From Porifericola rhodea (lineage in GTDB: Bacteria; Bacteroidota; Bacteroidia; Cytophagales; Cyclobacteriaceae): a DNA stretch of 64,000 bases. The stretch covers positions 3,302,501 through 3,366,500 of the forward strand of contig NZ_CP119421.1 in assembly GCF_030506305.1 (NCBI RefSeq), given 5' to 3'. The notes beneath the pieces are model-generated. The model ran no database searches, was not told where the DNA came from, and was given only the letters and a program-made list of their open reading frames with translations. A program made the translations under genes and the position numbers. This document shows positions 1-64,000 of this stretch, one piece after another (positions within the stretch are counted from its first letter, which is position 1; every line of letters starts with the position of its first letter).

Positions 1-1101
1 CTTAAAGTTAGCGAAGGTAAAGCCATCCTTTCAATGGGCGCTTATGGGGAGAGTGAAAAATTTGCCCGCCCGCGTCTGATGCTTAGGGGGCATAGCGATA
101 GTACCTTTGAAGTGGAAACACGATATGAGGCCAGAGGTAATAACCGAAAAGCTGCCATAGATTATGCTCAAATGGTCTCTTATAAGGTAAGTGTAGAAGA
201 CTCAGCTATCATTTTTCCTCCGGCCTTTACTTTTGACGAAGATGCCAAGTTTAGAAAGCAGCAGGTAGAAGTCATTCTTTTTATTCCATACCAGCAGGAG
301 TTTATCATAGATAGGGAGCTAAGTAGTATTTTGCGCAATACGCTTTATCAGTATGGTTACAATCGTTCAGATTTAAGAGATAACGTATTTATGTTTACTC
401 CGGATGGCCTGCAATGTACGAGCTGTAGCGAACGCGAAGTACTGGATAAGCAGTTTGATAGTACTCCTGGTACAAGTAGCTCAGATTCTTCTCAGGTTTT
501 TGATCTGAGCAATTTTGAGACAATACACATATCAGGGCCATTCCGCGTAAATATACGGCAAGCAGATGAGTACAGAGTTGAGTTTAATACAAAAGATAAC
601 TTGCTCAACGATTTTCGTGCAGAAGTGGAAGATAATGTGCTGGAGTTACAATACGGACAAATATTTTCTGATAAGGAAGAAAATATGGTTGAAGTGTTTA
701 TTAGTCTGCCAGAGTTACAAAGTTTACGCTTAAATGGTAGCGCTAAAGCTACGATTGATGAATTTGAGGGGGAGAAACTGAGTATAGATCTTTCAGGATC
801 TAGTGAAGCCTACCTTAGGGGAGAAGCTGAGAGTATTTCATTACAACTGAGGGGTGCATCTATTGCCAGGCTTTATGGGCAAAGCGCAGCTCTTGATGCA
901 GTCTTGAGTGGAGCCACCAAGCTGGAAGCACAGGAAATGAATGTTAACACTGTGAGCCTGGAAACTACCGGAGCTTCTACTGCCAGAGTGAACGTTTCAG
1001 AGACTCTAAATGCTGATGCGGAAGATTCCAGTCAAATTCAATATGAAGGAGAGCCTGAATTGAATATTCGTGGTGATAAAGATAAGGTAAAAGCATTATA
1101 G
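1..1101 (+). CDS. PspC/GIN-domain (DUF2807) protein, C-terminal part, 5' end cut by window edge
   Basis: The frame is open from base 1, so this is the tail of a longer gene; an internal ATG at 34 is not the true start. The last 200 or so residues form a repetitive beta-rich domain with many short Ser/Gly/Ala/Thr turns ending in ELNIRGD, typical of the GIN (DUF2807) domain, expected to fold as a right-handed beta-helix. The part before it, with a CTSC pair near residue 130, resembles the region that follows the membrane segments in Bacteroidota PspC-domain proteins. Such proteins sit in the envelope and are thought to answer envelope stress. The PspC part, if present, lies outside the window, so the full architecture is inferred. 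Confidence 0.75.
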   Translation, partial: LKVSEGKAILSMGAYGESEKFARPRLMLRGHSDSTFEVETRYEARGNNRKAAIDYAQMVSYKVSVEDSAIIFPPAFTFDEDAKFRKQQVEVILFIPYQQEFIIDRELSSILRNTLYQYGYNRSDLRDNVFMFTPDGLQCTSCSEREVLDKQFDSTPGTSSSDSSQVFDLSNFETIHISGPFRVNIRQADEYRVEFNTKDNLLNDFRAEVEDNVLELQYGQIFSDKEENMVEVFISLPELQSLRLNGSAKATIDEFEGEKLSIDLSGSSEAYLRGEAESISLQLRGASIARLYGQSAALDAVLSGATKLEAQEMNVNTVSLETTGASTARVNVSETLNADAEDSSQIQYEGEPELNIRGDKDKVKAL

Positions 1102-1130
1102 CCCCATCACTATAACTAACCAAATTGCTA

Positions 1131-1160
1131 AGGCCGGAAGTGTTAATTTCCGGCTTTTTT
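1131..1160 (+). terminator. Rho-independent terminator after the GIN-domain gene
   Basis: A GCCGGAA/TTCCGGC stem (1133-1139 with 1148-1154) is followed by a run of six T. It lies 30 bases after the plus-strand stop and overlaps the last codons of the convergent minus-strand gene. Confidence 0.75.
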
Positions 1161-2081
1161 ATTTTGCTTATGTTGTTGGAAGCGCTCGCTAATTAAATGT
1201 GCGTTTCCTAAATGACTATATTTAACAATGGCTACAAAGACGGTTCCGCCCAGAATATTACCTAAAGTGGTAAAAGTCTGAAAGTGAAGATAGTCCGCTA
1301 GTTTTATCCGTGAGTCTACCAGCATGCCGGTAAAAACTTCTATGGAGCCTATAATGGAGTGGTGCAATCCGCAAATACCAATTACCGTAGTTACTAAAAT
1401 AATGACCAGAATTCTACTGATTGTATCTTTGGAAGAAGTTACCAGCCAGGAAAGTAGGCCCATAAGCCAACCGGCAAACATAGCACTACCCAGGGTAAGC
1501 AACCAATCGTATTGTACCATTTTATGGGCCAGGTGGTAAAGGCTCTCTTTACTAACTACCCCCATAGATGGCCCCATCTTGGCTAAAATAAATCCAAACA
1601 GGTATCCTCCTAATAGGTTGCCAAGAAAGATAATCCCCCAGAGTTCCAGCAAATTAACTACCCGTACAGAACCGTTTAGCACTGGCAGTACAGCCAGATT
1701 AGTATGTTCCGTGAATAGCTCTGACCGCCCCAATATGACAAAAATAAAGCCGATAGGATAAGCGAAGGCAAGCGCAATATTTAGGCTGGCATCATCCATT
1801 GTACTACTAAACATGGTATAAATTGTACCCATGAGTAAGAGGCTGAAGCCTATTTCCAAACCTCCGGAAAATGCCGAGAAAAATACAGCCTTATTATGAC
1901 GGCGATACTCGGTAAGCGCCATCTGAATCTGTTCTTTCAGTATTTCACCACCCTCTTTAAGCTTTACTAACTTATCGGTGTTGTCTTTACTTTTATAATT
2001 GTTCACGTGCTTACGGGCCAGGGCTGCCTGACTTTCCACAATGCTTCTTTGTTTTTCTAAGGTTTCCGGGTCTTGTGCCAT
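1143..2081 (-). CDS. Formate/nitrite transporter (FNT) family membrane protein
   Basis: The 312-residue protein has a hydrophilic, charged N-terminus of about 60 residues, then six membrane segments. Family-like stretches include FSGGLEIGFSLLL, GRSELFTEHTNLAVLPVL and LHHSIIGSIEVFTGML, matching the paired half-helix layout of FocA/NirC-like pentameric channels. The long soluble N-terminus is like the YfdC-type branch rather than classical FocA. Members move small monovalent anions (formate, nitrite, hydrosulfide) across the inner membrane; the substrate here cannot be read from sequence. It is transcribed divergently from the acyl-CoA dehydrogenase gene, with 260 bases between them, and starts at an ATG. 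Confidence 0.85.
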   Translation of the reverse strand: MAQDPETLEKQRSIVESQAALARKHVNNYKSKDNTDKLVKLKEGGEILKEQIQMALTEYRRHNKAVFFSAFSGGLEIGFSLLLMGTIYTMFSSTMDDASLNIALAFAYPIGFIFVILGRSELFTEHTNLAVLPVLNGSVRVVNLLELWGIIFLGNLLGGYLFGFILAKMGPSMGVVSKESLYHLAHKMVQYDWLLTLGSAMFAGWLMGLLSWLVTSSKDTISRILVIILVTTVIGICGLHHSIIGSIEVFTGMLVDSRIKLADYLHFQTFTTLGNILGGTVFVAIVKYSHLGNAHLISERFQQHKQNKKAGN

Positions 2082-2236
2082 ATTAAAAAATGAAATTGAG
2101 CATTCTTTTACTTTTTGAAAGCCTGCTATCCTTATATAACTATCTAAAGCAAAAAAGTTAACGCTTTTCTCAGTCTCTTTTACCTGGTGGCTTTTATAGT
2201 GTAAGTAAGCGCGCTAAAAATTACTCAAAAAAAAGT

Positions 2237-2290
2237 TATGCATGCATACTAATACTCGAACTAATTAGTATATTTGTTATGTATGCATAA
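2237..2290. promoter_or_regulatory. Doubled palindromic operator overlapping a promoter
   Basis: TATGCATGCATA (2237-2248, a perfect palindrome) and TATGTATGCATA (2278-2289, near copy) have centres 41 bases apart, about four helical turns. Between them is TATATTTG (2269-2276), a match to the Bacteroidota -7 box TAnnTTTG, pointing at the acyl-CoA dehydrogenase gene 52 bases downstream; no good -33 box is visible. The layout suits a dimeric repressor of the TetR or MarR type that blocks the promoter and perhaps loops the DNA. The regulator is not encoded in this window. Confidence 0.5.
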
Positions 2291-2341
2291 TAAATATGAA
2301 TACACTTAACCCAGAAAATATAAAGTTAAATACAGCGACTC

Positions 2342-4138
2342 ATGGATACACTTGCAAAAAAACACACGATCAATGGTGGAGAATTTTTGATTAAAGAGAC
2401 TGAGGCAAAAGATATCTTCATACCCGAAGAGTTTAGCGAAGAGCAGCGTATGATGGCAGATGCCACTCAGGACTTTATCAATAAAGAAATTGCTCCTAAC
2501 ATTGAGAGAATGGATAGTATGGAACCTGGCTTTATGCCTGGCCTGCTTGACAAAGCTGGTGAATTAGGCCTTTTAGGAATTTCTATTCCTGAAGAATATG
2601 GAGGCCTGGGTATGAGCTTCAATACTTCTATGTTGATAGCTGATGTTATAGGCTCTGCAGGTTCGTTTTCTACCGCTTATGGTGCTCACACAGGTATAGG
2701 AACCTTGCCTATTCTGTATTATGGTACTGAAGAGCAAAAACAAAAGTATTTACCTCTACTGGCAAGTGGCGAATGGAAAGCCTGCTACTGCCTTACTGAA
2801 CCAGACGCGGGTTCTGATGCTAACTCTGGTAAAACCAAAGCAGTTCTTACCGAAGACGGCAAGCACTATAAAATAACCGGGCAAAAGATGTGGATTTCCA
2901 ATGCTGGGTTTGCCGATCTTTTTATTGTATTTGCCCGAATTGAAGATGATAAATACCTGACTGCTTTTATCGTTGAAAAATCCTTTGGTGGCATTACTAT
3001 GAATGAGGAAGAGAAGAAACTTGGTATTAAAGGCTCTTCTACCCGTCAGGTCTTCTTTAACGATACCCTGGTACCCGTAGAAAATATGCTTTCCAAGCGG
3101 GGTAATGGTTTTAAGATAGCAGTAAATATTCTGAACATCGGTAGAATCAAGTTAGGTGCAGGTGTAATTGGTGGTTGTAAGCAAGTCGTGAGCGATTCGG
3201 TAAACTACGCAAATGAGCGTAAGCAATTTGGGGTATCAATTTCCAGCTTTGGTGCCATTCAACAGAAGCTGGCAAACATGGCTGCTCGCATTTACGCTAC
3301 AGAAGCCGCTTGTTATCGTGCCGGTCAGGATATAGAAGATCGCATTCAGGCTCTGATGGATGAAGGCATGTCGGAAAACGAAGCGAAATTGAAAGGAGTG
3401 GAGCAGTTTGCCATTGAGTGCGCTATTATGAAAGTACATGGCTCTGAGGTACTGGACTATTGCGTAGATGAAGGAGTACAGATTTATGGAGGAATGGGTT
3501 TCTCTGCTGATGCACCGATGGAAAGAGCTTATCGTGATGCGCGTATTGCCCGTATTTATGAAGGTACTAATGAGATCAACCGTATGTTACTGGTAGGTAT
3601 GACCATTAAACGTGCTATGAAAGGTGAGATTAACCTGCTGGGCCCGGCAATGGCAGTAGGTAAAGAATTGACTTCGGTACCAGACTTTTCAGCAAAAGAT
3701 ATGACAGGGCTATTTGCCAAAGAAAAAGAGGTACTAAAGAATCTGAAAAAGTCTGTATTAATGGTAGCTGGTAAAGCAGCTCAGGATTTTGGCACTAAGC
3801 TGGATCAGGAGCAGGAAATACTCATGAATATTGCTGATATGATGATAGAAATCTATGCTGCAGAATCTACCATTTTGCGTACAGAGAAGCTGATTGGCAT
3901 GAAGGGAGAAGAAGCTTGCCGTGAGCAGATCAATATGACACAGCTTTATCTTCATATGGCAGTAGATAAGATAAATAGTAACGGTAAAGAAGCCATTGCT
4001 TCTTTTGCTAAAGGAGATGAGCAGCGAGTTATGCTTATGGGGCTTAAGCGCTTTACCAAGATGGATCTGTATAATTTGAAAGAGTTGAGAAGATCAATCG
4101 CTCAATTGCTTATCAATAAAAATGAATATGCTTTTTAA
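2342..4138 (+). CDS. Acyl-CoA dehydrogenase family protein
   Basis: A 598-residue flavoprotein expected to oxidise acyl-CoA to trans-2-enoyl-CoA in fatty acid beta-oxidation. Signatures in order: ISIPEEYGGLGMSF in the N-terminal helical domain, CYCLTEPDAGSDANS (FAD/substrate loop), KMWISNAGFADLF in the beta domain, GRIKLGAGVIGG, YANERKQFG, and ARIYEGTNEINR, whose Glu is the usual catalytic base region. A C-terminal extension of about 170 residues makes it longer than short-chain dehydrogenases (about 380) and like the very-long-chain type. It appears monocistronic, with a terminator 43 bases after the stop and a palindromic operator upstream. Chain-length preference is not readable. Confidence 0.9.
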   Translation: MDTLAKKHTINGGEFLIKETEAKDIFIPEEFSEEQRMMADATQDFINKEIAPNIERMDSMEPGFMPGLLDKAGELGLLGISIPEEYGGLGMSFNTSMLIADVIGSAGSFSTAYGAHTGIGTLPILYYGTEEQKQKYLPLLASGEWKACYCLTEPDAGSDANSGKTKAVLTEDGKHYKITGQKMWISNAGFADLFIVFARIEDDKYLTAFIVEKSFGGITMNEEEKKLGIKGSSTRQVFFNDTLVPVENMLSKRGNGFKIAVNILNIGRIKLGAGVIGGCKQVVSDSVNYANERKQFGVSISSFGAIQQKLANMAARIYATEAACYRAGQDIEDRIQALMDEGMSENEAKLKGVEQFAIECAIMKVHGSEVLDYCVDEGVQIYGGMGFSADAPMERAYRDARIARIYEGTNEINRMLLVGMTIKRAMKGEINLLGPAMAVGKELTSVPDFSAKDMTGLFAKEKEVLKNLKKSVLMVAGKAAQDFGTKLDQEQEILMNIADMMIEIYAAESTILRTEKLIGMKGEEACREQINMTQLYLHMAVDKINSNGKEAIASFAKGDEQRVMLMGLKRFTKMDLYNLKELRRSIAQLLINKNEYAF

Positions 4139-4180
4139 TGATGAATAGGTTTTGAATTAGGTCGAGAATAAAGAGAAATG

Positions 4181-4208
4181 CCAACTCACTTTGAGTTGGT
4201 TTTTTTTT
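4181..4208 (+). terminator. Terminator of the acyl-CoA dehydrogenase gene
   Basis: CCAACTCA / TGAGTTGG stem with a three-base loop, followed by nine T residues. Confidence 0.9.
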
Positions 4209-4290
4209 GCCATAGGCTCAAAGTTCCGCGTTAGTTGTACAAAACAATAATGAATAGAATTTTGAAAAGATAAGAGGGGTAAAAAGAAAA

Positions 4291-4316
4291 AACCTTCTTT
4301 AATTAAAGAAGGTTTT
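4291..4316. terminator. Second, possibly bidirectional hairpin
   Basis: AACCTTCTTT pairs with AAAGAAGGTT (4291-4314), flanked by an A-rich run on the left and TTCTT on the right, so it could end transcripts from either side. No gene lies between it and the previous terminator, so what it terminates is unclear. Confidence 0.55.
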
Positions 4317-4579
4317 CTTGCTGTAAACAGGTGTATGAATAAAAACAATTTGTGTTATGTACCTATATATACTAGATGTTAAGGAAAGGTAACCCCGTCT
4401 CTTAAAAAAAAATATAAAATTATTATATTTACACGTAATAAACTGATAATCAACTGTTTGAAAATTGAATTTATTTCATATTATTTAATTTTTTTTTAAG
4501 ATGAAGAAAAACATGAATCCAAATCGTAGGATATAATCGCTGTTGGATTTTAGGCCTCATTAAATCTTAAGGGTACCGG
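4317..4579. other. AT-rich intergenic stretch without a recognisable gene
   Basis: Very AT-rich sequence with long A and T runs and only very short reading frames (the longest ATG frame seen, from 4501, is about a dozen codons). I see no conserved RNA fold. The stretch probably holds only upstream promoter sequence for the phosphatase gene. Confidence 0.5.
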
Positions 4580-4610
4580 TTTTTCAAATTCCCATGCTTT
4601 CGCATCTTTG
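4580..4610 (+). promoter_or_regulatory. Candidate Bacteroidota-type promoter for the phosphatase/fbp pair
   Basis: TTTT (4580-4583), a 19-base spacer, and CATCTTTG (4603-4610) fit TTTG-N19-TAnnTTTG with one mismatch in each box. The predicted transcript would start near 4617, about 35 bases before the ATG. Confidence 0.4.
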
Positions 4611-4651
4611 TCCTATCAAGTTTAAATATTAATTTACCATTCACTTAGCTT

Positions 4652-5131
4652 ATGATTAATGTATTATTTGTTTGCCTGGGAAACATATGCCGATCTCCTA
4701 TGGCCGAAGCGGTATTTAACGGTTTGCTCAAAGAACAGCACCTTCAAAACCAGATTCAATGTGATTCTGCAGGCACCTCTGATTACCATATGGGGGAAAC
4801 TCCTGATAAGCGTACTATGGAAGTTGTATTGCAGAATAAACTGGCACTAGACCATAAAGGAAGGCAGTTTAGCGCGGATGATTTTGAGGTATATAATTAT
4901 ATCATTGCGATGGATGAAGACAATAAAAAGAATATTCTTAGGCTAGAAAGCTCAGCTACTCAGAAGAGCTATAAGGTTTTTCTGATGAGAGAGTTTGAAG
5001 ATAAGGCTCAGAACCTTAATGTGCCAGACCCTTATTGGAGCGGTGCTGATGGATTTATAGAAGTTTATGAGATTTTGTGGAGAAGCTGTCAAAATTTGCT
5101 AGATTATATAAAAAAGGAACATCAGCTTTAG
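4652..5131 (+). CDS. Low-molecular-weight protein tyrosine phosphatase
   Basis: The N-terminus carries the family P-loop CLGNICRS, a CX5R(S/T) motif with catalytic Cys8 and Arg14. The C-terminal part has VPDPYW, the conserved DPY loop holding the general acid Asp. The length of 159 residues is normal for the family. The enzyme hydrolyses phosphotyrosine (or phosphoarginine in some bacteria) in the cytoplasm; bacterial members often act on exopolysaccharide tyrosine kinases, but none is nearby. It lies 43 bases upstream of fbp on the same strand and may be cotranscribed with it. Confidence 0.9.
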   Translation: MINVLFVCLGNICRSPMAEAVFNGLLKEQHLQNQIQCDSAGTSDYHMGETPDKRTMEVVLQNKLALDHKGRQFSADDFEVYNYIIAMDEDNKKNILRLESSATQKSYKVFLMREFEDKAQNLNVPDPYWSGADGFIEVYEILWRSCQNLLDYIKKEHQL

Positions 5132-5174
5132 CTAAGCTAATGTGCGAGTGTTTGTACTTATTTAGTGAAATATT

Positions 5175-6188
5175 ATGACGACTAACCTTGGACTCCCGGT
5201 AGGGACCACTCTTGATAGGTTTATCAAAACTAATCAGGATGGCTTCCCTTTTGCCTCAGGTGAACTCTCACAATTGTTGAGAGACATTGCTTTGGCTGGC
5301 AAAATTCTAAACAGAGAAATTAACCAGGCTGGCCTGGGCAATATTCTGGGTGATTTTGGTGAAACCAACGTGCAGGGAGAAAACCAACAAAAGCTAGATG
5401 TGGTTGCGGACATCAGGTTTACTCGTGCCCTAAAAAATGGCGGCGAGGTCTGTGCAATTATTTCTGAAGAAAAAGAAGAAATTATACACCTTAACCCCAA
5501 CTCAAAGTATCTGGTAGCTATTGATCCGCTGGATGGTTCATCTAACATAGATGCTAATGTATCTATAGGTACTATATTTTCTATCTACCGACGCAAGTCC
5601 AAGCTTGGGACCCGTGCTACAGAAGAAGATATGTTGCAGCCAGGTAATGCTCAAATCGCTGCGGGTTATCTTTTGTATGGTTCATCAACTATGTTGGTAT
5701 ATACTACCGGTGATAAGGTTAATGGCTTTACTTATGAGCCATCATTAGGAGAGTTCTTTTTATCCCATCGTAATATGTGCATACCAGAAAATGGTAAAAT
5801 ATTTTCTATTAACGAGGGGTATTACTACGAATACGACGATAATATCCGTAATTATATAGAGCAGTGTAAGCAGCGTAAATTTTCTGCCCGCTACATTGGG
5901 TCATTAGTAGGGGATTTTCATCGCAATTTGCTTAAGGGAGGTATTTACTTGTATCCTTCTACCAATGCTAACCCTCAGGGAAAGCTCAGGCTTTTATATG
6001 AGTGCAATGCTTTGGCTTTTATAGCTGAGCAGGCAGGTGGTTTAGCTACTGATGGAAGGCAGCGTATTATGGATATACAACCAGAAAGTTTTCATCAAAG
6101 AACACCACTATTTATTGGTTCGCCCAAAATGGTAGAAGAAGTAGGAGAGGTGTTCAAACAACAACTTTCCGGTAGAGTGCACTCCTGA
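5175..6188 (+). CDS. fbp: Class I fructose-1,6-bisphosphatase
   Basis: This 337-residue enzyme hydrolyses fructose 1,6-bisphosphate to fructose 6-phosphate in gluconeogenesis. The metal-binding signature [12 protein letters not shown] is present near residues 117-128, preceded by IISEEKEE, which supplies acidic ligands. Other class I marks are [28 protein letters not shown] and [21 protein letters not shown]. Length matches class I enzymes. The last 35 bases overlap the 3' end of the convergent methyltransferase gene, an unusually tight tail-to-tail arrangement. Confidence 0.95.
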
Positions 6189-6813
6189 TAAATCTGTGGT
6201 AAAAAAATCTTTCTTGGAAAGGCATATACCCTATACTTTGAAATACTTCGGTAAAATCTGGTAAGCTTTGGTTTTTTAGACCGCTACTCAAACTGAAGAA
6301 TTTGTACATCAGCTTGAGCATAACTGTTTTCCATAAACGGCTTATGCCTTTCCCTTCTTTCGTAAAGTCTGCAAATAACCACTCTCCTTTGTCTTTAAGG
6401 ATGTAGGAAAGCTTTGTAACCATTAACTTAGCTTCATTACTGTTATACACATCTAGTACGAAAAATGTCAGTACAGCGTCGTATAGTGTGCCTGAAGGAA
6501 TCTGAGCTTCGGTACCGCAAATAAACTCAACATGTGTATCTGATTTTATATGATGAGATATTTTTTGATACCCTTTTTTTGCCCTGGCCAGCATAGCTGA
6601 TGATGCCTCTATGTAGGTAATCCGTTTAGGTTGGGCCTGATATAGTAAATCTGACATAATTTCTCCGCTTCCGCCTCCTACAAATAAGATATTTGCATGT
6701 TTGGGTAGCCTATCTAAAAATACTTTCTGTGCTCTCAGTATATTTTGGCCGAAAACTATTTTTGCGAGAAAGTCATAATAGGGAGCTATTGCCTGAAAGC
6801 TATTTGGCTTCAT
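6154..6813 (-). CDS. Class I SAM-dependent methyltransferase
   Basis: A 219-residue cytoplasmic protein with a Rossmann-type SAM site: [12 protein letters not shown] (motif I, GxGxG-like) near residue 42, an acidic YIEASSAML strand end (motif II), and [12 protein letters not shown] (motif IV region). The start overlaps the stop of the preceding UbiA-like gene (shared ATGA-type junction), so the two are translationally coupled. The pairing of a prenyltransferase with a methyltransferase recalls MenA/UbiE in quinone synthesis, but this protein lacks clear UbiE signatures. The acceptor is unknown and may be a product of the neighbouring membrane enzyme. Confidence 0.8.
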
Positions 6814-7652
6814 GGAAGTAGAAGATAAATTAAAGGAAAAAAGAAAATGGCATCTGCCAGACTACGGTATAGCTCCTTAGCACTGAAAAAAGCAGGAAAG
6901 CTTAATATGGCTTGTAAGCTTGTAGCCATACCCAACACGATAAACTGTACAAATCTGAATTCTGGCTCAGCGTTAAAATATAAAAAGCTAACGACAGCCA
7001 GACCATAAACTAACAACAGGCAAATTTGTATGACATGTCGTAAGTATCTTTCGTTAACTACTACTGCTAATGAAGTATGTTGGTCTTTAGTGTCTACATC
7101 TTTTTCATACCAGGCAAGAAGCAGAAGATTGCAAAGTGCCATACCCAGATATTGAGCAAAAAGTAAGTAAACAGAGGTAGGCAGGGAAGCACTATTTGCA
7201 TAATATGCCGGCAGAAATATGCCCAAGCAGTAGAGTAGCGCACTCACTACTTCTTTATGAAAAAGTGTCTTTAGTTCCAAAAATTGGATTGACCAAAAGT
7301 ATAAGGCGACAAATAACATAATAATACAGCCCCACACTATCAGGCGTAAAGGAAGGAAGCTAAGGGTAATTAAGCCACCTATAGACACAAGGATAAAAAT
7401 AATGGAGAGAGCTTTAAAATATTTTTGATGAAACCTATGACGAGGTGTATTTGCCTGATGTGGAATAGCACGAGCATCACTGAGGTGATCCAGTGTGTAA
7501 ATTAGCCACACACATTCTCCAAGAGCGAGTGTTATACTCACTGGTATTAACAGCCCCATATATTTTGCGATAAACAGGCTGCTTACTACTGCTCCCAGCA
7601 CAACATCCAGACTGAGAATACGAGCAATGTTAAAAATCTTGAAAAAGCTCAA
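6810..7652 (-). CDS. UbiA-like membrane prenyltransferase
   Basis: The 280-residue protein has about eight membrane helices. Two Asp-rich loops at the right places point to the UbiA superfamily: IYTLDHLSDA near residue 52 and WYEKDVDTKDQHTSLAV near residue 180, the latter strongly resembling the second DxxxD motif followed by TSLAV. The first motif is degenerate (D-x3-D, without the usual N/D pair). UbiA enzymes attach isoprenoid chains to aromatic or other acceptors in the membrane. The start is a TTG; a TAACTTTG -7 box lies 23 bases upstream and no in-frame ATG occurs before the second helix. The substrate is unknown. Confidence 0.65.
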   Translation of the reverse strand: MSFFKIFNIARILSLDVVLGAVVSSLFIAKYMGLLIPVSITLALGECVWLIYTLDHLSDARAIPHQANTPRHRFHQKYFKALSIIFILVSIGGLITLSFLPLRLIVWGCIIMLFVALYFWSIQFLELKTLFHKEVVSALLYCLGIFLPAYYANSASLPTSVYLLFAQYLGMALCNLLLLAWYEKDVDTKDQHTSLAVVVNERYLRHVIQICLLLVYGLAVVSFLYFNAEPEFRFVQFIVLGMATSLQAILSFPAFFSAKELYRSLADAIFFFPLIYLLLP

Positions 7653-7674
7653 AGTAAGGGGGCTTGTAAATAAG

Positions 7675-7682
7675 CAAAGTTA
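7675..7682 (-). promoter_or_regulatory. Candidate -7 box for the UbiA-like/methyltransferase pair
   Basis: Read on the minus strand this is TAACTTTG, a full match to TAnnTTTG. The expected -33 box 19 bases upstream is poor (AATT), so only half of the promoter is supported. Confidence 0.4.
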
Positions 7683-7760
7683 AAGTATTGTAAGCTCTTA
7701 TAATTACAGCATATGCGTGTTAATTTTAGACTAATGGCATGGATGCTTGGGCAAAGGTCA

Positions 7761-7786
7761 AAAAAAAAGCCCAATACTGGGCTTTT
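7761..7786 (-). terminator. Terminator of the ATP synthase operon
   Basis: On the minus strand, AAGCCCA / TGGGCTT with a four-base loop is followed by an uninterrupted T run of about nine. It lies some 20 bases after the atpG stop and closes the long minus-strand operon. Confidence 0.9.
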
Positions 7787-7807
7787 CTAAATAATGTATA
7801 CGTAAAA

Positions 7808-8695
7808 TTAGCTTTCCAGTGCCTCTGCACCCGCAACAATTTCAAGTATCTCCTTAGTAATTGCTGCCTGACGGGTACGGTTGTAGGTAAGCTTCAATTG
7901 TTTGAGCAGCTCACCTGCATTATCAGTTGCCTGATCCATCGCTGTCATACGTGCTCCCTGCTCAGCTGCAGCTGATTCCAGATAAGCTTTGTAAAACTGT
8001 ATTTTAAGCGACTGAGGAATTAGTTCTTCCACTATATACTCCTCAGAAGGCTCATAGATATAGTCTATCTTGTTATTTGTTTCTTTGCTTTCTTCTTCAT
8101 TAGAAGATTGTACAGGAAGAAACTGTTCGTTAGTAACCACTTGAGTAGCTACATTTTTAAAGGTATTAAATACCAGAACTACTTTATCCACTTCGCCTCC
8201 TTCGTACATCTCCATTACGGCTTCAGCGGCAGTTCGTACATTCTCAAAAGACTGCTCACTAAAAAGTTCTGCGTATTTCTCGATAGGGTTTTGTCCTCTA
8301 CGCTTGTAGTAATCACGACCTTTTGTACCCACAGTCATCAGATGTAGCCTGTTGTTACGCTCATAGGTACTGTACTCATTAGAAATGAGCTGACGCAGGT
8401 AACGGAATAAGCTGGTATTAAAGGCCCCACAAAGTCCTCTGTCAGAAGTAAAAACTACAAACAACACATTCTTGACATCTCTTTGTTTGGCATACTCACT
8501 AACATTTTCTTCGCTTAAGCTGGAAGATACGTTATTGAGTATCACGTTGAGTTTTTCAGCATAAGGCCTCATCTGTAGCAGACGGTCCTGTGCTTTACGC
8601 AGCTTAGAGGCAGCTACCATTTTCATAGCTTTGGTGATCTGCTGCGTGGATTTTACAGAGGCTATTCGGCTTTTTACTGCTTTTAAGCTCGGCAT
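7808..8695 (-). CDS. atpG: ATP synthase F1 subunit gamma
   Basis: The 295-residue central-stalk subunit has both family end signatures: MPSLKAVKSRIASVKSTQQI at the N-terminus and ARMTAMDQATDNAGELLK with YNRTRQAAITKEILEIVAGAEAL at the C-terminus, which form the coiled-coil rotor axle. SDRGLCGAFN is also present. It is the last gene of the operon. A stem-loop lies in the 63-base gap between atpA and this gene. Confidence 0.97.
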   Translation of the reverse strand: MPSLKAVKSRIASVKSTQQITKAMKMVAASKLRKAQDRLLQMRPYAEKLNVILNNVSSSLSEENVSEYAKQRDVKNVLFVVFTSDRGLCGAFNTSLFRYLRQLISNEYSTYERNNRLHLMTVGTKGRDYYKRRGQNPIEKYAELFSEQSFENVRTAAEAVMEMYEGGEVDKVVLVFNTFKNVATQVVTNEQFLPVQSSNEEESKETNNKIDYIYEPSEEYIVEELIPQSLKIQFYKAYLESAAAEQGARMTAMDQATDNAGELLKQLKLTYNRTRQAAITKEILEIVAGAEALES

Positions 8696-8723
8696 GTTAT
8701 TGTTTTGTGAGTCTAAGAAGTAG

Positions 8724-8746
8724 GGCTATGCGCGTTACATAGCCCC
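8724..8746 (-). other. Intercistronic stem-loop between atpA and atpG
   Basis: GGGCTATG and CATAGCCC form a perfect 8-base-pair stem with a seven-base loop in the atpA-atpG gap. There is no T run after it on the minus strand, so it is not a classical terminator. It may stabilise upstream mRNA ends or cause partial termination. Confidence 0.6.
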
Positions 8747-8758
8747 TTTATAGTTATT

Positions 8759-10339
8759 CTATCCTTTGTAGTTAGGAGCAAGTTCAGAAGCAACTTTTCC
8801 TAATACATCCGTCAGGCTACTTTCAAATTTCCCTTCAGAAAGTGCTTTTAGGGTATCCTTATGTTGAGCTCTCAACAGGTTTAAGTATTCTGTTTCAAAT
8901 TCTTTAACTCTGTCAATAGCTACTTTGTCCATAAAGCCTTTAGTAGAAGCATAAATAATGGCAATCTGCTCTTCTACCGGCATAGGAGAGAATTGAGCTT
9001 GCTTCAGTATCTGCTGGTTTCTTCTACCACGGTCAATGGTAAGCTGAGTGGCAGCATCAAGGTCAGATCCGAATTTAGCAAAAGCTTCCAGTTCACGGAA
9101 TTGCGCCTGGTCAAGCTTAAGTGTACCGGCCACCTTTTTCATAGGCTTAATCTGAGCAGAACCCCCAACACGAGATACAGAGATACCTACGTTAATCGCA
9201 GGGCGAAGTCCAGCGTTAAATAAGCTGGTTTCAAGGAAAATCTGTCCGTCAGTAATTGAAATTACGTTCGTTGGGATATATGCAGAAACGTCACCTGCCT
9301 GTGTTTCAATAATTGGAAGTGCTGTCAATGAACCACCACCTTTTACCAGAGGCTTAATAGACTCAGGAAGGTCGTTCATTTGTTTTATAATCTCAGTATT
9401 TGAGTTAAGCTTAGCAGCACGCTCTAACAAACGAGAGTGAAGGTAGAAAACATCACCAGGGTAAGCTTCACGTCCTGGAGGTCTACGAAGGAGTAGAGAA
9501 ACCTCACGGTAAGCAACTGCCTGCTTAGAAAGGTCATCATAAATAACTAATGCAGGTCTACCGGTATCGCGGAAGTACTCTCCAATAACTGCACCTGTAA
9601 AAGGAGCAAAGAACTGCATAGGGGCAGGGTCAGAGGCAGATGCTGACACTACAGTAGTGTAAGCCATAGCACCATTTTTCTCAAGAGCTGAAACAACACC
9701 AGCTACAGTAGAGGCTTTCTGCCCGCAGGCTACATAGATACAGTATACAGGCTCTCCTTTATCATAAAATTCTTTCTGGTTGATAATGGTATCTATCGCT
9801 ACTGCTGTTTTACCAGTTTGGCGGTCACCAATAATCAACTCACGCTGACCTCTACCGATCGGAATCATAGAGTCAATCGCTTTAATACCCGTTTGTAGTG
9901 GTTCATTTACCGGCTGACGGTAAATTACACCGGGAGCTCTTCTCTCAATAGGCATTTCGTAAAGGTCACCTTCAATAGGCCCTTTACCATCAATAGGGTC
10001 ACCTAAAGTGTTTACTACACGTCCGGCAAGACCATCACCTACCTTAATAGAGGCAATACGCTTAGTACGTTTCACGGTATCACCTTCTTTAATGTCTCCC
10101 TGCTCTCCTAAAAGTACCGCACCAACATTATCTTCCTCAAGGTTAAGAACCAGAGCGTTAAGTCCGTTCTCAAATTCTAAAAGCTCACCAGACTGAGCTT
10201 TTGTCAATCCGTAGATACGCGCTACACCATCACCTACCTGCAGTACAGTACCTACTTCTTCGAGCTCAGCTTCCGATTTAAAACTTGAAAGCTGTTCTCT
10301 TAATATTGCTGAAACCTCATCAGGTCTTACTTCTGCCAT
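8759..10339 (-). CDS. atpA: ATP synthase F1 subunit alpha
   Basis: A 526-residue subunit of the F1 catalytic hexamer. It has the P-loop [10 protein letters not shown] near residue 170, the family signature [13 protein letters not shown], and conserved [11 protein letters not shown] and [22 protein letters not shown] stretches. Alpha binds nucleotide without catalysis and completes the beta-subunit sites. The partner beta (atpD) and epsilon (atpC) genes are absent from this operon, as in many Bacteroidota where they sit elsewhere. It lies 36 bases after atpH. Confidence 0.98.
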
Positions 10340-10375
10340 TATATATCAGGTTTTAGATTTTTAGTAAAATTCAAT

Positions 10376-10933
10376 TTAATACGACTTCACAAAGCTGTTG
10401 TCAGCAAACTCGTAGGTAAGAGCTTTTAGCTTAGCTTTTACAGAGTTATCCATTTGCTGGTCTCCAATCTTAAGTACAAAGCCACCGATCAGAGTTGAGT
10501 CTACGTGCTCTTCCAGCTCAACTTTTTTCCCGGTTTGCTTGGCCACTAATGAAGTAACCTCTTCCCTTAGCTTTTCGGTAAGAGGTACAGAGCTGGTAAT
10601 GATGGCTTTAGCAATACCCTGATGATGACGATACTGATTTTCAAATGACTCTGCAATAGCCGGAAGATAAGCTTCACGGTTTTTGCGAGTGATTACATCA
10701 AAAATAGTCAGGGTAATAGGATGAAATTTATCTTGAAAAAGCGCGTATAGAACAGCCTTCTTTTTTTCGTGACTGATGATAGGATTACGAAGCATCAAAA
10801 CAAAGTCGCGATTGGCTTTGCATGTCTCTTTGAAGAGCATCATGTCTTGATAGACTTCTTTAAGAACATTTTTTTCCACTGCTAGGCCTAACAGTGACTT
10901 TGCATATCTAGATGCTACTCTTGAATTAACCAT
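10376..10933 (-). CDS. atpH: ATP synthase F1 subunit delta (OSCP)
   Basis: This 185-residue peripheral-stalk protein joins F1 to the b subunits. N-terminal VASRYAKSLLGLAVEK and C-terminal VDSTLIGGFVLKIGDQQMDNSVKAKLKAL are the two standard signatures of the delta/OSCP family. Length is normal. It lies between atpF (24 bases upstream) and atpA, the usual order. Confidence 0.96.
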   Translation of the reverse strand: MVNSRVASRYAKSLLGLAVEKNVLKEVYQDMMLFKETCKANRDFVLMLRNPIISHEKKKAVLYALFQDKFHPITLTIFDVITRKNREAYLPAIAESFENQYRHHQGIAKAIITSSVPLTEKLREEVTSLVAKQTGKKVELEEHVDSTLIGGFVLKIGDQQMDNSVKAKLKALTYEFADNSFVKSY

Positions 10934-10957
10934 ATATAAAAGTCCGTTTTAGCTGAG

Positions 10958-11452
10958 TTAATTAACATTTAAGTCATTAACTAGTTTTGAGACGTATTCT
11001 TTTTGTGCTTCATCACTGCTAAGCTTTTCTCTCAGGATTTTTTCTGCTACCTGCACAGAAAGCTTAGCTACCTGGTCTTTTACTTCAGCAAGAGCAGCAT
11101 TTTTTTGTAGCTCTATAGCAGATTTAGCATCCGCAATAATACGAGCCCCTTCTTTGTTAGCCTGCTCACGAGCATCTTCTTTAAGCTTGTTTGCTGCTGC
11201 AGTAGCGTCTTTAAGAATATTATCTCTTTCTTTTCTGGCTTCAGCTAATAGTTTTTCGTTGTCAGCTTTGAGCTGAGCCATTTCGTTTTTAGCTTTTTCT
11301 GCAGAGAGTAAGGCTTCTTCAATTGAATTCTCACGTTCGTTCAGCCCATTGATTATAGGCTTCCATGCAAATTTGGATAGCACAAAAAGTACAACCAAAA
11401 AGATGAGGATCTGCCAGACTATCAGTCCAAAATCTGGGGTAAGTAAATCCAT
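10958..11452 (-). CDS. atpF: ATP synthase Fo subunit b
   Basis: A 164-residue protein with one N-terminal membrane helix (LIVWQILIFLVVLFVLSKF, residues 9-27) followed by WKPIINGLNEREN and a long charged, Ala-rich coiled coil (residues 35-150), the typical stator b architecture. Two copies would form the peripheral stalk. It is separated from atpE by 107 bases that contain a stem-loop, the largest gap in the operon. Confidence 0.96.
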   Translation of the reverse strand: MDLLTPDFGLIVWQILIFLVVLFVLSKFAWKPIINGLNERENSIEEALLSAEKAKNEMAQLKADNEKLLAEARKERDNILKDATAAANKLKEDAREQANKEGARIIADAKSAIELQKNAALAEVKDQVAKLSVQVAEKILREKLSSDEAQKEYVSKLVNDLNVN

Positions 11453-11514
11453 TGATGCTTAGTTAATGTATGTAAAGTGAAAAGTTACGGATAGTAATTT
11501 GTTTCATTAAAGAA

Positions 11515-11543
11515 CCGACTCAGGGCCTAATGCCAAGAGCCGG
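11515..11543 (-). other. Intercistronic stem-loop between atpE and atpF
   Basis: CCGGCTC pairs with GAGTCGG (one G-T pair), then two mismatches, then GGC with GCC around a short loop. The following TTCTTT is only weakly U-rich. It sits right after the gene for the subunit needed in most copies (c ring), so it may raise atpE mRNA relative to downstream genes. Confidence 0.5.
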
Positions 11544-11559
11544 ATGCTTAAATTTTGCT

Positions 11560-11817
11560 TTACGCAGTAGCGATAATAAGACAAACAATTACTCCAAAAA
11601 GAGCAACACCCTCAATAAGGGCAGCTACGATAATCATAGCAGTTTGTATGCTTCCGCTTGATTCAGGCTGACGAGCAATTGCTTCCATCGCAGAACCACC
11701 AATTTTTCCGATACCAAGACCAGCGCCTAACGCAACTATTCCGGCACCTAGTGCTGCACCCATAGTTCCTAATCCAGAAACTGATTCAGCAGCTTGTAGT
11801 AATAAAGCTAACAACAT
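11560..11817 (-). CDS. atpE: ATP synthase Fo subunit c
   Basis: An 85-residue hairpin of two membrane helices: a Gly/Ala-rich first helix (GAALGAGIVALGAGLGIGKI), the polar loop AIARQPES, and a second helix with the ion-carrying Glu in ALIEGVALFG. The residues around the Glu do not show the Q...ES/T pattern of Na+-binding rings, which favours H+ as the coupling ion (inference). The c ring turns with ion flow. It lies 43 bases after atpB. Confidence 0.97.
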   Translation of the reverse strand: MLLALLLQAAESVSGLGTMGAALGAGIVALGAGLGIGKIGGSAMEAIARQPESSGSIQTAMIIVAALIEGVALFGVIVCLIIATA

Positions 11818-11860
11818 AAGAGTTAAACTAATTTATATAAATGAAACAAATGAAAGCTGA

Positions 11861-12973
11861 TTAAACCATTGCAGAATCACTCTGCAAAGGAGCAAGGTTG
11901 CCTTCTCCCTCAAGCGCTTTGCCCTCTTCATGATGGTGCTCTTCTACAGCGCCACCGAAGTAGATAGCAGAAAGCAGAGTGAAAACAAATGCCTGTAAGA
12001 ATGCCACCAAAAGCTCTAGAAAGTTCATTACCGAGGCAAAGATTACACTTACGGGACCTACAGCAATACTTTCAAAGATAAATACCAGGCCGATAATACT
12101 AAGTATGATAATGTGACCAGCAGTGATGTTGGCGAAAAGCCTAACCATCAAAGAGAAGGGTTTGGTAAACATTCCAATAATTTCTACTGGAATCATGATA
12201 GGCAGCAACCACCAGGGTACACCGGGTGTGTTGAAAATATGCTGCCAATAATATTTGTTTCCGCTGAATTGGGTAATCAGGAAAGTAATTAGTGCTAAGG
12301 TAAGCGTGATAGATATGTTTCCTGTTACGTTTGCTGCCCCTGGTAATAAGCCTAATAAGTTGTTTACCAGAATAAAGAAAAATACAGTAAGTAGGTAAGG
12401 CATAAACCTTTGATACTTATGTTTTCCTATGGCTGGTATAGCTACCTCATCACGGATAAATATAACCACTGGCTCTATAAACGCCTGTACTCCTTTAGGA
12501 GCAGAATTAGGAGCTTTTTTATATCTGGATGCTGCCGCAGGGAAGATCAGGAGCATTACAATTACACTCAAAATCATGGCAGCAATGTTTTTCGTAAGAG
12601 AAAAGTCGTAGAAAGTACGCCCTTCTAGAGATACAAGGTGCGAACCATCATCCTCCAGTGCGTAGCCTTTGTAAGGTACGTAATTGTGATCCTCATCCAG
12701 AAAGCTGGAAGACATAAATACTTCAAGTCCTCTGTCTTCTGAATATAGAATTAACGGAAGAGGAAGCGTTACGTGTGTATGACCAATAGTAAAAAAGTGC
12801 CAATCATAAGAATCAGCAATGTGGTGAAAGATAAACTCTGTTGCACCTTCTGTTTCAGGGTCTGGCTCTCCATCAGCAGCTTGGAGCTCATTGCCTGAAA
12901 GTGTAATGAAAAATAAAATTATGTAGCTGAATAAGAATAAGTTACGGTGTGTTTTTTTGCTTTTTATCCGCAT
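11861..12973 (-). CDS. atpB: ATP synthase Fo subunit a, with N-terminal extension
   Basis: The 370-residue protein is longer than the roughly 270 of E. coli because of an N-terminal signal-like helix (LFLFSYIILFFITLSG) and about 110 residues of predicted periplasmic domain before the helical core, a trait of Bacteroidota. The core holds KPFSLMVRLFANITAGHI with the essential Arg facing the c-ring Glu, and a His/Glu-rich tail (EEHHHEEGKAL). It overlaps the preceding small membrane gene by 32 bases. Confidence 0.95.
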   Translation of the reverse strand: MRIKSKKTHRNLFLFSYIILFFITLSGNELQAADGEPDPETEGATEFIFHHIADSYDWHFFTIGHTHVTLPLPLILYSEDRGLEVFMSSSFLDEDHNYVPYKGYALEDDGSHLVSLEGRTFYDFSLTKNIAAMILSVIVMLLIFPAAASRYKKAPNSAPKGVQAFIEPVVIFIRDEVAIPAIGKHKYQRFMPYLLTVFFFILVNNLLGLLPGAANVTGNISITLTLALITFLITQFSGNKYYWQHIFNTPGVPWWLLPIMIPVEIIGMFTKPFSLMVRLFANITAGHIIILSIIGLVFIFESIAVGPVSVIFASVMNFLELLVAFLQAFVFTLLSAIYFGGAVEEHHHEEGKALEGEGNLAPLQSDSAMV

Positions 12974-13367
12974 TTTCTGCCCTCGTTTGAAAATTTGAGC
13001 GCAAGGTAGTTAATAAGGCATATATTTCAAAAATTAAAAAAGCTAAATACACAATGGCAAAATTGATTACAAAAGTGATTTTGTCGGGAATATCCTGCAA
13101 AAGCACGATCAGAATAATGCCAATACTGATAATCAGCCGGAGGGTCATGGTTCCTAGATAAACGAAAGCAAACTTGTCTGGAGCGTGTTTAAGCCCCATT
13201 TGGGTGAGGTATTGCGTTAAAAGCGTTAGAAGTAGAAAAAAAAGAACGATGTAATAGGCACCATGATAAACCCAGATCGGAACTATCTGCTGAACCAGAA
13301 ATACGAGAAGAGCAACTACTAATGCAAATAAAAAAAGTGCAAGCCAGGACTGTTTTTTTTCTAACAT
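12942..13367 (-). CDS. Small four-helix membrane protein of the ATP synthase operon (AtpI-like)
   Basis: A 141-residue protein with four predicted membrane helices at roughly 8-28, 33-55, 66-90 and 97-120 and a charged tail. Position between atpZ and atpB matches the place of AtpI-type accessory proteins, thought to help assemble the c ring or carry Mg2+/Ca2+, but I see no diagnostic motif, so the name rests on position and topology. Its ATG directly abuts the atpZ stop, and its 3' end overlaps atpB by 32 bases, indicating translational coupling. Confidence 0.7.
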   Translation of the reverse strand: MLEKKQSWLALFLFALVVALLVFLVQQIVPIWVYHGAYYIVLFFLLLTLLTQYLTQMGLKHAPDKFAFVYLGTMTLRLIISIGIILIVLLQDIPDKITFVINFAIVYLAFLIFEIYALLTTLRSNFQTRAENADKKQKNTP

Positions 13368-13592
13368 TTACTGTTTGGGTAAACTTCGGATGGTTATTAT
13401 GAGAGTACTCGCAAAAGCAAGTAGGGCAAAGATAATCGTAAAAAGTGGAAAACCATTGCCCATAGACTCATCTAGTTCCATACCACCCCAAACAGCCAGT
13501 CCCATAGCGGCTATCATTTGAAAAGCTAGTCCAGAGTACTTGACATAAGCTTTAAACTGATCTTGATTCTTTTTCTGCGGAGGTTGATTCAA
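13368..13592 (-). CDS. atpZ: AtpZ/AtpI family small membrane protein
   Basis: The core YVKYSGLAFQMIAAMGLAVW, then GMELDESMG and a second helix up to SLPKQ, is the AtpZ pattern of two membrane helices around a short acidic loop. These proteins associate with Fo and may pair with AtpI for Mg2+/Ca2+ transport. I choose a TTG start at 13592, giving 74 residues, the usual family length. An ATG exists at 13676 but would add 28 residues of unlikely sequence and overlap the bactofilin gene by 125 bases. Even the short form overlaps bactofilin by 41 bases. Confidence 0.75.
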   Translation of the reverse strand: MNQPPQKKNQDQFKAYVKYSGLAFQMIAAMGLAVWGGMELDESMGNGFPLFTIIFALLAFASTLIITIRSLPKQ

Positions 13593-14013
13593 TGTCGTCG
13601 TCTTCTGTAGATTGGATTTCTGCCTCACTGTCAAAATCAATATCGCTAACGGAAACACCCATACGGCATGAGCCATTAAAGGTAGCGCCTGACTCTACAA
13701 TTAATTTATTGGTAACAATATCACCATGAATGACAGCAGTAGGCCTTAAGATAAGAAGTTCTGAAATTTCAATAGAACCCTGAATCTCACCGGCGATTTC
13801 AGCATTCTGAGCGAGTACAGTACCTTCAACGTATGAAGATTGCCCCAGAGCAATTTTAGATTTACAAGTGACATTACCTTTAACATCACCTTCAATACGA
13901 ATGTTTCCTACGGTATTCAGGTCTCCTTGTACTGATGTGCCTTTGCCAATTATGCTGCTTGAGTTGCTAACTTCTTCTGTCTTCACCTTCTCTTTTTGAT
14001 TGTTACTGAACAT
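13552..14013 (-). CDS. Bactofilin (polymer-forming cytoskeletal protein)
   Basis: 153 residues: a polar N-terminus, a beta-helix core with regular short repeats from about 23 to 115 (IGKGTSVQGDLNTVGNIRIE and following, each turn ending in G-hydrophobic-G patterns), and an acidic tail. Bactofilins polymerise without nucleotide and scaffold cell-wall enzymes at the membrane. The M23 peptidase gene lies 14 bases upstream, the classic bactofilin-LytM pairing seen in shape-control loci. The 3' end overlaps atpZ. Confidence 0.92.
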   Translation of the reverse strand: MFSNNQKEKVKTEEVSNSSSIIGKGTSVQGDLNTVGNIRIEGDVKGNVTCKSKIALGQSSYVEGTVLAQNAEIAGEIQGSIEISELLILRPTAVIHGDIVTNKLIVESGATFNGSCRMGVSVSDIDFDSEAEIQSTEDDDIESTSAEKESRSV

Positions 14014-14027
14014 GTCATTTATATTAG

Positions 14028-14900
14028 TTAAAATGATACAAACTCTTCAGGATCTACAGGGTTCCCGTTGTACCAAAGTTCAAAGTGCAAATGTGGTCCC
14101 GAGGTCAATTCCCCTGTATTTCCAATAATAGCAATAACATCGCCTGCATTTACAAAATCACCTGATTTTTTTAGCAAACTGGAGTTATGCTTATAGACCG
14201 AAATTACATTGCTGCGATGTTGCACAGCAATTACATAGCCGGCATCCTGTGTCCAGGAAGCCAATATCACCGTTCCATCGGCTACCGATTTTATAGGTTC
14301 GTTCTTTTTAGAAACAATATCCACACCATAATGTGCCTGTTTGGGGTTGTATGACGAAGATATAATACCTGTTATTGGCGTAAAAAAAAATAATTCGTCT
14401 AACTGACTTGATGATGTACTGGTACTTACGGTAAGTAACTCTACACCGTCTTCTTCAAACTCCTGCCTGAACTGAGAGTCAACGGTCGAGATTTCCGGTT
14501 CCTTAATCTGCTCAGTACTTACTATGCGCTCTCCAGAGTTCTCAATATAGTATTGTTCATTATCAGTCAGAGAATCACCTTTTACTACTTTCTGAAAAGA
14601 AGAAATAAAATCCTGTTTCTTTTTTACCTGCATCTCTAGTGAGTCTACCGCCATAGAAAGTTCTATGAGCTTTCTGTTGGCTTCTGCCTGAGCATATCTT
14701 GGATCAAACCACTGCTCTAGTAAGGTATTCACCAAAAATAAACTACCTACAAGCATTATTATACACACAGATACAATGAAAAGGGCTAACTTTGCGTAAG
14801 TAAATGTGAAAGTCGTTTTCTCAGCAAAATCCTCCTCATTGCGAACTATGAGTAGGTACTTGGTAGTTAAACGATTTGAAAATGTTTTCCTGGACTTCAA
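14028..14900 (-). CDS. M23 family metallopeptidase, membrane-anchored
   Basis: One membrane helix (LALFIVSVCIIMLVGSLFLV), a coiled-coil stretch, then a C-terminal LytM domain with HYGVDI and GPHLHFELW, giving the Zn ligands of peptidoglycan endopeptidases. It probably cuts wall cross-links where the bactofilin downstream localises it. A TTG at 14900 gives MKSRKTFSNRLTTKYLLIV and 290 residues. The frame is open further, to another TTG at 14981, but a promoter (14929-14959) would start transcription downstream of that codon, so the shorter form is preferred. Confidence 0.88.
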   Translation of the reverse strand: MKSRKTFSNRLTTKYLLIVRNEEDFAEKTTFTFTYAKLALFIVSVCIIMLVGSLFLVNTLLEQWFDPRYAQAEANRKLIELSMAVDSLEMQVKKKQDFISSFQKVVKGDSLTDNEQYYIENSGERIVSTEQIKEPEISTVDSQFRQEFEEDGVELLTVSTSTSSSQLDELFFFTPITGIISSSYNPKQAHYGVDIVSKKNEPIKSVADGTVILASWTQDAGYVIAVQHRSNVISVYKHNSSLLKKSGDFVNAGDVIAIIGNTGELTSGPHLHFELWYNGNPVDPEEFVSF

Positions 14901-14928
14901 AGTATTATAGTTAAATTCCCCGACAGGA

Positions 14929-14959
14929 CAAAAGTAAGGATTAAAAAATATTAGACTAA
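14929..14959 (-). promoter_or_regulatory. Promoter of the M23-bactofilin-ATP synthase operon
   Basis: On the minus strand: TTAG (14959-14956), a 19-base spacer, then TACTTTTG (14936-14929), an exact TAnnTTTG -7 box. Transcription would begin near 14922, about 20 bases before the preferred TTG start of the M23 gene. It is the only clear promoter seen upstream of the ten-gene operon. Confidence 0.6.
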
Positions 14960-14989
14960 TCGGGGGGCTGCTGCTCTCCAAAGTCTGTC

Positions 14990-17650
14990 GTGAGCTTTAG
15001 TATAAATCTAAATATTAATCATTTGAAGGTAAAAGTTTTTTCCAAATATTACATTCTTTGGTGGAGTATATGTCTACTGTTATCTGCCTGTGCGCCAGAG
15101 CGTAGCGGTATGGTAGCAAGCGTTTACCATAACACAACCGCTCGTTACAATGCCTATTTCTATGCAGATATGCGAATGGATGAGATAAAGGCGGCCATCA
15201 GAGATAGTCAGGAAAACAACTTTAATGATATACTCCAAATCTACCCTAAAATAGATACAGCTCTAATCAGCAGTCTGGATAATCAAATAGAGGACTGTAT
15301 AAAAAAGTCATCTATCGCTATAGAGCGCCACCCCAACAGCCGCTGGGCTGACGATAGCTACATACTTATTGGCCAGTGTCGGATGTATCGCCAAAACTTT
15401 GAAGATGCCATCAAAACCTTTAAATTCGTTAATACTGAAAGTGAAGATGATGAAGCCCGCCATCGCGCTCTTATACAGCTGATGTATACTTTTATAGAGG
15501 CCAACCAACAGAATAACGCTGTAGCAGTCTCTGATTTTCTGAAAAAAGAGAAGCTAAACAATACTAATAAAGCCAATCTTTATCTCACCAGAGCGTACTT
15601 GGCACAGCTAAACGAAGATTACAGCAACATGGTAGGTAACCTTCTGCTGGCAGCTCCGCTTCTGGGTAATGATGAGGGCAGGGCAAGAACTTATTTTATT
15701 ATCGGGCAACTGTATCAGGACTTAGGTTTTGACGCACAGGCTTACCAAAACTATGAAGAAGTACTAAGAAGCAATCCGGAATACGAACTGTATTTTTATG
15801 CGCGACTTAACATGGCACAGGTCTATGATCTTAGCCGGGAGAACGACACCCGTAAAATCAGAAAGTATTTTAAGAAGTTACTAAAAGACAAGAAGAACCT
15901 GGAGTATAAGGACAAAATCTACTATGAAATGGCTGCCTTTGAGCAGAAGCAGGGCAACCTGGATGAAGCGCTTGAATACTACAACTTATCGGTACAGGCC
16001 AGCCTCAACAACAGTAGACAAAAAGCCTATGCTTATCTGGCTTTAGGGCGTATTTATTATAATGATATAAAGGACTACGAATTAGCTAAAGCATATTATG
16101 ATAGTACGATGACAGTGCTGCCACAGGATGAAGAAGAGTATAACCAGATAGCAGAAAGACAGGAGGTACTGGCTAATTTTGTAGATCAGTTAAATATTAT
16201 TCAAAGGCAGGATAGCCTGCTAACATTAGCGCAAATGGATACTGTGGAACTCAGTACTTTTCTGGATCAGATGATAGAGGAAGAAGATCGTTTGCTTGCG
16301 GCACAGGAGAAAGAAAACAGGAGGCGCAACCGTTTGGCTAGTAATAATAATAGTTTCAATCAGTTTTCTTCTCCTTTTAGTCAAAACACCGAAACAACGG
16401 CTAGTGCAAATGCCAGTAGCGGTGAGAACTGGTATTTTTATACCCCCTCGGCTGTGAGTATTGGTAGAAGTGAGTTCGTTAGAAAATGGGGAAACAGAGA
16501 ACTGGAGGACAACTGGAGACGCTCAGAAAAGACTATTGAAGAAAACTTTGCCCAGGACAATGCAGAAGCCATAGAAGCTGCTGAAGATATACCTACTACT
16601 GGTCCTGTTACCGAAAGTACTACCGAAAGTAGAAAGCAGGAATTATATGCGGATATCCCGTTTACAACTGAAGCTCAGCAGGAGGCGCTGGCGAGCATAG
16701 AGGAGGCCTACTACCGACTCGGAGGAATCTATAATTTTGATCTTGAAGAAAAGCCTAATGCTATTGAGACTTTTGAAACCATGATGGAGCGTTTTCCTGA
16801 GTCAGAGTACAGACCTGAAGTTTTGTATGAGCTCTACCTACTGTACAAAGAACTCGGAGATAACACTTACGAGCGCTACCGTGATGAACTTTTACAAAAG
16901 TTCCCTGAGAGTATTTATGCCAAAATCATACGTAACCCCAATTATCGCGAAGAGAGCACTTTAGCAAGCGAAAAGCTGAAAAAGCTTTATAAGTCAGCAT
17001 ACGATTTATACGATAGGGGGGCTTATGAGGAAGCAGAACAAATTGTAACAGCCAGTCTAAGTCAGTATACTGAAAATGACTTTACTGATAATATGAAGTT
17101 TCTGGAAGTACTAATTACTGGCCAGACAGAAGACTATTACCAGTATCAGTTGGGGCTACAAAATTTTATGGAAGAGTATCCTGAAAGTGACCTTTATGCC
17201 TATGCGGAGGAACTGCTTACTAAAGCACAGGGGTTTAAGGAGGCAGAAGCCAAACGAAGGGGTGCGCGTTATCGAGAGCGTTTTGACCAGACACATTCGT
17301 TTATTATTCTCTACAATAATGTCCAGAAAATTTCTACGGATTTACCCAAAGCTATCAATGAATTTAATGCGCAGAACTTTGCCGATGGTAATCTTACAGT
17401 AGCCAATCTGATGTTAGAAGGAGGAAAAGTCATGATTATTGTAGAAAAGTTTGCTGGGCAAGAAGATGCAATGAGCTACTATCGTAAGTTTACAGAAGAG
17501 CAAGGACCTCTAAGCAAGCTTTCTGCTAGCCAAAAAGGAGAAGTAGGCGAAAGTTTTATCATCACTCAGGACAATCTTAACATTCTTTTACAAACTCAGG
17601 ATGTAGATAAATATCTGCTTTTTTTCGAAAAGCATTACATGGCATTTTGA
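14990..17650 (+). CDS. porW: PorW/SprE family TPR lipoprotein (type IX secretion)
   Basis: An 886-residue lipoprotein with signal peptide and lipobox LLLSAC, followed by the N-terminal YHNTTARYNAYFYADMRMDE stretch typical of the SprE/PorW family, then many TPR-like helical repeats (about 70-390 and 555-770) with a Ser/Asn-rich low-complexity break near 440-480. PorW/SprE is needed for type IX secretion and gliding, linking outer-membrane and trans-envelope parts. Start codon is GTG at 14990; a TTG at 15023 (MKVKVFSKYY...) would give a more typical signal peptide. It is divergent from the bactofilin/M23 operon. Confidence 0.75.
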   Translation: MSFSINLNINHLKVKVFSKYYILWWSICLLLSACAPERSGMVASVYHNTTARYNAYFYADMRMDEIKAAIRDSQENNFNDILQIYPKIDTALISSLDNQIEDCIKKSSIAIERHPNSRWADDSYILIGQCRMYRQNFEDAIKTFKFVNTESEDDEARHRALIQLMYTFIEANQQNNAVAVSDFLKKEKLNNTNKANLYLTRAYLAQLNEDYSNMVGNLLLAAPLLGNDEGRARTYFIIGQLYQDLGFDAQAYQNYEEVLRSNPEYELYFYARLNMAQVYDLSRENDTRKIRKYFKKLLKDKKNLEYKDKIYYEMAAFEQKQGNLDEALEYYNLSVQASLNNSRQKAYAYLALGRIYYNDIKDYELAKAYYDSTMTVLPQDEEEYNQIAERQEVLANFVDQLNIIQRQDSLLTLAQMDTVELSTFLDQMIEEEDRLLAAQEKENRRRNRLASNNNSFNQFSSPFSQNTETTASANASSGENWYFYTPSAVSIGRSEFVRKWGNRELEDNWRRSEKTIEENFAQDNAEAIEAAEDIPTTGPVTESTTESRKQELYADIPFTTEAQQEALASIEEAYYRLGGIYNFDLEEKPNAIETFETMMERFPESEYRPEVLYELYLLYKELGDNTYERYRDELLQKFPESIYAKIIRNPNYREESTLASEKLKKLYKSAYDLYDRGAYEEAEQIVTASLSQYTENDFTDNMKFLEVLITGQTEDYYQYQLGLQNFMEEYPESDLYAYAEELLTKAQGFKEAEAKRRGARYRERFDQTHSFIILYNNVQKISTDLPKAINEFNAQNFADGNLTVANLMLEGGKVMIIVEKFAGQEDAMSYYRKFTEEQGPLSKLSASQKGEVGESFIITQDNLNILLQTQDVDKYLLFFEKHYMAF

Positions 17651-17748
17651 GGTCTTCCTTTTTGGATTCAATTTTGTCTGATTTTTGTTTCACCTACTGA
17701 AACACAATTAATATTAACCGGATTTACATTCAATAGCTCAACACCACA

Positions 17749-20118
17749 ATGTCTGAAACTACGAGCAAACAACAAGGTCAGGGAAATGGCCGTGAGAAGC
17801 TTTTTAAATGGATAGTAAGAGGAGTATGGATTGCTTTTTTTGCTTTCCTCATTGGTTTTCCTTTGTACATCTATACTGTAAGTGAAGATTTTCTTGGCCT
17901 ATACGGTGGCCTGCCCAGCCTGGAAGCGTTAGAAAACCCGGAAAGTGACTTGTCCTCCGAGCTTTACTCATCTGATAACATACTCTTAGGTAAATATTAC
18001 AGGGAGAATCGTAGTCCGGTAACTTATGAGGAACTATCGCCCAACCTGGTAAATGCACTGATAGCTACAGAAGATATTCGTTTTTCAGAACATAGTGGTA
18101 TAGACCTTATTGGATTAACACGTGTAGGTTGGGGAGTAATTAAATATACCCTCACATTTGGAGCCAGTGACCTGGAAGGTGGAGGTAGTACACTTTCTCA
18201 ACAAACTGCGAAAAACCTCTACAAAACGAGAACCGGAGAGATGGAAGGCCCGCTGATGAAAATCCCTGGTTTGCGTATGCTTATCATCAAAACCAAAGAG
18301 TGGTTGGTGGCTGTTAAGTTGGAAAAATATTATACCAAAAAGGAAATTTTAGCCATGTACCTTAATACCGCTGAGTTTAGTAGTAACTCTTTTGGTATCA
18401 AAGTCGCGGCCAAAACATTTTTCAACAAGCACCCTCATGATCTTACTGTAGAAGAATCTGCCACAATAGTAGGCATGCTGAAAGCAGCTACCTACTACAA
18501 TCCTGCGAGAAATCCTGAGAACTCTACTCGTCGTCGTAATGTAGTTATGAACCAGATGCGTAAGAATGGCTTTCTGGAAGATAGTGAATATGATTCTCTT
18601 ACCGCATTGCCTATGGCACTGGATTATAAGGTAGAAAGCCACAACGAAGGTCTGGCTACTTACTTCCGGTCAGTAGTACAAAACTGGCTCCTTCGCTGGT
18701 CACGAGAACACGGGTACGATCTCTACGAAGATGGACTAAGAATATATACCACTATTGACAGTCGTATGCAGGAACACGCTGAAAAAGCTGTGGAAAAGCA
18801 TATGAAATATCAGCAGGCTTTGTTTAAAAAACATTGGGAAGGAAGAGGAGAGCCCTGGCGAGACGAAGACGGGAAAGTACTGAAAGGTTTTATCCCTATG
18901 CTTGCCAAGCGTACGGAACGCTACCGTAGTCTGGAAAAGAAGTATGGCCGTGGTCATGATTCTATAGATGTAGTAATGAACACCCCTGTGGACATGACAG
19001 TGTTTAGCTGGAATAGTGAAAATCTGGAAATAGATACCACTATGAGTCCTATTGACTCTATCAAATACATGCAACACTTTTTGCATGCCGGCTTCATGTC
19101 AATGGATCCTCACAATGGCCATATTAAGGCCTGGGTAGGGGGTATTAATCATAAGCATTTTAAGTACGATCACGTGATGCAGGGTAAACGACAGCCGGGA
19201 TCAACTTTTAAACCATTTGTATATGCAGCTGCTATTGACAATGGGTACTCACCTTGCTACGAAGTGGTAGATGCGCCAGTAACATTTTCGGTATACACTA
19301 ATGGTGAAGAAGATACCTGGACACCTAAAAATGCAGAAGGTACTTATTCTGGTGAAAGAATGACTATTCGCCAGGCTATGGCACAGTCTAAAAATTCAAT
19401 TACTGCTTTTGTAATGAAGCGCATAGGACCTGAAACTGTGGTAGAGTATGCCAAACGTTTGGGTATCAATGGCAATATTGAAGCGGTACCTTCCCTGGCT
19501 CTTGGAGGTGGTGGAGATGTATCAGTGTACGAAATGGTAGGTGCCTACAGTGCATTCGTTAACCATGGTACCTGGACAGAGCCCGTGTTTATTACCCGCA
19601 TTGAAGATAAAGATGGTAATACTATCTACGAAAATCCGGTAAATACTCGTGAGGCTTTAAGCGAGGAAACGGCTTACCTGATGTTGTATATGCTTAGAGG
19701 AGCTACAGAGGAAGAAGGAGGAACAGGAAGAGGAATCCCTCGTGAGATTAGAGAGGGTAATGAAGTAGGTGCTAAAACGGGTACTACTTCTAACTATTCT
19801 GATGGATGGTTTATGGGCGTTACCAAAAATCTGGTATCAGGCGTTTGGGTAGGTGGAGATAACCGAAGTGTACACTTTAGTACCCTTGCTTTGGGGCAGG
19901 GGGCACGTATGGCTATGCCTATCTGGACAGAATATATGAAGAACGTTTATGCAGACGAAAGATTAGACATTGAAAAAGGCGCGTTTGAACGACCTGCAGG
20001 TGGCCTTTCTATAGAAATAGATTGTAATAAATACGAGTCTGATATATTAGGCGAAGAGCCAGATTCCCTTATGGTAGATGAGCCGGTTGAGCAGCTTGAC
20101 GAAGAAAGTATTTTTTAG
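17749..20118 (+). CDS. Class A penicillin-binding protein (PBP1A-type)
   Basis: A 789-residue bifunctional wall synthase: a cytoplasmic tail, one membrane helix (residues 24-47), a GT51 transglycosylase domain with ATEDIRFSEHSGID (Glu108) and GGGSTLSQQTAKNLY, then a transpeptidase with STFK (Ser485-Lys488), SKN (547-549) and KTGT (from Lys676). It polymerises glycan strands and cross-links peptides at the periplasmic face. The C-terminus is acidic. It stands alone with a terminator after it, 98 bases downstream of porW. Confidence 0.95.
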   Translation: MSETTSKQQGQGNGREKLFKWIVRGVWIAFFAFLIGFPLYIYTVSEDFLGLYGGLPSLEALENPESDLSSELYSSDNILLGKYYRENRSPVTYEELSPNLVNALIATEDIRFSEHSGIDLIGLTRVGWGVIKYTLTFGASDLEGGGSTLSQQTAKNLYKTRTGEMEGPLMKIPGLRMLIIKTKEWLVAVKLEKYYTKKEILAMYLNTAEFSSNSFGIKVAAKTFFNKHPHDLTVEESATIVGMLKAATYYNPARNPENSTRRRNVVMNQMRKNGFLEDSEYDSLTALPMALDYKVESHNEGLATYFRSVVQNWLLRWSREHGYDLYEDGLRIYTTIDSRMQEHAEKAVEKHMKYQQALFKKHWEGRGEPWRDEDGKVLKGFIPMLAKRTERYRSLEKKYGRGHDSIDVVMNTPVDMTVFSWNSENLEIDTTMSPIDSIKYMQHFLHAGFMSMDPHNGHIKAWVGGINHKHFKYDHVMQGKRQPGSTFKPFVYAAAIDNGYSPCYEVVDAPVTFSVYTNGEEDTWTPKNAEGTYSGERMTIRQAMAQSKNSITAFVMKRIGPETVVEYAKRLGINGNIEAVPSLALGGGGDVSVYEMVGAYSAFVNHGTWTEPVFITRIEDKDGNTIYENPVNTREALSEETAYLMLYMLRGATEEEGGTGRGIPREIREGNEVGAKTGTTSNYSDGWFMGVTKNLVSGVWVGGDNRSVHFSTLALGQGARMAMPIWTEYMKNVYADERLDIEKGAFERPAGGLSIEIDCNKYESDILGEEPDSLMVDEPVEQLDEESIF

Positions 20119-20149
20119 CCCTCAGGTCTTACAAAACTTATATAAGAAG

Positions 20150-20173
20150 CCACTCCGCAAGAGTGGTTTTTTT
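20150..20173 (+). terminator. Terminator after the PBP gene
   Basis: CCACTC / GAGTGG stem with a five-base loop and a run of seven T. Confidence 0.9.
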
Positions 20174-20309
20174 ATGTAAAAAGATGGTTGTATGCTGATT
20201 TTCTGGCTAATTTGTTATTAATTACGTCTGCAAAAAAAAAGGACACAGAGTAAAGATAGAGTTTGCAATAAAACGTAAACTTGTTCCCCATAAAAGCAAT
20301 CAAACTGTT

Positions 20310-20906
20310 GTGCAAGAGACTAATACTGAAGATCAACAACTGATCACTCAAATTAAGTTAGGAGACGAAGAAAGTATAGTAGCTGTGTACCAAAGCCATC
20401 GTAGTGGTTTTATACAGTGGGCTCAAGCTACTTACAAAACGGATGAACCTACCGCTGCCGACGCTTTTCAGGACGCAGTGATCTGCCTACATCATAATAT
20501 AGTACAGGGTAAACTTGAGACACTTAGCTGCTCTCTTAAAACTTACCTGTTTGCTATAGGCAAAAACATTCTTCGCAAAAAGATTCAGAAAGATGCAATC
20601 ATGGACAGCCACATCTTTGACCATGAAGAATCGGTAGCCATAGAAAACCTATATGCGGAACCTCTAGATAGCTTTGCCAGTAATGACAGACAGCGCTTTG
20701 TAGCTACTCTTATGGAGAAAATAGGGGAGCCCTGTAAGACTATTCTTAAGCTATTCTACTTCAAAGGTTTTAGCATGAGTGCCATTGCCAAAACCCTGGA
20801 GTACAAAAACGAAAACGTAGCCAAAACTCAAAAGCTGCGTTGCCTTACTACTCTTAAGCACATGTTGCGCAATCAGTATAGTGGAGACGAATTTTATGGA
20901 GATTAA
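20310..20906 (+). CDS. Sigma-70 family RNA polymerase sigma factor (ECF-like)
   Basis: 198 residues with a region-2-like N-terminal half (YQSHRSGFIQWAQ ... ADAFQDAVICLHHNI ... SLKTYLFAIGKNILRKKIQ) and a region-4-like helix-turn-helix near the end (CKTILKLFYFKGFSMSAIAK, then ENVAKTQKLRCL). The start is GTG. It is followed two bases later by a small membrane protein that probably controls it. This is a group 4-like factor, but regulon and signal are unknown. Confidence 0.88.
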   Translation: MQETNTEDQQLITQIKLGDEESIVAVYQSHRSGFIQWAQATYKTDEPTAADAFQDAVICLHHNIVQGKLETLSCSLKTYLFAIGKNILRKKIQKDAIMDSHIFDHEESVAIENLYAEPLDSFASNDRQRFVATLMEKIGEPCKTILKLFYFKGFSMSAIAKTLEYKNENVAKTQKLRCLTTLKHMLRNQYSGDEFYGD

Positions 20907-20908
20907 TC

Positions 20909-21214
20909 ATGAGCGAAGACAAGGCAAACTATAGAGATCAGATAGACAGATACGTTAATGAAGAAATGCCAGCCGATGAGCGGGCAGATTTTGAACAGCG
21001 TATGCGCGAGCATGCTGAACTGGCTCAGGCTGTACATACGCATCGTGATGTGCTTCAGGGTATTGAATACTATTTTATGCAGCAGCTTAAAGATACTTTA
21101 ATTCTGTCTGACCAACCCAAAAAGAGTGGCTTACCATTATGGGCCATTATTCTACTAAGTATATTAGGCGTTGCTCTTCTGCTTGCTTTGGCATTTTACC
21201 TGAATATTATCTGA
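20909..21214 (+). CDS. Small single-pass membrane protein, putative anti-sigma factor
   Basis: A 101-residue protein. The acidic, helical first 70 residues (IDRYVNEEMPADERADFEQR) resemble the N-terminal helices of anti-sigma factors, and one C-terminal membrane helix (LWAIILLSILGVALLLALAF) leaves only three residues outside. No HxxxCxxC zinc motif is present. It starts two bases after the sigma factor stop, so coupling is likely. The role as sigma inhibitor is inferred from position and topology; with almost no periplasmic domain it would need a partner to sense outside signals. Confidence 0.65.
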   Translation: MSEDKANYRDQIDRYVNEEMPADERADFEQRMREHAELAQAVHTHRDVLQGIEYYFMQQLKDTLILSDQPKKSGLPLWAIILLSILGVALLLALAFYLNII

Positions 21215-21312
21215 TAATATACCTCTCAGCTACCAGGTTTATGGACGAAACAGTTCAGAAAACCTTATGCCGCAGTTTAGTGTTGCTACATCAAATATGC
21301 TTTTGAAATTTT

Positions 21313-22071
21313 ATGTGTACACTAACATATCTTCCAACACCCGAAGGTTTTCTTTTTACATCTAACCGGGATGAAAGTACTGCCAGGCAAGGTGCTGTTT
21401 TTCCTTCACTGGCTCAGAGCAATGCGGGGCAACTTCTAATGCCCCTGGACCCTCAGGGAGGAGGTACATGGATACTCGCAGCAGAAAACGGAGATGCAGC
21501 CTGTCTTCTCAATGGTGCATTTGTCAAGCATAAAAGAGAGCTGCCGTATCGTAAAAGCAGGGGGAGAGTCATTGTTGAGTCTTTTAACTACAGCACAGTA
21601 GAAGACTTTTTGCGGCAATACAACTTTGATAAGATAGAGCCCTTTACCTTAGTCAGAGTAAGCCGAAACCCAGACCGTAGTACGGTACATGAAATCCGCT
21701 GGGATAGCAAAAAACTTAGCCATACGCAGATGGATGCTTCTCAGCCACATATATGGTCTTCAGTTACGCTTTACGATGAGCAGATGCGCACTAAACGAAG
21801 GGAGTGGTTTGCCAAATGGCTAAAGGAAGAACCTGCGTTTACTGCTGAAAACATTGAGAACTTTCATTTGCATGGAGGAGAAGGAGATCCAACGGTTGAT
21901 TTTAAGATGACGCGAAGCGGAGGTTTACAAACAATCAGTCTTACCTCTCTGGAAGTTTCATACAATACTGCGTTAGTATCTTATTACGATCTGCTTACAC
22001 AACAAAAGGAAAGAGAACAGCTAGCTCTTACGTCTTTCGTACCTAAGTCCGGAACCCAGTCATACCACTGA
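21313..22071 (+). CDS. NRDE family protein (TANGO2 homologue)
   Basis: 252 residues beginning MCTLTYLP, with FTSNRDES at about 17-24, which gives the family its NRDE name. The Cys at position 2, exposed after Met removal, resembles the N-terminal nucleophile of Ntn hydrolases. GGGTWILAAENGDAACLLNG follows in the expected place. Eukaryotic TANGO2 has been linked to heme handling and lipid metabolism; the bacterial role is unsettled. No signal peptide, so cytoplasmic. Neighbours give no pathway clue. Confidence 0.85.
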   Translation: MCTLTYLPTPEGFLFTSNRDESTARQGAVFPSLAQSNAGQLLMPLDPQGGGTWILAAENGDAACLLNGAFVKHKRELPYRKSRGRVIVESFNYSTVEDFLRQYNFDKIEPFTLVRVSRNPDRSTVHEIRWDSKKLSHTQMDASQPHIWSSVTLYDEQMRTKRREWFAKWLKEEPAFTAENIENFHLHGGEGDPTVDFKMTRSGGLQTISLTSLEVSYNTALVSYYDLLTQQKEREQLALTSFVPKSGTQSYH

Positions 22072-22204
22072 GAGTATATGGAGTAACTTACTAAAAATTT
22101 GGTGCTAACCTGCTATGCCAATATAAATACCTGACTTTGCTGGTATCTTCTGTTCAATCTGTATAAATTAGGTAAGACTTTATGCACACCTAATCTGTAC
22201 TGCC

Positions 22205-23923
22205 ATGCTACGCTTTTTCTTCTTTTTATACCTAATGACAGGTCTGTTTGCCTGCCGGCCTCAGTCTACAACAGATAAACAATCTCAAGCATCACTTGGC
22301 AAAATCATTTTTGAGGTAAGCGGAAATGAAGAAGCTAAGCCACATTTTATCCGAGGTGTAGCGGCACTACATAACTTCTGGTATCCCGAAGCACAAGAAG
22401 CTTTTCAAAAAGCAATAGACGCAGATCCAGATTTTGCTATGGCTTACTGGGGCCTGGCTATGGCTCACAATAGCACATTATGGCAAAATCAGGATAAAGA
22501 AGCTGCACTTAAAGTTTTAAATCAACTGGGAGCTACTAGTGAAGAGCGTCTTTTAAAAGCAAAAACAGAAAAAGAAAAAAGCTATTTGAAATCGCTGGAC
22601 TTTCTTTACAGCCAGGAGGAAAATAAGCTTAAGCGCGACAATGCATATATGCAATTTATGAAGGACTTCTATGTGAGCTATCCCGAAGATCAGGAAGTTG
22701 CAGCCTTCTATGCTCTCTCCCTGCTAGGTGTACTCAGGCCTGAACAGGATGATGTTAAAGAGCGAATGGAAGCGGCTGCCGTTTCTCAAAAAATTATCAA
22801 GCAAAATGGTCAGCATCCCGGTGCTGTTCATTACCTGATTCATGCTCTGGACGACCCTTTACATGCCCCTATGGCCTTAGAGGCAGCGTACACTTATGCT
22901 GAAATTGCACCGGAGTCTAACCATGCGCTCCACATGCCTTCTCATATTTTTGTGCAGTTAGGTTTATGGAGAGAGGTCATCAACTCTAATGTAGACGCTT
23001 TTGCCGCTTCGCAGAAGTGGGTAGAGAAAAAAGGGCTGGACATAACAGAACTGGATTATCACAGTCTGAGCTGGATGTCATACGGTTACGAACAGTGCGG
23101 TCAGTTCAGTAAATCTTTTGAAAATCTGCAACAGATTAAGACGAACTATGCTGAGCTAGCCGGAAAGAGTATGGAGCGCTACATGCCTCAGATGGAAGCC
23201 AGCTACATTATAAATGGAGAATACTGGCAAATTTTACCTGAACCTGAACTTGAAGGTCTAAGTGGACGCATTCTATATACCCGCTGTAGTCAAATGTTGG
23301 CCTCCGGTCTTAGTGCTGTTCATCTGGATGATCAGCAAGCCGCAAACAAGGCGCTAGATTACATGGCTTTGATACGTAAGATGTTTGTCGACAGGCAGGA
23401 TACCTATCATGCAAAGCTCTGTGAAATTAATGAGAAAGCACTGGCTGGCTTTATAGCCTATCATCAGGGCGAAGTATCTGATAGTCGCAGTCTTTTTGAG
23501 CAAGGGTTGTCATTGGAAGAGAGCATGGAGCCGCCTTCTGGTCCTCCAGATGTAGTAAAGCCTATCCATGAGCTATATGGCGAGGTTCTGCTGGAAATGA
23601 ATATGCCTCAGGAAGCAATGAATGCCTTTGCTCACTCACTAAAGCTAATGCCTCGCAGAAGTGCATCTCTCTTAGGAATGGCCAGAGCTGCTGAGTTACT
23701 CAATGATGGCCCCACCGCTTTTGAGTACTATAGCGAGTTTCTCAGCAACTGGAAGGATGCTGACCCTAACCAGTCTGAGGTACCGGAAGCTGAGCAATTT
23801 CTGAAGCTTTACCCTGAGTTAGCTGATCAGGCAACGGCCTATTACCCATTGCCACTAAATGTTCCCATGGATCAGCGACTTAGTATGAACCAATGTCTTC
23901 CTAGCGGAATGAAGATGAATTAA
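22205..23923 (+). CDS. TPR-repeat lipoprotein
   Basis: A 572-residue protein with lipoprotein signal (LYLMTGLFAC, Cys17). TPR-like repeats follow: FWYPEAQEAFQKAIDADPDF near 55-75 and AMNAFAHSLKLMPRRSAS near 490. Between them are conserved-looking His-rich stretches HPGAVHYLIHALDDP and NHALHMPSHIFVQLG, found in a widespread but uncharacterised bacterial TPR family. No catalytic motif is certain; the clustered His residues could bind metal (inference). Anchored in the envelope by its lipid. Confidence 0.7.
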   Translation: MLRFFFFLYLMTGLFACRPQSTTDKQSQASLGKIIFEVSGNEEAKPHFIRGVAALHNFWYPEAQEAFQKAIDADPDFAMAYWGLAMAHNSTLWQNQDKEAALKVLNQLGATSEERLLKAKTEKEKSYLKSLDFLYSQEENKLKRDNAYMQFMKDFYVSYPEDQEVAAFYALSLLGVLRPEQDDVKERMEAAAVSQKIIKQNGQHPGAVHYLIHALDDPLHAPMALEAAYTYAEIAPESNHALHMPSHIFVQLGLWREVINSNVDAFAASQKWVEKKGLDITELDYHSLSWMSYGYEQCGQFSKSFENLQQIKTNYAELAGKSMERYMPQMEASYIINGEYWQILPEPELEGLSGRILYTRCSQMLASGLSAVHLDDQQAANKALDYMALIRKMFVDRQDTYHAKLCEINEKALAGFIAYHQGEVSDSRSLFEQGLSLEESMEPPSGPPDVVKPIHELYGEVLLEMNMPQEAMNAFAHSLKLMPRRSASLLGMARAAELLNDGPTAFEYYSEFLSNWKDADPNQSEVPEAEQFLKLYPELADQATAYYPLPLNVPMDQRLSMNQCLPSGMKMN

Positions 23924-23978
23924 AGCAGAACATTTTTTGCTTACTGTTAATTATACTTGCAGTAAGCTAAAAAAAGTT

Positions 23979-24170
23979 ATGATGATTAAGGTATTATTTG
24001 GAATTGCATTAATAATAGGAGTAACTGCCTGCACTTCGGGAGGGGGAGATACAGAAGAAAAAGATGGGCAGGACACAATTATCAATCAAGACTCCCTGGA
24101 AGAAAAAAATAAAACTGAAAGTGATAGCCTGAAAAACAGAGATATGATGGCCTTTCAAACAATAGGCTAA
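23979..24170 (+). CDS. Small lipoprotein of unknown function
   Basis: 63 residues from ATG 23979: MMIKVLFGIALIIGVTAC, a clear lipoprotein signal, then a short, polar, Asp/Glu/Lys-rich tail. The frame is open to a TTG at 23937, but that would bury the signal peptide behind 14 residues. A TATACTTGC motif at 23952-23960 may be its -7 region. No recognised family. Confidence 0.6.
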   Translation: MMIKVLFGIALIIGVTACTSGGGDTEEKDGQDTIINQDSLEEKNKTESDSLKNRDMMAFQTIG

Positions 24171-24190
24171 GTTTTGTTAGTTAAGCAAAT

Positions 24191-24469
24191 ATGACTCAGA
24201 CCAAAAATCATAAACCTACACCTAAAGGACATGTTCATATTAGTTTGAACGAGCAGAATCAACCACGTCTGGATTTTGAAAAACTTTGCCAGGAGGCAGT
24301 GGCCATAGAGCGTAAGATTGATGAAGGAGAATGGCATACTCTGGTTCAAAATGCTCACTCACCTTATGTAGATCAGCAACCTTCACACAAGGCTAAACAT
24401 ATTACTTACAGAATACACTTCAGCAAAGCTGACAAAACAGAACAAGTGGAAGTACACTTTTCGCACTAG
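24191..24469 (+). CDS. Conserved-looking small protein, function unknown
   Basis: A 92-residue soluble protein with no signal or membrane segment, His-rich (GHVHISLN, HFSH at the end). It lies 20 bases after the small lipoprotein gene on the same strand and 72 bases before the hydrolase gene. Codon use looks like that of neighbours and the ATG is well placed, so I consider it real, but I do not recognise a family. Confidence 0.5.
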   Translation: MTQTKNHKPTPKGHVHISLNEQNQPRLDFEKLCQEAVAIERKIDEGEWHTLVQNAHSPYVDQQPSHKAKHITYRIHFSKADKTEQVEVHFSH

Positions 24470-24541
24470 CAGCACAGCACAGGTTTCTACTTCTTTAAGA
24501 TAAAGCTTAACTTGAGCTTGGACAAACCAACCTAATCTGCT

Positions 24542-25339
24542 ATGAACAAGTTTTGCTTACTTTTGCTTTGCAGCTTTTTTAGCTCCTGGCTCTATGCTCA
24601 GGATTTTGCCCTGAAGCAATTAGAAAATTCTCCCCGCCATCATGAGTGGGTGGAGGTACAGTCTAATGGACGTAGCATCCATAGCTTTGTCGCCTATCCC
24701 GAAAAATCAGAAAATGCATTAGCTGTTATTGTAATCCACGAAAACCGTGGGCTTACCGATTGGGTCAGAAGCTTTGCTGATCAGATGGCTGCTGCTGGTT
24801 ATCTGGCAATTGCTCCCGACCTACTCTCTGGCTTTAATGATCAATACGATAAAACCAGCGAATTTCCTAGTTCAGACGCGGCTCGCGAAGCTATCTACCA
24901 GTTAGACCCTCAGCAGGTTACACAGGATTTGCAAGCTGTACAACGATATGTGGCAGATCTGCCTGCATCTAGTAGCAAAGTTGCTGTAATGGGTTTTTGT
25001 TGGGGAGGTTCACAGACCTTTCGCTATGCTACCCTAAGCCAGGATATTGTAGCAGCACTAGTGTTTTATGGTACTGCCCCAGACGACTACGCAGAGCTTG
25101 CTAAAATAGAAGCTCCAGTTTATGGTTTCTATGGTGAAGATGACCAGAGAGTTAATGCCACTATTGAGGGCACTGCCCAGATGATGAAGAAAGCAAAGAA
25201 TACTTACGAGTATGAGATTTATTCAGGTGCGGGTCATGCGTTTATGCGAAGAGGAGATGATCCGGAGGGAGGAGAAGCCAATAAGGATGCTAAAACTCAA
25301 TCTTTAGAACGAATCAAAAGCATTTTAAGTCAGTACTAG
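24542..25339 (+). CDS. Secreted dienelactone-hydrolase-family protein
   Basis: A 265-residue alpha/beta hydrolase with a signal peptide (LLLLCSFFSSWLYAQD). The nucleophile elbow reads GFCWGG, with Cys in place of Ser as in dienelactone hydrolases; YGEDDQRV supplies the acid and GAGHAFMRRGDD the His. IHENRGLTDWV near residue 60 is a family mark. Substrate unknown; export suggests an ester from outside the cell. It is followed three bases later by the GH106-like gene, so the two are probably cotranscribed and may act on the same decorated glycan. Confidence 0.85.
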   Translation: MNKFCLLLLCSFFSSWLYAQDFALKQLENSPRHHEWVEVQSNGRSIHSFVAYPEKSENALAVIVIHENRGLTDWVRSFADQMAAAGYLAIAPDLLSGFNDQYDKTSEFPSSDAAREAIYQLDPQQVTQDLQAVQRYVADLPASSSKVAVMGFCWGGSQTFRYATLSQDIVAALVFYGTAPDDYAELAKIEAPVYGFYGEDDQRVNATIEGTAQMMKKAKNTYEYEIYSGAGHAFMRRGDDPEGGEANKDAKTQSLERIKSILSQY

Positions 25340-25342
25340 ACA

Positions 25343-28084
25343 ATGAAAAACACACTGTTGTGGCTTTGCCTCTTAATTTCCGCATGTACTCAAAATATAG
25401 AACCGCTTCAATTTGAAACTAATCAAACTACTAAGCCCTGGACCTATTGGTGGTGGCTGGGCAGTGCAGTAACTCATAAAGACATTAGCGAGCAGCTTAC
25501 TGATTTCCAGCAAGCAGGCATGGGAGGCGTGCATATTATCCCTATCTACGGTGTAAAAGGTGAAGAAGAGCAGTTTTTGCGTTATCTGAGTCCTGAATGG
25601 AAAGCGGCTGTTAAGCATACGATCCTTACAGCAGACTCATTAGGGATGGGAGTAGATTTAACGCTAGGCACCGGCTGGCCGTTTGGGGGGCCTCAGGTAA
25701 GTGAGGAGTTTGCGGCAAAAAAAGCCGAACTCGTCAGCTATCGTTTCCCCACTACAGAGCTGATAAGTTTTAAAACAGACTCAATCCTTAATCAGCATAA
25801 CCATAAAAGTGTTGTGGCCGGAATACTGCTTAATGCAGAGGGCGAAACGAAAGAAATAGCGAATATATCTGATCAGGCGAATTTTGAGATTAAAGTAGAC
25901 CAGAATGACTGGACACTTTTGCTGCTGGCAAGCTCACTCACGGGGCAGAAGGTAAAACGTGCCGCACCTGGTGGAGAGGGTTTGGTGATGGATTATTTTG
26001 ATTCGCTATCGGTCATAGATTATCTACAACACCACGACTCAGCATTGGCTGATTTAATAAATGAAGCGCCTCCCCGTTCATTTTATCATGACTCTTATGA
26101 AGTTTATGGAGCCAACTGGACTAAAAATTTTCTAAAAAAATTTGAAAGCCTTCAAGGCTATCCTTTGCAGGAAGTATTGCCGATTGTAAATGATAGCAGT
26201 CATGCGGAGCATGGTAGAGTACTACATGATGTGAGAGCTACTCTGGCAGAGCTTCTCTATGCCAATTTTACGTCGCTCTGGACCAACTGGAGTAATGAGC
26301 AAGGCAGCTTGACCAGAAACCAGGCTCATGGCTCTCCAGGGAATATCCTGGATCTCTACGCACAAGCCACCATCCCTGAAACAGAATCTTTCGGTACAAG
26401 CAAGTTTAACATTCCCGGGCTGCGTATAGATGAAGACTTTGAAGAGGAAAGGTTTGGAAAGCCCAGTCCTTTAATGATGAAATTTGCCTCTTCTGCTGCG
26501 CATTTAAGCGCCAAGCCACTGGTTAGCTCAGAAACTACTACCTGGCTGGGTAATCACTTTAAAGTGTCGCTTTCGCAGGTTAAGCCGCAGATAGATGAAC
26601 TCTTTGTCTCTGGTATTAATCATATTTTTTATCATGGCATGCCTTATTCTCCCAAGCGGGCTGAGTTTCCCGGCTGGTTGTTTTATGCGTCTACCAATTT
26701 TAACCAGAATAGCCATTTCTGGGATGAGTTACCAGAACTCAACCGCTACATTAGCGAGTGTCAGAGCTATTTGCAAAACACCAAACCAGATAATGACATT
26801 CTGCTCTACTTTCCTATCCACGACCTCTGGACCAACAAAAAAGGAAAGTGGCTGCTTCAATTGGATGTGCACCACTATGAAGACTGGTTTTCTGCTTCAG
26901 CGGTAGGGGAGCTTACCGGAGAACTTTGGCACAAAGGCTATACTTTTGATTACCTCTCTGACTTTCAATTACAGCAACTTAGCCTTGTGGGAGAACAATT
27001 GCAGACGGCTAATGGCACAACTTATCAAACCCTTTTACTACCTCCGCTGGAGTATATACCTCTGGAAAGTCTGGAAAAGCTGCACCAACTGGCTACTGAT
27101 GGTGCAAAACTCATATTTATGAAAAATCTGCCGCAGTCAGTTGCCGCATATCATCAGTGGGAGGAAAATGAAGAAAAACTTAAAAAGGTTAATCAAGATA
27201 TTGAGTCTATAGCCAACATACAGCTTTTACAGACGGTGGATGAGCTACAAACCATTAGCTGGCTTAGCCGGGAAAGTATGAAGGATCAGGGGTTAGATTT
27301 TCTTCGTAAGAAACATGCTCATGGACACCTTTACTTTATTAGTAATCTGAGTAGCCAATTTAGTGAGGGGCCGATACGACTTGCTGTACCTGCACAGGTA
27401 GTAGAAATGATTAAACCACTTAGCAATAAGCGAGGCCTGGTAGACCATACGGCAGTGAATAATAGTACACAGGTATACCTGCAACTTAAGCCAGGAGAGT
27501 CCTGCCTGATAATTACATACGACAAGGCAGTAAATACCCAGAACTACCTCTACACAGCAGTAAATGAAGCTATAAGTTTGCCCTCTGATTGGAAGGTAGA
27601 GTTTATAAAGGGTAATACAGAGCTGCTCAGTACTACCTCATTTACGGTTGATAGTCTGACTTCCTGGACCAACTGGCCAGATACCAGCTTACAGTATTAT
27701 AGTGGAAAAGCTCGCTACATATTAGATTTTGACCTTATGGAGCAGGATAGTGCGGAAGCCTATCTGTTGAGCTTTAGCGAGCTCAGAGAAAGTGCACAGG
27801 TGATTCTTAATGATAAAGAGGTAGGTACCGTCTGGGCGTTGCCCTATGAGATTATTCTGGAAGACTCTCTAATGCAATCTCAAAACCGTTTGGAGCTAAT
27901 TGTACAAAACCTGTCGGCCAACCGTATGCGCTACCTGGATAGTCAGGGAGTAGAATGGAAGAAGTTTTATGACATCAATATGGTAGATATTACATACCAA
28001 TCCTTTGATGCTACGCGCTGGAAGCCTGAACCTTCAGGCATTTTAGGGCCTGTTAGCCTTAAAAAGCTCCAGTATTTCCATTAA
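25343..28084 (+). CDS. GH106-like glycoside hydrolase (putative alpha-L-rhamnosidase), lipoprotein
   Basis: 913 residues with lipoprotein signal (LLWLCLLISACTQ). The opening KPWTYWWWLGSAVTHKDISE and QAGMGGVHIIPIYGVKGEE, then LGTGWPFGGPQVSEEFA, are characteristic of GH106-type enzymes, which remove alpha-L-rhamnose. SSETTTWLGNHF and the HIFYHGMPYSP stretch also fit, and the C-terminal 150 residues look like a beta-sandwich carbohydrate-binding domain. No SusC/SusD pair is nearby, so this is not a standard polysaccharide utilisation locus. Exact specificity is uncertain. Confidence 0.75.
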   Translation: MKNTLLWLCLLISACTQNIEPLQFETNQTTKPWTYWWWLGSAVTHKDISEQLTDFQQAGMGGVHIIPIYGVKGEEEQFLRYLSPEWKAAVKHTILTADSLGMGVDLTLGTGWPFGGPQVSEEFAAKKAELVSYRFPTTELISFKTDSILNQHNHKSVVAGILLNAEGETKEIANISDQANFEIKVDQNDWTLLLLASSLTGQKVKRAAPGGEGLVMDYFDSLSVIDYLQHHDSALADLINEAPPRSFYHDSYEVYGANWTKNFLKKFESLQGYPLQEVLPIVNDSSHAEHGRVLHDVRATLAELLYANFTSLWTNWSNEQGSLTRNQAHGSPGNILDLYAQATIPETESFGTSKFNIPGLRIDEDFEEERFGKPSPLMMKFASSAAHLSAKPLVSSETTTWLGNHFKVSLSQVKPQIDELFVSGINHIFYHGMPYSPKRAEFPGWLFYASTNFNQNSHFWDELPELNRYISECQSYLQNTKPDNDILLYFPIHDLWTNKKGKWLLQLDVHHYEDWFSASAVGELTGELWHKGYTFDYLSDFQLQQLSLVGEQLQTANGTTYQTLLLPPLEYIPLESLEKLHQLATDGAKLIFMKNLPQSVAAYHQWEENEEKLKKVNQDIESIANIQLLQTVDELQTISWLSRESMKDQGLDFLRKKHAHGHLYFISNLSSQFSEGPIRLAVPAQVVEMIKPLSNKRGLVDHTAVNNSTQVYLQLKPGESCLIITYDKAVNTQNYLYTAVNEAISLPSDWKVEFIKGNTELLSTTSFTVDSLTSWTNWPDTSLQYYSGKARYILDFDLMEQDSAEAYLLSFSELRESAQVILNDKEVGTVWALPYEIILEDSLMQSQNRLELIVQNLSANRMRYLDSQGVEWKKFYDINMVDITYQSFDATRWKPEPSGILGPVSLKKLQYFH

Positions 28085-28110
28085 TTTTTATCGATTAAAA
28101 CGGTCATTTA

Positions 28111-28124
28111 CCTCCCTAGGGAGG
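28111..28124. repeat. 14-base perfect palindrome CCTCCCTAGGGAGG
   Basis: A perfect palindrome followed by CTTTTG, 27 bases after the glycosidase stop. It may be a weak terminator or a protein site; with no loop bases the stem in RNA would be short. Confidence 0.35.
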
Positions 28125-28126
28125 CT

Positions 28127-28159
28127 TTTGTCTATAAGTAGTAATCATTTGTCTATAAG
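28127..28159. promoter_or_regulatory. Two direct repeats TTTGTCTATAAG with 21-base period
   Basis: The 12-mer occurs at 28127-28138 and 28148-28159, exactly two helical turns apart, about 90 bases before the outer-membrane protein gene. Such spacing suits a regulator binding direct repeats on one DNA face, for example LytTR-type response regulators. The regulator is not identified. Confidence 0.4.
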
Positions 28160-28248
28160 GCTTCAGAAAATAGGCTTTTAAGTGTATTTAGCCCGTTCAA
28201 GTATAGTACAAGAGCTAGCTAAACCTTTTTCAAAACCTTTTTTCTGAC

Positions 28249-30693
28249 ATGTACAAATCATTACTACCCTTAGTCCTCTGCCTTTTTAGTACACACCTCC
28301 TCCTGGCACAGGGCAATATTAGTGGCACAGTACTAGACGCCGAGTCTGGTGAGCCATTAGAATACACTACTGTAAGCTTATTACAAGGCCCGGATTCCAC
28401 CCTGGTTACAGGGGGCTATACCGATAATCAGGGAAATTTTAGCATTAGTGCTGATCCCGGAAGGTATATGGTAAAGATACAGTTTGTCTCTTACGATGCT
28501 AAAGTAATTGACGGCATACAACTAGGCAGCAGTAACAAAAATCTGGGAAAAATAAGCCTTAGCCCCAATACTTCTACTCTGGCAGAAGTGGTAGTTGAAG
28601 GGCAGAAAGAGCAAATGGTACTGGAACTGGATAAACGCGTATTTAATGTCTCTCAAGACCTGAGTAATACCGGTAGAAATGCTTCTGAGGTTTTAGATAA
28701 TCTGCCTTCGGTAACTGTTGATGTAGATGGTAACGTAAGCCTGAGAGGCAGTGGAAACGTGCGCATACTGGTAGATGGCAAGCCCTCTGGCCTAATTGGC
28801 ATAGGCGATACTGATGGTTTGCGAACCCTACAGGGAGATGCTATTGAGAGAGTAGAAGTAGTAACTAACCCCTCTGCCAGATACGATGCTGAAGGCTCTG
28901 CGGGTATCATAAACATAGTGTTGAAGAAAGAGAAAAAATCTGGTCTTAATGGTTCGTTCACTGCCAATGTAGGTACACCTGAGAACTATGGAGCTTCAAT
29001 AAACCTGAACTATCGTCAGAGCTGGATGAATTTTTTCGTGAACTACGGAGTCAACTATCGTCAGCGCCCGGGGCAGGGCAGCTCTTATCAGAGATTTAAT
29101 AATCAGGATACCGCATATGTTACTTTACGCGAAAACGACAGAATAAGAGGAGGCCTTTCCAATAACATTCGTGTAGGAACAGACTTTATATTTAATGAGT
29201 ACAATACGCTGACTGCTTCATTGCTTTACAATGTGTCTGAGCAGGACAATAATACCGATACCTGGTACCGTGATTATACATTAGATAACGAATTTCTAAG
29301 ACGTACCCTACGTACCGACCGTGAATTTGAAGATGAAGAAAATCAGGAGTATGAGCTATATTATAAAAGAACATATCAGCAAAAGGGAAGAGAGCTTACC
29401 GCCAATGTACAGTACCGACAGAGCGGGGAGATAGAGGACTCTGACCAGAATGAGTACGAGGGATTTGATGAAAATATGATGCCTACACTTTTTCAGCGCT
29501 CTTTGAACGATGAAAATGAGAAGCAATGGTTGATTCAGGCAGATTATGTGCATCCTTTCTTAGAAAATGCCAAGTTTGAAACCGGGCTTCGTAATACACT
29601 CAGGCAGATTGATAATGCTTACAATGTAGAGCAGCAGCAGGAATCTGGCGAATGGGTTAACCTGCCTGGTTTTACCAATACTTTTGCCTACGATGAAAAT
29701 ATATATGCCGCATATGCCATATTGAGCAACAAAACCGGCAAGTGGTCTTACCAGGGAGGATTAAGAGCTGAAGCTTCTGATATTACTACCCACCTGATTG
29801 ATACAGACACTAAGAATGATAAAGATTATCTGAGCCTTTTCCCAAGTGCATTTTTAACTTACTCTTTAAGCAAAACCAACTCATTACAGGCCAGTTACAG
29901 CCGCAGAATTAATCGCCCGGGATTCAGGTCACTCAACCCTTTCTCAAGCTACACAGATGCTCGTAACATACGTACTGGTAACCCTGACCTGGACCCAGAG
30001 TTTACTGATAGCTATGAGTTTGGTTACCTGCTAAATTACCCTAGCGGTAATGTTTACTTTGGAGCTTACTACCGCTTTACAGATGATGTAGTAGAGCGAG
30101 TGCGTTGGTCTGAGGAGGATGTTGTAGGAAGTGATACCGTAGTAATAACTTACACCCGTCCGGAAAACCTAAGTACCCAGAATGCTTACGGCTTTGAACT
30201 CAATGGTTCTAAAGATCTTTTTGCCTGGTGGAATATCAACGCGAATATGAATTTTTACCGCTCCATTACCGAAGGAGAGTTTAGAGGAGAAGCTCTGGAT
30301 GCAGATACTTATACTATGAGTGGGCGTTTTACTTCTAAATGGAAACTAGCGGGGCTTTTTGATGTACAAATGAGTGGATTTTATCGTGCACCGGAAGAGA
30401 CAACTCAGGGCAGAAGAAAAGCACTATATGCTATAGACCTGGGTGCTACCAGGGATATTTTGCAGAAGAAAGGAACTCTTGCCCTTAGTGTAAGAGATAT
30501 GTTTAATACCCGCAAATTCAGATACGAAACAATTACCGATACCTTGTACGAAGATGCTGAATTTCAGTGGGGTGTGCGCCAGATTACACTCTCATTTACG
30601 TATCGTCTCAACGACATTAAAGGACGCCAGAGAGGAGAAAGAGGTGGCCGTGATGGAGGTTACGATGGTGGAGGAAATGATATGGATTTCTAA
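28249..30693 (+). CDS. Outer-membrane beta-barrel protein of the TonB-receptor-like OMP_b-brl_3 type
   Basis: 814 residues: signal peptide (residues 1-20), an N-terminal carboxypeptidase-regulatory-like domain (GNISGTVLDAESGEPLEYTT), a plug domain (DNLPSVTVDVDGNVSLRG, RVEVVTNPSARYDAEGSAGI), then a large C-terminal barrel ending in ITLSFTYRLNDI and a Gly/Arg-rich tail. This is the usual Bacteroidota architecture of plugged barrels that lack a SusD partner. The cargo is unknown. The gene stands alone, with a terminator after it. Confidence 0.88.
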   Translation: MYKSLLPLVLCLFSTHLLLAQGNISGTVLDAESGEPLEYTTVSLLQGPDSTLVTGGYTDNQGNFSISADPGRYMVKIQFVSYDAKVIDGIQLGSSNKNLGKISLSPNTSTLAEVVVEGQKEQMVLELDKRVFNVSQDLSNTGRNASEVLDNLPSVTVDVDGNVSLRGSGNVRILVDGKPSGLIGIGDTDGLRTLQGDAIERVEVVTNPSARYDAEGSAGIINIVLKKEKKSGLNGSFTANVGTPENYGASINLNYRQSWMNFFVNYGVNYRQRPGQGSSYQRFNNQDTAYVTLRENDRIRGGLSNNIRVGTDFIFNEYNTLTASLLYNVSEQDNNTDTWYRDYTLDNEFLRRTLRTDREFEDEENQEYELYYKRTYQQKGRELTANVQYRQSGEIEDSDQNEYEGFDENMMPTLFQRSLNDENEKQWLIQADYVHPFLENAKFETGLRNTLRQIDNAYNVEQQQESGEWVNLPGFTNTFAYDENIYAAYAILSNKTGKWSYQGGLRAEASDITTHLIDTDTKNDKDYLSLFPSAFLTYSLSKTNSLQASYSRRINRPGFRSLNPFSSYTDARNIRTGNPDLDPEFTDSYEFGYLLNYPSGNVYFGAYYRFTDDVVERVRWSEEDVVGSDTVVITYTRPENLSTQNAYGFELNGSKDLFAWWNINANMNFYRSITEGEFRGEALDADTYTMSGRFTSKWKLAGLFDVQMSGFYRAPEETTQGRRKALYAIDLGATRDILQKKGTLALSVRDMFNTRKFRYETITDTLYEDAEFQWGVRQITLSFTYRLNDIKGRQRGERGGRDGGYDGGGNDMDF

Positions 30694-30725
30694 AGATTGT
30701 CTTACGGATGGATTATATAGCGGAA

Positions 30726-30758
30726 AGGTCGTCGCCTGTGGCAACGGCCTTTTTTTGT
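30726..30758 (+). terminator. Terminator after the barrel protein gene
   Basis: An 11-position stem (one C-A mismatch, one G-T pair) with a TGT loop, followed by seven T. Confidence 0.85.
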
Positions 30759-30760
30759 GC

Positions 30761-31462
30761 TTATTGATTGATGTAGTAAGAGGTAACCAGGTGGAAGATG
30801 CTTTCTGCCCCCGCCTGATTAAAGCCTTCCAGGCGGTATTGTATGCCTGTCTCCAGTTTTCTTTTGTTATTAAAAAACCAACCCAGCCCTACATAAGCCC
30901 TGTTGTTTAGTTCGTGCATAATGGCATTAAAGGACCAGAGCACTTCATTAGAGAGGATGATATACTTCTCTCCATCATCTAGTAATCTGCCATTTAGGGG
31001 GAAATCATAACTAATACGGTAGCGGAAGCGATTCTCAAACCCATCGTGCTGAAAATGTTGTTCAGTACGTATTCGGTGAGCAATACGTCGGGCCCCGCTG
31101 AAAGAAACAAAAGCATACTGCTGCATAAAGCGGTGTTCGTAGCCCTTCACCTCAGTGTTAAAAGGGCCTTCCCAGGTATAATTGTAGCCGATACCAAACT
31201 CACTTTCATTAAAAAACTCATAATCTGCAAAAATCTGAGTTTCTATCTGTTCCCAGGCATAGTCTCTCTGGCTGTTCTCATCTTTTTCAGTCCATACGTT
31301 TCGTCCGTTTATTTTGGCATTAAAAGACCAGTGCTCAAATGCACCCATCGTATACGAAAACTCTGGCTCCCATTTTAAAGCGGATTGTGCCCGAGACTGA
31401 TATTGAGCAAAGAAAAGCAGGCTGCTAATAAAAAGTATAAGTCTCTTGTTAGTATAATACAT
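30761..31462 (-). CDS. DUF2490-like outer-membrane beta-barrel protein
   Basis: A 233-residue protein with signal peptide (LILFISSLLFFAQYQSRAQS) and an alternating aromatic/polar beta-strand pattern throughout (EPEFSYTMGAFEHWSFNAKI, FGIGYNYTW, RFRYRISYDFPL), ending in VTSYYINQ, all as in the DUF2490 barrel family. Function unknown. It overlaps the preceding PepSY-like gene by 14 bases, so the two are coupled. Confidence 0.75.
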   Translation of the reverse strand: MYYTNKRLILFISSLLFFAQYQSRAQSALKWEPEFSYTMGAFEHWSFNAKINGRNVWTEKDENSQRDYAWEQIETQIFADYEFFNESEFGIGYNYTWEGPFNTEVKGYEHRFMQQYAFVSFSGARRIAHRIRTEQHFQHDGFENRFRYRISYDFPLNGRLLDDGEKYIILSNEVLWSFNAIMHELNNRAYVGLGWFFNNKRKLETGIQYRLEGFNQAGAESIFHLVTSYYINQ

Positions 31463-32057
31463 TGTCGGACGATCTTCTGTCTATTCTTTGTACTTTTAGG
31501 GTATTACCTTCATCATCAAACAGAAACTCATAAGGTCCATACTTTTCTTCACCTTTTACCTGAGCTACAATCTCATAGCGTATAGTAAGGTCATCAGTAT
31601 CTCCCTCCATAAAATCCTCAATAATTTCTTCATCTTCATCCTCGTCGTCTTCTTCTTCGGCAGTGTACTGTCGTTGGATTCGGAGCATACGGTGCCTTTT
31701 ATAGGTATCGTCCATATACTCATCTATGGCTTCCCGTGCTTCATCTTCTATCTCTTTATGGCTTATCAGTTCTTCAATATCCATTAGCCGTCCATCATCG
31801 TAAAACTCAATGCTCAGCTTTTTTCCCTCCCAAACCATTTCTATCTCGTAGCCAGAGTGGTTTTCATCGTACTCTCTGAAGTATTTTATTCTTCGGGCAT
31901 CTTCCATCATTGGAGAAAGTAGCTCTTTGATAGTTTCAGGAATCTCACTCTCATCAATTTTTTCTTCGTACTCCTTTTTTTCATCCTGAGCCAAGGCCAG
32001 GTGGCTAATTGTAAAAATACATAGCAGACAGAGGAGATGTAATAGGTAGTTTTTCAT
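31449..32057 (-). CDS. Exported acidic protein with PepSY-like repeats
   Basis: 202 residues with signal peptide (LLCLLCIFTISHLALAQ). Two beta-alpha units such as GYEIEMVWEGKKLSIEFYDDG and YGPYEFLFDDEGNTLKV resemble the PepSY-like (BLIP-fold) domains common in Bacteroidota. Between them is a strongly acidic run (AEEEDDEDEDEEIIEDF). It might bind Ca2+ or inhibit a protease (inference only). It sits directly before the barrel gene. Confidence 0.6.
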   Translation of the reverse strand: MKNYLLHLLCLLCIFTISHLALAQDEKKEYEEKIDESEIPETIKELLSPMMEDARRIKYFREYDENHSGYEIEMVWEGKKLSIEFYDDGRLMDIEELISHKEIEDEAREAIDEYMDDTYKRHRMLRIQRQYTAEEEDDEDEDEEIIEDFMEGDTDDLTIRYEIVAQVKGEEKYGPYEFLFDDEGNTLKVQRIDRRSSDNVLY

Positions 32058-32312
32058 TGTCTATACTATTTATTAGGGTCTATAGGCTAACGCAGCAATG
32101 TTATTTCAGTTTTGTAGAATTGAGGTTTTGGTAAAAATACTCAATCTAAATTTACCTTTAGTGTTGTTTAAAATCTGACTTAATGCTTTATATAAAACAG
32201 CTATTAATTTTCTCTTAACGGCAAAGAAGCTCTGAAGCAGTCCATAGCTTAAACGATTAAATTATTCAGCATTAGAAATGCTAATAAATAATTTTGCTAG
32301 AGGCATTGGCAT
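32058..32312. other. Intergenic stretch downstream of the ankyrin-gene terminator
   Basis: AT-rich sequence carrying, on the minus strand, whatever promoter serves the PepSY-like gene. I found no full TTTG-N19-TAnnTTTG match and no gene in it. Confidence 0.4.
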
Positions 32313-32350
32313 AAAAACAAAAATGACTGCTCCAAGCGGGAACAGCCATT
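32313..32350 (-). terminator. Terminator of the catalase-hemA-hemH-ankyrin unit
   Basis: On the minus strand AATG-CTG-TCC pairs with GGA-CAG-CATT with two internal mismatches, then TTTTTGTTTTT. It lies about 55 bases after the ankyrin gene stop. Confidence 0.7.
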
Positions 32351-32405
32351 CTGATAAAATGGTAGTAGCTTAACACATACTACCCCTGTAGATTAAATTG
32401 GCTAG

Positions 32406-32942
32406 CTATAAGTTTTTTTCCAGCAGTGCCACAATGCTACTGTTGCCCTGCATACGAGCATGGTCTAGAGCAGACATACCATGGGTATCTTTCAGGTCGG
32501 CCTGAGCTCCATTTTCTATCAGTAGTTTTACGATATCTTCATGCCCAAATGTGGAGGCAAAGATGAGAGCAGTAGCCCCATTAAAGTTCTGCTGATTGAC
32601 AGATGCCTTATTAGCAATTAGGGCAGAGGCAATCTCATAATATCCTCTAAACGCACACCCCATTAGTGCCGTATTGCCGGAACGATCGTAAGCATTGATA
32701 TCCGCGCCGTGTTGAAGTAGCAGTTCTACCAAATGCTGGTGCCCATTGTAAGCTGCAAGGGTAAGGGCTGTATAACCTCTATGATCTTGCTGGTTGATAA
32801 GTGTAGAATCTGCTTGTAGCAGTTGAACAACTGTAGCGGTATCACCCTGGCTGGAGGCACTAAAAATATCTTTAGCCTGTGCCTGTATTGCACAAATACT
32901 CCAGGTGAGTACAGTTAAGAGTAGCGCTTTAAATAGCTTCAT
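32406..32942 (-). CDS. Exported ankyrin-repeat protein (AnkB-like)
   Basis: A 178-residue protein with a signal peptide (LLLTVLTWSICAIQAQA) and about four ankyrin repeats, e.g. RGYTALTLAAYNGHQHLVEL, SGNTALMGCAFRGYYEIASA and NGATALIFASTFGHEDIVKL. In Pseudomonas aeruginosa an exported ankyrin protein, AnkB, is encoded beside the catalase gene katB and is needed for full catalase activity. Here the gene is last in a unit that begins with an exported catalase, with heme genes between. It overlaps hemH by 14 bases. A catalase-maturation or protection role is inferred from that parallel. Confidence 0.8.
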   Translation of the reverse strand: MKLFKALLLTVLTWSICAIQAQAKDIFSASSQGDTATVVQLLQADSTLINQQDHRGYTALTLAAYNGHQHLVELLLQHGADINAYDRSGNTALMGCAFRGYYEIASALIANKASVNQQNFNGATALIFASTFGHEDIVKLLIENGAQADLKDTHGMSALDHARMQGNSSIVALLEKNL

Positions 32943-33990
32943 AGTAATAGTTGTTTAGGGAGGTTTGTGGATTGTTTTCTAAGACGATGGCTTTGAGCGC
33001 CTCTGCCCATGCCTGATCGTCGTTCAGGCTTTCTACCATACTCAAACTTTCGCCTCCATGCTCCAGAAATAGTTCGTAGTATTCCTCTCCAATCTCCAGT
33101 ACAGTTTCAAGGCAGTCAGCTACAAAAGAGGGGGAGACTACTAAAAGCTTTTTGGCTCCCTGCTCAGCTAAAGACTTGATGGTGTAGTCAGTATAGGGTT
33201 TGATCCAGGGATCTTTACCCAGGCGTGACTGAAATGATGTACTGTATTGCGCTGTATTAATACCTGCTTCTGTGGCAATGAGCCTGGAGGTTTCAAAGCA
33301 GGCTGTACGGTAGCAGTATGGGCGATGGCTTAGTCCTTCAGAGCAGCTACAGTGAGGCTTGTCGCAATAATTACTGCTACTGTTCATTTTGGCCAGATGA
33401 CGCTCAGGTATGCCATGGTAGCTAAACAGGATATGGTCATAGTTACCATCCTGCATCTGCTGCTTTACTTTGTTTGCGAAAGTTGAAATAAATAACGGAT
33501 GCTGGTGAAAGAAACTGACAAAATTAATTTTAGGGATAATATGCCATTTCTGTACAATCTCCATCACTTTCTGGTGTACCGAACCTACCGTAGCCGAAGC
33601 GTATTGGGGAAAAAGAGGAACTATCATTATTTCATCTGTTCCCGAAGCACGCAAATTAAGTAAGCCCTGCTCTATAGAGGGGTTTTGGTAGCGCATAGCC
33701 AGCTCCACCTGGTATTCCAGACCTAGCAGATATTGAAGTTTCTGCTTTATTTGTTTTCCGTAATGGAGTAGGGGCGAGCCGTTTTCTGTCCATAGTTTGC
33801 GGTATTCTTTACTTACTTTAGGTGCTCTAAAGGGGACGATAATTAAATTAACTAACATCCAGCGCTTCCAGTAAGGTATATCTATTACTCTTTCGTCCAT
33901 CAAAAACTCTCTCAGGTAACGGGCTACATCTGCAGTAGCCGGAGAGTCAGGTGTGCCCAGGTTGATAAGTAAAACTCCCTTTTTATTCAT
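32929..33990 (-). CDS. hemH: Ferrochelatase
   Basis: A 353-residue enzyme inserting Fe2+ into protoporphyrin IX, the last step of heme synthesis. N-terminal KGVLLINLGTPDSP, the catalytic-His motif LFSYHGIPERH, and ETVLEIGEEY with its active-site Glu are all present. Four Cys in NYCDKPHCSCSEG could hold an Fe-S cluster of the kind found in some ferrochelatases (inference). It lies 55 bases after hemA, same strand, and overlaps the ankyrin gene. Confidence 0.95.
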   Translation of the reverse strand: MNKKGVLLINLGTPDSPATADVARYLREFLMDERVIDIPYWKRWMLVNLIIVPFRAPKVSKEYRKLWTENGSPLLHYGKQIKQKLQYLLGLEYQVELAMRYQNPSIEQGLLNLRASGTDEIMIVPLFPQYASATVGSVHQKVMEIVQKWHIIPKINFVSFFHQHPLFISTFANKVKQQMQDGNYDHILFSYHGIPERHLAKMNSSSNYCDKPHCSCSEGLSHRPYCYRTACFETSRLIATEAGINTAQYSTSFQSRLGKDPWIKPYTDYTIKSLAEQGAKKLLVVSPSFVADCLETVLEIGEEYYELFLEHGGESLSMVESLNDDQAWAEALKAIVLENNPQTSLNNYYYEAI

Positions 33991-34045
33991 TTTTCGTTGT
34001 CTTTATTGTTATTCTTTACAATATGGCCTGTTGCTGCGGCTCTTC

Positions 34046-35293
34046 TTATGATTGATTGCTTAGCAATAGGCTTATAGTTTTGAGGTATTCCGGCTCTGCT
34101 TCCTGTAACTTAAGCGACTGTATAGCTCTGGCAGGATGCCTCACCAGCTTTTTACTAATGTTATGTGCAATCTGATCCAGTACCTCATCTGCTAGTTTGA
34201 GGCTTTTGTTACAAGCTAACTCATTACGTACAGCTTCGTACACTGTGGCGGCATACTCTCCTAATACTGCTCTTGCAGGCATTTTTTTATGCCATAGCAT
34301 CATCTCAGCTAGCTCACTATCTATAATCTGCTCTACTTTAGTAACTGCCTCTTCGCGGCTATTACGGGTATTGTGGTTTTCTTCGGCGAGCTTGTCTAGG
34401 TTGATGAGCCTGATATTTTCCTGATGGCTAAGTTTAAAACTAACATTCGCCGGCATACCCAGATCGGCTATCACGCGTTTTTTGTGAGCAGTACCCCAAG
34501 CGCTTTTGATGAGAGAAGGGGAGTGGCTAACTGCCGTAATAATGGCATCGTAAGCTTCTAAATGGTTACTTAATACTTGCTGCCAGGGGGTAACTCCCAG
34601 CCCATGTTGATGGGCAAGAGCTTCTGCTTTACTTTCGGTACGGTTAGCAAGGTTTACTTTTCCAAAGCCAAACTTATGAACGTATCGTAACACCTCTTGC
34701 CCAATCTCTCCACAGCCTATAATTAACAAATGCTTGTGCTGTAACTGTCCTCCAAACTGACTTTTGATTGTTTTTAAAGCCTGGTAAGCGGTTGACATAG
34801 AACCCCTCCTGAAGCTTGTTTCATTGCTAATTCTTTTATGCATTCTAAATACTGCCTGCATCAGCCTCTCCAGTAATGTGCCCTGCAACTGATAATTTCT
34901 GGAACGTTGGAAAGCTTCTTTAACCTGTGTAATGATTTGGGCATCACCCACTACTAACGAATGTAGGCCGCTACCAACGTCTAGTAGATGCTTGGCAGTA
35001 TCGTAGGTGCTGCTGCTAAATTGTAGATACTCCAGGTAGCGGGAGTCGTCACCCAAACCTTTCATACTCAGCCAGTAATGGACAATCTGCTCTATAGAAG
35101 TCTGAGTAGACTCAAAGTAAATCTCCGAACGGTTGCAGGTAGCTAAAACACTGAGGCCAGTTATATCAGGGTACAGCTCTGGAAGTTGGACATACAGCTG
35201 ATGTAACTCATCATGGCTGAAATGGAATTTCTCTCTTACTTCTACCGGCGCTGTATGGTGTGATATTGAAATGTACTGTAATGTTTTTTGCAT
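34046..35293 (-). CDS. hemA: Glutamyl-tRNA reductase
   Basis: 415 residues. It reduces glutamyl-tRNA(Glu) to glutamate-1-semialdehyde, the first committed step of C5 heme synthesis. Signatures: SHHTAPVEVREKF at the N-terminus, VLATCNRSEIYF with the catalytic Cys near residue 52, VGDAQIITQVKEAF, the NADPH-binding LLIIGCGEIGQEV, and ANRTESKAEALA. The C-terminal helical dimerisation domain is complete. It follows the catalase gene after a 65-base gap that holds a stem-loop. Confidence 0.96.
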   Translation of the reverse strand: MQKTLQYISISHHTAPVEVREKFHFSHDELHQLYVQLPELYPDITGLSVLATCNRSEIYFESTQTSIEQIVHYWLSMKGLGDDSRYLEYLQFSSSTYDTAKHLLDVGSGLHSLVVGDAQIITQVKEAFQRSRNYQLQGTLLERLMQAVFRMHKRISNETSFRRGSMSTAYQALKTIKSQFGGQLQHKHLLIIGCGEIGQEVLRYVHKFGFGKVNLANRTESKAEALAHQHGLGVTPWQQVLSNHLEAYDAIITAVSHSPSLIKSAWGTAHKKRVIADLGMPANVSFKLSHQENIRLINLDKLAEENHNTRNSREEAVTKVEQIIDSELAEMMLWHKKMPARAVLGEYAATVYEAVRNELACNKSLKLADEVLDQIAHNISKKLVRHPARAIQSLKLQEAEPEYLKTISLLLSNQS

Positions 35294-35319
35294 TCTTCTG
35301 CTGGATGAAGTATTAGTGT

Positions 35320-35348
35320 AAAGAGAGGCTTATCCCAAGCCCCTCTTT
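35320..35348 (-). other. Intercistronic stem-loop between catalase gene and hemA
   Basis: AAAGAGAGGCTT (35320-35331) pairs with AAGCCCCTCTTT (35337-35348) with a single A-C mismatch and a five-base loop. No U run follows on the minus strand, so full termination is unlikely; partial termination or 3'-end protection of the catalase message is possible. Confidence 0.6.
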
Positions 35349-35358
35349 GGATTAGGAA

Positions 35359-36873
35359 TTAATGTTGTCTTGTAAAATCATCTTTAGAGTAGCCTAACTC
35401 TTTAGCTAGAGCCATTCCAAAGTTGCGATCAGCCATATAGAAATGGGTGATCATCTGCATTTGTACGTCGCGGCTTTTTACCTGCCCCAGATCCCCCAGA
35501 AGATTTTTGAGTAAGCTGGCCTGCTGTTCTTTGTTGAGCGAGCGATAGAAATCTCCTGCCTGCCCAAAATCATTGGTTTTGCTTATCTTCTTCTGTGTGA
35601 TAGCGACATTGTTTACCGGAGTTTCTACAGCTTTGTATTTGCTGTGATCTTTAACCTCTGTTCGTGTACTAGGCTGATAATTAACATCCGCTTCAGGAAA
35701 TTCCTTGTTTCTGCTGCTGGCATAGCCATCTGCATTGTAGTTGACTACTTTCTGTTTAGGCTTGTTAACTTCTATCTGTTGGTAGTTGGCTCCCAAACGA
35801 TGGCGGTGCGTGTCAAAGTACGAGAAAAGACGGCCTTGTAATAGTTTATCTTCAGAAGGTTCTACCCCAGGAATAAGAGAGCCCGGTGAGAAAGCCGCCA
35901 TTTCTATTTCTTCAAAATAGTTAGTAGGGTTCTCATTAAGTGTCATAGTGCCTACTTTATGCAGAGGAATCTGTTCTTCAGGCCAGTCTTTGGTAGCATC
36001 CAGTGGCCAGAAGTCAAAGTCATGCATATTTTCAGGCTTAATCATCTGTACATAAAGATCCCACTGAGGGTAGTCTTTATTATCTATATCTTCACGTAGG
36101 CTCATGGTAGCATGCTGCCAGTCTTTTCCCTGCTGTTCTGCCGCCTCTTCTACACTCAGGTTTTTAACACCCTGGCGGGTTTTCCAGCTATATTTTACAT
36201 ATGTGACCTCTCCCTTTTCGTTGATCCACTTGAAGCCATGCACGCTGCTACCATCCATATACTGGTAACCAGCAGGTATACCCAGGTCAGTGTATAATCT
36301 CATTAGCATATGAGTAGACTCAGGGATGTTAGAGAAGAAGTCAAAAAAGCGATTAGGGTCCTGTTTGTTAGTTACCGGAGAAGGCTTGAGCGAATGCACC
36401 ATATCAGGAAACTTAATGGCATCGCGGATGAAGAATACCGGAAGGTTATTTCCTACGATATCGTAATTTCCTTCTTCAGAGTAAAATTTTACGGCAAAGC
36501 CTCTGGGGTCTCTGGCAGTTTCTGGAGAACCTTTACCGTGAATTACAGTGGAAAACCTAACCAATAGGTCTGTAGTCTTTCCAACTTCCTGAAAAGGTGC
36601 TGCCATCGTGTATTCAGACATATCGTTAGTACACTCAAACACACCAAAAGCACCTGCGCCACGGGCATGTACTACTCTTTCAGGAATTCTTTCTCGGTCA
36701 AATGAAGCTAGTTTCTCTATCAGGTGAATGTCTTCAAGCAAAACCGGGCCGTATTCACCCACAGTTTTTGAGTTCTGATTATCTCCTACCGGCGCTCCAT
36801 AGTCAGTTGTCATTTGCTGCGCAAAACCTCCCAGGGAGATGAGTAATCCTAGTATAAACGTAAGTTTGTTCAT
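35359..36873 (-). CDS. Exported clade 3-type heme catalase
   Basis: A 504-residue catalase that dismutates H2O2. It has the distal-His motif RIPERVVHARGAGAFG, NNLPVFFIRDAIKFPD, and the proximal heme Tyr motif RLFSYFDTHRHRLG. Residues 1-19 (LTFILGLLISLGGFAQQ region) form a clear signal peptide, placing the enzyme in the periplasm or outside, whereas most small-subunit catalases are cytoplasmic. It heads the unit with hemA, hemH and an ankyrin gene. A promoter lies about 150 bases upstream, with inverted repeats in the leader. Confidence 0.93.
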   Translation of the reverse strand: MNKLTFILGLLISLGGFAQQMTTDYGAPVGDNQNSKTVGEYGPVLLEDIHLIEKLASFDRERIPERVVHARGAGAFGVFECTNDMSEYTMAAPFQEVGKTTDLLVRFSTVIHGKGSPETARDPRGFAVKFYSEEGNYDIVGNNLPVFFIRDAIKFPDMVHSLKPSPVTNKQDPNRFFDFFSNIPESTHMLMRLYTDLGIPAGYQYMDGSSVHGFKWINEKGEVTYVKYSWKTRQGVKNLSVEEAAEQQGKDWQHATMSLREDIDNKDYPQWDLYVQMIKPENMHDFDFWPLDATKDWPEEQIPLHKVGTMTLNENPTNYFEEIEMAAFSPGSLIPGVEPSEDKLLQGRLFSYFDTHRHRLGANYQQIEVNKPKQKVVNYNADGYASSRNKEFPEADVNYQPSTRTEVKDHSKYKAVETPVNNVAITQKKISKTNDFGQAGDFYRSLNKEQQASLLKNLLGDLGQVKSRDVQMQMITHFYMADRNFGMALAKELGYSKDDFTRQH

Positions 36874-36922
36874 TAACTTAAATGATCTGGTTAATAGAAT
36901 TATGTTAGATGTTAGTATTAAT

Positions 36923-36947
36923 GACTCAAGAATGAGTCGTTGGAACG
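36923..36947. promoter_or_regulatory. Adjacent inverted repeats in the catalase leader
   Basis: GACTCA-agaa-TGAGTC (36923-36938) abuts CGTTGGAACG (36938-36947, a four-base-arm inverted repeat), 50-75 bases before the catalase ATG and downstream of the predicted transcription start. Either an operator or an mRNA leader hairpin. No known regulator motif is recognised. Confidence 0.4.
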
Positions 36948-37022
36948 ATCAGCCATAACAGATCTATAAAGCAGAGAAAGTAAGGTGCGCACCCAGAGCT
37001 TATTCTATCTTTATTCCAGTAT

Positions 37023-37053
37023 CAAAGGTAAGGGGAGATAAACTATAAGAAAA
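37023..37053 (-). promoter_or_regulatory. Promoter of the catalase unit
   Basis: On the minus strand: TTTT (37053-37050), a 19-base spacer, TACCTTTG (37030-37023), an exact -7 box with one mismatch in the -33 box. The predicted start near 37016 leaves a leader of about 140 bases. Confidence 0.55.
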
Positions 37054-37091
37054 ATCAATAATTTTTATCTTACTATAACTTAAGGTTATTT

Positions 37092-37252
37092 TGTTTGGCG
37101 GGAATTACAGCACTATTGAAAACCCCACGGCAGCCAGTCTATTAACTATTGTGGATGATTAAAGGAAAATAGCCTCAGTGTTGGAATCCGATGAACCCTA
37201 AAGTTTGAGAGAAAAGACTAGAGGAAAAAATAAATACTATTGAAATGAAAAG
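37092..37252. other. Intergenic remainder between the EcsC-type gene and the catalase promoter
   Basis: No gene and no clear regulatory match. A small inverted repeat (ATAAC / GTTAT, 37075-37089) lies just to its left. Confidence 0.4.
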
Positions 37253-37291
37253 AGCAGCTTAAGCTTGAAAAGATTCCCAAGTTAAACTGCT
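37253..37291 (-). terminator. Putative terminator of the EcsC-family gene
   Basis: On the minus strand AGCAGTTTAA pairs with TTAAGCTGCT (one G-T pair) around a long loop, followed by CTTTTCATTTC. The T run is broken, so this is moderate evidence. Confidence 0.5.
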
Positions 37292-37320
37292 ACTCATACT
37301 CGTAAAACGGCTACTAAAGC

Positions 37321-38154
37321 TTATAGCTGAAACCTTTCTACCTTATGGGCATCGCGCCAACGCATACGGTAGGCGTTCATGGCTGTATTGCCAAGATGCC
37401 TGGTAAGGCGATAGTTGACAACTAGCCCAACTGCTGCACCTATGCCGGGAATCATCTGAGCTAACTTGGCCAGATCCAGATAATCACGATACTCCAACTG
37501 AAAGGTGCGCCAGTCAAAAGCATTGATATCATAAGGGAGGGTTTTACTAAGTGCTTCCCACTCATAAATTTGGGCAAACACCTCATTGCGCTGCTGCTGG
37601 CTGGAAAATGCCAGCTGAAAAATCTTTAGCATAAACAGCCGTTCGCGATAGTCTCTCACATCATAGCCATAGATAGCGGCAATCTCATACAGCATCTTCA
37701 TTTTCAGACTTAGAAACAAAGGAAAGTCTGCCAGAGACATTAGAAAACCTCCGGCACCAGTAATGCCTCCTTCGGTAGCAGCTAGTTTATTATAAATGTC
37801 TATGCAGCGGCGTGCTTTATCTTCACGTTCTTTAAAGCTGATGCTGGTAAATGGCTTTTTGGTAGTAAACTCTGAACCGAAGATGATTGAGCGCACCATC
37901 TGTTTGATCGCCAGGGTAACCGCCCGGTGGATTCTTTCAGGAATAATAGTATTGATACGCTGCTGTATGCCTTTAGAAATCTTATTCGCAAGGCTGGGTG
38001 CTTTACGCATTTTTTCTTCCCAGATTACCAGTTCTGCCATGGCTTTTCCTTCGTAAGAACGTAAATATCGCCAGATGTAGGGTTCTTCTTTTTTCTGAGA
38101 AGTCGTACTCAGGTCATTTAATAAAATATTGTTCTGCGTTTGGGTAGTATTCAT
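37321..38154 (-). CDS. EcsC family protein
   Basis: From ATG 38154 the protein has 277 residues. The central GITGAGGFLMSLADFPLFLSL and the later AQMIPGIGAAVGLVVNYRLT are the hydrophobic Gly-rich helices that mark EcsC-family proteins, with acidic and aromatic residues between. In Bacillus, EcsC lies with an ABC exporter, but none is here and function is unknown. The frame stays open upstream to a TTG at 38316, with an ATG at 38178 as another choice; the upstream part is rich in basic residues and unlike the family, so the internal ATG is preferred. Confidence 0.75.
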   Translation of the reverse strand: MNTTQTQNNILLNDLSTTSQKKEEPYIWRYLRSYEGKAMAELVIWEEKMRKAPSLANKISKGIQQRINTIIPERIHRAVTLAIKQMVRSIIFGSEFTTKKPFTSISFKEREDKARRCIDIYNKLAATEGGITGAGGFLMSLADFPLFLSLKMKMLYEIAAIYGYDVRDYRERLFMLKIFQLAFSSQQQRNEVFAQIYEWEALSKTLPYDINAFDWRTFQLEYRDYLDLAKLAQMIPGIGAAVGLVVNYRLTRHLGNTAMNAYRMRWRDAHKVERFQL

Positions 38155-38418
38155 TAATAATGTGTTAATGTTGTACATTTTAAAACGACTTTTGCCGCTG
38201 AAGAGTTCTTCATTGTATATTGATAGCAGTGAGGGGCTACTTATAATCCTGAAAATATTTTTTTTACTAATGACCTTAAGCTGTTTAAGCCTGACCCTTA
38301 TTAGTATCCCAAACAATTGTGCGGCAGGAATGTATTATACCTGAGTCTACCTTTATAGTTGTTATTGGGTAGGGTGCTCAAACACACGAAACTTTTTTAA
38401 ACCACAAATTTTTTAATC

Positions 38419-38622
38419 ATGGCAGTAACAAAAATTATTGAAGTAATCGCAGGATCAGAAAAAAGCTTTGATGATGCAGTAAGAAATGCGTTAACAGAAG
38501 CTTCAAAATCTGTGAAGAACATAACATCGGTTTACGTGAAAGAAATGAAAGCCAATGTGGAAAACAATCAGATAGTATCCTATGGAGTAAACGCCAAAAT
38601 CTCATTTACAGTAAATGATTAG
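38419..38622 (+). CDS. Dodecin family flavin-binding protein
   Basis: 67 residues, the normal dodecin size, with VTKIIEVIAGSEKSFDDAVR and SVKNITSVYVKEMKANVENN, the beta-alpha-beta-beta fold that makes a hollow dodecamer storing flavins. The Trp that usually stacks on the flavin (as in xxW of archaeal dodecin) is not obvious; Tyr45-like residues may replace it. Single gene with its own terminator. Confidence 0.93.
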   Translation: MAVTKIIEVIAGSEKSFDDAVRNALTEASKSVKNITSVYVKEMKANVENNQIVSYGVNAKISFTVND

Positions 38623-38644
38623 GATACAATGATTATATAACTTG

Positions 38645-38672
38645 AGCTCGGGCCATTTGTCCGGGCTTTTTT
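38645..38672 (+). terminator. Terminator of the dodecin gene
   Basis: AGCTCGG pairs with CCGGGCT (one G-T pair), nine-base loop, then seven T. Confidence 0.85.
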
Positions 38673-38790
38673 TATGTATTGATCCCGTCCTCAAGTAAGT
38701 TAACCGAAAAATTGACTAATTTATGAAAAGGGTAGGTGTACTTATCATTAGTGCTATATTAGTAGATACTTAATATTATATCTGCTCAAT

Positions 38791-40248
38791 ATGCATCTCT
38801 TTACGCGCCTGACTACCTTCATAATGTTAACTGTTTTAAGCTGCCAATCCCCGTCACAGGAGATACAGGACCAGCCTCAGAAATCGCCTAATATTCTTTT
38901 TATTTTAGTAGATGATATGGGTTATGGGGATATGTCCGCTTTTAACCCAGATTCTAAAATACCTACTCCCGCCCTGAATAAATTAGCCTCTGAAGGAATG
39001 CGGTTTACAGATGCTCATGCTCCTGCTGCGGTTTGTGTACCTTCGCGTTATGGTCTTATCACGGGTCGTTATCCAGTACGCCGCACGGGTACTTTTGAAG
39101 GTTCGTGGATAGAAAAAGATCGTCTGACACTGCCTGCTATGCTAAAAGAAGCTGGCTATACTACTGCTTGTGTGGGTAAGTGGCATTTAGGCATGGGCGA
39201 GAACGAAAAACAGCCTGAACCCAATGGTGTGCTTAGCTCCGGCCCGGTGGACCGTGGTTTTGACTATTTTTACGGTATTCCTGCATCTTTAGATATTCCG
39301 CCTTACTATTACATAGAAAATAACCAGTGTATATCACTCCCTACTGAAACCATTGAGGGGAACAACTCTCCTGATGTAAGCCCTATACAGGGGGCATTTT
39401 GGAGAGGAGGAAACATATCAGCTGATTTTGATCACGAGCAGGTGCTGCCACGCTTTCAGGAGAAAAGTATAGAGTTTCTTAAAAATCATGAAGCTCAATC
39501 TGATAAACCTTTCTTTTTGTATGTAGCCTTAGCTGCGCCCCATACTCCCTGGCTGCCATTAAAAGAATACGAGGGCAAAAGTGAGGCTGGAACTTATGGT
39601 GATTTTGTTTATCAGGTAGACCAGACGGTAGGTAGTATACTTAATTACCTGCAAGAAGCTAATCTGGATGAAGAAACATTAATCTTCTTTAGTAGTGATA
39701 ATGGGCCGGTCTGGTTTCCGGAAGATGTAGAAAAATACCAGCATCAGGCTACGGCTCATCTAAACGGGATGAAGGGCGATGTTTATGAAGGAGGCCACCG
39801 TATGCCATTTATCGCACGTTGGAAGGGCAAAATTGCTCCTAACAGCAGTAGCGATCAGCTCGTGTGCTTTACAGACATGATGGCGACACTCGCAGAGCTC
39901 AATAATATCCCTCTTTCCCAAAGTACAGCAGCCGAAGATAGTTACAGCTTTTTACCAGTGCTTATGGGTGAGGAAAACATTCCGGGTCTACGCAATACTC
40001 TGTTGGTAGAGTCTGTATATGGCCTATATGCTATGCGTGAGGGAGACTGGGTTTATATTAATGGCCCCGGAGCTGGTGGTTTTACAGCCGGTTATCCACG
40101 TCCAGAGGGGTACCCTTCGCCAGAGGCGGAACCTCAGCTTTTTAATCTGAAAGAGGATCCTTCTCAAACTCAAAATCTCTACCAGGAGCAGAAGGATGTA
40201 GCGAAGCGCCTATCAGACAAACTAGAGGCATATTTAAATATCAATTAA
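38791..40248 (+). CDS. Sulfatase (arylsulfatase-like, S1 family), lipoprotein
   Basis: 485 residues with a lipoprotein signal (FIMLTVLSCQS). NILFILVDDMGYGDMS supplies the paired Asp metal ligands, and CVPSRYGLITGRYP (Cys82) is the sulfatase signature whose Cys is converted to formylglycine by a maturase. GKWHLGMGE, FFLYVALAAPHTPW and FFSSDNGPV complete the active site. It probably removes sulfate esters from marine glycans at the cell surface. No maturase or other sulfatase is adjacent. C-terminal QLFNLKEDPSQTQNLY is typical. Confidence 0.93.
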   Translation: MHLFTRLTTFIMLTVLSCQSPSQEIQDQPQKSPNILFILVDDMGYGDMSAFNPDSKIPTPALNKLASEGMRFTDAHAPAAVCVPSRYGLITGRYPVRRTGTFEGSWIEKDRLTLPAMLKEAGYTTACVGKWHLGMGENEKQPEPNGVLSSGPVDRGFDYFYGIPASLDIPPYYYIENNQCISLPTETIEGNNSPDVSPIQGAFWRGGNISADFDHEQVLPRFQEKSIEFLKNHEAQSDKPFFLYVALAAPHTPWLPLKEYEGKSEAGTYGDFVYQVDQTVGSILNYLQEANLDEETLIFFSSDNGPVWFPEDVEKYQHQATAHLNGMKGDVYEGGHRMPFIARWKGKIAPNSSSDQLVCFTDMMATLAELNNIPLSQSTAAEDSYSFLPVLMGEENIPGLRNTLLVESVYGLYAMREGDWVYINGPGAGGFTAGYPRPEGYPSPEAEPQLFNLKEDPSQTQNLYQEQKDVAKRLSDKLEAYLNIN

Positions 40249-40386
40249 GTCTTCAGGAAAACAGTCACTTTCTAAGCTTTTCTTACGCAGGAGAACATTT
40301 ATTTTTTGTAGGTGTTGAGTAAATGGTAGAACTAGATGTAACCCCATACTTCGTTTGGTTCTCGGCAAGCTTTAATTCAATACAAT

Positions 40387-41082
40387 ATGCGATACGGCTT
40401 CGTGCTGATATGTATACTTATGTGCGTGCTCATAGATGGGTGCGCTGTGCAGCATAGTCTGGATTATAAAAGAAAAGAGGTGACTACAACTACTATAGAT
40501 TTTGCTAAAAATAAGCGTATTCCTGATGTAATTAGAGATGAGGTACTAGAAGCTTTGTCTCACTACCCTGAACTAAAGAATACACCTATAGACTTTGTGT
40601 TTCGCAAAGATATTATCAAATCTTTTATGCAGGCACAGCCTCGCTGGTTTGGAATTTTTCAGTCCAGGCGTAAACGAGCCTATGTGGTTAAAATTACGCC
40701 GGCTCTCAAGCTGAAAGAGAAATCAATACCTGTAGAAGAATTACCGCGAGAAACACTGATCGGCTGGATAGGTCATGAGTTGGGCCATATTATGGATTAT
40801 CAGACAAGAAGCGGGCTGGGACTTATTCGTTTTGGGCTTGGGTATTTAAGTTCAGAATCATACCTGAAAAGGGCAGAGCAAACCGCTGATTTGTTTGCGA
40901 TTAACCACGGTCTGGGAAGCGAAATTTTAAGCACCAAAAATTTTATTTTGGATCACGCACAAATACCAATGACTTATAAAAACAGAATCAGGCGACTTTA
41001 TATGTCGCCTGAAGAAGTTATGGAGCACATTGATGATGATGATGACAGCCTGCTTCCAATTGATGAGGTAGATAATGATTAA
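40387..41082 (+). CDS. Lipoprotein with an HExxH metalloprotease-like motif
   Basis: 231 residues, signal and lipobox (LMCVLIDGC). WIGHELGHIMDYQ contains HELGH (His130-Glu131-His134), a zinc-protease motif, and AEQTAD with Glu164/Asp168 about 30 residues later could give the third ligand, as in gluzincins or metzincin-like minimal proteases. The C-terminus is acidic (HIDDDDDS). I do not recognise a named family. It would act in the periplasm or at the outer membrane. It converges on the GH3-type gene with six bases between. Confidence 0.7.
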   Translation: MRYGFVLICILMCVLIDGCAVQHSLDYKRKEVTTTTIDFAKNKRIPDVIRDEVLEALSHYPELKNTPIDFVFRKDIIKSFMQAQPRWFGIFQSRRKRAYVVKITPALKLKEKSIPVEELPRETLIGWIGHELGHIMDYQTRSGLGLIRFGLGYLSSESYLKRAEQTADLFAINHGLGSEILSTKNFILDHAQIPMTYKNRIRRLYMSPEEVMEHIDDDDDSLLPIDEVDND

Positions 41083-41088
41083 TCTACC

Positions 41089-42618
41089 TTATAGACTTTT
41101 GTTAAACTCTTGCCATTCGTTAAACTCTTCCTCTTTCATCACACGAGGCATCTTCACCTGTCCGCCCTTTTTCTTTTCGCGCTCATTCCATTGATAAAAA
41201 ACATCAGGAGATACTACACTTACTTTAACATCTTTTAAAGCTTTGCTTCGTGCTACATTATAGTTTTTATTCACACTCTTCAAATGTTCATCTAATGCTT
41301 CGGCAAGAGCTTTTTCATCAGTATCAGTGTCGCTGTCTACACCCAGATACCAATGATGTATATAGTCGTTTTCGGGACGTACGGCAGCAACTGTGAACTC
41401 AGGAATAGCAATATTGAATTTTTCTTCCAGATGCTTAATTCCGTCGTTCATTTTCAGTACTGATAGCTGAGAGCCTACCACATTTAAAAAGTGCTTGGTA
41501 CGACCAGAGATGATTATTTCCGCTCTCTTTTTGTCGGTAAATTGTATGGTGTCGCCTATCATGTAGCGCCATGCTCCAGATACAGTGGAAATTATTAAGG
41601 CATAGTCTACACCTTCCTCCACTTCTTCTAGTGTAAGAGCTTTGGTTCCCTGTACTATGGCGCCGTTCTCATCTATATGTTCATCTTTGAAAGGAACAAA
41701 CTCAAAGAAAATTCCATTGCGAGTAGAAAGCTTCATGGCCATATGCTCATTAGGGCGAGCCTGAAAAGCGATAAAGCCCTCTGAGGTAAGATAAGTGTCA
41801 ATAATTGTGATAGGGTGACCCAGCAAAGCCTCAAAACTTTTACGGTAAGGTTCAAAGGCGACGCCTCCAGAAGTAAAAACACTTAGGTTAGGCCATATCT
41901 CATGGATGTGGTTTAGGTTATGGTATTCAATTACCTTTTTTAACATGAGTTCATTCCAGGAAGGAATACCACTTAGTGCCCCAATATCCCAGTCTTTTGC
42001 GTTTTTAGCAATCTGCTCCACTCTTTCGTCCCAGTCAGAGAGGGCAGAAATCTCAGCGCCCGGACGATAATAGCCTCTGAACCAGGAAGGAATATTGCTG
42101 GCAGAAATACCGCTAATCTCTCCCTCAAGATGGTCTCCATTATGCCCCAGATCGGTAGAACTACCCAGCATCATTACTTCACGCTCAAAAAAGTCAGCAG
42201 GTAAATCAAAATTGGAGAGAGCCAATACCTGAGCGATACCAGTTTTACGAATCGCGTCCAGCATGTCGTCGGTTACAGGAATACGTTTGCTGCTATTTCC
42301 GGTAGTACCTGAACTCAGGGCATAATAATTAGGTTTGCCGGGCCAGGTAATATCTTCGGCTCCCTCTAACTGGCGTTGCCACCATTCTTCGGAAATGAGA
42401 TTATAGTCATGGTAAGGTACCGTATCCGCAAAAGCCTGATACATATCCTCTTTCTCAAGTAGTTTTGAAAAATTATAGTATTTGCCAAAAGCAGTATTTC
42501 TGGCTTTTTTCAGCAGTTGCGTAAGTGTTTCTTTTTGTTCCTCTATAGGAGAGGATTCTGGTACAACCCTATCAGTAAACTCCAGAGCTGTTTTAATAAT
42601 ATTGCCTAGTACGGCCAT
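41089..42618 (-). CDS. GH3 auxin-responsive promoter family protein (acyl-adenylating enzyme)
   Basis: 509 residues. YALSSGTTGNSSKRIPVTDDM is the ATP/AMP-binding loop of the GH3 group, and FTSGGVAFEPYRKSFEALLG, IIDTYLTSEGFIAFQ and YMIGDTIQFTDKKR follow in the family order. Plant GH3 enzymes conjugate amino acids to jasmonate or auxin through acyl-adenylates; bacterial ones occur widely in Bacteroidota with unknown acid and amine substrates. Cytoplasmic. Monocistronic. Confidence 0.88.
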   Translation of the reverse strand: MAVLGNIIKTALEFTDRVVPESSPIEEQKETLTQLLKKARNTAFGKYYNFSKLLEKEDMYQAFADTVPYHDYNLISEEWWQRQLEGAEDITWPGKPNYYALSSGTTGNSSKRIPVTDDMLDAIRKTGIAQVLALSNFDLPADFFEREVMMLGSSTDLGHNGDHLEGEISGISASNIPSWFRGYYRPGAEISALSDWDERVEQIAKNAKDWDIGALSGIPSWNELMLKKVIEYHNLNHIHEIWPNLSVFTSGGVAFEPYRKSFEALLGHPITIIDTYLTSEGFIAFQARPNEHMAMKLSTRNGIFFEFVPFKDEHIDENGAIVQGTKALTLEEVEEGVDYALIISTVSGAWRYMIGDTIQFTDKKRAEIIISGRTKHFLNVVGSQLSVLKMNDGIKHLEEKFNIAIPEFTVAAVRPENDYIHHWYLGVDSDTDTDEKALAEALDEHLKSVNKNYNVARSKALKDVKVSVVSPDVFYQWNEREKKKGGQVKMPRVMKEEEFNEWQEFNKSL

Positions 42619-42820
42619 ATCTGTAAAAATTTGTGATGTGTTAGGTTAAAAAGTTATTCAAGTTGAATACATACTAACTAACGCTCATCTCCTCACTTAG
42701 TTTAAGGATTTTTACTGGTCTATGTAACTTCAGACTTACTGCATATTCAAGCAAATCAGCAAAGTGCGGAATGGATCAATTTCAACAATTAGATTAACCT
42801 CTGTCGGAAAGTTGCGTTGA

Positions 42821-42836
42821 GCTAACTATCGTTAGC
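42821..42836. promoter_or_regulatory. Inverted repeat GCTAAC-tatc-GTTAGC upstream of the VOC gene
   Basis: A perfect six-base-arm inverted repeat with a four-base centre, 28 bases before the ATG of the VOC gene. Operator or leader hairpin; no regulator known. Confidence 0.35.
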
Positions 42837-42864
42837 GAATTCGTAAATATAAATAATTACTATT

Positions 42865-43371
42865 ATGCCGACAGTAGAAAACTATCCACGTTCATTTTCA
42901 CATATTGGCCTTACTGTTCCAGACATACAGGCAGCTGTAGACTTCTACTCTGAAGTGATGGGTTGGTATACAATTATGGAACCCAGTGAAGTAAAAGAAG
43001 AAAAAGAGACCCCGGTAGGGCAGATGTGTATTGATGTTTTTGGTGAAGGTTGGGGAGCATTCCAGATCGCTCACATGTCAACTTCTGACGGAGTTGGAAT
43101 AGAGCTTTTTTCTTTTCCCTCTAAAATGGAAGCCAAAGGAGATTTTAACCCTTTTCAGACAGGGCTTTTTCATTTCTGCGTACAGGATCCGGATATTGAT
43201 GGCCTCATTAAAAAGATAGTAGACCGGGGAGGTAAGCAACGTATGCCCGTACGTGAATACTACCCGGGAGAAAAGCCATACAAAATGTGCTATGTAGAAG
43301 ACCCATTCGGAATTGTCTTTGAGATTTATACGCATAGCTATGAGCTCACATATTCTTCCGGGGCGTATTAG
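42865..43371 (+). CDS. VOC (glyoxalase/dioxygenase-fold) family protein
   Basis: 168 residues with two beta-alpha-beta-beta-beta modules. The first begins SHIGLTVPDIQAAVDFYSEVMGW (metal His near 13); the second has LFHFCVQDPDIDGL and ends YVEDPFGIVFEIYTHSYE with the Glu ligand. This matches lactoylglutathione lyase/bleomycin resistance-type proteins. The substrate cannot be predicted. Single gene, ended by a strong hairpin. Confidence 0.88.
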   Translation: MPTVENYPRSFSHIGLTVPDIQAAVDFYSEVMGWYTIMEPSEVKEEKETPVGQMCIDVFGEGWGAFQIAHMSTSDGVGIELFSFPSKMEAKGDFNPFQTGLFHFCVQDPDIDGLIKKIVDRGGKQRMPVREYYPGEKPYKMCYVEDPFGIVFEIYTHSYELTYSSGAY

Positions 43372-43391
43372 AAACCGACAGAACATAAAAA

Positions 43392-43421
43392 AAAGCCTGA
43401 AAGAAACTTCTTTCAGGCTTT
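43392..43421 (-). terminator. Bidirectional terminator between the VOC gene and tRNA-Leu
   Basis: A 14-base perfect inverted repeat (AAAGCCTGAAAGAA and its complement) with a T run of eight when read on the minus strand. It ends the tRNA transcript and may also serve the VOC gene. Confidence 0.85.
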
Positions 43422-43424
43422 GAG

Positions 43425-43508
43425 TACCAGGAGCGGGACTTGAACCCGCACGACCTAATGGTCACAAGATTTTAAGTCTTGCGTGTCTACCAATTCCACC
43501 ATCCCGGC
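43425..43508 (-). tRNA. tRNA-Leu (anticodon UAA)
   Basis: An 84-base cloverleaf with acceptor GCCGGGA pairing TCCTGGT (two G-U pairs), anticodon stem AAGACT/AATCTT around TAA, a long variable arm (class II) and T-arm GGGTTCAAGTCCC. CCA is not encoded. Confidence 0.95.
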
Positions 43509-43540
43509 ATGAGTATTAAACTCAAATTGCTTAGAACAGC

Positions 43541-43579
43541 AAAGCGACTCACCTATTATGCGTTCTGGGAGTCGCTTTT
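43541..43579. other. Hairpin between the two tRNA genes
   Basis: AAAGCGACTC (43541-43550) pairs with GAGTCGCTTT (43569-43578) around 18 bases. Possibly a processing or termination signal between tRNA-Gly and tRNA-Leu. Confidence 0.45.
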
Positions 43580-43584
43580 GTTTG

Positions 43585-43657
43585 AGCGAAAGACGGGGTT
43601 CGAACCCGCGACCTCAACCTTGGCAAGGTTGCGCTCTACCAGCTGAGCTACTTTCGC
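43585..43657 (-). tRNA. tRNA-Gly (anticodon GCC)
   Basis: A 73-base cloverleaf with acceptor GCGAAAG/CTTTCGC, D-arm AGCTCAGCTGGTAGAGC, anticodon loop CTTGCCAAG and T-arm GGGTTCGAACCCC; discriminator T. CCA is not encoded. It precedes tRNA-Leu in transcription. Confidence 0.97.
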
Positions 43658-43794
43658 TTATTGCTTGTTTCCGAATGGGAGTACAAAGATAAATACGGGT
43701 TTTGAAAATACAATAGCTATCCCAAAAAAAAGACGATTTTTTTTTACTGTACTACATTGTCATCTCCAATGATGCTTTACTTTTATTATTTATC

Positions 43795-43802
43795 TACTTT
43801 TG
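43795..43802 (+). promoter_or_regulatory. Candidate -7 box for dcd
   Basis: TACTTTTG, an exact TAnnTTTG match 86 bases before the dcd ATG; the -33 region 19 bases upstream (ATGC) does not match. Confidence 0.35.
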
Positions 43803-43888
43803 AAAAACATTCAGCATCAGAAGCTAGCATAGGCCTTAGTGCTGATTATTAATATATTTATCAGAAAACTACTGAACAAAAAAATTAC

Positions 43889-44410
43889 ATGATCCTTTCC
43901 GGTAAAAGTATAGAATCAAAACTGGGCAAAGACATCATTATTGACCCTTATCGTAAAGAGCAACTTAATCCTAACAGCTACAACCTGCGACTACACGAAG
44001 ACCTGCTGGTATACGATAGTAATGAGCTGGATATGAAATTGGAAAATACTGCCACTAAAATTACTATACCTGAAGAAGGACTTTTGCTGGAGAAAGACAA
44101 GCTTTACCTGGGGCGTACCCTGGAGTTTACCGAAACACACAATTGTGTGCCCATGCTGGAAGGTCGTTCCTCTATTGGTAGGTTAGGCCTGTTCGTACAT
44201 ATTACAGCTGGCTTTGGAGACGTTGGATTTTCCGGCTTCTGGACTTTGGAAATGTTTTGCGTGCAGCCCATCCGCATATATGCTGGTGTTGAAATTTGTC
44301 AGATTTTTTATCATACTATAGAAGGAGAATACGAGGCCTATCATAGCAAAAAGTATCAACATAATACTGGTATTCAACCCAGTATGCTGTTTAAAGATTT
44401 TGAGAAGTAG
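43889..44410 (+). CDS. dcd: dCTP deaminase
   Basis: 173 residues. NPNSYNLRLHEDLLVYD and the active-site signature EGRSSIGRLGLFVHITAGF are those of dCTP deaminase, which forms dUTP for thymidylate synthesis. FSGFWTLEMFCVQPIRIYAG and QHNTGIQPSMLF at the C-terminus also fit. Mono- and bifunctional (dUTP-hydrolysing) forms cannot be separated with confidence by eye. It lies 62 bases before the exonuclease gene. Confidence 0.92.
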   Translation: MILSGKSIESKLGKDIIIDPYRKEQLNPNSYNLRLHEDLLVYDSNELDMKLENTATKITIPEEGLLLEKDKLYLGRTLEFTETHNCVPMLEGRSSIGRLGLFVHITAGFGDVGFSGFWTLEMFCVQPIRIYAGVEICQIFYHTIEGEYEAYHSKKYQHNTGIQPSMLFKDFEK

Positions 44411-44472
44411 ACAGCTGCTACAAACCTTTTGCTGGCTTGTGTATTTATACCTTATCAAATAACCGATTTGAC

Positions 44473-45198
44473 ATGACACAAGACCTAAACTTAAACAATC
44501 TGCTTTTTGTAGATATTGAGACAGTATCTGCTAAGCCTGACTTTAACGAGCTTGATGAGGTGCTAAAAGAGGAGTGGAGCAGAAAAGCTTCTAACCTCAA
44601 AAACCGCGAAGAGCTTAGCGTAGAAGAAATGTACTTTAGCCGTGCAGGTATCTATGCAGAGTATGGCAAGGTGGTCGTAATTTCAGTTGGCATCTTCCAT
44701 ACTCTGGAAAATGATGAAACGGAATTACGGATCAAATGCATTTCTGGTGATAATGAAAGCGAGATTCTGCAAAACTTTAAGGAGACGGTACTTAAATTTG
44801 ATCAGGCAAAGCTTAGGTTGTGTGCGCATAATGGTAAAGAATTTGACATTCCTTTCCTTTGCCGTCGTATGCTGATTAATGGTATAGAGCTGCCCCCTTC
44901 TATGAATATAGCCGGCAAAAAGTCGTGGGAAATTCCCCACCTGGATACTATGGAAATGTGGAAGTTTGGAGACTATAAAAGCTATACGACCCTGGAACTG
45001 CTTGCCGTTTTGTTTAGTGTTAATGCAGTAAACGAAGAAGCCATTAAAGCCAGTGATATCAATCGTATTTATTATGAGGAGCAGGACATTAATAAAATCG
45101 CTCGCTTCTGTAAAAGGAATGTATCTATGCTAGCCCAGGTCTTTCTTCACCTTCAATCTTTAGAGCCAATTAAGCAGGAAAATATTAATGTGGTTTAG
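44473..45198 (+). CDS. PolB-like 3'-5' exonuclease
   Basis: 241 residues from ATG 44473 (the frame extends to 44437 but adds unlikely sequence). LLFVDIETVSAKPDF carries Asp/Glu of the DnaQ-type ExoI motif, CAHNGKEFDIPFLCRRM is ExoII (NGxxFD), and the TTLELLAVLF region with a later ARFCKRNVSML (R-xx-C...D-like) is near ExoIII. This matches the stand-alone exonuclease family related to DNA polymerase B proofreading domains. A DNA repair or RNA-processing role is inferred. Confidence 0.85.
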   Translation: MTQDLNLNNLLFVDIETVSAKPDFNELDEVLKEEWSRKASNLKNREELSVEEMYFSRAGIYAEYGKVVVISVGIFHTLENDETELRIKCISGDNESEILQNFKETVLKFDQAKLRLCAHNGKEFDIPFLCRRMLINGIELPPSMNIAGKKSWEIPHLDTMEMWKFGDYKSYTTLELLAVLFSVNAVNEEAIKASDINRIYYEEQDINKIARFCKRNVSMLAQVFLHLQSLEPIKQENINVV

Positions 45199-45561
45199 CC
45201 CACTCTCTACCTCATTTAACTTACCCTAATCCTAAATCTGAACTTTAGCCTGATTAAAGAGGTTTATCCATTAATTACAACTATTTTACATCCATCCTCA
45301 ATTATTTTAGTCTTCCTCTCCCGTTAAGAATAATTACTTCAATACTACGCAGCTGATGTTGAATATCTCATCAGAAAAAAGCCTTTTGTAGCTCATGTTT
45401 ACACTTTTTGCAACATAGCAGAGTGCCATGAGTTATACTTGCAGGCAAAATGTGAGGAGTAATACAACATTTCAATAATACACAAAGTGTATGGCTGAGC
45501 TACAGATTTTTATAAATTCGCTCACCTAATCACTAAAACAAAGATTTTTTAATTATACATA
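45199..45561. other. Intergenic leader of rnr
   Basis: 363 bases without a gene. TATACTTGCAGG at 45434-45445 resembles a -7 box and is seen upstream of other genes here; TTTTTG (45405-45410) is 23 bases upstream, too far for the normal spacer. No terminator or conserved RNA was recognised. Confidence 0.4.
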
Positions 45562-47724
45562 ATGCCAAAAAAAAGAAATAATCAAAAGACCCGTTCGCGG
45601 TCAAAAAAACAGCAATTCAGTAAAGAGCAGCTGGCATTTCAGGCGCTAAGCCTACTAGATGCTAACCTCACCAAGGCTTATTCGCCTCGCCAGATCGCTC
45701 GTAGACTTAACATCAACGATAAAGCTTCCAAAAATGCTCTTCCTAATATCTTATATAAACTGGAAGAAGAGGGTAAGGTCAAAAAAATTCTTAACGGTAA
45801 GTACCAGACAACTGCTGAGCCCAAAATTTTGCTGGGTAAGGTTGATTTTGTAAACCCTCGTTTTGCCTTTATCATTTGCGAAGAGTTAGAGCAAGATATA
45901 AAGGTAGATGCCGACTACCTGCAAAACGCTCTGGATGGTGATATCGTTAAGGTGCTTTCCTTTGGCCCGGGTACCAGCGAGAAGCGTCCAGAAGGAGAGG
46001 TGATAGAAATTGTAGAGCGCACCAAGCAGGAGTTTGTAGGTAGAGTAGAAATGTCTAATCGCTTTGCTTTTGTAGTACCCGATAGCCGTAAAATGCATCA
46101 CGATATTTTTGTGCGCCTGGACGAACTTAAGGGCGCCAAAAACAACGATAAGGTAATAGTAAAACTAAACCAATGGCCTACCGAAGATAAAAGCCCGGTG
46201 GGTACGGTTGTAAAAGTACTGGGGCCTGCTGGCGAAAACAATGCAGAAATACACTCTATTATGGCGGAGTTTGATCTGCCATTTGAGTTTCCGCACGATG
46301 TAGAAGAAGAAACTAGCAAAATTAAATTTAAGCTTACCCAGAAAGAGCTGGCAAAGCGCCGTGACTTTCGGGAAGTCACTACCTTTACTATAGACCCAGT
46401 AGACGCTAAAGACTTTGACGACGCGCTATCTATTCAAAAGCTGGAAGACGATGTATGGGAGATTGGTGTACACATTGCTGACGTAACTCATTATTTGCAG
46501 GAAGATACTGCTCTGGAGCGAGAAGCGCAGGATCGTGCTACTTCAGTTTATCTGGTAGATAGAGTTATACCTATGTTGCCAGAAAAACTGTCAAACGATT
46601 TATGCTCGCTACGTCCAAATGAGGACCGTCTCACCTTTTCAGCGGTATTTAAAATGGATAAGAATGCCAAAGTAAAAGATGTATGGCTAGGGCGTACAGT
46701 AATCCACTCCGACCGCAGATTTGCTTACGAAGACGCGCAGGAGAGAATAGAAAGCGGAAAAGGAGACTATGCGGAAGAGGTAGTTTTGCTAAATAACCTG
46801 GCTAAAAAACTTAGAAATGAACGCTTTGCCAAAGGTGCCGTAAACTTTGAGACTACCGAAGTGCGCTTTAAGCTGGATGATGCCGGTAACCCACTGGAGG
46901 TAGTGCCCAAAATCCGTAAAGATGCGCATAAGATGATAGAAGAGTTTATGCTGCTCGCCAATAAAAAAGTAGCTGAATTTGTTTACCACTATAAGAAGCG
47001 CAAAGAGAAAAATACTTTCGTATACCGTGTACACGACTACCCTGACATTACTAAAATTCAGGAGTTTTCTGAGTTTGCGCAGCGCTTTGGTTACAAACTG
47101 CATACTTCTGATGATGCTATTTCAGCCTCTCTTAATGAGCTTATGGCGGCGGTAGAAGGTAAACCGGAACAGGACATTTTGCAGCAACTGGCTATTCGTA
47201 CTATGGCCAAGGCAAAATATACCACCGAAGCTAAAGGTCACTTTGGGTTGGCGTTTGAACATTATGCGCACTTTACTTCGCCTATTCGCCGCTACCCGGA
47301 TGTAATGGTGCACCGTTTATTACAAAAATACCTGGATGGGGTAGAGATAGACGAAAGAGAGCAGTACGAGAAAAAGGCAGAGCACTCTTCGGAGCGAGAA
47401 AAAAGAGCTGCCGATGCAGAAAGAGCATCTATTAAATATAAGCAGGTACAATACATGCAGCAGTTTGGGACAGATCGGGTATTTGAGGGTATTGTTTCTG
47501 GTGTAACCGAATGGGGTGTGTTTGTGGAAATGATAGAAACCCACTGCGAAGGTATGGTGCGTATGGCAGAAATGGATGACGATTATTACGAGTACGATGC
47601 TAAAAACTTCAGAATTATTGGGCAACGTCGTAAGCGCATTATCGCTTTAGGTGATAAACTAAAAGTAAGAGTTATCAAAACGGATATGGATCGCCGTACC
47701 ATAGACCTTGAATTTGTAAAATAG
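45562..47724 (+). CDS. rnr: Ribonuclease R
   Basis: A 720-residue processive 3'-5' exoribonuclease: a basic N-terminal helix-turn-helix-like part (residues 1-70), cold-shock domains (about 80-230), the RNB catalytic core with TFTIDPVDAKDFDDALSI (metal-binding Asp residues), HIADVTHYL and HFTSPIRRYPDVMVHRLL, then an S1 domain (FEGIVSGVTEWGVFVEMIE) at the end. It degrades structured RNA and takes part in RNA quality control. Confidence 0.96.
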   Translation: MPKKRNNQKTRSRSKKQQFSKEQLAFQALSLLDANLTKAYSPRQIARRLNINDKASKNALPNILYKLEEEGKVKKILNGKYQTTAEPKILLGKVDFVNPRFAFIICEELEQDIKVDADYLQNALDGDIVKVLSFGPGTSEKRPEGEVIEIVERTKQEFVGRVEMSNRFAFVVPDSRKMHHDIFVRLDELKGAKNNDKVIVKLNQWPTEDKSPVGTVVKVLGPAGENNAEIHSIMAEFDLPFEFPHDVEEETSKIKFKLTQKELAKRRDFREVTTFTIDPVDAKDFDDALSIQKLEDDVWEIGVHIADVTHYLQEDTALEREAQDRATSVYLVDRVIPMLPEKLSNDLCSLRPNEDRLTFSAVFKMDKNAKVKDVWLGRTVIHSDRRFAYEDAQERIESGKGDYAEEVVLLNNLAKKLRNERFAKGAVNFETTEVRFKLDDAGNPLEVVPKIRKDAHKMIEEFMLLANKKVAEFVYHYKKRKEKNTFVYRVHDYPDITKIQEFSEFAQRFGYKLHTSDDAISASLNELMAAVEGKPEQDILQQLAIRTMAKAKYTTEAKGHFGLAFEHYAHFTSPIRRYPDVMVHRLLQKYLDGVEIDEREQYEKKAEHSSEREKRAADAERASIKYKQVQYMQQFGTDRVFEGIVSGVTEWGVFVEMIETHCEGMVRMAEMDDDYYEYDAKNFRIIGQRRKRIIALGDKLKVRVIKTDMDRRTIDLEFVK

Positions 47725-47750
47725 AACAAGACTTTGCTGAGCGTTCAAAT

Positions 47751-48290
47751 ATGGTTTCCATGAATATTCCCGACTTATTTTGGGATGGGAGCGGCCCCAT
47801 CTTACGAATTATTATAGTAGGCTCATTAACTTACTTTGGTATTGTACTCTTGCTCAGGTCTACGGGCAAGAGAACATTAACCAATATGAGTGCTTTTGAC
47901 TTTATAGTGACGCTCGCTATAGGTTCAACTTTTGGGCGGGTGCTCACTGCCAAAGATGTTACTATCTCCGAAGGGTTAACGGCCTTCTTACTCCTCATAA
48001 TGCTTCAGTATCTGGTAACTTCTCTGGGTACACGCTTTAAATTATTCTCCAAACTTGTTTCTTCTTCACCTACACTACTTTATTATCAGGGAGAATATCT
48101 GAAGAAAAATATGAAAAAAGAGCGCGTAAGTGAGAAAGACCTTTTAAGCGCTGTTAGGAGAAGTCAGCTTAATAGTTTAGATGAAGTGGAGGCCATTATT
48201 ATGGAAAGTGAAGGCTCTGTTTCAGTCATCAAAAAAACACTGAACCAAAGTCCTACCACCCTATCATACAAACATATCTTAGATGAATGA
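47751..48290 (+). CDS. DUF421 (YetF-like) membrane protein
   Basis: 179 residues: three N-terminal membrane helices, then a soluble domain. LLLRSTGKRTLTNMSAFDFIVTLAIGSTFGR is split by the family motif (GKR...FDF.V...GS) and the C-terminal QLNSLDEVEAIIMESEGSVSVI is the YetF domain. In Bacillus, YetF-like proteins affect spore or envelope properties; function here is unknown. It starts 26 bases after rnr, so cotranscription is possible, and converges with the histidine kinase gene. Confidence 0.88.
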   Translation: MVSMNIPDLFWDGSGPILRIIIVGSLTYFGIVLLLRSTGKRTLTNMSAFDFIVTLAIGSTFGRVLTAKDVTISEGLTAFLLLIMLQYLVTSLGTRFKLFSKLVSSSPTLLYYQGEYLKKNMKKERVSEKDLLSAVRRSQLNSLDEVEAIIMESEGSVSVIKKTLNQSPTTLSYKHILDE

Positions 48291-48302
48291 ACAAGTTCGC
48301 CT

Positions 48303-50321
48303 TTAATGGATATTGTTAAGTGAGCCGTTTCGTTTGTTATTAGGTATATGAATGATGAATGTGCTCCCCTCGCCAGGCTGAGATTTTAACTTAAGTTCTC
48401 CTTTCAGTTTCTGAACGGACTCCTGCACGATAAATAAGCCTAGCCCGGTTCCTTTAGCATGGTTACTGGCCCGATAAAACATATCAAAAATCTTTTTATG
48501 ATGCTTTTCATCAATTCCTAAGCCATTGTCCTTAACTGTAATCTGGGCTTCATTTTCATAGGTTACTATTTGAACTTCAATAAAAGGAAAAGGCTCTCGA
48601 GGATTGTAGTAGCGAAAAGCATTAGAAACCAGATTGTTCAGTACTATGTTGATACGATTTTTATCACTGTAAAACTCATGCTCCTGGTTTATGCTTAAGC
48701 GCTTGTCCATAAGCTCATAATTGTCAAGGTGCTGGTATAGCGAAAATACTTCTTCCGTCAGGGCCTGAAAATCTACAGGTTCACTGGCTACATCCAGGCG
48801 TGTATTGCGCGAATAATTGAGAATATCCTGTATAAAATTGTCCAGCTTGTTCAGAGATTGTTCCTGTAGGTCCAGATACTGCCTGAAACGCTCCGGATTT
48901 TCTTCCATCTTCAACACTTCAATAAGGCCAAGGGTAGAAGTTAGTGGGGCTCTGAGGTCATGCGAGGTGCGGTACACAAATACATCCAGCTCTTTATTAA
49001 GTTGTATCAACTCCGTATTCTGCTTTTGTATCGTATCATTCTGTATGGTCAGAACTTCATTGGCACGCTTAAGGTTGTAAATAGCTTGAGATACGCGCAG
49101 AGAAAGTATCAATGACTGGCAAAGGATAAAAATTAATAAACCGATAGAAATAATAAAGCCAGTAGATATAATATCGTTGGCATATAGCAAATCATTAATA
49201 AATGTAAAAAAGAATATGAGGAGGCCAAATATAAAAATTCTATAGCCGGGGATATTATGATGGTAGTTCCTCATGAGTTGATAAATCATCATAAGGCTTA
49301 TAATAATTGTTACTAGCTGATATGGAACAACTGTATAGGAGAAGGACAGGGAGTTGCTTACGAGTACAAAAAGAGAGAAAAGAAAGCCAATTATTGCACT
49401 CAGCATTACCAGCAGTCTGGGAATTAGTTTTGGGAAAAGAAGGTAGAGAAAATAAGTAAAGAGTGGGACAAATATGTAGAAGCTCAATAGTTCTAGCCTT
49501 AGCATCCACACCCAATCTGTAGGAAACAAAAATCTGATGATAGACTGTCCTGTACTAATTATACGGATAAAAATTACAAATGAAGCAAGTCCAAAAATAA
49601 GATGAGCTATATCTTCTTTTCTTAAGAAATAATATCCCAGGTGATAAAGTGCCATAATAAAAATGCTGCCTGCCAAAAAAAAATCCAAGCCTACTTCAAG
49701 TAACCACTTCCTGCGTACATCGGTAAACTTTCCCAAAACGAGAGGTGTCCAGGCCCCCCCCCTACGGAAATGAAAATTTGATACCTGCAGGTAGAGGTTG
49801 AGCTCTTCTTTTCCTTTGCTTTGTACCCTCACAAAATCTGGTGCGTACTCCGGACGAGAGCTTACTGCTGTAGTACCCACCTGGCCAGCCTGGTAAATCA
49901 GGGAGTCTTCCTGAAAGAGAGCCATGGCAGTGGATGAGGTATTAAGCATCAGGGCTAGCTCTTGAATGTCTTTGGGAAGCAATATACGCAGATGGTAAGT
50001 AGCAAAGCCCAGCCCCTTAAGTTGCTGTCCATGATAGACATAGCCATTCCAACTAGAGGGCAGGCTGATAAAATACTCGTTAGAAGAGATTTTCTCTGTT
50101 TTATCTGAAGCGTGTACCAATTGATTCCAGTAAAACGCCCACTCCCCGTTGAGCTTTACCGTGCCCTGCATTTCAAAGTTCCACGATCTTAAATCTAATA
50201 TTCCCTGCTTTGCACCAGGCGGCTGAGAGTCAAAAGGCTGACATGCTTGTAATGAGTAGAAGACTAAAAAAAGTAGAAAAAAAAACGATGATCTCTTCCT
50301 TTGTATGAAAGATATACTCAT
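48303..50321 (-). CDS. 7TMR-DISM sensor histidine kinase, orphan
   Basis: 672 residues from ATG 50321 (a TTG two codons earlier is less likely). Lipoprotein-like N-terminus (FLVFYSLQAC), an exported beta-sandwich domain (about 30-195) with LNGEWAFYWNQL, then seven membrane helices (about 205-400), a coiled coil, HisKA with YRTSHDLRAPLTSTLG (phospho-His) and HATPase with NIVLNNLVSNAFRY, VKDNGLGID and GTGLGLFIV. No response regulator gene is adjacent. The DISM domain is thought to bind carbohydrate-like ligands. Confidence 0.92.
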   Translation of the reverse strand: MSISFIQRKRSSFFFLLFLVFYSLQACQPFDSQPPGAKQGILDLRSWNFEMQGTVKLNGEWAFYWNQLVHASDKTEKISSNEYFISLPSSWNGYVYHGQQLKGLGFATYHLRILLPKDIQELALMLNTSSTAMALFQEDSLIYQAGQVGTTAVSSRPEYAPDFVRVQSKGKEELNLYLQVSNFHFRRGGAWTPLVLGKFTDVRRKWLLEVGLDFFLAGSIFIMALYHLGYYFLRKEDIAHLIFGLASFVIFIRIISTGQSIIRFLFPTDWVWMLRLELLSFYIFVPLFTYFLYLLFPKLIPRLLVMLSAIIGFLFSLFVLVSNSLSFSYTVVPYQLVTIIISLMMIYQLMRNYHHNIPGYRIFIFGLLIFFFTFINDLLYANDIISTGFIISIGLLIFILCQSLILSLRVSQAIYNLKRANEVLTIQNDTIQKQNTELIQLNKELDVFVYRTSHDLRAPLTSTLGLIEVLKMEENPERFRQYLDLQEQSLNKLDNFIQDILNYSRNTRLDVASEPVDFQALTEEVFSLYQHLDNYELMDKRLSINQEHEFYSDKNRINIVLNNLVSNAFRYYNPREPFPFIEVQIVTYENEAQITVKDNGLGIDEKHHKKIFDMFYRASNHAKGTGLGLFIVQESVQKLKGELKLKSQPGEGSTFIIHIPNNKRNGSLNNIH

Positions 50322-50327
50322 GTACAA

Positions 50328-50694
50328 TACGTAAAATAAAATAAGTAAAAAGTCGGAATGTTAGACCCGTATTATAAGAAGCTTAGGTTAATGATTACTA
50401 AGTGTATCCCAATTTAATAAAAAAGTTAGGCAATTTTATACTTAAGTAGCTGTTATTGCTAGTAATTGCCTTGGCAAATAAGGATAAATGACCTAGGTGC
50501 TTTGTTGCTCATACTTGGTTAGCAGTACTTAATTGGTTGTTTTTGTTAATACTTTTATACAGTTTTACGCACCTTTTGCCTGCTTTGAGGGTAACTTTAA
50601 GTCACTCGAATACCGGCAGAGGGGTTTTAATTGTTTACATAATTCTACGCTTAAATCTTTAGCTCTTTTTGCCAGTCCGGCAGTTATACACTAT
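50328..50694. other. Intergenic region between divergent kinase and prenyl synthetase genes
   Basis: The right part of this stretch is an open frame in phase with the synthetase gene from 50533, but it does not look like that family. No complete promoter match and no RNA gene was seen. Confidence 0.4.
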
Positions 50695-51678
50695 ATGAAC
50701 GCTCAGGTAAAGGAAAACATCCAGAAAATAAATCAACGCTTAGAAGCGTATGAGTTTGGCCATGAACCCACCGCTCTTTACGAGCCCATCCGCTATATTT
50801 TAAGCCTGGGAGGCAAAAGGCTCCGTCCTCTGCTAACCTTACTGGCTTATCAGCTATACCACGAAGGTGAAATTGATGATGACGTATTGCTTCCGGCTCT
50901 TTCTATAGAAGTCTTCCATAATTTTACGCTTATGCATGACGACATTATGGACAAAGCCCCGCTGAGGAGAGGAAAGCCAAGTGTACACGAAAAATGGAAT
51001 GCTAATGTAGCTATCCTTTCTGGAGATGTAATGCTGGTCAAAGCGTATGACTTACTGTTGGGTGTAGCACCAGAGAAGCTAACCCATGTGCTGCGCGCCT
51101 TTAATCATTGTGCCGCGGAAGTATGCGAAGGCCAGCAGTGGGATATGAACTTTGAAAGCCGCACCCAGGTATCAGAAGAGGAGTACCTGCAAATGATTCG
51201 TCTTAAAACTGCTGTACTCTTAGGTTTGAGCCTGCAACTGGGAGGAATGCTGGCAGGTGCTTCGGAGCAGGATTGCGGTTTGCTCTATGAGTTTGGTGTC
51301 AATATAGGAACAAGCTTTCAGCTCAAAGATGACCTCTTGGATGTGTATGCAGACCAGGCAAAATTTGGTAAGCAGGTAGGTGGTGATATTATTGTAAACA
51401 AAAAAACCTTTCTGCTGATCACTGCTTTGGAGAGTGCCAATGCTGCTCAGAAAGCAGAATTAGAGGAGTGGATATCCAGACAGGAATTTGACAAAGAAGA
51501 AAAAGTTGCGGCAGTAAAGGCTATTTATGATGCGTTGAATATCAGGCAGCTTACAGAACGAAAAATGAATGAATATTTTGACCTGGGATTACAAAAGCTG
51601 CAACAAATCAGTGTAAATCCCGATAAAAGAGAAAACCTGCGACAATTTGCTGAGCAGCTTATGGCTCGCGAAAAATAA
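50695..51678 (+). CDS. Polyprenyl synthetase (trans-isoprenyl diphosphate synthase)
   Basis: 327 residues from ATG 50695, the normal family length; an open frame upstream to 50533 would add 54 unrelated residues. The first Asp-rich motif is LMHDDIMDKAPLRRG and the second FQLKDDLLDVYAD; GGKRLRPLLTLLA and the diphosphate-binding Lys/Arg are also present. It elongates allylic diphosphates with isopentenyl diphosphate, probably for menaquinone side chains. The rhomboid gene follows 19 bases later. Confidence 0.94.
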   Translation: MNAQVKENIQKINQRLEAYEFGHEPTALYEPIRYILSLGGKRLRPLLTLLAYQLYHEGEIDDDVLLPALSIEVFHNFTLMHDDIMDKAPLRRGKPSVHEKWNANVAILSGDVMLVKAYDLLLGVAPEKLTHVLRAFNHCAAEVCEGQQWDMNFESRTQVSEEEYLQMIRLKTAVLLGLSLQLGGMLAGASEQDCGLLYEFGVNIGTSFQLKDDLLDVYADQAKFGKQVGGDIIVNKKTFLLITALESANAAQKAELEEWISRQEFDKEEKVAAVKAIYDALNIRQLTERKMNEYFDLGLQKLQQISVNPDKRENLRQFAEQLMAREK

Positions 51679-51697
51679 TATTTGGTAGATAAATTAT

Positions 51698-52324
51698 ATG
51701 GATTCAGTTACAATAATACTTATAGCCGTTTCGGTAGCCGCCAGTTTCTACGCATGGAACAAACCTGAAGTGATGTACAAATGGATTTTTAACCCTTACT
51801 CTGTGTATACCAAAAAAGAGTATTGGCGTTTTATTACCTCCGGTTTCATTCATCAGGACTATATGCACCTCTTTTTTAACATGTTTACGCTCTATTTTTT
51901 TGGTAGCGTCATAGAGCAGTATTATACCTATCTGTTTGGTGATACTACTGGCATCATCATGTATGTGGGCATGTTTCTGGTAGCCATAGTGGTGTCTGAT
52001 ATTGCTACTTATATCAAGCATAGAAATGATCCTTCTTACAACTCTCTGGGCGCCTCAGGTGGTGTAGCAGCTGTAGTCTTTAGCTCAATTATGTTTGACC
52101 CTACCGGCAAGATATACATCTTTGCGCTTCTGCCAGTACCGGGCTTCATACTGGGAGCTTTGTTTCTATTATACTCTTACCAACGCTCCAAACAAATACG
52201 TGATCGTATCAACCATGATGCTCACCTTTACGGCGCTCTTTTCGGCTTATTATTTACAATTATTATTGAACCCAACGTAATCGGGCACTTCATTAGAGAA
52301 GTCTCAAACTTTAGCTTGTTTTAA
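51698..52324 (+). CDS. Rhomboid family intramembrane serine protease
   Basis: 208 residues with about six membrane helices. GASGGVAAVVFSS holds the catalytic Ser120 and HLYGALFGLLF the catalytic His176; the L1-loop stretch FIHQDYMHLFFNMFTLYFFG is also typical. It cleaves single-pass membrane proteins within the membrane; targets unknown. Same strand as the prenyl synthetase, 19 bases apart. Confidence 0.92.
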   Translation: MDSVTIILIAVSVAASFYAWNKPEVMYKWIFNPYSVYTKKEYWRFITSGFIHQDYMHLFFNMFTLYFFGSVIEQYYTYLFGDTTGIIMYVGMFLVAIVVSDIATYIKHRNDPSYNSLGASGGVAAVVFSSIMFDPTGKIYIFALLPVPGFILGALFLLYSYQRSKQIRDRINHDAHLYGALFGLLFTIIIEPNVIGHFIREVSNFSLF

Positions 52325-52403
52325 GAAAGAGACAGACAGCGCTGCATAGCTTGTATTCAAATTAGTTTTTGCTAAATTAAGCCAATAACTAAAGGAAAAA
52401 GCT

Positions 52404-52679
52404 ATGTCAGATTCACATAAAACCGAAGGTCAGGCCAAAGAGCGTCTGCAGGAAATCTACGCTAAAATTAAAGAGTTTGAGCAAAGAGCTAAGGATCTGA
52501 GGGCAGAGCTGGACGAAGAGCTAGAGGACTTAAAAGATAAAGACAGTAAGCTGTATCGTTCCTACGAAGATATTAAATACTCAAGCGCTGCTGCTTTTCA
52601 TGATATACGCCAGGGCTTTGCAAAAGCTGCGGACACCCTGCACGAAGCTATCAAAAGAGCTACTTATCATTTCAAATGA
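52404..52679 (+). CDS. Small coiled-coil protein of unknown function
   Basis: 91 residues, highly charged and helical. Residues 8-55 show a heptad-like pattern (LQEIYAKIKEFEQRAKDLRA), followed by SAAAFHDIRQGFAKAADTLHEA, a second amphipathic helix. It slightly resembles sll1863-type stress proteins, but no firm family call. It lies 57 bases before the large P-loop-like gene and, with MscS, forms a three-gene unit; an adaptor or regulator role is inferred. Confidence 0.6.
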   Translation: MSDSHKTEGQAKERLQEIYAKIKEFEQRAKDLRAELDEELEDLKDKDSKLYRSYEDIKYSSAAAFHDIRQGFAKAADTLHEAIKRATYHFK

Positions 52680-52736
52680 AGAATATAGTATCCAGAGAAA
52701 AATCTTTTCTACAGGCATGTTGCTGTAACCTCATCT

Positions 52737-55700
52737 ATGAGTAATAAAGCTACTGACGTTCAGGATAGTGCCCGCTCTCTGATACAGGACTCCGTCCTTC
52801 CTGTACTGAAGCAAAGTATCCGTTACCAGACAGAGTTTGCAGATGAGCTGTTATCGGCATTTCACGAGTTTGCCCAGACCTATACCCATGCCAGAGAAGA
52901 AGAAAACGCGTCTGTCTTTTTTGATGCCCTCTCAGACTATGCCGTAAAAAACTACCAGCTGATAGAGCATCGCTATAAGGATAATCGTCCACGGAGATTC
53001 CACGAAATACTGGAAGAGTATAGCCAGGTAAAAAAATCGTTTCTGGAATCGTTACCCGTAGTTTACGAAGAGGTACAGTTGGAGCAGCGTTTTGAAACTC
53101 AGCCTGCTGACGCTTGGAAGATTCGCTTTATCAAACAGTGGAAACGCTGGTTCCGTAGATGGAAAAATCTACCCAACCGCATCGCTAACTTTTTCAGAAA
53201 ACTGTTTCGCCGGGAGCCTAAGCCGCTCCAGCCCTGGAAGTATAAAATACCTCTTAGAAACCTTTCTGAACACTATTATCTGGAGGAGTATGCCGAAGGG
53301 CTAATTCCGGTATTTGAGAAAATCTACCGCGAGCTGGCTATCACCTCACAGCAAGCCTGGCAACTGTGCGATCGTATGCTATCTAACTTACACCTGAGCT
53401 TGCAAGAACAGACCTACGAAGACAAGGGCTGGATGAGTGCCTTGCCTTCGCTGGATACTGAAGGTTTTGAAAAACAGGTGGCAAATATCAAGGCAGAACT
53501 GCATGAGCTGGAAACAGAAATACTGGAAGACCAGGAGCAGTTGCTAGAGAAAATACATCAGCGCTTTCAGCACGATTATGAGCGTGCGGGTACCGCCGAG
53601 CTACCCTCAAGCCGTTTTAGTAATCGTAAACTACAAGCAAAGCAACAACATACCGAAAAAGCTTATCTCAACTTTGGGCAGGGCTGGCGTAATACCCTTT
53701 TTGCCCTGTACGAAGACTGGCGGATAGATGCCGAATTTAGTGTGCTAAGTCACGAATTGTTGTTTCAGCACTTTAAAGTGAGAGATGAGGCTCATCATAA
53801 AATCAGGCAAGCTGTACTTCCACAGATAAATACTGCCATGAGCGTGATACAAAACGCTCTGGAAGCTATAGAAAAATCGTCGGAAGAAGATATGGAGAGC
53901 ACATTGAATGATCAGAAGCAGTATATAGATCTGCAACTGATACGGACAATATTGCCTGCAACCATAGCTCTTCTGTATCGCCAGGCATTACCTGCCCTGA
54001 TGGAAAATGTACGACTAAAAGCTAAAGATAAGGTAGAGCAACTTCCAGAAAGAAGAGGCCTGGTTAAGACTAATGAGTACAATAGGGGCATCAAAAGCTC
54101 AGAGATTGACTTTGTTTCACCACGACAGATAGTGAGCTTTGAGTCGCTGCCCAACCTTAAAAATAAAATTGATGAGTCTGAAGAAAAAGTTAGCCAGGAA
54201 CTGGCCGCTTTACAAAAGCAGATTAACGAAGTAGGGCAGGTATCATACTTTAACCTTGACTCCGCTCTCTCAGTTTTTGAAGGAGAGCAAGAGAGTAAGG
54301 CAAAGGCTCAGAGCATTGCCAGGGAGGGGCTCCAGCGTGCATTAAAAGGGGTGGAGAGCATTACCGAAAATCTTGACCACACTTTTCATCATCTGGATAA
54401 AGATGTGCGAGCAGCGGTGCAGGCCTTTATACAGGAACTTACTGAGCTTAAAAGCAACGACTATGCCCTGGAGCTAAAGCTTAGGGTTGCCCGTGCCAAA
54501 GCCTTAGAACAAACTCGTATGCTGCAACAGCAGGCTCTGGACTATGCGAGAAACGCAGTTCCCTATACGTTACGATATATCCGCAAAAACTATGGCAGAG
54601 CCCAGCGGCAGGTAAAAGATTACCGTAAGCAGATGGGTATCTCAGAAGAGGTAGAGGTAAGCACCGAAATATCTGACTTTCTGACCGAAACAGAAAAGTC
54701 CATTCAGCAGCTACCCTATGTATATCAGCGATTGTTTAGTATCCGCCCTTTGGAAGAGCCCGTTTTTTATGAAGAGCGGGGAGCCGAAACTAAAATGATA
54801 CAGGACGCTTTCCAGAACTGGAGTAAAGGTCGTTTCGCCAGCACTGCTATCATAGGAGAGAAGGGTAGTGGTATTACCACGCTTCTCAATTTTTTTCTAA
54901 AACAGAGTAACCAGCGCAATATCAGACGCTGCGAAGTGATCAGGGCTAATACCTTCCGCCAGATTCATAGTGAAGAAGACTTGCTCAGCTATTTTAGCGG
55001 CTTTTTTCCTGATCAGAATTTCATGAGTATGGAAGATGTAGCGTACTATCTGACCAGCCGAACGCAGCCTCTTATTCTGATCTTTGAAAATCTGGAGCAC
55101 TTTTACCTTCGCAATGTGGGTGGATTTAAGTGCCTTAAAGTCTTATTTGAACTCATCTCTAAAACCAATAAACAGGTTTTCTGGCTTTGTAGCTGTACGC
55201 TATATGCCTGGAACTACCTGGACAAAACGGTTCATATATCCGACTACTTTGAGTATGAGGTACAGCTACAGGCTTTTCAAAACCAGCAGTTGAGAGAGGT
55301 AATCCTTAAAAGACACAGGGTGAGCGGTTACGCTCTGGTGTATGAGGCTGCCCGGGAAGATCGTTTTCGTAAAAAATTTGCCAAGATGAGCAAAGACGAA
55401 CAACAGCTATATCTGGAGAGAGAATACTTTAACGACCTTAACAAAATTACCAGCGGTAACTTTAGTATAGCTCAGTTGTTCTGGCTACGCTCTGCGCGCA
55501 GAGTAACCGAAGACACCATATATATAGGCTCGCTAAAAGATTATGACTTCTCCTTTGTCAAATCTATATCTCTGCAACATCTGCTCACCTTTCATCTGCT
55601 AGTACTGCACGATGGCCTTACCGAAGAGCAGTTTCGCAGACTTACAGAATATCAGATTGAGGCTAAACCTGAAGCCAAGCAGATTGGCAAAAATAGCCTT

Positions 55701-55820
55701 AGCCTGATACAATTAATGGACGATGGATTTATCACTAAAAAAGAGGAAGTGTATATTATCAACCCTTTGCTTTACCGTCAGGTAGTGAATTTGTTGAAAG
55801 CTAAAAATTTTCTGCACTGA
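52737..55820 (+). CDS. Large coiled-coil protein with degenerate P-loop NTPase domain
   Basis: 1027 residues with no signal or membrane helix. Residues 1-690 are long charged helices, with a very basic, aromatic patch at about 130-165 (KQWKRWFRRWKNLPNR) that could touch the membrane. An NTPase-like domain follows: IIGEKGSGITTLLNFF at 705-720 is a Walker A region in which the invariant Lys is Ile713 (G707...G712-I713-T714), and LILIFENLEHFY at 779-790 stands at Walker B with Glu784-Asn785 instead of Asp-Glu. The end looks like a winged-helix region. The stop overlaps the MscS start by one base. I know no named family for it. Confidence 0.75.
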   Translation: MSNKATDVQDSARSLIQDSVLPVLKQSIRYQTEFADELLSAFHEFAQTYTHAREEENASVFFDALSDYAVKNYQLIEHRYKDNRPRRFHEILEEYSQVKKSFLESLPVVYEEVQLEQRFETQPADAWKIRFIKQWKRWFRRWKNLPNRIANFFRKLFRREPKPLQPWKYKIPLRNLSEHYYLEEYAEGLIPVFEKIYRELAITSQQAWQLCDRMLSNLHLSLQEQTYEDKGWMSALPSLDTEGFEKQVANIKAELHELETEILEDQEQLLEKIHQRFQHDYERAGTAELPSSRFSNRKLQAKQQHTEKAYLNFGQGWRNTLFALYEDWRIDAEFSVLSHELLFQHFKVRDEAHHKIRQAVLPQINTAMSVIQNALEAIEKSSEEDMESTLNDQKQYIDLQLIRTILPATIALLYRQALPALMENVRLKAKDKVEQLPERRGLVKTNEYNRGIKSSEIDFVSPRQIVSFESLPNLKNKIDESEEKVSQELAALQKQINEVGQVSYFNLDSALSVFEGEQESKAKAQSIAREGLQRALKGVESITENLDHTFHHLDKDVRAAVQAFIQELTELKSNDYALELKLRVARAKALEQTRMLQQQALDYARNAVPYTLRYIRKNYGRAQRQVKDYRKQMGISEEVEVSTEISDFLTETEKSIQQLPYVYQRLFSIRPLEEPVFYEERGAETKMIQDAFQNWSKGRFASTAIIGEKGSGITTLLNFFLKQSNQRNIRRCEVIRANTFRQIHSEEDLLSYFSGFFPDQNFMSMEDVAYYLTSRTQPLILIFENLEHFYLRNVGGFKCLKVLFELISKTNKQVFWLCSCTLYAWNYLDKTVHISDYFEYEVQLQAFQNQQLREVILKRHRVSGYALVYEAAREDRFRKKFAKMSKDEQQLYLEREYFNDLNKITSGNFSIAQLFWLRSARRVTEDTIYIGSLKDYDFSFVKSISLQHLLTFHLLVLHDGLTEEQFRRLTEYQIEAKPEAKQIGKNSLSLIQLMDDGFITKKEEVYIINPLLYRQVVNLLKAKNFLH

Positions 55821-56911
55821 TGCCGCACATACTTTTCATCTGGCTACTGCTGGCAGCGCACCCCTTTCAGCTGCTACTACAAGACACGGTAGATATGAGG
55901 CTACCGCTGCCCAGTCGGCAGATTGTAAGCCTTGCTCAGGACTCCCTACAGCAAAATATGAAGGATAGTGTGCCTAGCGGTACCTCTGCTATAGATAGTG
56001 TAGGTAGTCTGCCTGTACAGATCAGGACTAATACCATCGTTATTCAGGCAGATACCATCTTGGGTAGAGAGAGGCCACTGATAGATTTGGACAAGGAGGA
56101 GGAAAGTGGAGGAGAAGAGGAGTCTACCCCTGAAGCTCTAAGGAAAATTTCTTTAGGAAAAATATTCTGGAGCTTCATCATCTTTGGCTTAGGCTATTTT
56201 ATGATCCGTTTTGCTACCCAGCTTTTAGAGTTGTTTTCAGAACGGAGCACAAACTACCGTATCACTATCAAAGGGCTGATTCCAGTAATCAGAATTTTAG
56301 GCTGGGTAGTCGTCATTTTTATAATTATTACCGGGGTAATCAGGCCAGAGATAGAGGCAGTACTTGCCTTAACAGCTTCGGTAGGTGTAGCTGTAGGTTT
56401 TGCCTCACAGGATGTACTGAAGAACATCTTTGGGGGAGTAGTTATTCTGTTGGATACTCCTTTTAAAGTGGGAGATAAAATAGAAATTGGCTCTTTTTAT
56501 GGCGAAGTGGTAGAGATTGGACTACGCTCCACGCGTATTGTTACTCCAGACGATTCTCTGGTGTCTATACCTAACGGAGAGCTGATGAATCAGTCTGTGT
56601 CCAACAGCAATGCCGGTGCGCTGGATTGCCAGGTGGTAGCCGAAATATTTTTGCCGTTGGATGTTGATACCGAGCGGGTTAGAAAAATCGCAACGGAGTC
56701 TGCCCAGACCTCCAAATACGTTTATCTTAACAAACCCATCGCTGTGCTGTTTTTTAATGAGGTAAAGGAAAGAAGGTCTTACCTCAAAATGCGTCTAAAA
56801 GCCTATGTCATGGATATTCGGTATGAGTTTGCTTTTAAAAGCGAGCTAACAGAAATTGTGATTCGTGAACTTCTCAAAGAAAATATCATCAGTCGTGATG
56901 ACTTCAAATAG
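55820..56911 (+). CDS. MscS-family mechanosensitive channel
   Basis: 363 residues: signal peptide (FIWLLLAAHPFQLLL), a low-complexity periplasmic part to about 105, membrane helices from about 112, the pore helix region LALTASVGVAVGFASQDVLKNIFGG, and the beta domain with LDTPFKVGDKIEIGSFYGEVVEIGLRSTRI split by the usual VGD turn, then an alpha/beta cytoplasmic vestibule. Such channels open on membrane tension. Its ATG overlaps the stop of the P-loop-like gene (TGATG), so the two proteins are translationally coupled and may form a gated complex (inference). Confidence 0.92.
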   Translation: MPHILFIWLLLAAHPFQLLLQDTVDMRLPLPSRQIVSLAQDSLQQNMKDSVPSGTSAIDSVGSLPVQIRTNTIVIQADTILGRERPLIDLDKEEESGGEEESTPEALRKISLGKIFWSFIIFGLGYFMIRFATQLLELFSERSTNYRITIKGLIPVIRILGWVVVIFIIITGVIRPEIEAVLALTASVGVAVGFASQDVLKNIFGGVVILLDTPFKVGDKIEIGSFYGEVVEIGLRSTRIVTPDDSLVSIPNGELMNQSVSNSNAGALDCQVVAEIFLPLDVDTERVRKIATESAQTSKYVYLNKPIAVLFFNEVKERRSYLKMRLKAYVMDIRYEFAFKSELTEIVIRELLKENIISRDDFK

Positions 56912-56939
56912 TGCGTTAGGCCTCTTTAATGCCAGCTTG

Positions 56940-56971
56940 TTTGTGCTTCAGGGCAGATTGCCGTAAACTTG
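56940..56971 (+). promoter_or_regulatory. Candidate promoter for the methyltransferase gene
   Basis: TTTG (56940-56943), a 20-base spacer and TAAACTTG (56964-56971) approach the Bacteroidota consensus with one mismatch and one extra spacer base, 50 bases before the ATG. Confidence 0.4.
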
Positions 56972-57020
56972 CAGGCTTACTTCAAACGTATAAGAGATTT
57001 TGACTTACGAGACTAACAGC

Positions 57021-57764
57021 ATGGAGAAAGGTAGCGCAAAAGAATGGTTTGACGAATGGTTTGATTCACCTTACTATCACATCCTTTACAAAAACCGTGA
57101 CCTTAGCGAAGCTAAAGCTTTTGTAGATCGGCTGTGTTCGTTTTTTGGTTGTAGCCCAGCTAAGCATGTGCTGGATCTGGCTTGTGGCAAAGGTCGTTAT
57201 TCTTTACAACTCAGAGATAGGGGTATGGTAGTAACTGGGGTAGACCTCTCAGCACAGAGCATCGCCTATGCCCGTCAGTTTGAAGATGACTATCTGCATT
57301 TTGATGTGCACGACATGCGCAAGGTGTACAAAAAAGATACTTTTGATATTGTGCTCAACCTTTTTACCAGCTTTGGTTACTTCAGTACCAATGAAGAAAA
57401 CCAACAGGCCATTATTGCTGCCGCCCAGTCTCTCAAGCCAGGAGGCCAGATGCTAATAGATTTTCTAAATACCCCAAAAACTATTAAAGAGCTGGAAGCC
57501 GATGATGTCAAGACTATAGAGGGTATTACCTTTTACATTACGCGTTACCTGAACCAGGATCGTTTTATTGTTAAAGATATACAGTTTGAAGATCAGGGAA
57601 AGACATATCATTTTCAGGAAAGAGTACGGGCGATTAGCGAAGAGGACTTTCGTGCTTACTTTGAAAAAGCAGGGCTAAGAGTAAAAAAAGTATTTGGCGA
57701 CTACCACTTACATGATTATGACGCGGCCCATAGTAAGCGAATGATTTTTCTTACCGAGAAATAA
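57021..57764 (+). CDS. Class I SAM-dependent methyltransferase
   Basis: 247 residues from ATG 57021; a TTG seven codons earlier is less likely. KEWFDEWFDSPYYHILYKNRD is a common start of this group (shown here split), VLDLACGKGRYSLQL is SAM motif I, VTGVDLSAQSIAYAR motif II and FDIVLNLFTSFGYF motif IV. No signal peptide. The acceptor is unknown. It is on the same strand as the MscS unit but 109 bases away with its own promoter candidate. Confidence 0.85.
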   Translation: MEKGSAKEWFDEWFDSPYYHILYKNRDLSEAKAFVDRLCSFFGCSPAKHVLDLACGKGRYSLQLRDRGMVVTGVDLSAQSIAYARQFEDDYLHFDVHDMRKVYKKDTFDIVLNLFTSFGYFSTNEENQQAIIAAAQSLKPGGQMLIDFLNTPKTIKELEADDVKTIEGITFYITRYLNQDRFIVKDIQFEDQGKTYHFQERVRAISEEDFRAYFEKAGLRVKKVFGDYHLHDYDAAHSKRMIFLTEK

Positions 57765-57819
57765 ACGCTACTCCCAACAGATCATTACCTGAACCAAACA
57801 CCGCATAACCTTAAAAAGT

Positions 57820-58350
57820 ATGGATATTAAAATCGGAATCATCAATGTATCGGACAGGGCTAGTAAAGGTATATATGAGGATATTCCTGGTAAAGCTATT
57901 GTAGATACCCTCAACGACTACCTGTCTTCTCACTGGGAGAAAGTTTATGATGTCATTCCTGACGAACAGGATCAGTTGGAAGCCAGGATGAAAAAAATGG
58001 CGGATGAAGAAGGCTGCTGCCTGATTATTACCTCTGGCGGTACCGGCCCTGCCAAAAGGGATGTAACACCTGAAGCTACTGAGGCCGTCTGCCAGAAAAT
58101 GATGCCGGGCTTTGGAGAACTGATGCGCCAGGTAAGTCTTCAATATGTGCCTACTGCTATACTCTCTCGTCAAACGGCGGGTATTCGTAACCAGACCCTG
58201 ATTGTGAACCTACCGGGTAAACCCAAAGCAATTCGCCAGTGCCTGGATGCTGTATTTCCTGCTATACCGTATTGCATAGACCTGCTGGTAGGGCCCTATC
58301 TGGAGTGCAACGAAGAGGTAATCAAGCCTTTTCGTCCTAAATCTTCCTAA
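57820..58350 (+). CDS. mog: Molybdopterin adenylyltransferase (MogA/MoaB family)
   Basis: 176 residues. IKIGIINVSDRAS at the N-terminus, IITSGGTGPAKRDVTPEAT (the molybdopterin-binding TSGGTG motif) and RNQTLIVNLPGKPKAI are family signatures. The enzyme adenylates molybdopterin before Mo insertion by MoeA, whose gene lies 1.6 kb away on the other strand. Fairly close to MogA in length. Confidence 0.92.
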   Translation: MDIKIGIINVSDRASKGIYEDIPGKAIVDTLNDYLSSHWEKVYDVIPDEQDQLEARMKKMADEEGCCLIITSGGTGPAKRDVTPEATEAVCQKMMPGFGELMRQVSLQYVPTAILSRQTAGIRNQTLIVNLPGKPKAIRQCLDAVFPAIPYCIDLLVGPYLECNEEVIKPFRPKSS

Positions 58351-58486
58351 GTATCTGTTTCGTGATAATGGTAGCGTTACGATTATGCCTGTGAGATCCG
58401 CCAAAACAGTAATGTATTGAATAGAAAACTTCAATAAAAACGCTTCTCTCTGAGCAAAATATTGAGTTTTTGTGTTAAGATCGTGT

Positions 58487-59911
58487 ATGGAGAAGATTAG
58501 CGTTTTTGACATGTTTAAAGTAGGAGTTGGACCGTCCAGCTCTCATACCTTGGGTCCCTGGCGAGCAGCGCAGCGCTGGCTGAAAGAATTAGCACAAAAA
58601 GTAAAGCTTGATGAGGTAGAGGAGGTTGAAGTGGAGCTGTATGGCTCCCTGGCGCTCACCGGAAAAGGGCACGGTACGGACCTGGCAGTAATGCTGGGTC
58701 TGAGTGGTGAAGATCCTGTCTTCATTCCAATTCCCCGTATTCAAGAGGTTAAACAACAGGTTCGTACTTCTCATCGCTTAGCGCTGAGTGGTAAGCACCG
58801 TATCATATTCAATCCTGAGCAACATATTATTATGAAGGGAGGGGAAACCCTACCGGAACATGCTAATGGCTTGGTATTTAAAGCTTATACTCAGGGAAAT
58901 TTATTTAACGAAGCTACCTACTATTCTGTAGGGGGAGGGTTTGTAAAGAAGGCAGGCGAAGAGCAGGATTTCTCTGATGATATTCAGCTCCCATACCCCT
59001 CGCAAAACGGAGAAGAGCTTCTGGCTCATTGCCGAAAAGGTGAGATGCGCATCTCTGATATGGTTTGGGCTAACGAACAAGCCTGGAGAAGCATAAAAGA
59101 AATACGCGAAGGCTTACTAAAAATATGGCAGGTGATGCTTAACAGTATGTATCAGGGGTGCTATACCGAGGGTACTCTTTCTGGAGGGTTAAACGTAAAG
59201 CGAAGAGCTGCTAATATGCATCGTAAACTGATGGGGGAGAAGCAGTTTAAGAACGCAGAAGCCTGGCGTGCCGAAGTAAAAAAACGTCCTAACGATTTTA
59301 GTAATATTCTGAAATGGATAGGCTGTTTTGCGATGGCAGTTAATGAGGAGAATGCGAGCTTTGGACGTATTGTTACGGCCCCTACTAATGGAGCGGCTGG
59401 GGTTATTCCTGCGGTACTGATGTATTATATCTGCTTCTCTGGCGAAGATGTGGATGAAGACAATATTGTAGACTTTTTAATGGTTGCTGGTGAGGTTGGT
59501 ACTCTTTTTAAAAAGAATGCTACCATTTCAGCAGCTATGGGAGGTTGTCAGGCAGAGATTGGAGTTTCTTCTGCTATGGCGGCGGCTGCTCTTACAGAGT
59601 GCCTGGGAGGTAGCGTAGAGCAGGCACTTATGGCTGCCGAAATAGCAATGGAGCATCATCTGGGACTAACCTGCGACCCGGTAGGAGGTCTGGTACAGGT
59701 GCCCTGCATAGAAAGAAATTCTATGGGTGCCATCAAAGCGATTACAGCTTCTCGTCTGGCTTTAGATAGTGATCCTGCGGATGCCTGTGTTTCGTTAGAT
59801 AATATTATCAAAACTATGTGGGAGACAGCCAAAGACATGAACCACAAGTATAAAGAAACCTCGCAAGGTGGTTTGGCCGCTAATATCTCTGTTAAAATGC
59901 CCGAGTGCTAA
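58487..59911 (+). CDS. sdaA: L-serine ammonia-lyase, iron-sulfur type
   Basis: 474 residues from ATG 58487 (MEKISVFDMFKVGVGPSSSH, a classical SdaA start); a GTG five codons earlier is less likely. The fused beta and alpha domains carry GPSSSHTLGPWRAA, SGGLNVKRRA, APTNGAAGVIPAVL, GGCQAEIGVSSAMA and LTCDPVGGLVQVPCIERN with the Cys ligands of a 4Fe-4S cluster. It deaminates L-serine to pyruvate and ammonia. Confidence 0.95.
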   Translation: MEKISVFDMFKVGVGPSSSHTLGPWRAAQRWLKELAQKVKLDEVEEVEVELYGSLALTGKGHGTDLAVMLGLSGEDPVFIPIPRIQEVKQQVRTSHRLALSGKHRIIFNPEQHIIMKGGETLPEHANGLVFKAYTQGNLFNEATYYSVGGGFVKKAGEEQDFSDDIQLPYPSQNGEELLAHCRKGEMRISDMVWANEQAWRSIKEIREGLLKIWQVMLNSMYQGCYTEGTLSGGLNVKRRAANMHRKLMGEKQFKNAEAWRAEVKKRPNDFSNILKWIGCFAMAVNEENASFGRIVTAPTNGAAGVIPAVLMYYICFSGEDVDEDNIVDFLMVAGEVGTLFKKNATISAAMGGCQAEIGVSSAMAAAALTECLGGSVEQALMAAEIAMEHHLGLTCDPVGGLVQVPCIERNSMGAIKAITASRLALDSDPADACVSLDNIIKTMWETAKDMNHKYKETSQGGLAANISVKMPEC

Positions 59912-59942
59912 TTGTTTTTAGGCACAGCTTCGGTATAAAAGC

Positions 59943-61160
59943 TTAGCGGTAAAAAATTATTGGATAGGCTTCTCCTTGTTTAAATTCGTTTTTTTCTGGT
60001 GGAAGCTCCATAAACGCGTCGCATGATAATAAATTGGCAAAGTCTCCTGAACCTTGTCCTTCCTGGGGCGTGGCAAGCAGTTTGCCTTCTGAGGTACTGC
60101 TAATTTTCACCTGCATGTAATAGGTAAGCGGTGGGGAAAACTTAACTTCAGCGCTAAGTTCAGCAAAGTAGTGTGGAGCTATCTGGCTACCCATACTTGC
60201 CAGCAGGCAAGGCTTAACATAGCGGTGAAAGCACATAAAAGTAGAGACTGGATTTCCTGGAAGAGCAAATACCAGTTTTTGCTCTTTGTTTTTGCCAAAC
60301 CAAAAAGGCTTTCCGGGTTTTTGCTTTACACGATGAAAAAGCTTTTCTACTCCTAACTCTTCCAGTACTTCCGGCACATAATCTTTTTTTCCTTTAGATA
60401 CACCACCACTCATTATAAGTACATCATGTTTTGAAAGCGCCTTGCGAAGACCTTCCAGTATAATGTTTTTTTCATCAGCCAGATGGTATAGCTGAGCCTG
60501 CAAATGCATCTGCTGAAGTGCTGCTAAAAGGGCATACGTATTGGACCGCCTAATCTGAAATGGAGCAGGTTGTTCATCTATTCCAACCAGCTCATCTCCA
60601 GTAGAAATAATGCCTATACTCAAAGGCTTACTCACTTTAAGCACACTCTTTCCTACCGATGCAGCAACAGCTACCTCTGCAGGACCTATACTCACACCTG
60701 CTTTTATCAGCTCAGTTCCTGCTTTTTCATCCAGTCCCTGAGTGTGTACGTTTTGCCCTTTAGCTTTAGGAGCAAGCATTAGCCTGGCATAGCGCTTTCC
60801 TTCTTTCTCAACAAACTCTATATCTTCGTAGCGCGTGACTGTATCAGCATTAGTCGGGCATACTGCTCCGGTCATTACCTCTATACAAGCTTGTGTATTT
60901 TCAAGTACATGAGCTGCTACTCCGGCAGTTTGCAGGCTTTCAACCTCCAGTAATACTTCCTGCGAATCTTTGTCTTTGATAGCCTCAAAACGATAGGCAA
61001 TACCATCCATAGTGACGCGATCAAAAGGAGGGAAGTCGCGGTCAGCGTAAATTGATTCCTGTAATATCTTAGACTGACATTTTTCCAGAGGTAGGATTTC
61101 TATTTGGGGGGATAATGCATTTTGCATTACGCATGTGTAGGCTTCTTGTACATCTATCAT
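59943..61160 (-). CDS. moeA: Molybdopterin molybdotransferase
   Basis: 405 residues. FPPFDRVTMDGIAYRFEAI, AGVAAHVLENTQACIEVMTGA, IGIISTGDELVG, LIMSGGVSKGKKDYVPEVL and FALPGNPVSTFMCFHRYV are the MoeA core signatures. It inserts molybdate into adenylated molybdopterin made by Mog. Convergent with sdaA, and separated from moaC by two envelope protein genes. Confidence 0.94.
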   Translation of the reverse strand: MIDVQEAYTCVMQNALSPQIEILPLEKCQSKILQESIYADRDFPPFDRVTMDGIAYRFEAIKDKDSQEVLLEVESLQTAGVAAHVLENTQACIEVMTGAVCPTNADTVTRYEDIEFVEKEGKRYARLMLAPKAKGQNVHTQGLDEKAGTELIKAGVSIGPAEVAVAASVGKSVLKVSKPLSIGIISTGDELVGIDEQPAPFQIRRSNTYALLAALQQMHLQAQLYHLADEKNIILEGLRKALSKHDVLIMSGGVSKGKKDYVPEVLEELGVEKLFHRVKQKPGKPFWFGKNKEQKLVFALPGNPVSTFMCFHRYVKPCLLASMGSQIAPHYFAELSAEVKFSPPLTYYMQVKISSTSEGKLLATPQEGQGSGDFANLLSCDAFMELPPEKNEFKQGEAYPIIFYR

Positions 61161-61204
61161 ATGGCTGTGCTTTGAATGATAGCAATGTTACTAAAGTCTA
61201 TACA

Positions 61205-61233
61205 AAATAAAAAAGGCGCTCATATAGCGCCTT
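61205..61233 (-). terminator. Terminator of the OMP gene
   Basis: AAGGCGCT / AGCGCCTT stem with a short loop; on the minus strand it is followed by TTTTATTTTG. Confidence 0.85.
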
Positions 61234-61272
61234 AGTCATGGAAATACAATTGATCACTTATACAATTCTAAA

Positions 61273-61911
61273 TCAGTTACTTAGGTCAAATGCTATAAAA
61301 ATCTGCGCATTTGAGTTACGGGTATTGCTAAGACCGGCTTCTGAAGCTTCAGTCTCGTTAATTTTAGTAATACCGTAGTTATATCTAGTTCCTACAGAGA
61401 TAGGATCAAAGTTGAGGGCAAAACCAGCAGACATGCCAAAGTCAACATTCTTAAAACTATCATCGGGGGCAAACTGTCCGCTTATTATATCAGTTTCTAC
61501 TTTCTTGTTTAGTAAAAATCCTACGTAAGGACCAATCTGAATGTCAGCAGACTCACCTAATTTAAAAACAGCAAGTACAGGTATATCCAAATAGTTAAGA
61601 TTGTACTTAGCCTCTCCTTCAAATCCAGCAATGTTATAATCTGCTTTGGTACCTTTTGTACTGTAAGTCAGTTCTGGTTGTACGGCAAAAAATTCTGATA
61701 CAGGCAACTGCGCAAATACTCCTGCATGAAACCCTGTTCTGTTTCCCTGATCTTCTGTATTATCAAGTGAGGTGAAATTGCTAAAGTTTACACCTCCCTT
61801 AATACCTGCTTTCATATCCTGTGCAATCAAGCTAACAGGAATAATCATGGCGCACATTAGTAATATGATTAATCTAATTATTGTCAGTTTACTTCGGTCT
61901 ATATTTTCCAT
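61273..61911 (-). CDS. Outer-membrane beta-barrel protein (porin family, OMP_b-brl_2 type)
   Basis: 212 residues with signal peptide (IIRLIILLMCAMIIPVSLIAQ). KAGIKGGVNFSNFTSLDN opens the barrel, and GFHAGVFAQLPVSEFFAVQPELTYSTKG followed by LNYLDIPVLAVFKL are typical Bacteroidota small-barrel strands. The final strand ends in FIAFDLSN. Small eight-stranded barrel of unknown role. Divergent from the OmpA lipoprotein gene. Confidence 0.88.
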   Translation of the reverse strand: MENIDRSKLTIIRLIILLMCAMIIPVSLIAQDMKAGIKGGVNFSNFTSLDNTEDQGNRTGFHAGVFAQLPVSEFFAVQPELTYSTKGTKADYNIAGFEGEAKYNLNYLDIPVLAVFKLGESADIQIGPYVGFLLNKKVETDIISGQFAPDDSFKNVDFGMSAGFALNFDPISVGTRYNYGITKINETEASEAGLSNTRNSNAQIFIAFDLSN

Positions 61912-62239
61912 ATAATTATTTACGATGTTTCTGTTTTATATGGTTTAAATATGATGCCATGAAAGTATTTTGATGAAGCAGAACCCTCATTTTAGCCTCT
62001 GATACCTCCGTTTGGCTATGTTTTTTATTTTATGTATAAATTTTAAAGGCTTCTCTTCAACAAAAAGTGTGTAATAATTTCCATGGTTCGTAGAATTTTC
62101 GCGGGAGTAAAATTGCAAAAAATAGATTTTACTACGTTTTATGACTGATTTAACCAATCATAGGCTGTGTACCTTTCGTATAAACTTTGGTATCCATTTT
62201 GAACGTAGTATCTGTTGGAACCAATTGAATAATAGAATT
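61912..62239. other. Divergent intergenic region between two envelope protein genes
   Basis: 328 bases, AT-rich, which must hold promoters for both the porin-like and OmpA-like genes. The right part is an open frame in phase with the OmpA gene from 62141 but is not protein-like. No full promoter match was found. Confidence 0.4.
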
Positions 62240-62944
62240 ATGAAAAGAAGAAAATATACACACAATACTAAAATATTAAGCTGGATTGCTGTTGTTGGTC
62301 TACTGGCAAATCTGAGTTTTTTGCCGGCTTGTAAAACTCTTAATAACACCCAGAAAGGTGGTGCCATAGGTGCCGGTGCTGGAGGTGCGATAGGGGGTGT
62401 TATAGGTAATAAAGCAGGGAATACAGCAGTAGGAGCTATCATTGGAGCAACTGTAGGTGGAGCTGCCGGGGCGCTTATTGGCCGACAGATGGACAAACAG
62501 GCTGAAGAGCTGGAAGAGGATCTGGAAGGCGCTGAAGTAACTCGTGTAGGAGAAGGTATTAAAATTACTTTTGACTCAGGTCTACTATTTGACTTTGATT
62601 CTTATGCATTAAGAGAAAGTACTAAAGAAGACCTGAAACAGATGGCTGAAACTTTAAAAAAATATGAAGACACCAATATTTTAATTGAAGGACATACTGA
62701 TAGTTCTGGATCTGATAGCTATAACCAGCAACTTTCTGAGAAGCGAGCAGGATCTGTATCTGAATATTTGTTGAGCCTGGGAGTTTCATCTAGTCGCTTG
62801 ACTACTAAGGGGTATGGAGAAGAACAACCAATTGCAGATAATGATACCGCAAACGGACGTCAGCAAAACCGTAGGGTAGAAGTGGCTATTTATGCTAACG
62901 AAGAAATGAAAGAGGCAGCAGAAGAAGGTCGCCTGGATGAATAG
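62240..62944 (+). CDS. OmpA-family lipoprotein with glycine zipper
   Basis: 234 residues from ATG 62240. Lipoprotein signal (VVGLLANLSFLPAC), then a glycine-zipper membrane-inserting segment (GAIGAGAGGAIGGVIGN...GAAGALIG, residues about 37-80), a short charged helix, and a C-terminal OmpA domain with ILIEGHTDSSGSDSYNQQLS and GYGEEQPIADNDT and NRRVEVAI, which binds peptidoglycan. YiaD-like. It ties outer membrane to wall. Ended by a good terminator. Confidence 0.92.
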   Translation: MKRRKYTHNTKILSWIAVVGLLANLSFLPACKTLNNTQKGGAIGAGAGGAIGGVIGNKAGNTAVGAIIGATVGGAAGALIGRQMDKQAEELEEDLEGAEVTRVGEGIKITFDSGLLFDFDSYALRESTKEDLKQMAETLKKYEDTNILIEGHTDSSGSDSYNQQLSEKRAGSVSEYLLSLGVSSSRLTTKGYGEEQPIADNDTANGRQQNRRVEVAIYANEEMKEAAEEGRLDE

Positions 62945-62986
62945 TTATAATCACTTTTAGGATAGTTCTTTTAATACAATACTACC

Positions 62987-63015
62987 AGTCCCTCAACCAA
63001 TGAGGGACTTTTTTT
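62987..63015 (+). terminator. Terminator of the OmpA-family gene
   Basis: AGTCCCTC / GAGGGACT stem, seven-base loop, then seven T. Confidence 0.92.
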
Positions 63016-63072
63016 GCCTCTTCACTAATGGGGAGGTTTGGCGCTTTATTTTTTAGAATAGCCCTAACAATT

Positions 63073-63092
63073 CCCCCTTTCGCTAAAGGGGG
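63073..63092. repeat. REP-like palindrome, copy 1
   Basis: CCCCCTTT-cgct-AAAGGGGG, flanked by AATT on the left and CTAGG on the right. Palindromes of this composition are scattered between genes in many Bacteroidota genomes (from general knowledge). Confidence 0.6.
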
Positions 63093-63201
63093 CTAGGTAG
63101 ATTAGAGAATAGTAAGTTTTCAGAGTAGTCGTTTCTCTTCAAGTCATATGCAAAGAGTATTTATGTTGTGTGGGTTAGGAGGCAGCAGTCAATCCCCCCG
63201 C

Positions 63202-63219
63202 CCCCCTTTGAAAAGGGGG
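63202..63219. repeat. REP-like palindrome, copy 2
   Basis: CCCCCTTT-ga-AAAGGGGG, 129 bases from copy 1, preceded by AATCCCCCCG. It shares core and flank type with copy 1, so the two are probably members of one dispersed family. Confidence 0.6.
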
Positions 63220-63430
63220 AGGTTTATGGTTAAACATTACCAGTTTACCTTCTAAATAAGAAGATTTGAGGCTATAGTTACTATGTAGCTCCTATGTTTG
63301 CTGAGAGGAGAAGTGAGTTTAAAACTAATTAGATTTGCTAATGAAATAGTTTAATTAGAGTTTTACTGCTAGCAGGATTGGCTTATAGCGTACTAATATG
63401 GTTTAATGTTAATAATTTGAAAGAGAAAGC
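63220..63430. other. Leader of moaC
   Basis: AT-rich, no gene. No full promoter match and no recognisable molybdenum-cofactor riboswitch fold could be seen by eye. Confidence 0.35.
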
Positions 63431-63928
63431 ATGTCTACAAATAAAGAGCAGCTTACACATATAGATGAGCAAAACCAGCCTACAATGGTAGATGTGGGAG
63501 ATAAGCAGGTTAGCAAAAGAAGTGCTACTGCCCGTAGTATCGTTGTGCTTGGAGATAAGGTGATACAAGCATTACAGACTAACGATAGACATCAGGACAT
63601 CTACAGCAAAAAAGGGCCAGTATTTCAGACTGCAATTATTGCCGGTACAATGGCAGCCAAGAGAACGCATGAACTGATCCCATTCTGTCACCCTCTTCCA
63701 ATTGAAAAGTGTAAAATAGAAATCAGCCTGAATGATGCTCAGGAAGTTGAAATTTTGTGTACAGTAGCAGTAACTTCTAAAACCGGTGTGGAGATGGAAG
63801 CTCTAACCGGGGCCAATGTAGCTGCTTTAACGATTTATGACATGTGTAAAGCTCTTTCTCACGATATTGTTATTAAAGAGACCCAACTGATGGCAAAGCA
63901 AGGAGGTAAGCGAGATTTCAAACGATAA
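63431..63928 (+). CDS. moaC: Cyclic pyranopterin monophosphate synthase
   Basis: 165 residues. With MoaA it turns GTP into cyclic pyranopterin monophosphate, the first step of molybdenum cofactor synthesis. Signatures: MVDVGDKQVSKRSATA, AAKRTHELIPFCHPLPI with the active-site His/Lys residues, and KTGVEMEALTGANVAALTIY. Length is normal. More moa genes may follow beyond the window. Confidence 0.95.
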   Translation: MSTNKEQLTHIDEQNQPTMVDVGDKQVSKRSATARSIVVLGDKVIQALQTNDRHQDIYSKKGPVFQTAIIAGTMAAKRTHELIPFCHPLPIEKCKIEISLNDAQEVEILCTVAVTSKTGVEMEALTGANVAALTIYDMCKALSHDIVIKETQLMAKQGGKRDFKR

Positions 63929-64000
63929 GGGCATCAGGTTTTTTAGCATACAAACTAGCCACAAACAAATTTGCTGTAACTTGCTTTCTAAACCTTTGGC
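63929..64000. other. Window end, no gene start seen
   Basis: Seventy-two bases after moaC with no hairpin followed by a T run and no convincing start codon context. Confidence 0.3.

What the first reader, a model, noticed from the sequence alone, without database searches (positions are those of the whole stretch)
52404..56911. Coiled-coil / degenerate P-loop / MscS three-gene unit
A 91-residue coiled-coil protein, a 1027-residue soluble protein of long helices plus an NTPase-like domain, and an MscS channel lie in one direction. The last two genes overlap by one base (TGATG), so their products are made together. I know of no named system that pairs a large helical P-loop protein with an MscS channel. 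The parts suggest a cytosolic controller that gates a channel, for osmotic control, envelope sensing or abortive defence. Overlap and topology are seen; complex formation and role are inference.
Basis: partly seen in the sequence, partly recalled or inferred. Interest (0 to 1): 0.65.

Follow-up and report, generated by a model that had tools for sequence, protein, structure and literature searches.

The report
NTPase-partnered mechanosensitive channel gene pair
A bacterial pressure-valve channel is encoded, with overlapping genes, next to a large ATPase-like protein that accompanies this type of channel in distant bacteria and in one salt-loving archaeon; because versions of that protein are fused to, or sit beside, salt transporters, it is probably an unrecognised controller of the cell's salt and water balance.

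Summary
The 1027-residue protein is a 640-residue helical domain plus an AAA+ module of the ORC/Cdc6-TnsC type with a winged helix; its Walker A lysine is lost. In 59 relatives and in 395 genomes of the class, close channel orthologues occur in exactly the genomes with a close NTPase homologue (9 of 9; 7 of 7) and in none of the others (0 of 50; 0 of 388). Of 71 unique NTPase loci, 60 have an MscS-type gene (or remnant) directly downstream; six genomes of one family are true exceptions. Searching plasmids with the channel gave two new cases, Halomonas and a haloarchaeon, both with the NTPase module upstream. The module is fused to cation-chloride-cotransporter-like permeases in ten loci, and a Na+/H+ exchanger lies in the held flanks of 16 of 71. 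I read it as an osmotic/ionic regulator that docks on the MscS cytosolic domain. Defence looks unlikely. The 91-residue protein belongs to the sll1863 stress family and was found only in the closest relatives. My searches of an open-access library found no description of it. Function and complex are untested.

The parts
52404..52679 (+). 91-aa sll1863-family stress protein, optional member of the unit
   Evidence: NF052504 44.5 bits, cut-off 35; orthologues upstream in 3 of the 8 closest homologous loci
52737..55820 (+). 1027-aa regulatory NTPase-like protein (helical domain + AAA+ + winged helix)
   Evidence: ORF; model pLDDT 85.8; fold matches
52737..54644 (+). N-terminal helical domain, residues 1-636
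   Evidence: separate model pLDDT 91.7, pTM 0.79; homologous to the middle of CCC-fused proteins, hhalign 98.7%, E 4.6e-16
53112..53222 (+). basic amphipathic hairpin, residues 126-162, predicted membrane contact
   Evidence: residues 127-165 carry net charge +13; median +9, range 0 to +15, in 41 rows; hydrophobic moments about the 98th percentile of the protein
54705..55817 (+). AAA+ domain and winged helix, residues 657-1027
   Evidence: ORC/Cdc6 and TnsC folds, Z up to 16.1; Foldseek 1w5t E 1.9e-7
54855..54878 (+). degenerate Walker A GEKGSGIT, residues 707-714
   Evidence: K at residue 713 in only 9 of 41 rows of the window's NTPase group; kept in 10 of 10 CCC-fused proteins
55074..55091 (+). 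degenerate Walker B ILIFEN, residues 780-785
   Evidence: position 784 E in 38 of 41, position 785 D in 21 and N in 17 of 41
55818..55822 (+). TGATG stop/start overlap of the two genes
   Evidence: sequence; short overlaps or gaps of a few bases are usual in the homologous loci
55820..56911 (+). 363-aa MscS channel partner
   Evidence: PF00924 and PF21082 over cut-off
56411..56611 (+). MscS beta domain, residues 198-264
   Evidence: PF00924
56801..56836 (+). channel signature AYVMDIRYEFAF in the C-terminal cytosolic domain, candidate docking site
   Evidence: AY[VI]xDxRxExxF in 40 of 43 partner channels, 0 of 23 control orthologues, 0 of 7 own paralogues

Best explanation
The pair is an osmotic/ionic control unit: an MscS valve with its own cytosolic regulator. 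Shown by sequence: the two genes are inherited together, the regulator is a helical domain plus an ORC/TnsC-type AAA+ module, and the same regulator is fused to cation-chloride-cotransporter-like permeases and placed beside Na+/H+ exchangers. Inferred: the regulator lies on the inner membrane through its basic amphipathic hairpin and binds the cytosolic cage of the channel through the cage's C-terminal domain. It reads the state of the cytoplasm (ionic strength, crowding or nucleotide) and sets when the channel may open, so that turgor is released on down-shock but ions do not leak at high salt. In the window's lineage the P-loop has lost its lysine, so it probably acts as a nucleotide sensor or pure scaffold; in the transporter-fused and proteobacterial versions it may still hydrolyse ATP.
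For: Co-occurrence: close NTPase homologue (E <= 1e-80) and channel orthologue in the same 9 of 59 relatives and the same 7 of 395 genomes of the class. MscS-type gene or remnant directly downstream in 60 of 71 unique loci, in loci gathered by NTPase patterns or profiles, not by MscS. From the channel side: of the 25 plasmid records listed (88 matched), the five over 100 bits all have the NTPase module upstream; two of them (Salinirubellus, Halomonas) were not known from the NTPase side. Transport context: permease fusions, PF00999 exchangers nearby, a 10-segment membrane domain fused in L106. Docking hints: the channel signature (40 of 43 against 0 of 23 and 0 of 7); slightly higher conservation of the C-terminal domain than in a control MscS group at matched beta-domain identity (0.58 against 0.52, 0.62 against 0.56, 0.67 against 0.63); and C-terminal-domain-like remnants of 123 and 114 aa beside the NTPase in L031 and L033 (E 0.0065 and 5.5e-7). 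The window's sll1863 gene belongs to a family whose namesake shares the top four salt-induced places with two MscS proteins in Synechocystis (PMC8670252, passages).
Against: No complex, no gating and no salt phenotype has been measured; everything is comparative. Six genomes of one family carry the module without MscS. The exchanger is unlinked in the window's own genome and was not seen in the held flanks of 55 of 71 loci. The channel signature was chosen after seeing the partner channels; the NTPase-overlapping channel of Caulobacter matches only 5 of its 7 fixed positions, and the second MscS there 4 of 7, so that locus is no clean control. The excess conservation of the C-terminal domain is small and its pairs are not independent. 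Inactivating sll1862/sll1863 gave no salt-sensitive phenotype in Synechocystis (unpublished result quoted in PMC8670252).
Confidence: 0.62

Rival explanations
1. The NTPase is an assembly, clustering or membrane-scaffold factor (for example dynamin-like membrane remodelling or repair) that positions the channel and transporters rather than gating them.
For: Long helical domain with a basic amphipathic hairpin. Stalks of bacterial dynamins are among the structural neighbours (LeoA Z 9.7 over 233 residues, 5oxf Z 9.6 over 244). Degenerate P-loop in the window's lineage.
Against: Those Z values are below the level the tool gives as noise for helical bundles; Foldseek found no match at E <= 0.001 for this domain. 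NTPase-only versions of 397-411 aa without the helical domain still pair with MscS (L098, L099, L101).
Confidence: 0.22
2. It is an anti-phage (abortive infection) pair: a STAND-like sensor that opens an MscS effector pore on infection.
For: STAND/NACHT-like weak matches, patchy distribution, occurrence on some plasmids, and weak PADLOC matches of the 91-aa protein to LeoBC, LeoA and SspH (best E 4.2e-4).
Against: No PADLOC match at E <= 1 for NTPase or channel; across 41 NTPases at E <= 1e-3 only mad8 in 3 and two families in one each. No phage record at E <= 1e-3. Flanks in the window are ordinary (polyprenyl synthetase, rhomboid, methyltransferase, MoCF, serine dehydratase), and several are kept in the two congeners. 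Fusion to salt permeases.
Confidence: 0.08
3. The genes are only co-transcribed neighbours with separate jobs in the same stress response.
For: The adjacency itself does not prove contact; the sll1863 gene shows that co-located stress genes can be optional.
Against: The pairing survives across phyla and into a haloarchaeon with gene order kept, co-occurrence is exact in two samples, and C-terminal-domain-like remnants persist beside the NTPase.
Confidence: 0.08

Closest known systems
MscS / MscK / MscM family channels
   Same: The channel is a member: PF00924 and PF21082 over cut-off; nearest solved chains by profile are MscS 7dlu and MscK 7uw5.
   Different: The known ones with extra control carry it in the same chain (recalled); here a separate AAA+-type protein, encoded upstream, accompanies the channel.
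ORC/Cdc6, TnsC and STAND AAA+ NTPases
   Same: Residues 657-1027 take this fold (Z up to 16.1 for ORC/Cdc6 chains, 14.6 for TnsC 7mbw).
   Different: Partner is an ion channel or a permease; a 640-residue helical domain precedes it; the Walker A lysine is lost in 32 of 41 members of the window's group.
Cation-chloride cotransporters (SLC12, TIGR00930)
   Same: Ten relatives of the NTPase are fused behind a permease of this type (TIGR00930 E 4.6e-116 and 3.9e-119 in the two tested; PF00324 over cut-off in the three tested).
   Different: The TIGR00930 scores (389 and 399 bits) are far below that model's naming cut-off of 953. The helical-NTPase tail is not part of known cotransporters (recalled); the best plasmid matches, cyanobacterial permeases, cover residues 7-717 only.
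Nucleotide-controlled channels and transporters with separate cytosolic regulators (KtrA/RCK, SUR-Kir6; recalled)
   Same: Works-like comparison: a separate nucleotide-binding protein sets the state of an ion channel.
   Different: No sequence relation was tested; the fold and the channel family are different (recalled).

Membership tests
MscS channel family | beta domain and C-terminal domain models over cut-off | tested here: met
   PF00924 77.9 bits (20.2), PF21082 23.2 bits (21)
MscS channel family | opens under membrane tension | not testable with these tools
   needs patch clamp or down-shock assay
ORC/Cdc6-TnsC-STAND type AAA+ NTPase | AAA+ fold with C-terminal winged helix | tested here: met
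   alignments with ORC2 (1w5t) and TnsC (7mbw) reach residue 1027
ORC/Cdc6-TnsC-STAND type AAA+ NTPase | Pfam AAA family over cut-off | tested here: not met
   window protein AAA_16 22.6 bits, cut-off 32.6; relatives pass AAA_22: L107 37.4, L101 32.2, Novosphingobium 31.7, cut-off 27
ORC/Cdc6-TnsC-STAND type AAA+ NTPase | intact Walker A (GxxxxGK[ST]) | tested here: not met
   I713 in the window; K in 9 of 41 rows of its group, in 10 of 10 CCC-fused
sll1863 stress protein family | NF052504 over cut-off | tested here: met
   44.5 bits, cut-off 35, residues 8-91
Known anti-phage defence systems | match to a PADLOC model | tested here: not met
   NTPase and channel: 0 families at E <= 1, NTPase 0 at 1e-3. 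The 91-aa protein has three weak matches, LeoBC 4.2e-4, LeoA 0.0038, SspH 0.0097, of the kind a coiled coil gives
Dynamin-like proteins | helical stalk plus GTPase | tested here: inconclusive
   weak stalk-like matches only, for residues 318-579; the NTPase part is AAA+
Cation-chloride cotransporter (relatives only) | TIGR00930 over its cut-off | tested here: not met
   389 and 399 bits against 953, although E is 5e-116 or lower; PF00324 over cut-off in L031, L032, L034

The most novel reading that the evidence does not exclude
A previously unnamed class of ion-homeostasis machine, seen in several bacterial phyla and one haloarchaeon, in which one AAA+-type regulatory module is plugged into unrelated transport proteins (MscS channels, cation-chloride-cotransporter-like permeases and, by gene position, Na+/H+ exchangers) and gates them from the cytosol through the MscS C-terminal domain, so that valve opening and salt transport are set by one sensor of cytoplasmic state.
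Probability: 0.4. Interest if true: 0.9.

Novelty: new variant of a known kind. Interest (0 to 1): 0.72.

Why it matters
MscS is the textbook tension-gated valve and is usually treated as self-sufficient (recalled). A dedicated NTPase-like partner, kept across phyla and shared with salt permeases, would mean that part of this family is under cytosolic control, and it gives a direct handle on how cells coordinate turgor release with K+, Na+ and Cl- transport. It also gives a testable role to a large protein that the annotated records seen call only 'AAA family ATPase', 'ATP-binding protein' or 'hypothetical protein'.

Tried and rejected
Tried, with little or no result. (1) Excess conservation of the channel's C-terminal domain: a first run showed none, but it had misread every control locus on the minus strand and kept 12 of 24. 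Repeated with both strands (23 of 24 kept; L139 dropped for an internal stop) it shows a small excess, about 5-6 points of identity at matched beta-domain identity. (2) Identity of the N-terminal membrane segment of L106: by eye it looks like a cation/proton antiporter. Pfam, NCBIfam, PDB sequences and the exchanger alignment gave nothing; a first profile of the window genome's PF00999 proteins was spoilt by the same strand error. The corrected profile gives E 0.0023 for a search space of 5000 with a large composition bias, and 0.15 when the neighbouring exchangers are added. So it is suggestive only. (3) A known fold for residues 1-636: no Foldseek match at E <= 0.001, only helical-bundle level Z; families not listed there are not excluded. 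(4) Literature: searches showed no paper on an MscS-NTPase pair or on the permease fusion. Four returned nothing; for the rest I saw listings only, and in three only the top of the list (20 of 59, 15 of 7,340, 10 of 1,139). The library is open-access PMC only.

Considered and rejected: chance neighbourhood; a phage or defence element; a generic ABC/AAA hit (the profile search of 395 genomes matched only 26; the weakest, L061, looks like a MarR-type chance match and was dropped). The 'three-gene' reading was dropped because the sll1863 gene was found in only 3 of the 8 closest loci.

Rows dropped before counts: the table holds 71 unique loci = 13 + 46 + 18, less 6 duplicates; the window is not in it. 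Of the 25 non-own hits, 18 are in that table, 6 more had MscS adjacent (two of those are the same as L074 and L080), and L061 was dropped. The 60 with MscS include C-terminal-domain-like pieces in L031 and L033, a piece cut by the contig end in L082 and a split gene in L029. The 11 without: L032 (a 97-aa ORF in its place with a weak C-terminal-domain match), L071 and L084 (contig ends), L106, L107 (MscS is there but overlaps too far for my start-codon rule), and L124, L128, L130-L133 (one family; L132 has only 240 nt of room). The 43 partner channels are the intact adjacent ones of the window's group; the own-paralogue control is 7 of the 8 other MscS matches of the genome.

Full report
Observation. 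The three ORFs, their strand and the one-base TGATG overlap are exactly as described. The third product is a true MscS channel. The first is an sll1863-family stress protein (NF052504, 44.5 bits against a cut-off of 35). The second matches no family over its cut-off and has no hydrophobic segment.

What the 1027-residue protein is. An AlphaFold model built on a 41-row alignment has mean pLDDT 85.8. Residues 657-1027 are an AAA+ domain with winged helix of the ORC/Cdc6-TnsC type: best Foldseek hit 1w5t E 1.9e-7, best Z 16.1 with 7jgr_G over 247 residues. Residues 1-636 modelled alone reach pLDDT 91.7 and pTM 0.79. They form long helices with no confident structural relative and contain a strongly basic amphipathic hairpin (residues 127-165 net +13; median +9, range 0 to +15, over 41 rows). 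The Walker A lysine is missing in the window and in 32 of 41 rows of its group, in the three NTPase-only proteins and in the archaeal one. It is present in all ten CCC-fused proteins, all four 800-aa proteins, the two 961-1007-aa proteins with a short MscS, all six exception genomes, L106, L107 and the Novosphingobium and Caulobacter proteins. The window's lineage therefore looks like a degenerate branch of an NTPase family.

Pairing with MscS. Among 59 relatives the protein was found in 14: nine close homologues (E <= 1e-83) and five distant ones of a longer type. Channel orthologues at E <= 1e-40 occur in exactly the nine. In 395 genomes of the class the NTPase profile matched 26, of which seven are close full-length homologues (E <= 1e-230) and the rest distant (E >= 1e-33). 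Channel orthologues at E <= 1e-45 occur in exactly those seven. At most two and five candidates per genome were scored in those two searches, and the two samples share a few genomes (G000, G018, G046 and G048 are in both). A scan of GTDB contigs with NTPase patterns gave 46 loci. Over all 71 unique loci an MscS-type gene or remnant follows directly in 60. The rest are explained in Tried and rejected; six genomes of one family are real exceptions.

Search from the other side. The window's channel searched against plasmids matched 88 records, of which 25 were listed. The five listed above 100 bits are Salinirubellus (a haloarchaeon), two Novosphingobium, Halomonas and Caulobacter. Each has an NTPase-module ORF directly upstream; in Halomonas only its C-terminal part is open. 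Novosphingobium and Caulobacter had already been met from the NTPase side, so only Salinirubellus and Halomonas are blind tests, and both came out positive. A profile of the NTPase C-terminal half confirms four of them (Novosphingobium 2.2e-27, Caulobacter 4.6e-14, Salinirubellus 9.5e-13, Halomonas 2.8e-9, search space set to 5000; no shuffled copy matched). The fifth, Novosphingobium PP1Y, holds an NTPase 79.7% identical to the first one. One weaker record that I opened, Paracoccus at 87 bits, has neither NTPase nor motif.

Transport context. In ten loci the same module forms the C-terminal part of proteins of about 1640-1735 residues whose N-terminal part is a cation-chloride-cotransporter-like permease. 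The helical domain is homologous there too (hhalign 98.7%, E 4.6e-16 over 494 columns, eight of the ten used). These are followed by a short MscS of 217-253 residues in 8 of 10 loci; in L031 a 123-aa piece weakly like the MscS C-terminal domain follows, and in L032 a 97-aa ORF with a weaker match. L033, whose N-terminus runs off its contig, has a 114-aa piece of the same kind. In 16 of 71 loci a Na+/H+ exchanger of one subfamily lies within the held flanks, which differ in length. In six of these it is 56-118 nt upstream of the NTPase, and in four it follows the MscS. Twelve were confirmed as PF00999, the other four only by my own profile. The window's genome has one member of that subfamily among six PF00999 genes, unlinked. 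These associations are the main reason to place the unit in ion and water balance.

Where the contact may be. Three observations point at the C-terminal cytosolic domain of the channel. Beside two of the distant NTPases a protein like that domain remains where a channel usually stands (L031, L033). The domain is slightly more conserved in partner channels than in a control MscS group at matched beta-domain identity (0.58 against 0.52, 0.62 against 0.56, 0.67 against 0.63, which corrects). And partner channels share the signature AY[VI]xDxRxExxF there: 40 of 43, against 0 of 23 control orthologues and 0 of 7 own paralogues, and 0 of 10 short MscS. The signature was defined on the partner set, so the independent support is its full presence in Novosphingobium (two records), L107 and Salinirubellus, and 5 of 7 fixed positions in Halomonas and in the NTPase-overlapping channel of Caulobacter; controls reach 2 or 3 of 7. 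The second MscS gene of the Caulobacter plasmid reaches 4 of 7, so that locus does not separate the two.

The small gene. [quoted passage not shown] inactivation of the two Sll genes gave no salt-sensitive phenotype (PMC8670252, passages only). Orthologues of the window's gene precede the NTPase in both congeners and one more genome, 3 of the 8 closest loci. It fits the salt theme but is not a core part.

Mechanism proposed. Shown: co-inheritance, predicted fold, fusion partners, gene order. Inferred: membrane docking by the basic hairpin, binding of the channel cage by the AAA+/winged-helix half, and control of opening by cytoplasmic ionic strength, crowding or nucleotide. Rivals are scaffolding, defence and mere co-regulation, with the probabilities given above.

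Known or new. The parts belong to known families; I found no described system that joins them, in nine searches of an open-access library (listings only). The plasmid annotations seen call the NTPase only 'AAA family ATPase', 'ATP-binding protein' or 'hypothetical protein'. I file it as a new variant of a known kind (regulated MscS channels), with a substantial chance that it is a class of its own.

Noticed in passing
L124, L128, L130-L133: Six genomes of one family carry a form of the module (about 1120 aa where complete, Walker A intact) with no MscS gene beside it, in largely shared surroundings; its partner is unknown.
   Followed up: partly
L106:489-5123: The module is fused behind a 10-segment membrane domain that no library identified; by eye, and by a weak profile match (E 0.0023), it resembles a cation/proton antiporter.
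   Followed up: partly
L107:3994-7092 and L174:3610-6942: Deltaproteobacterial and Novosphingobium forms: signal-peptide-like start, long non-membrane helical stretch, membrane segments, then the NTPase; by eye they look like the extra part of an MscK-type channel on a separate chain.
   Followed up: partly
L098, L099, L101: NTPase-only versions of 397-411 aa (Campylobacterales/Helicobacteraceae MAGs and Cecembia) without the helical domain, still followed by MscS; in L099 an encapsulin-type gene (PF04454) lies just upstream.
   Followed up: no
L029:14983-16022: The MscS gene is split into two ORFs in this genome, either an assembly error or a broken channel.
   Followed up: no
L185:4271-4891: Halomonas plasmid: only the C-terminal part of the NTPase module is open upstream of the channel; earlier parts seem to lie in another frame, so the gene looks broken.
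   Followed up: no
L175:7292-9135: Caulobacter plasmid with two MscS genes in a row behind the NTPase; the second is a different channel type.
   Followed up: no
L027:14987-15277: A small two-segment membrane protein resembling a LapA-type domain (by eye) sits 36 nt upstream of the NTPase in this genome.
   Followed up: no
window 48303-50327 (-): 7TMR-DISM sensor histidine kinase near the unit, on the opposite strand; a similarly sized ORF lies at the same place in the two congeners.
   Followed up: no
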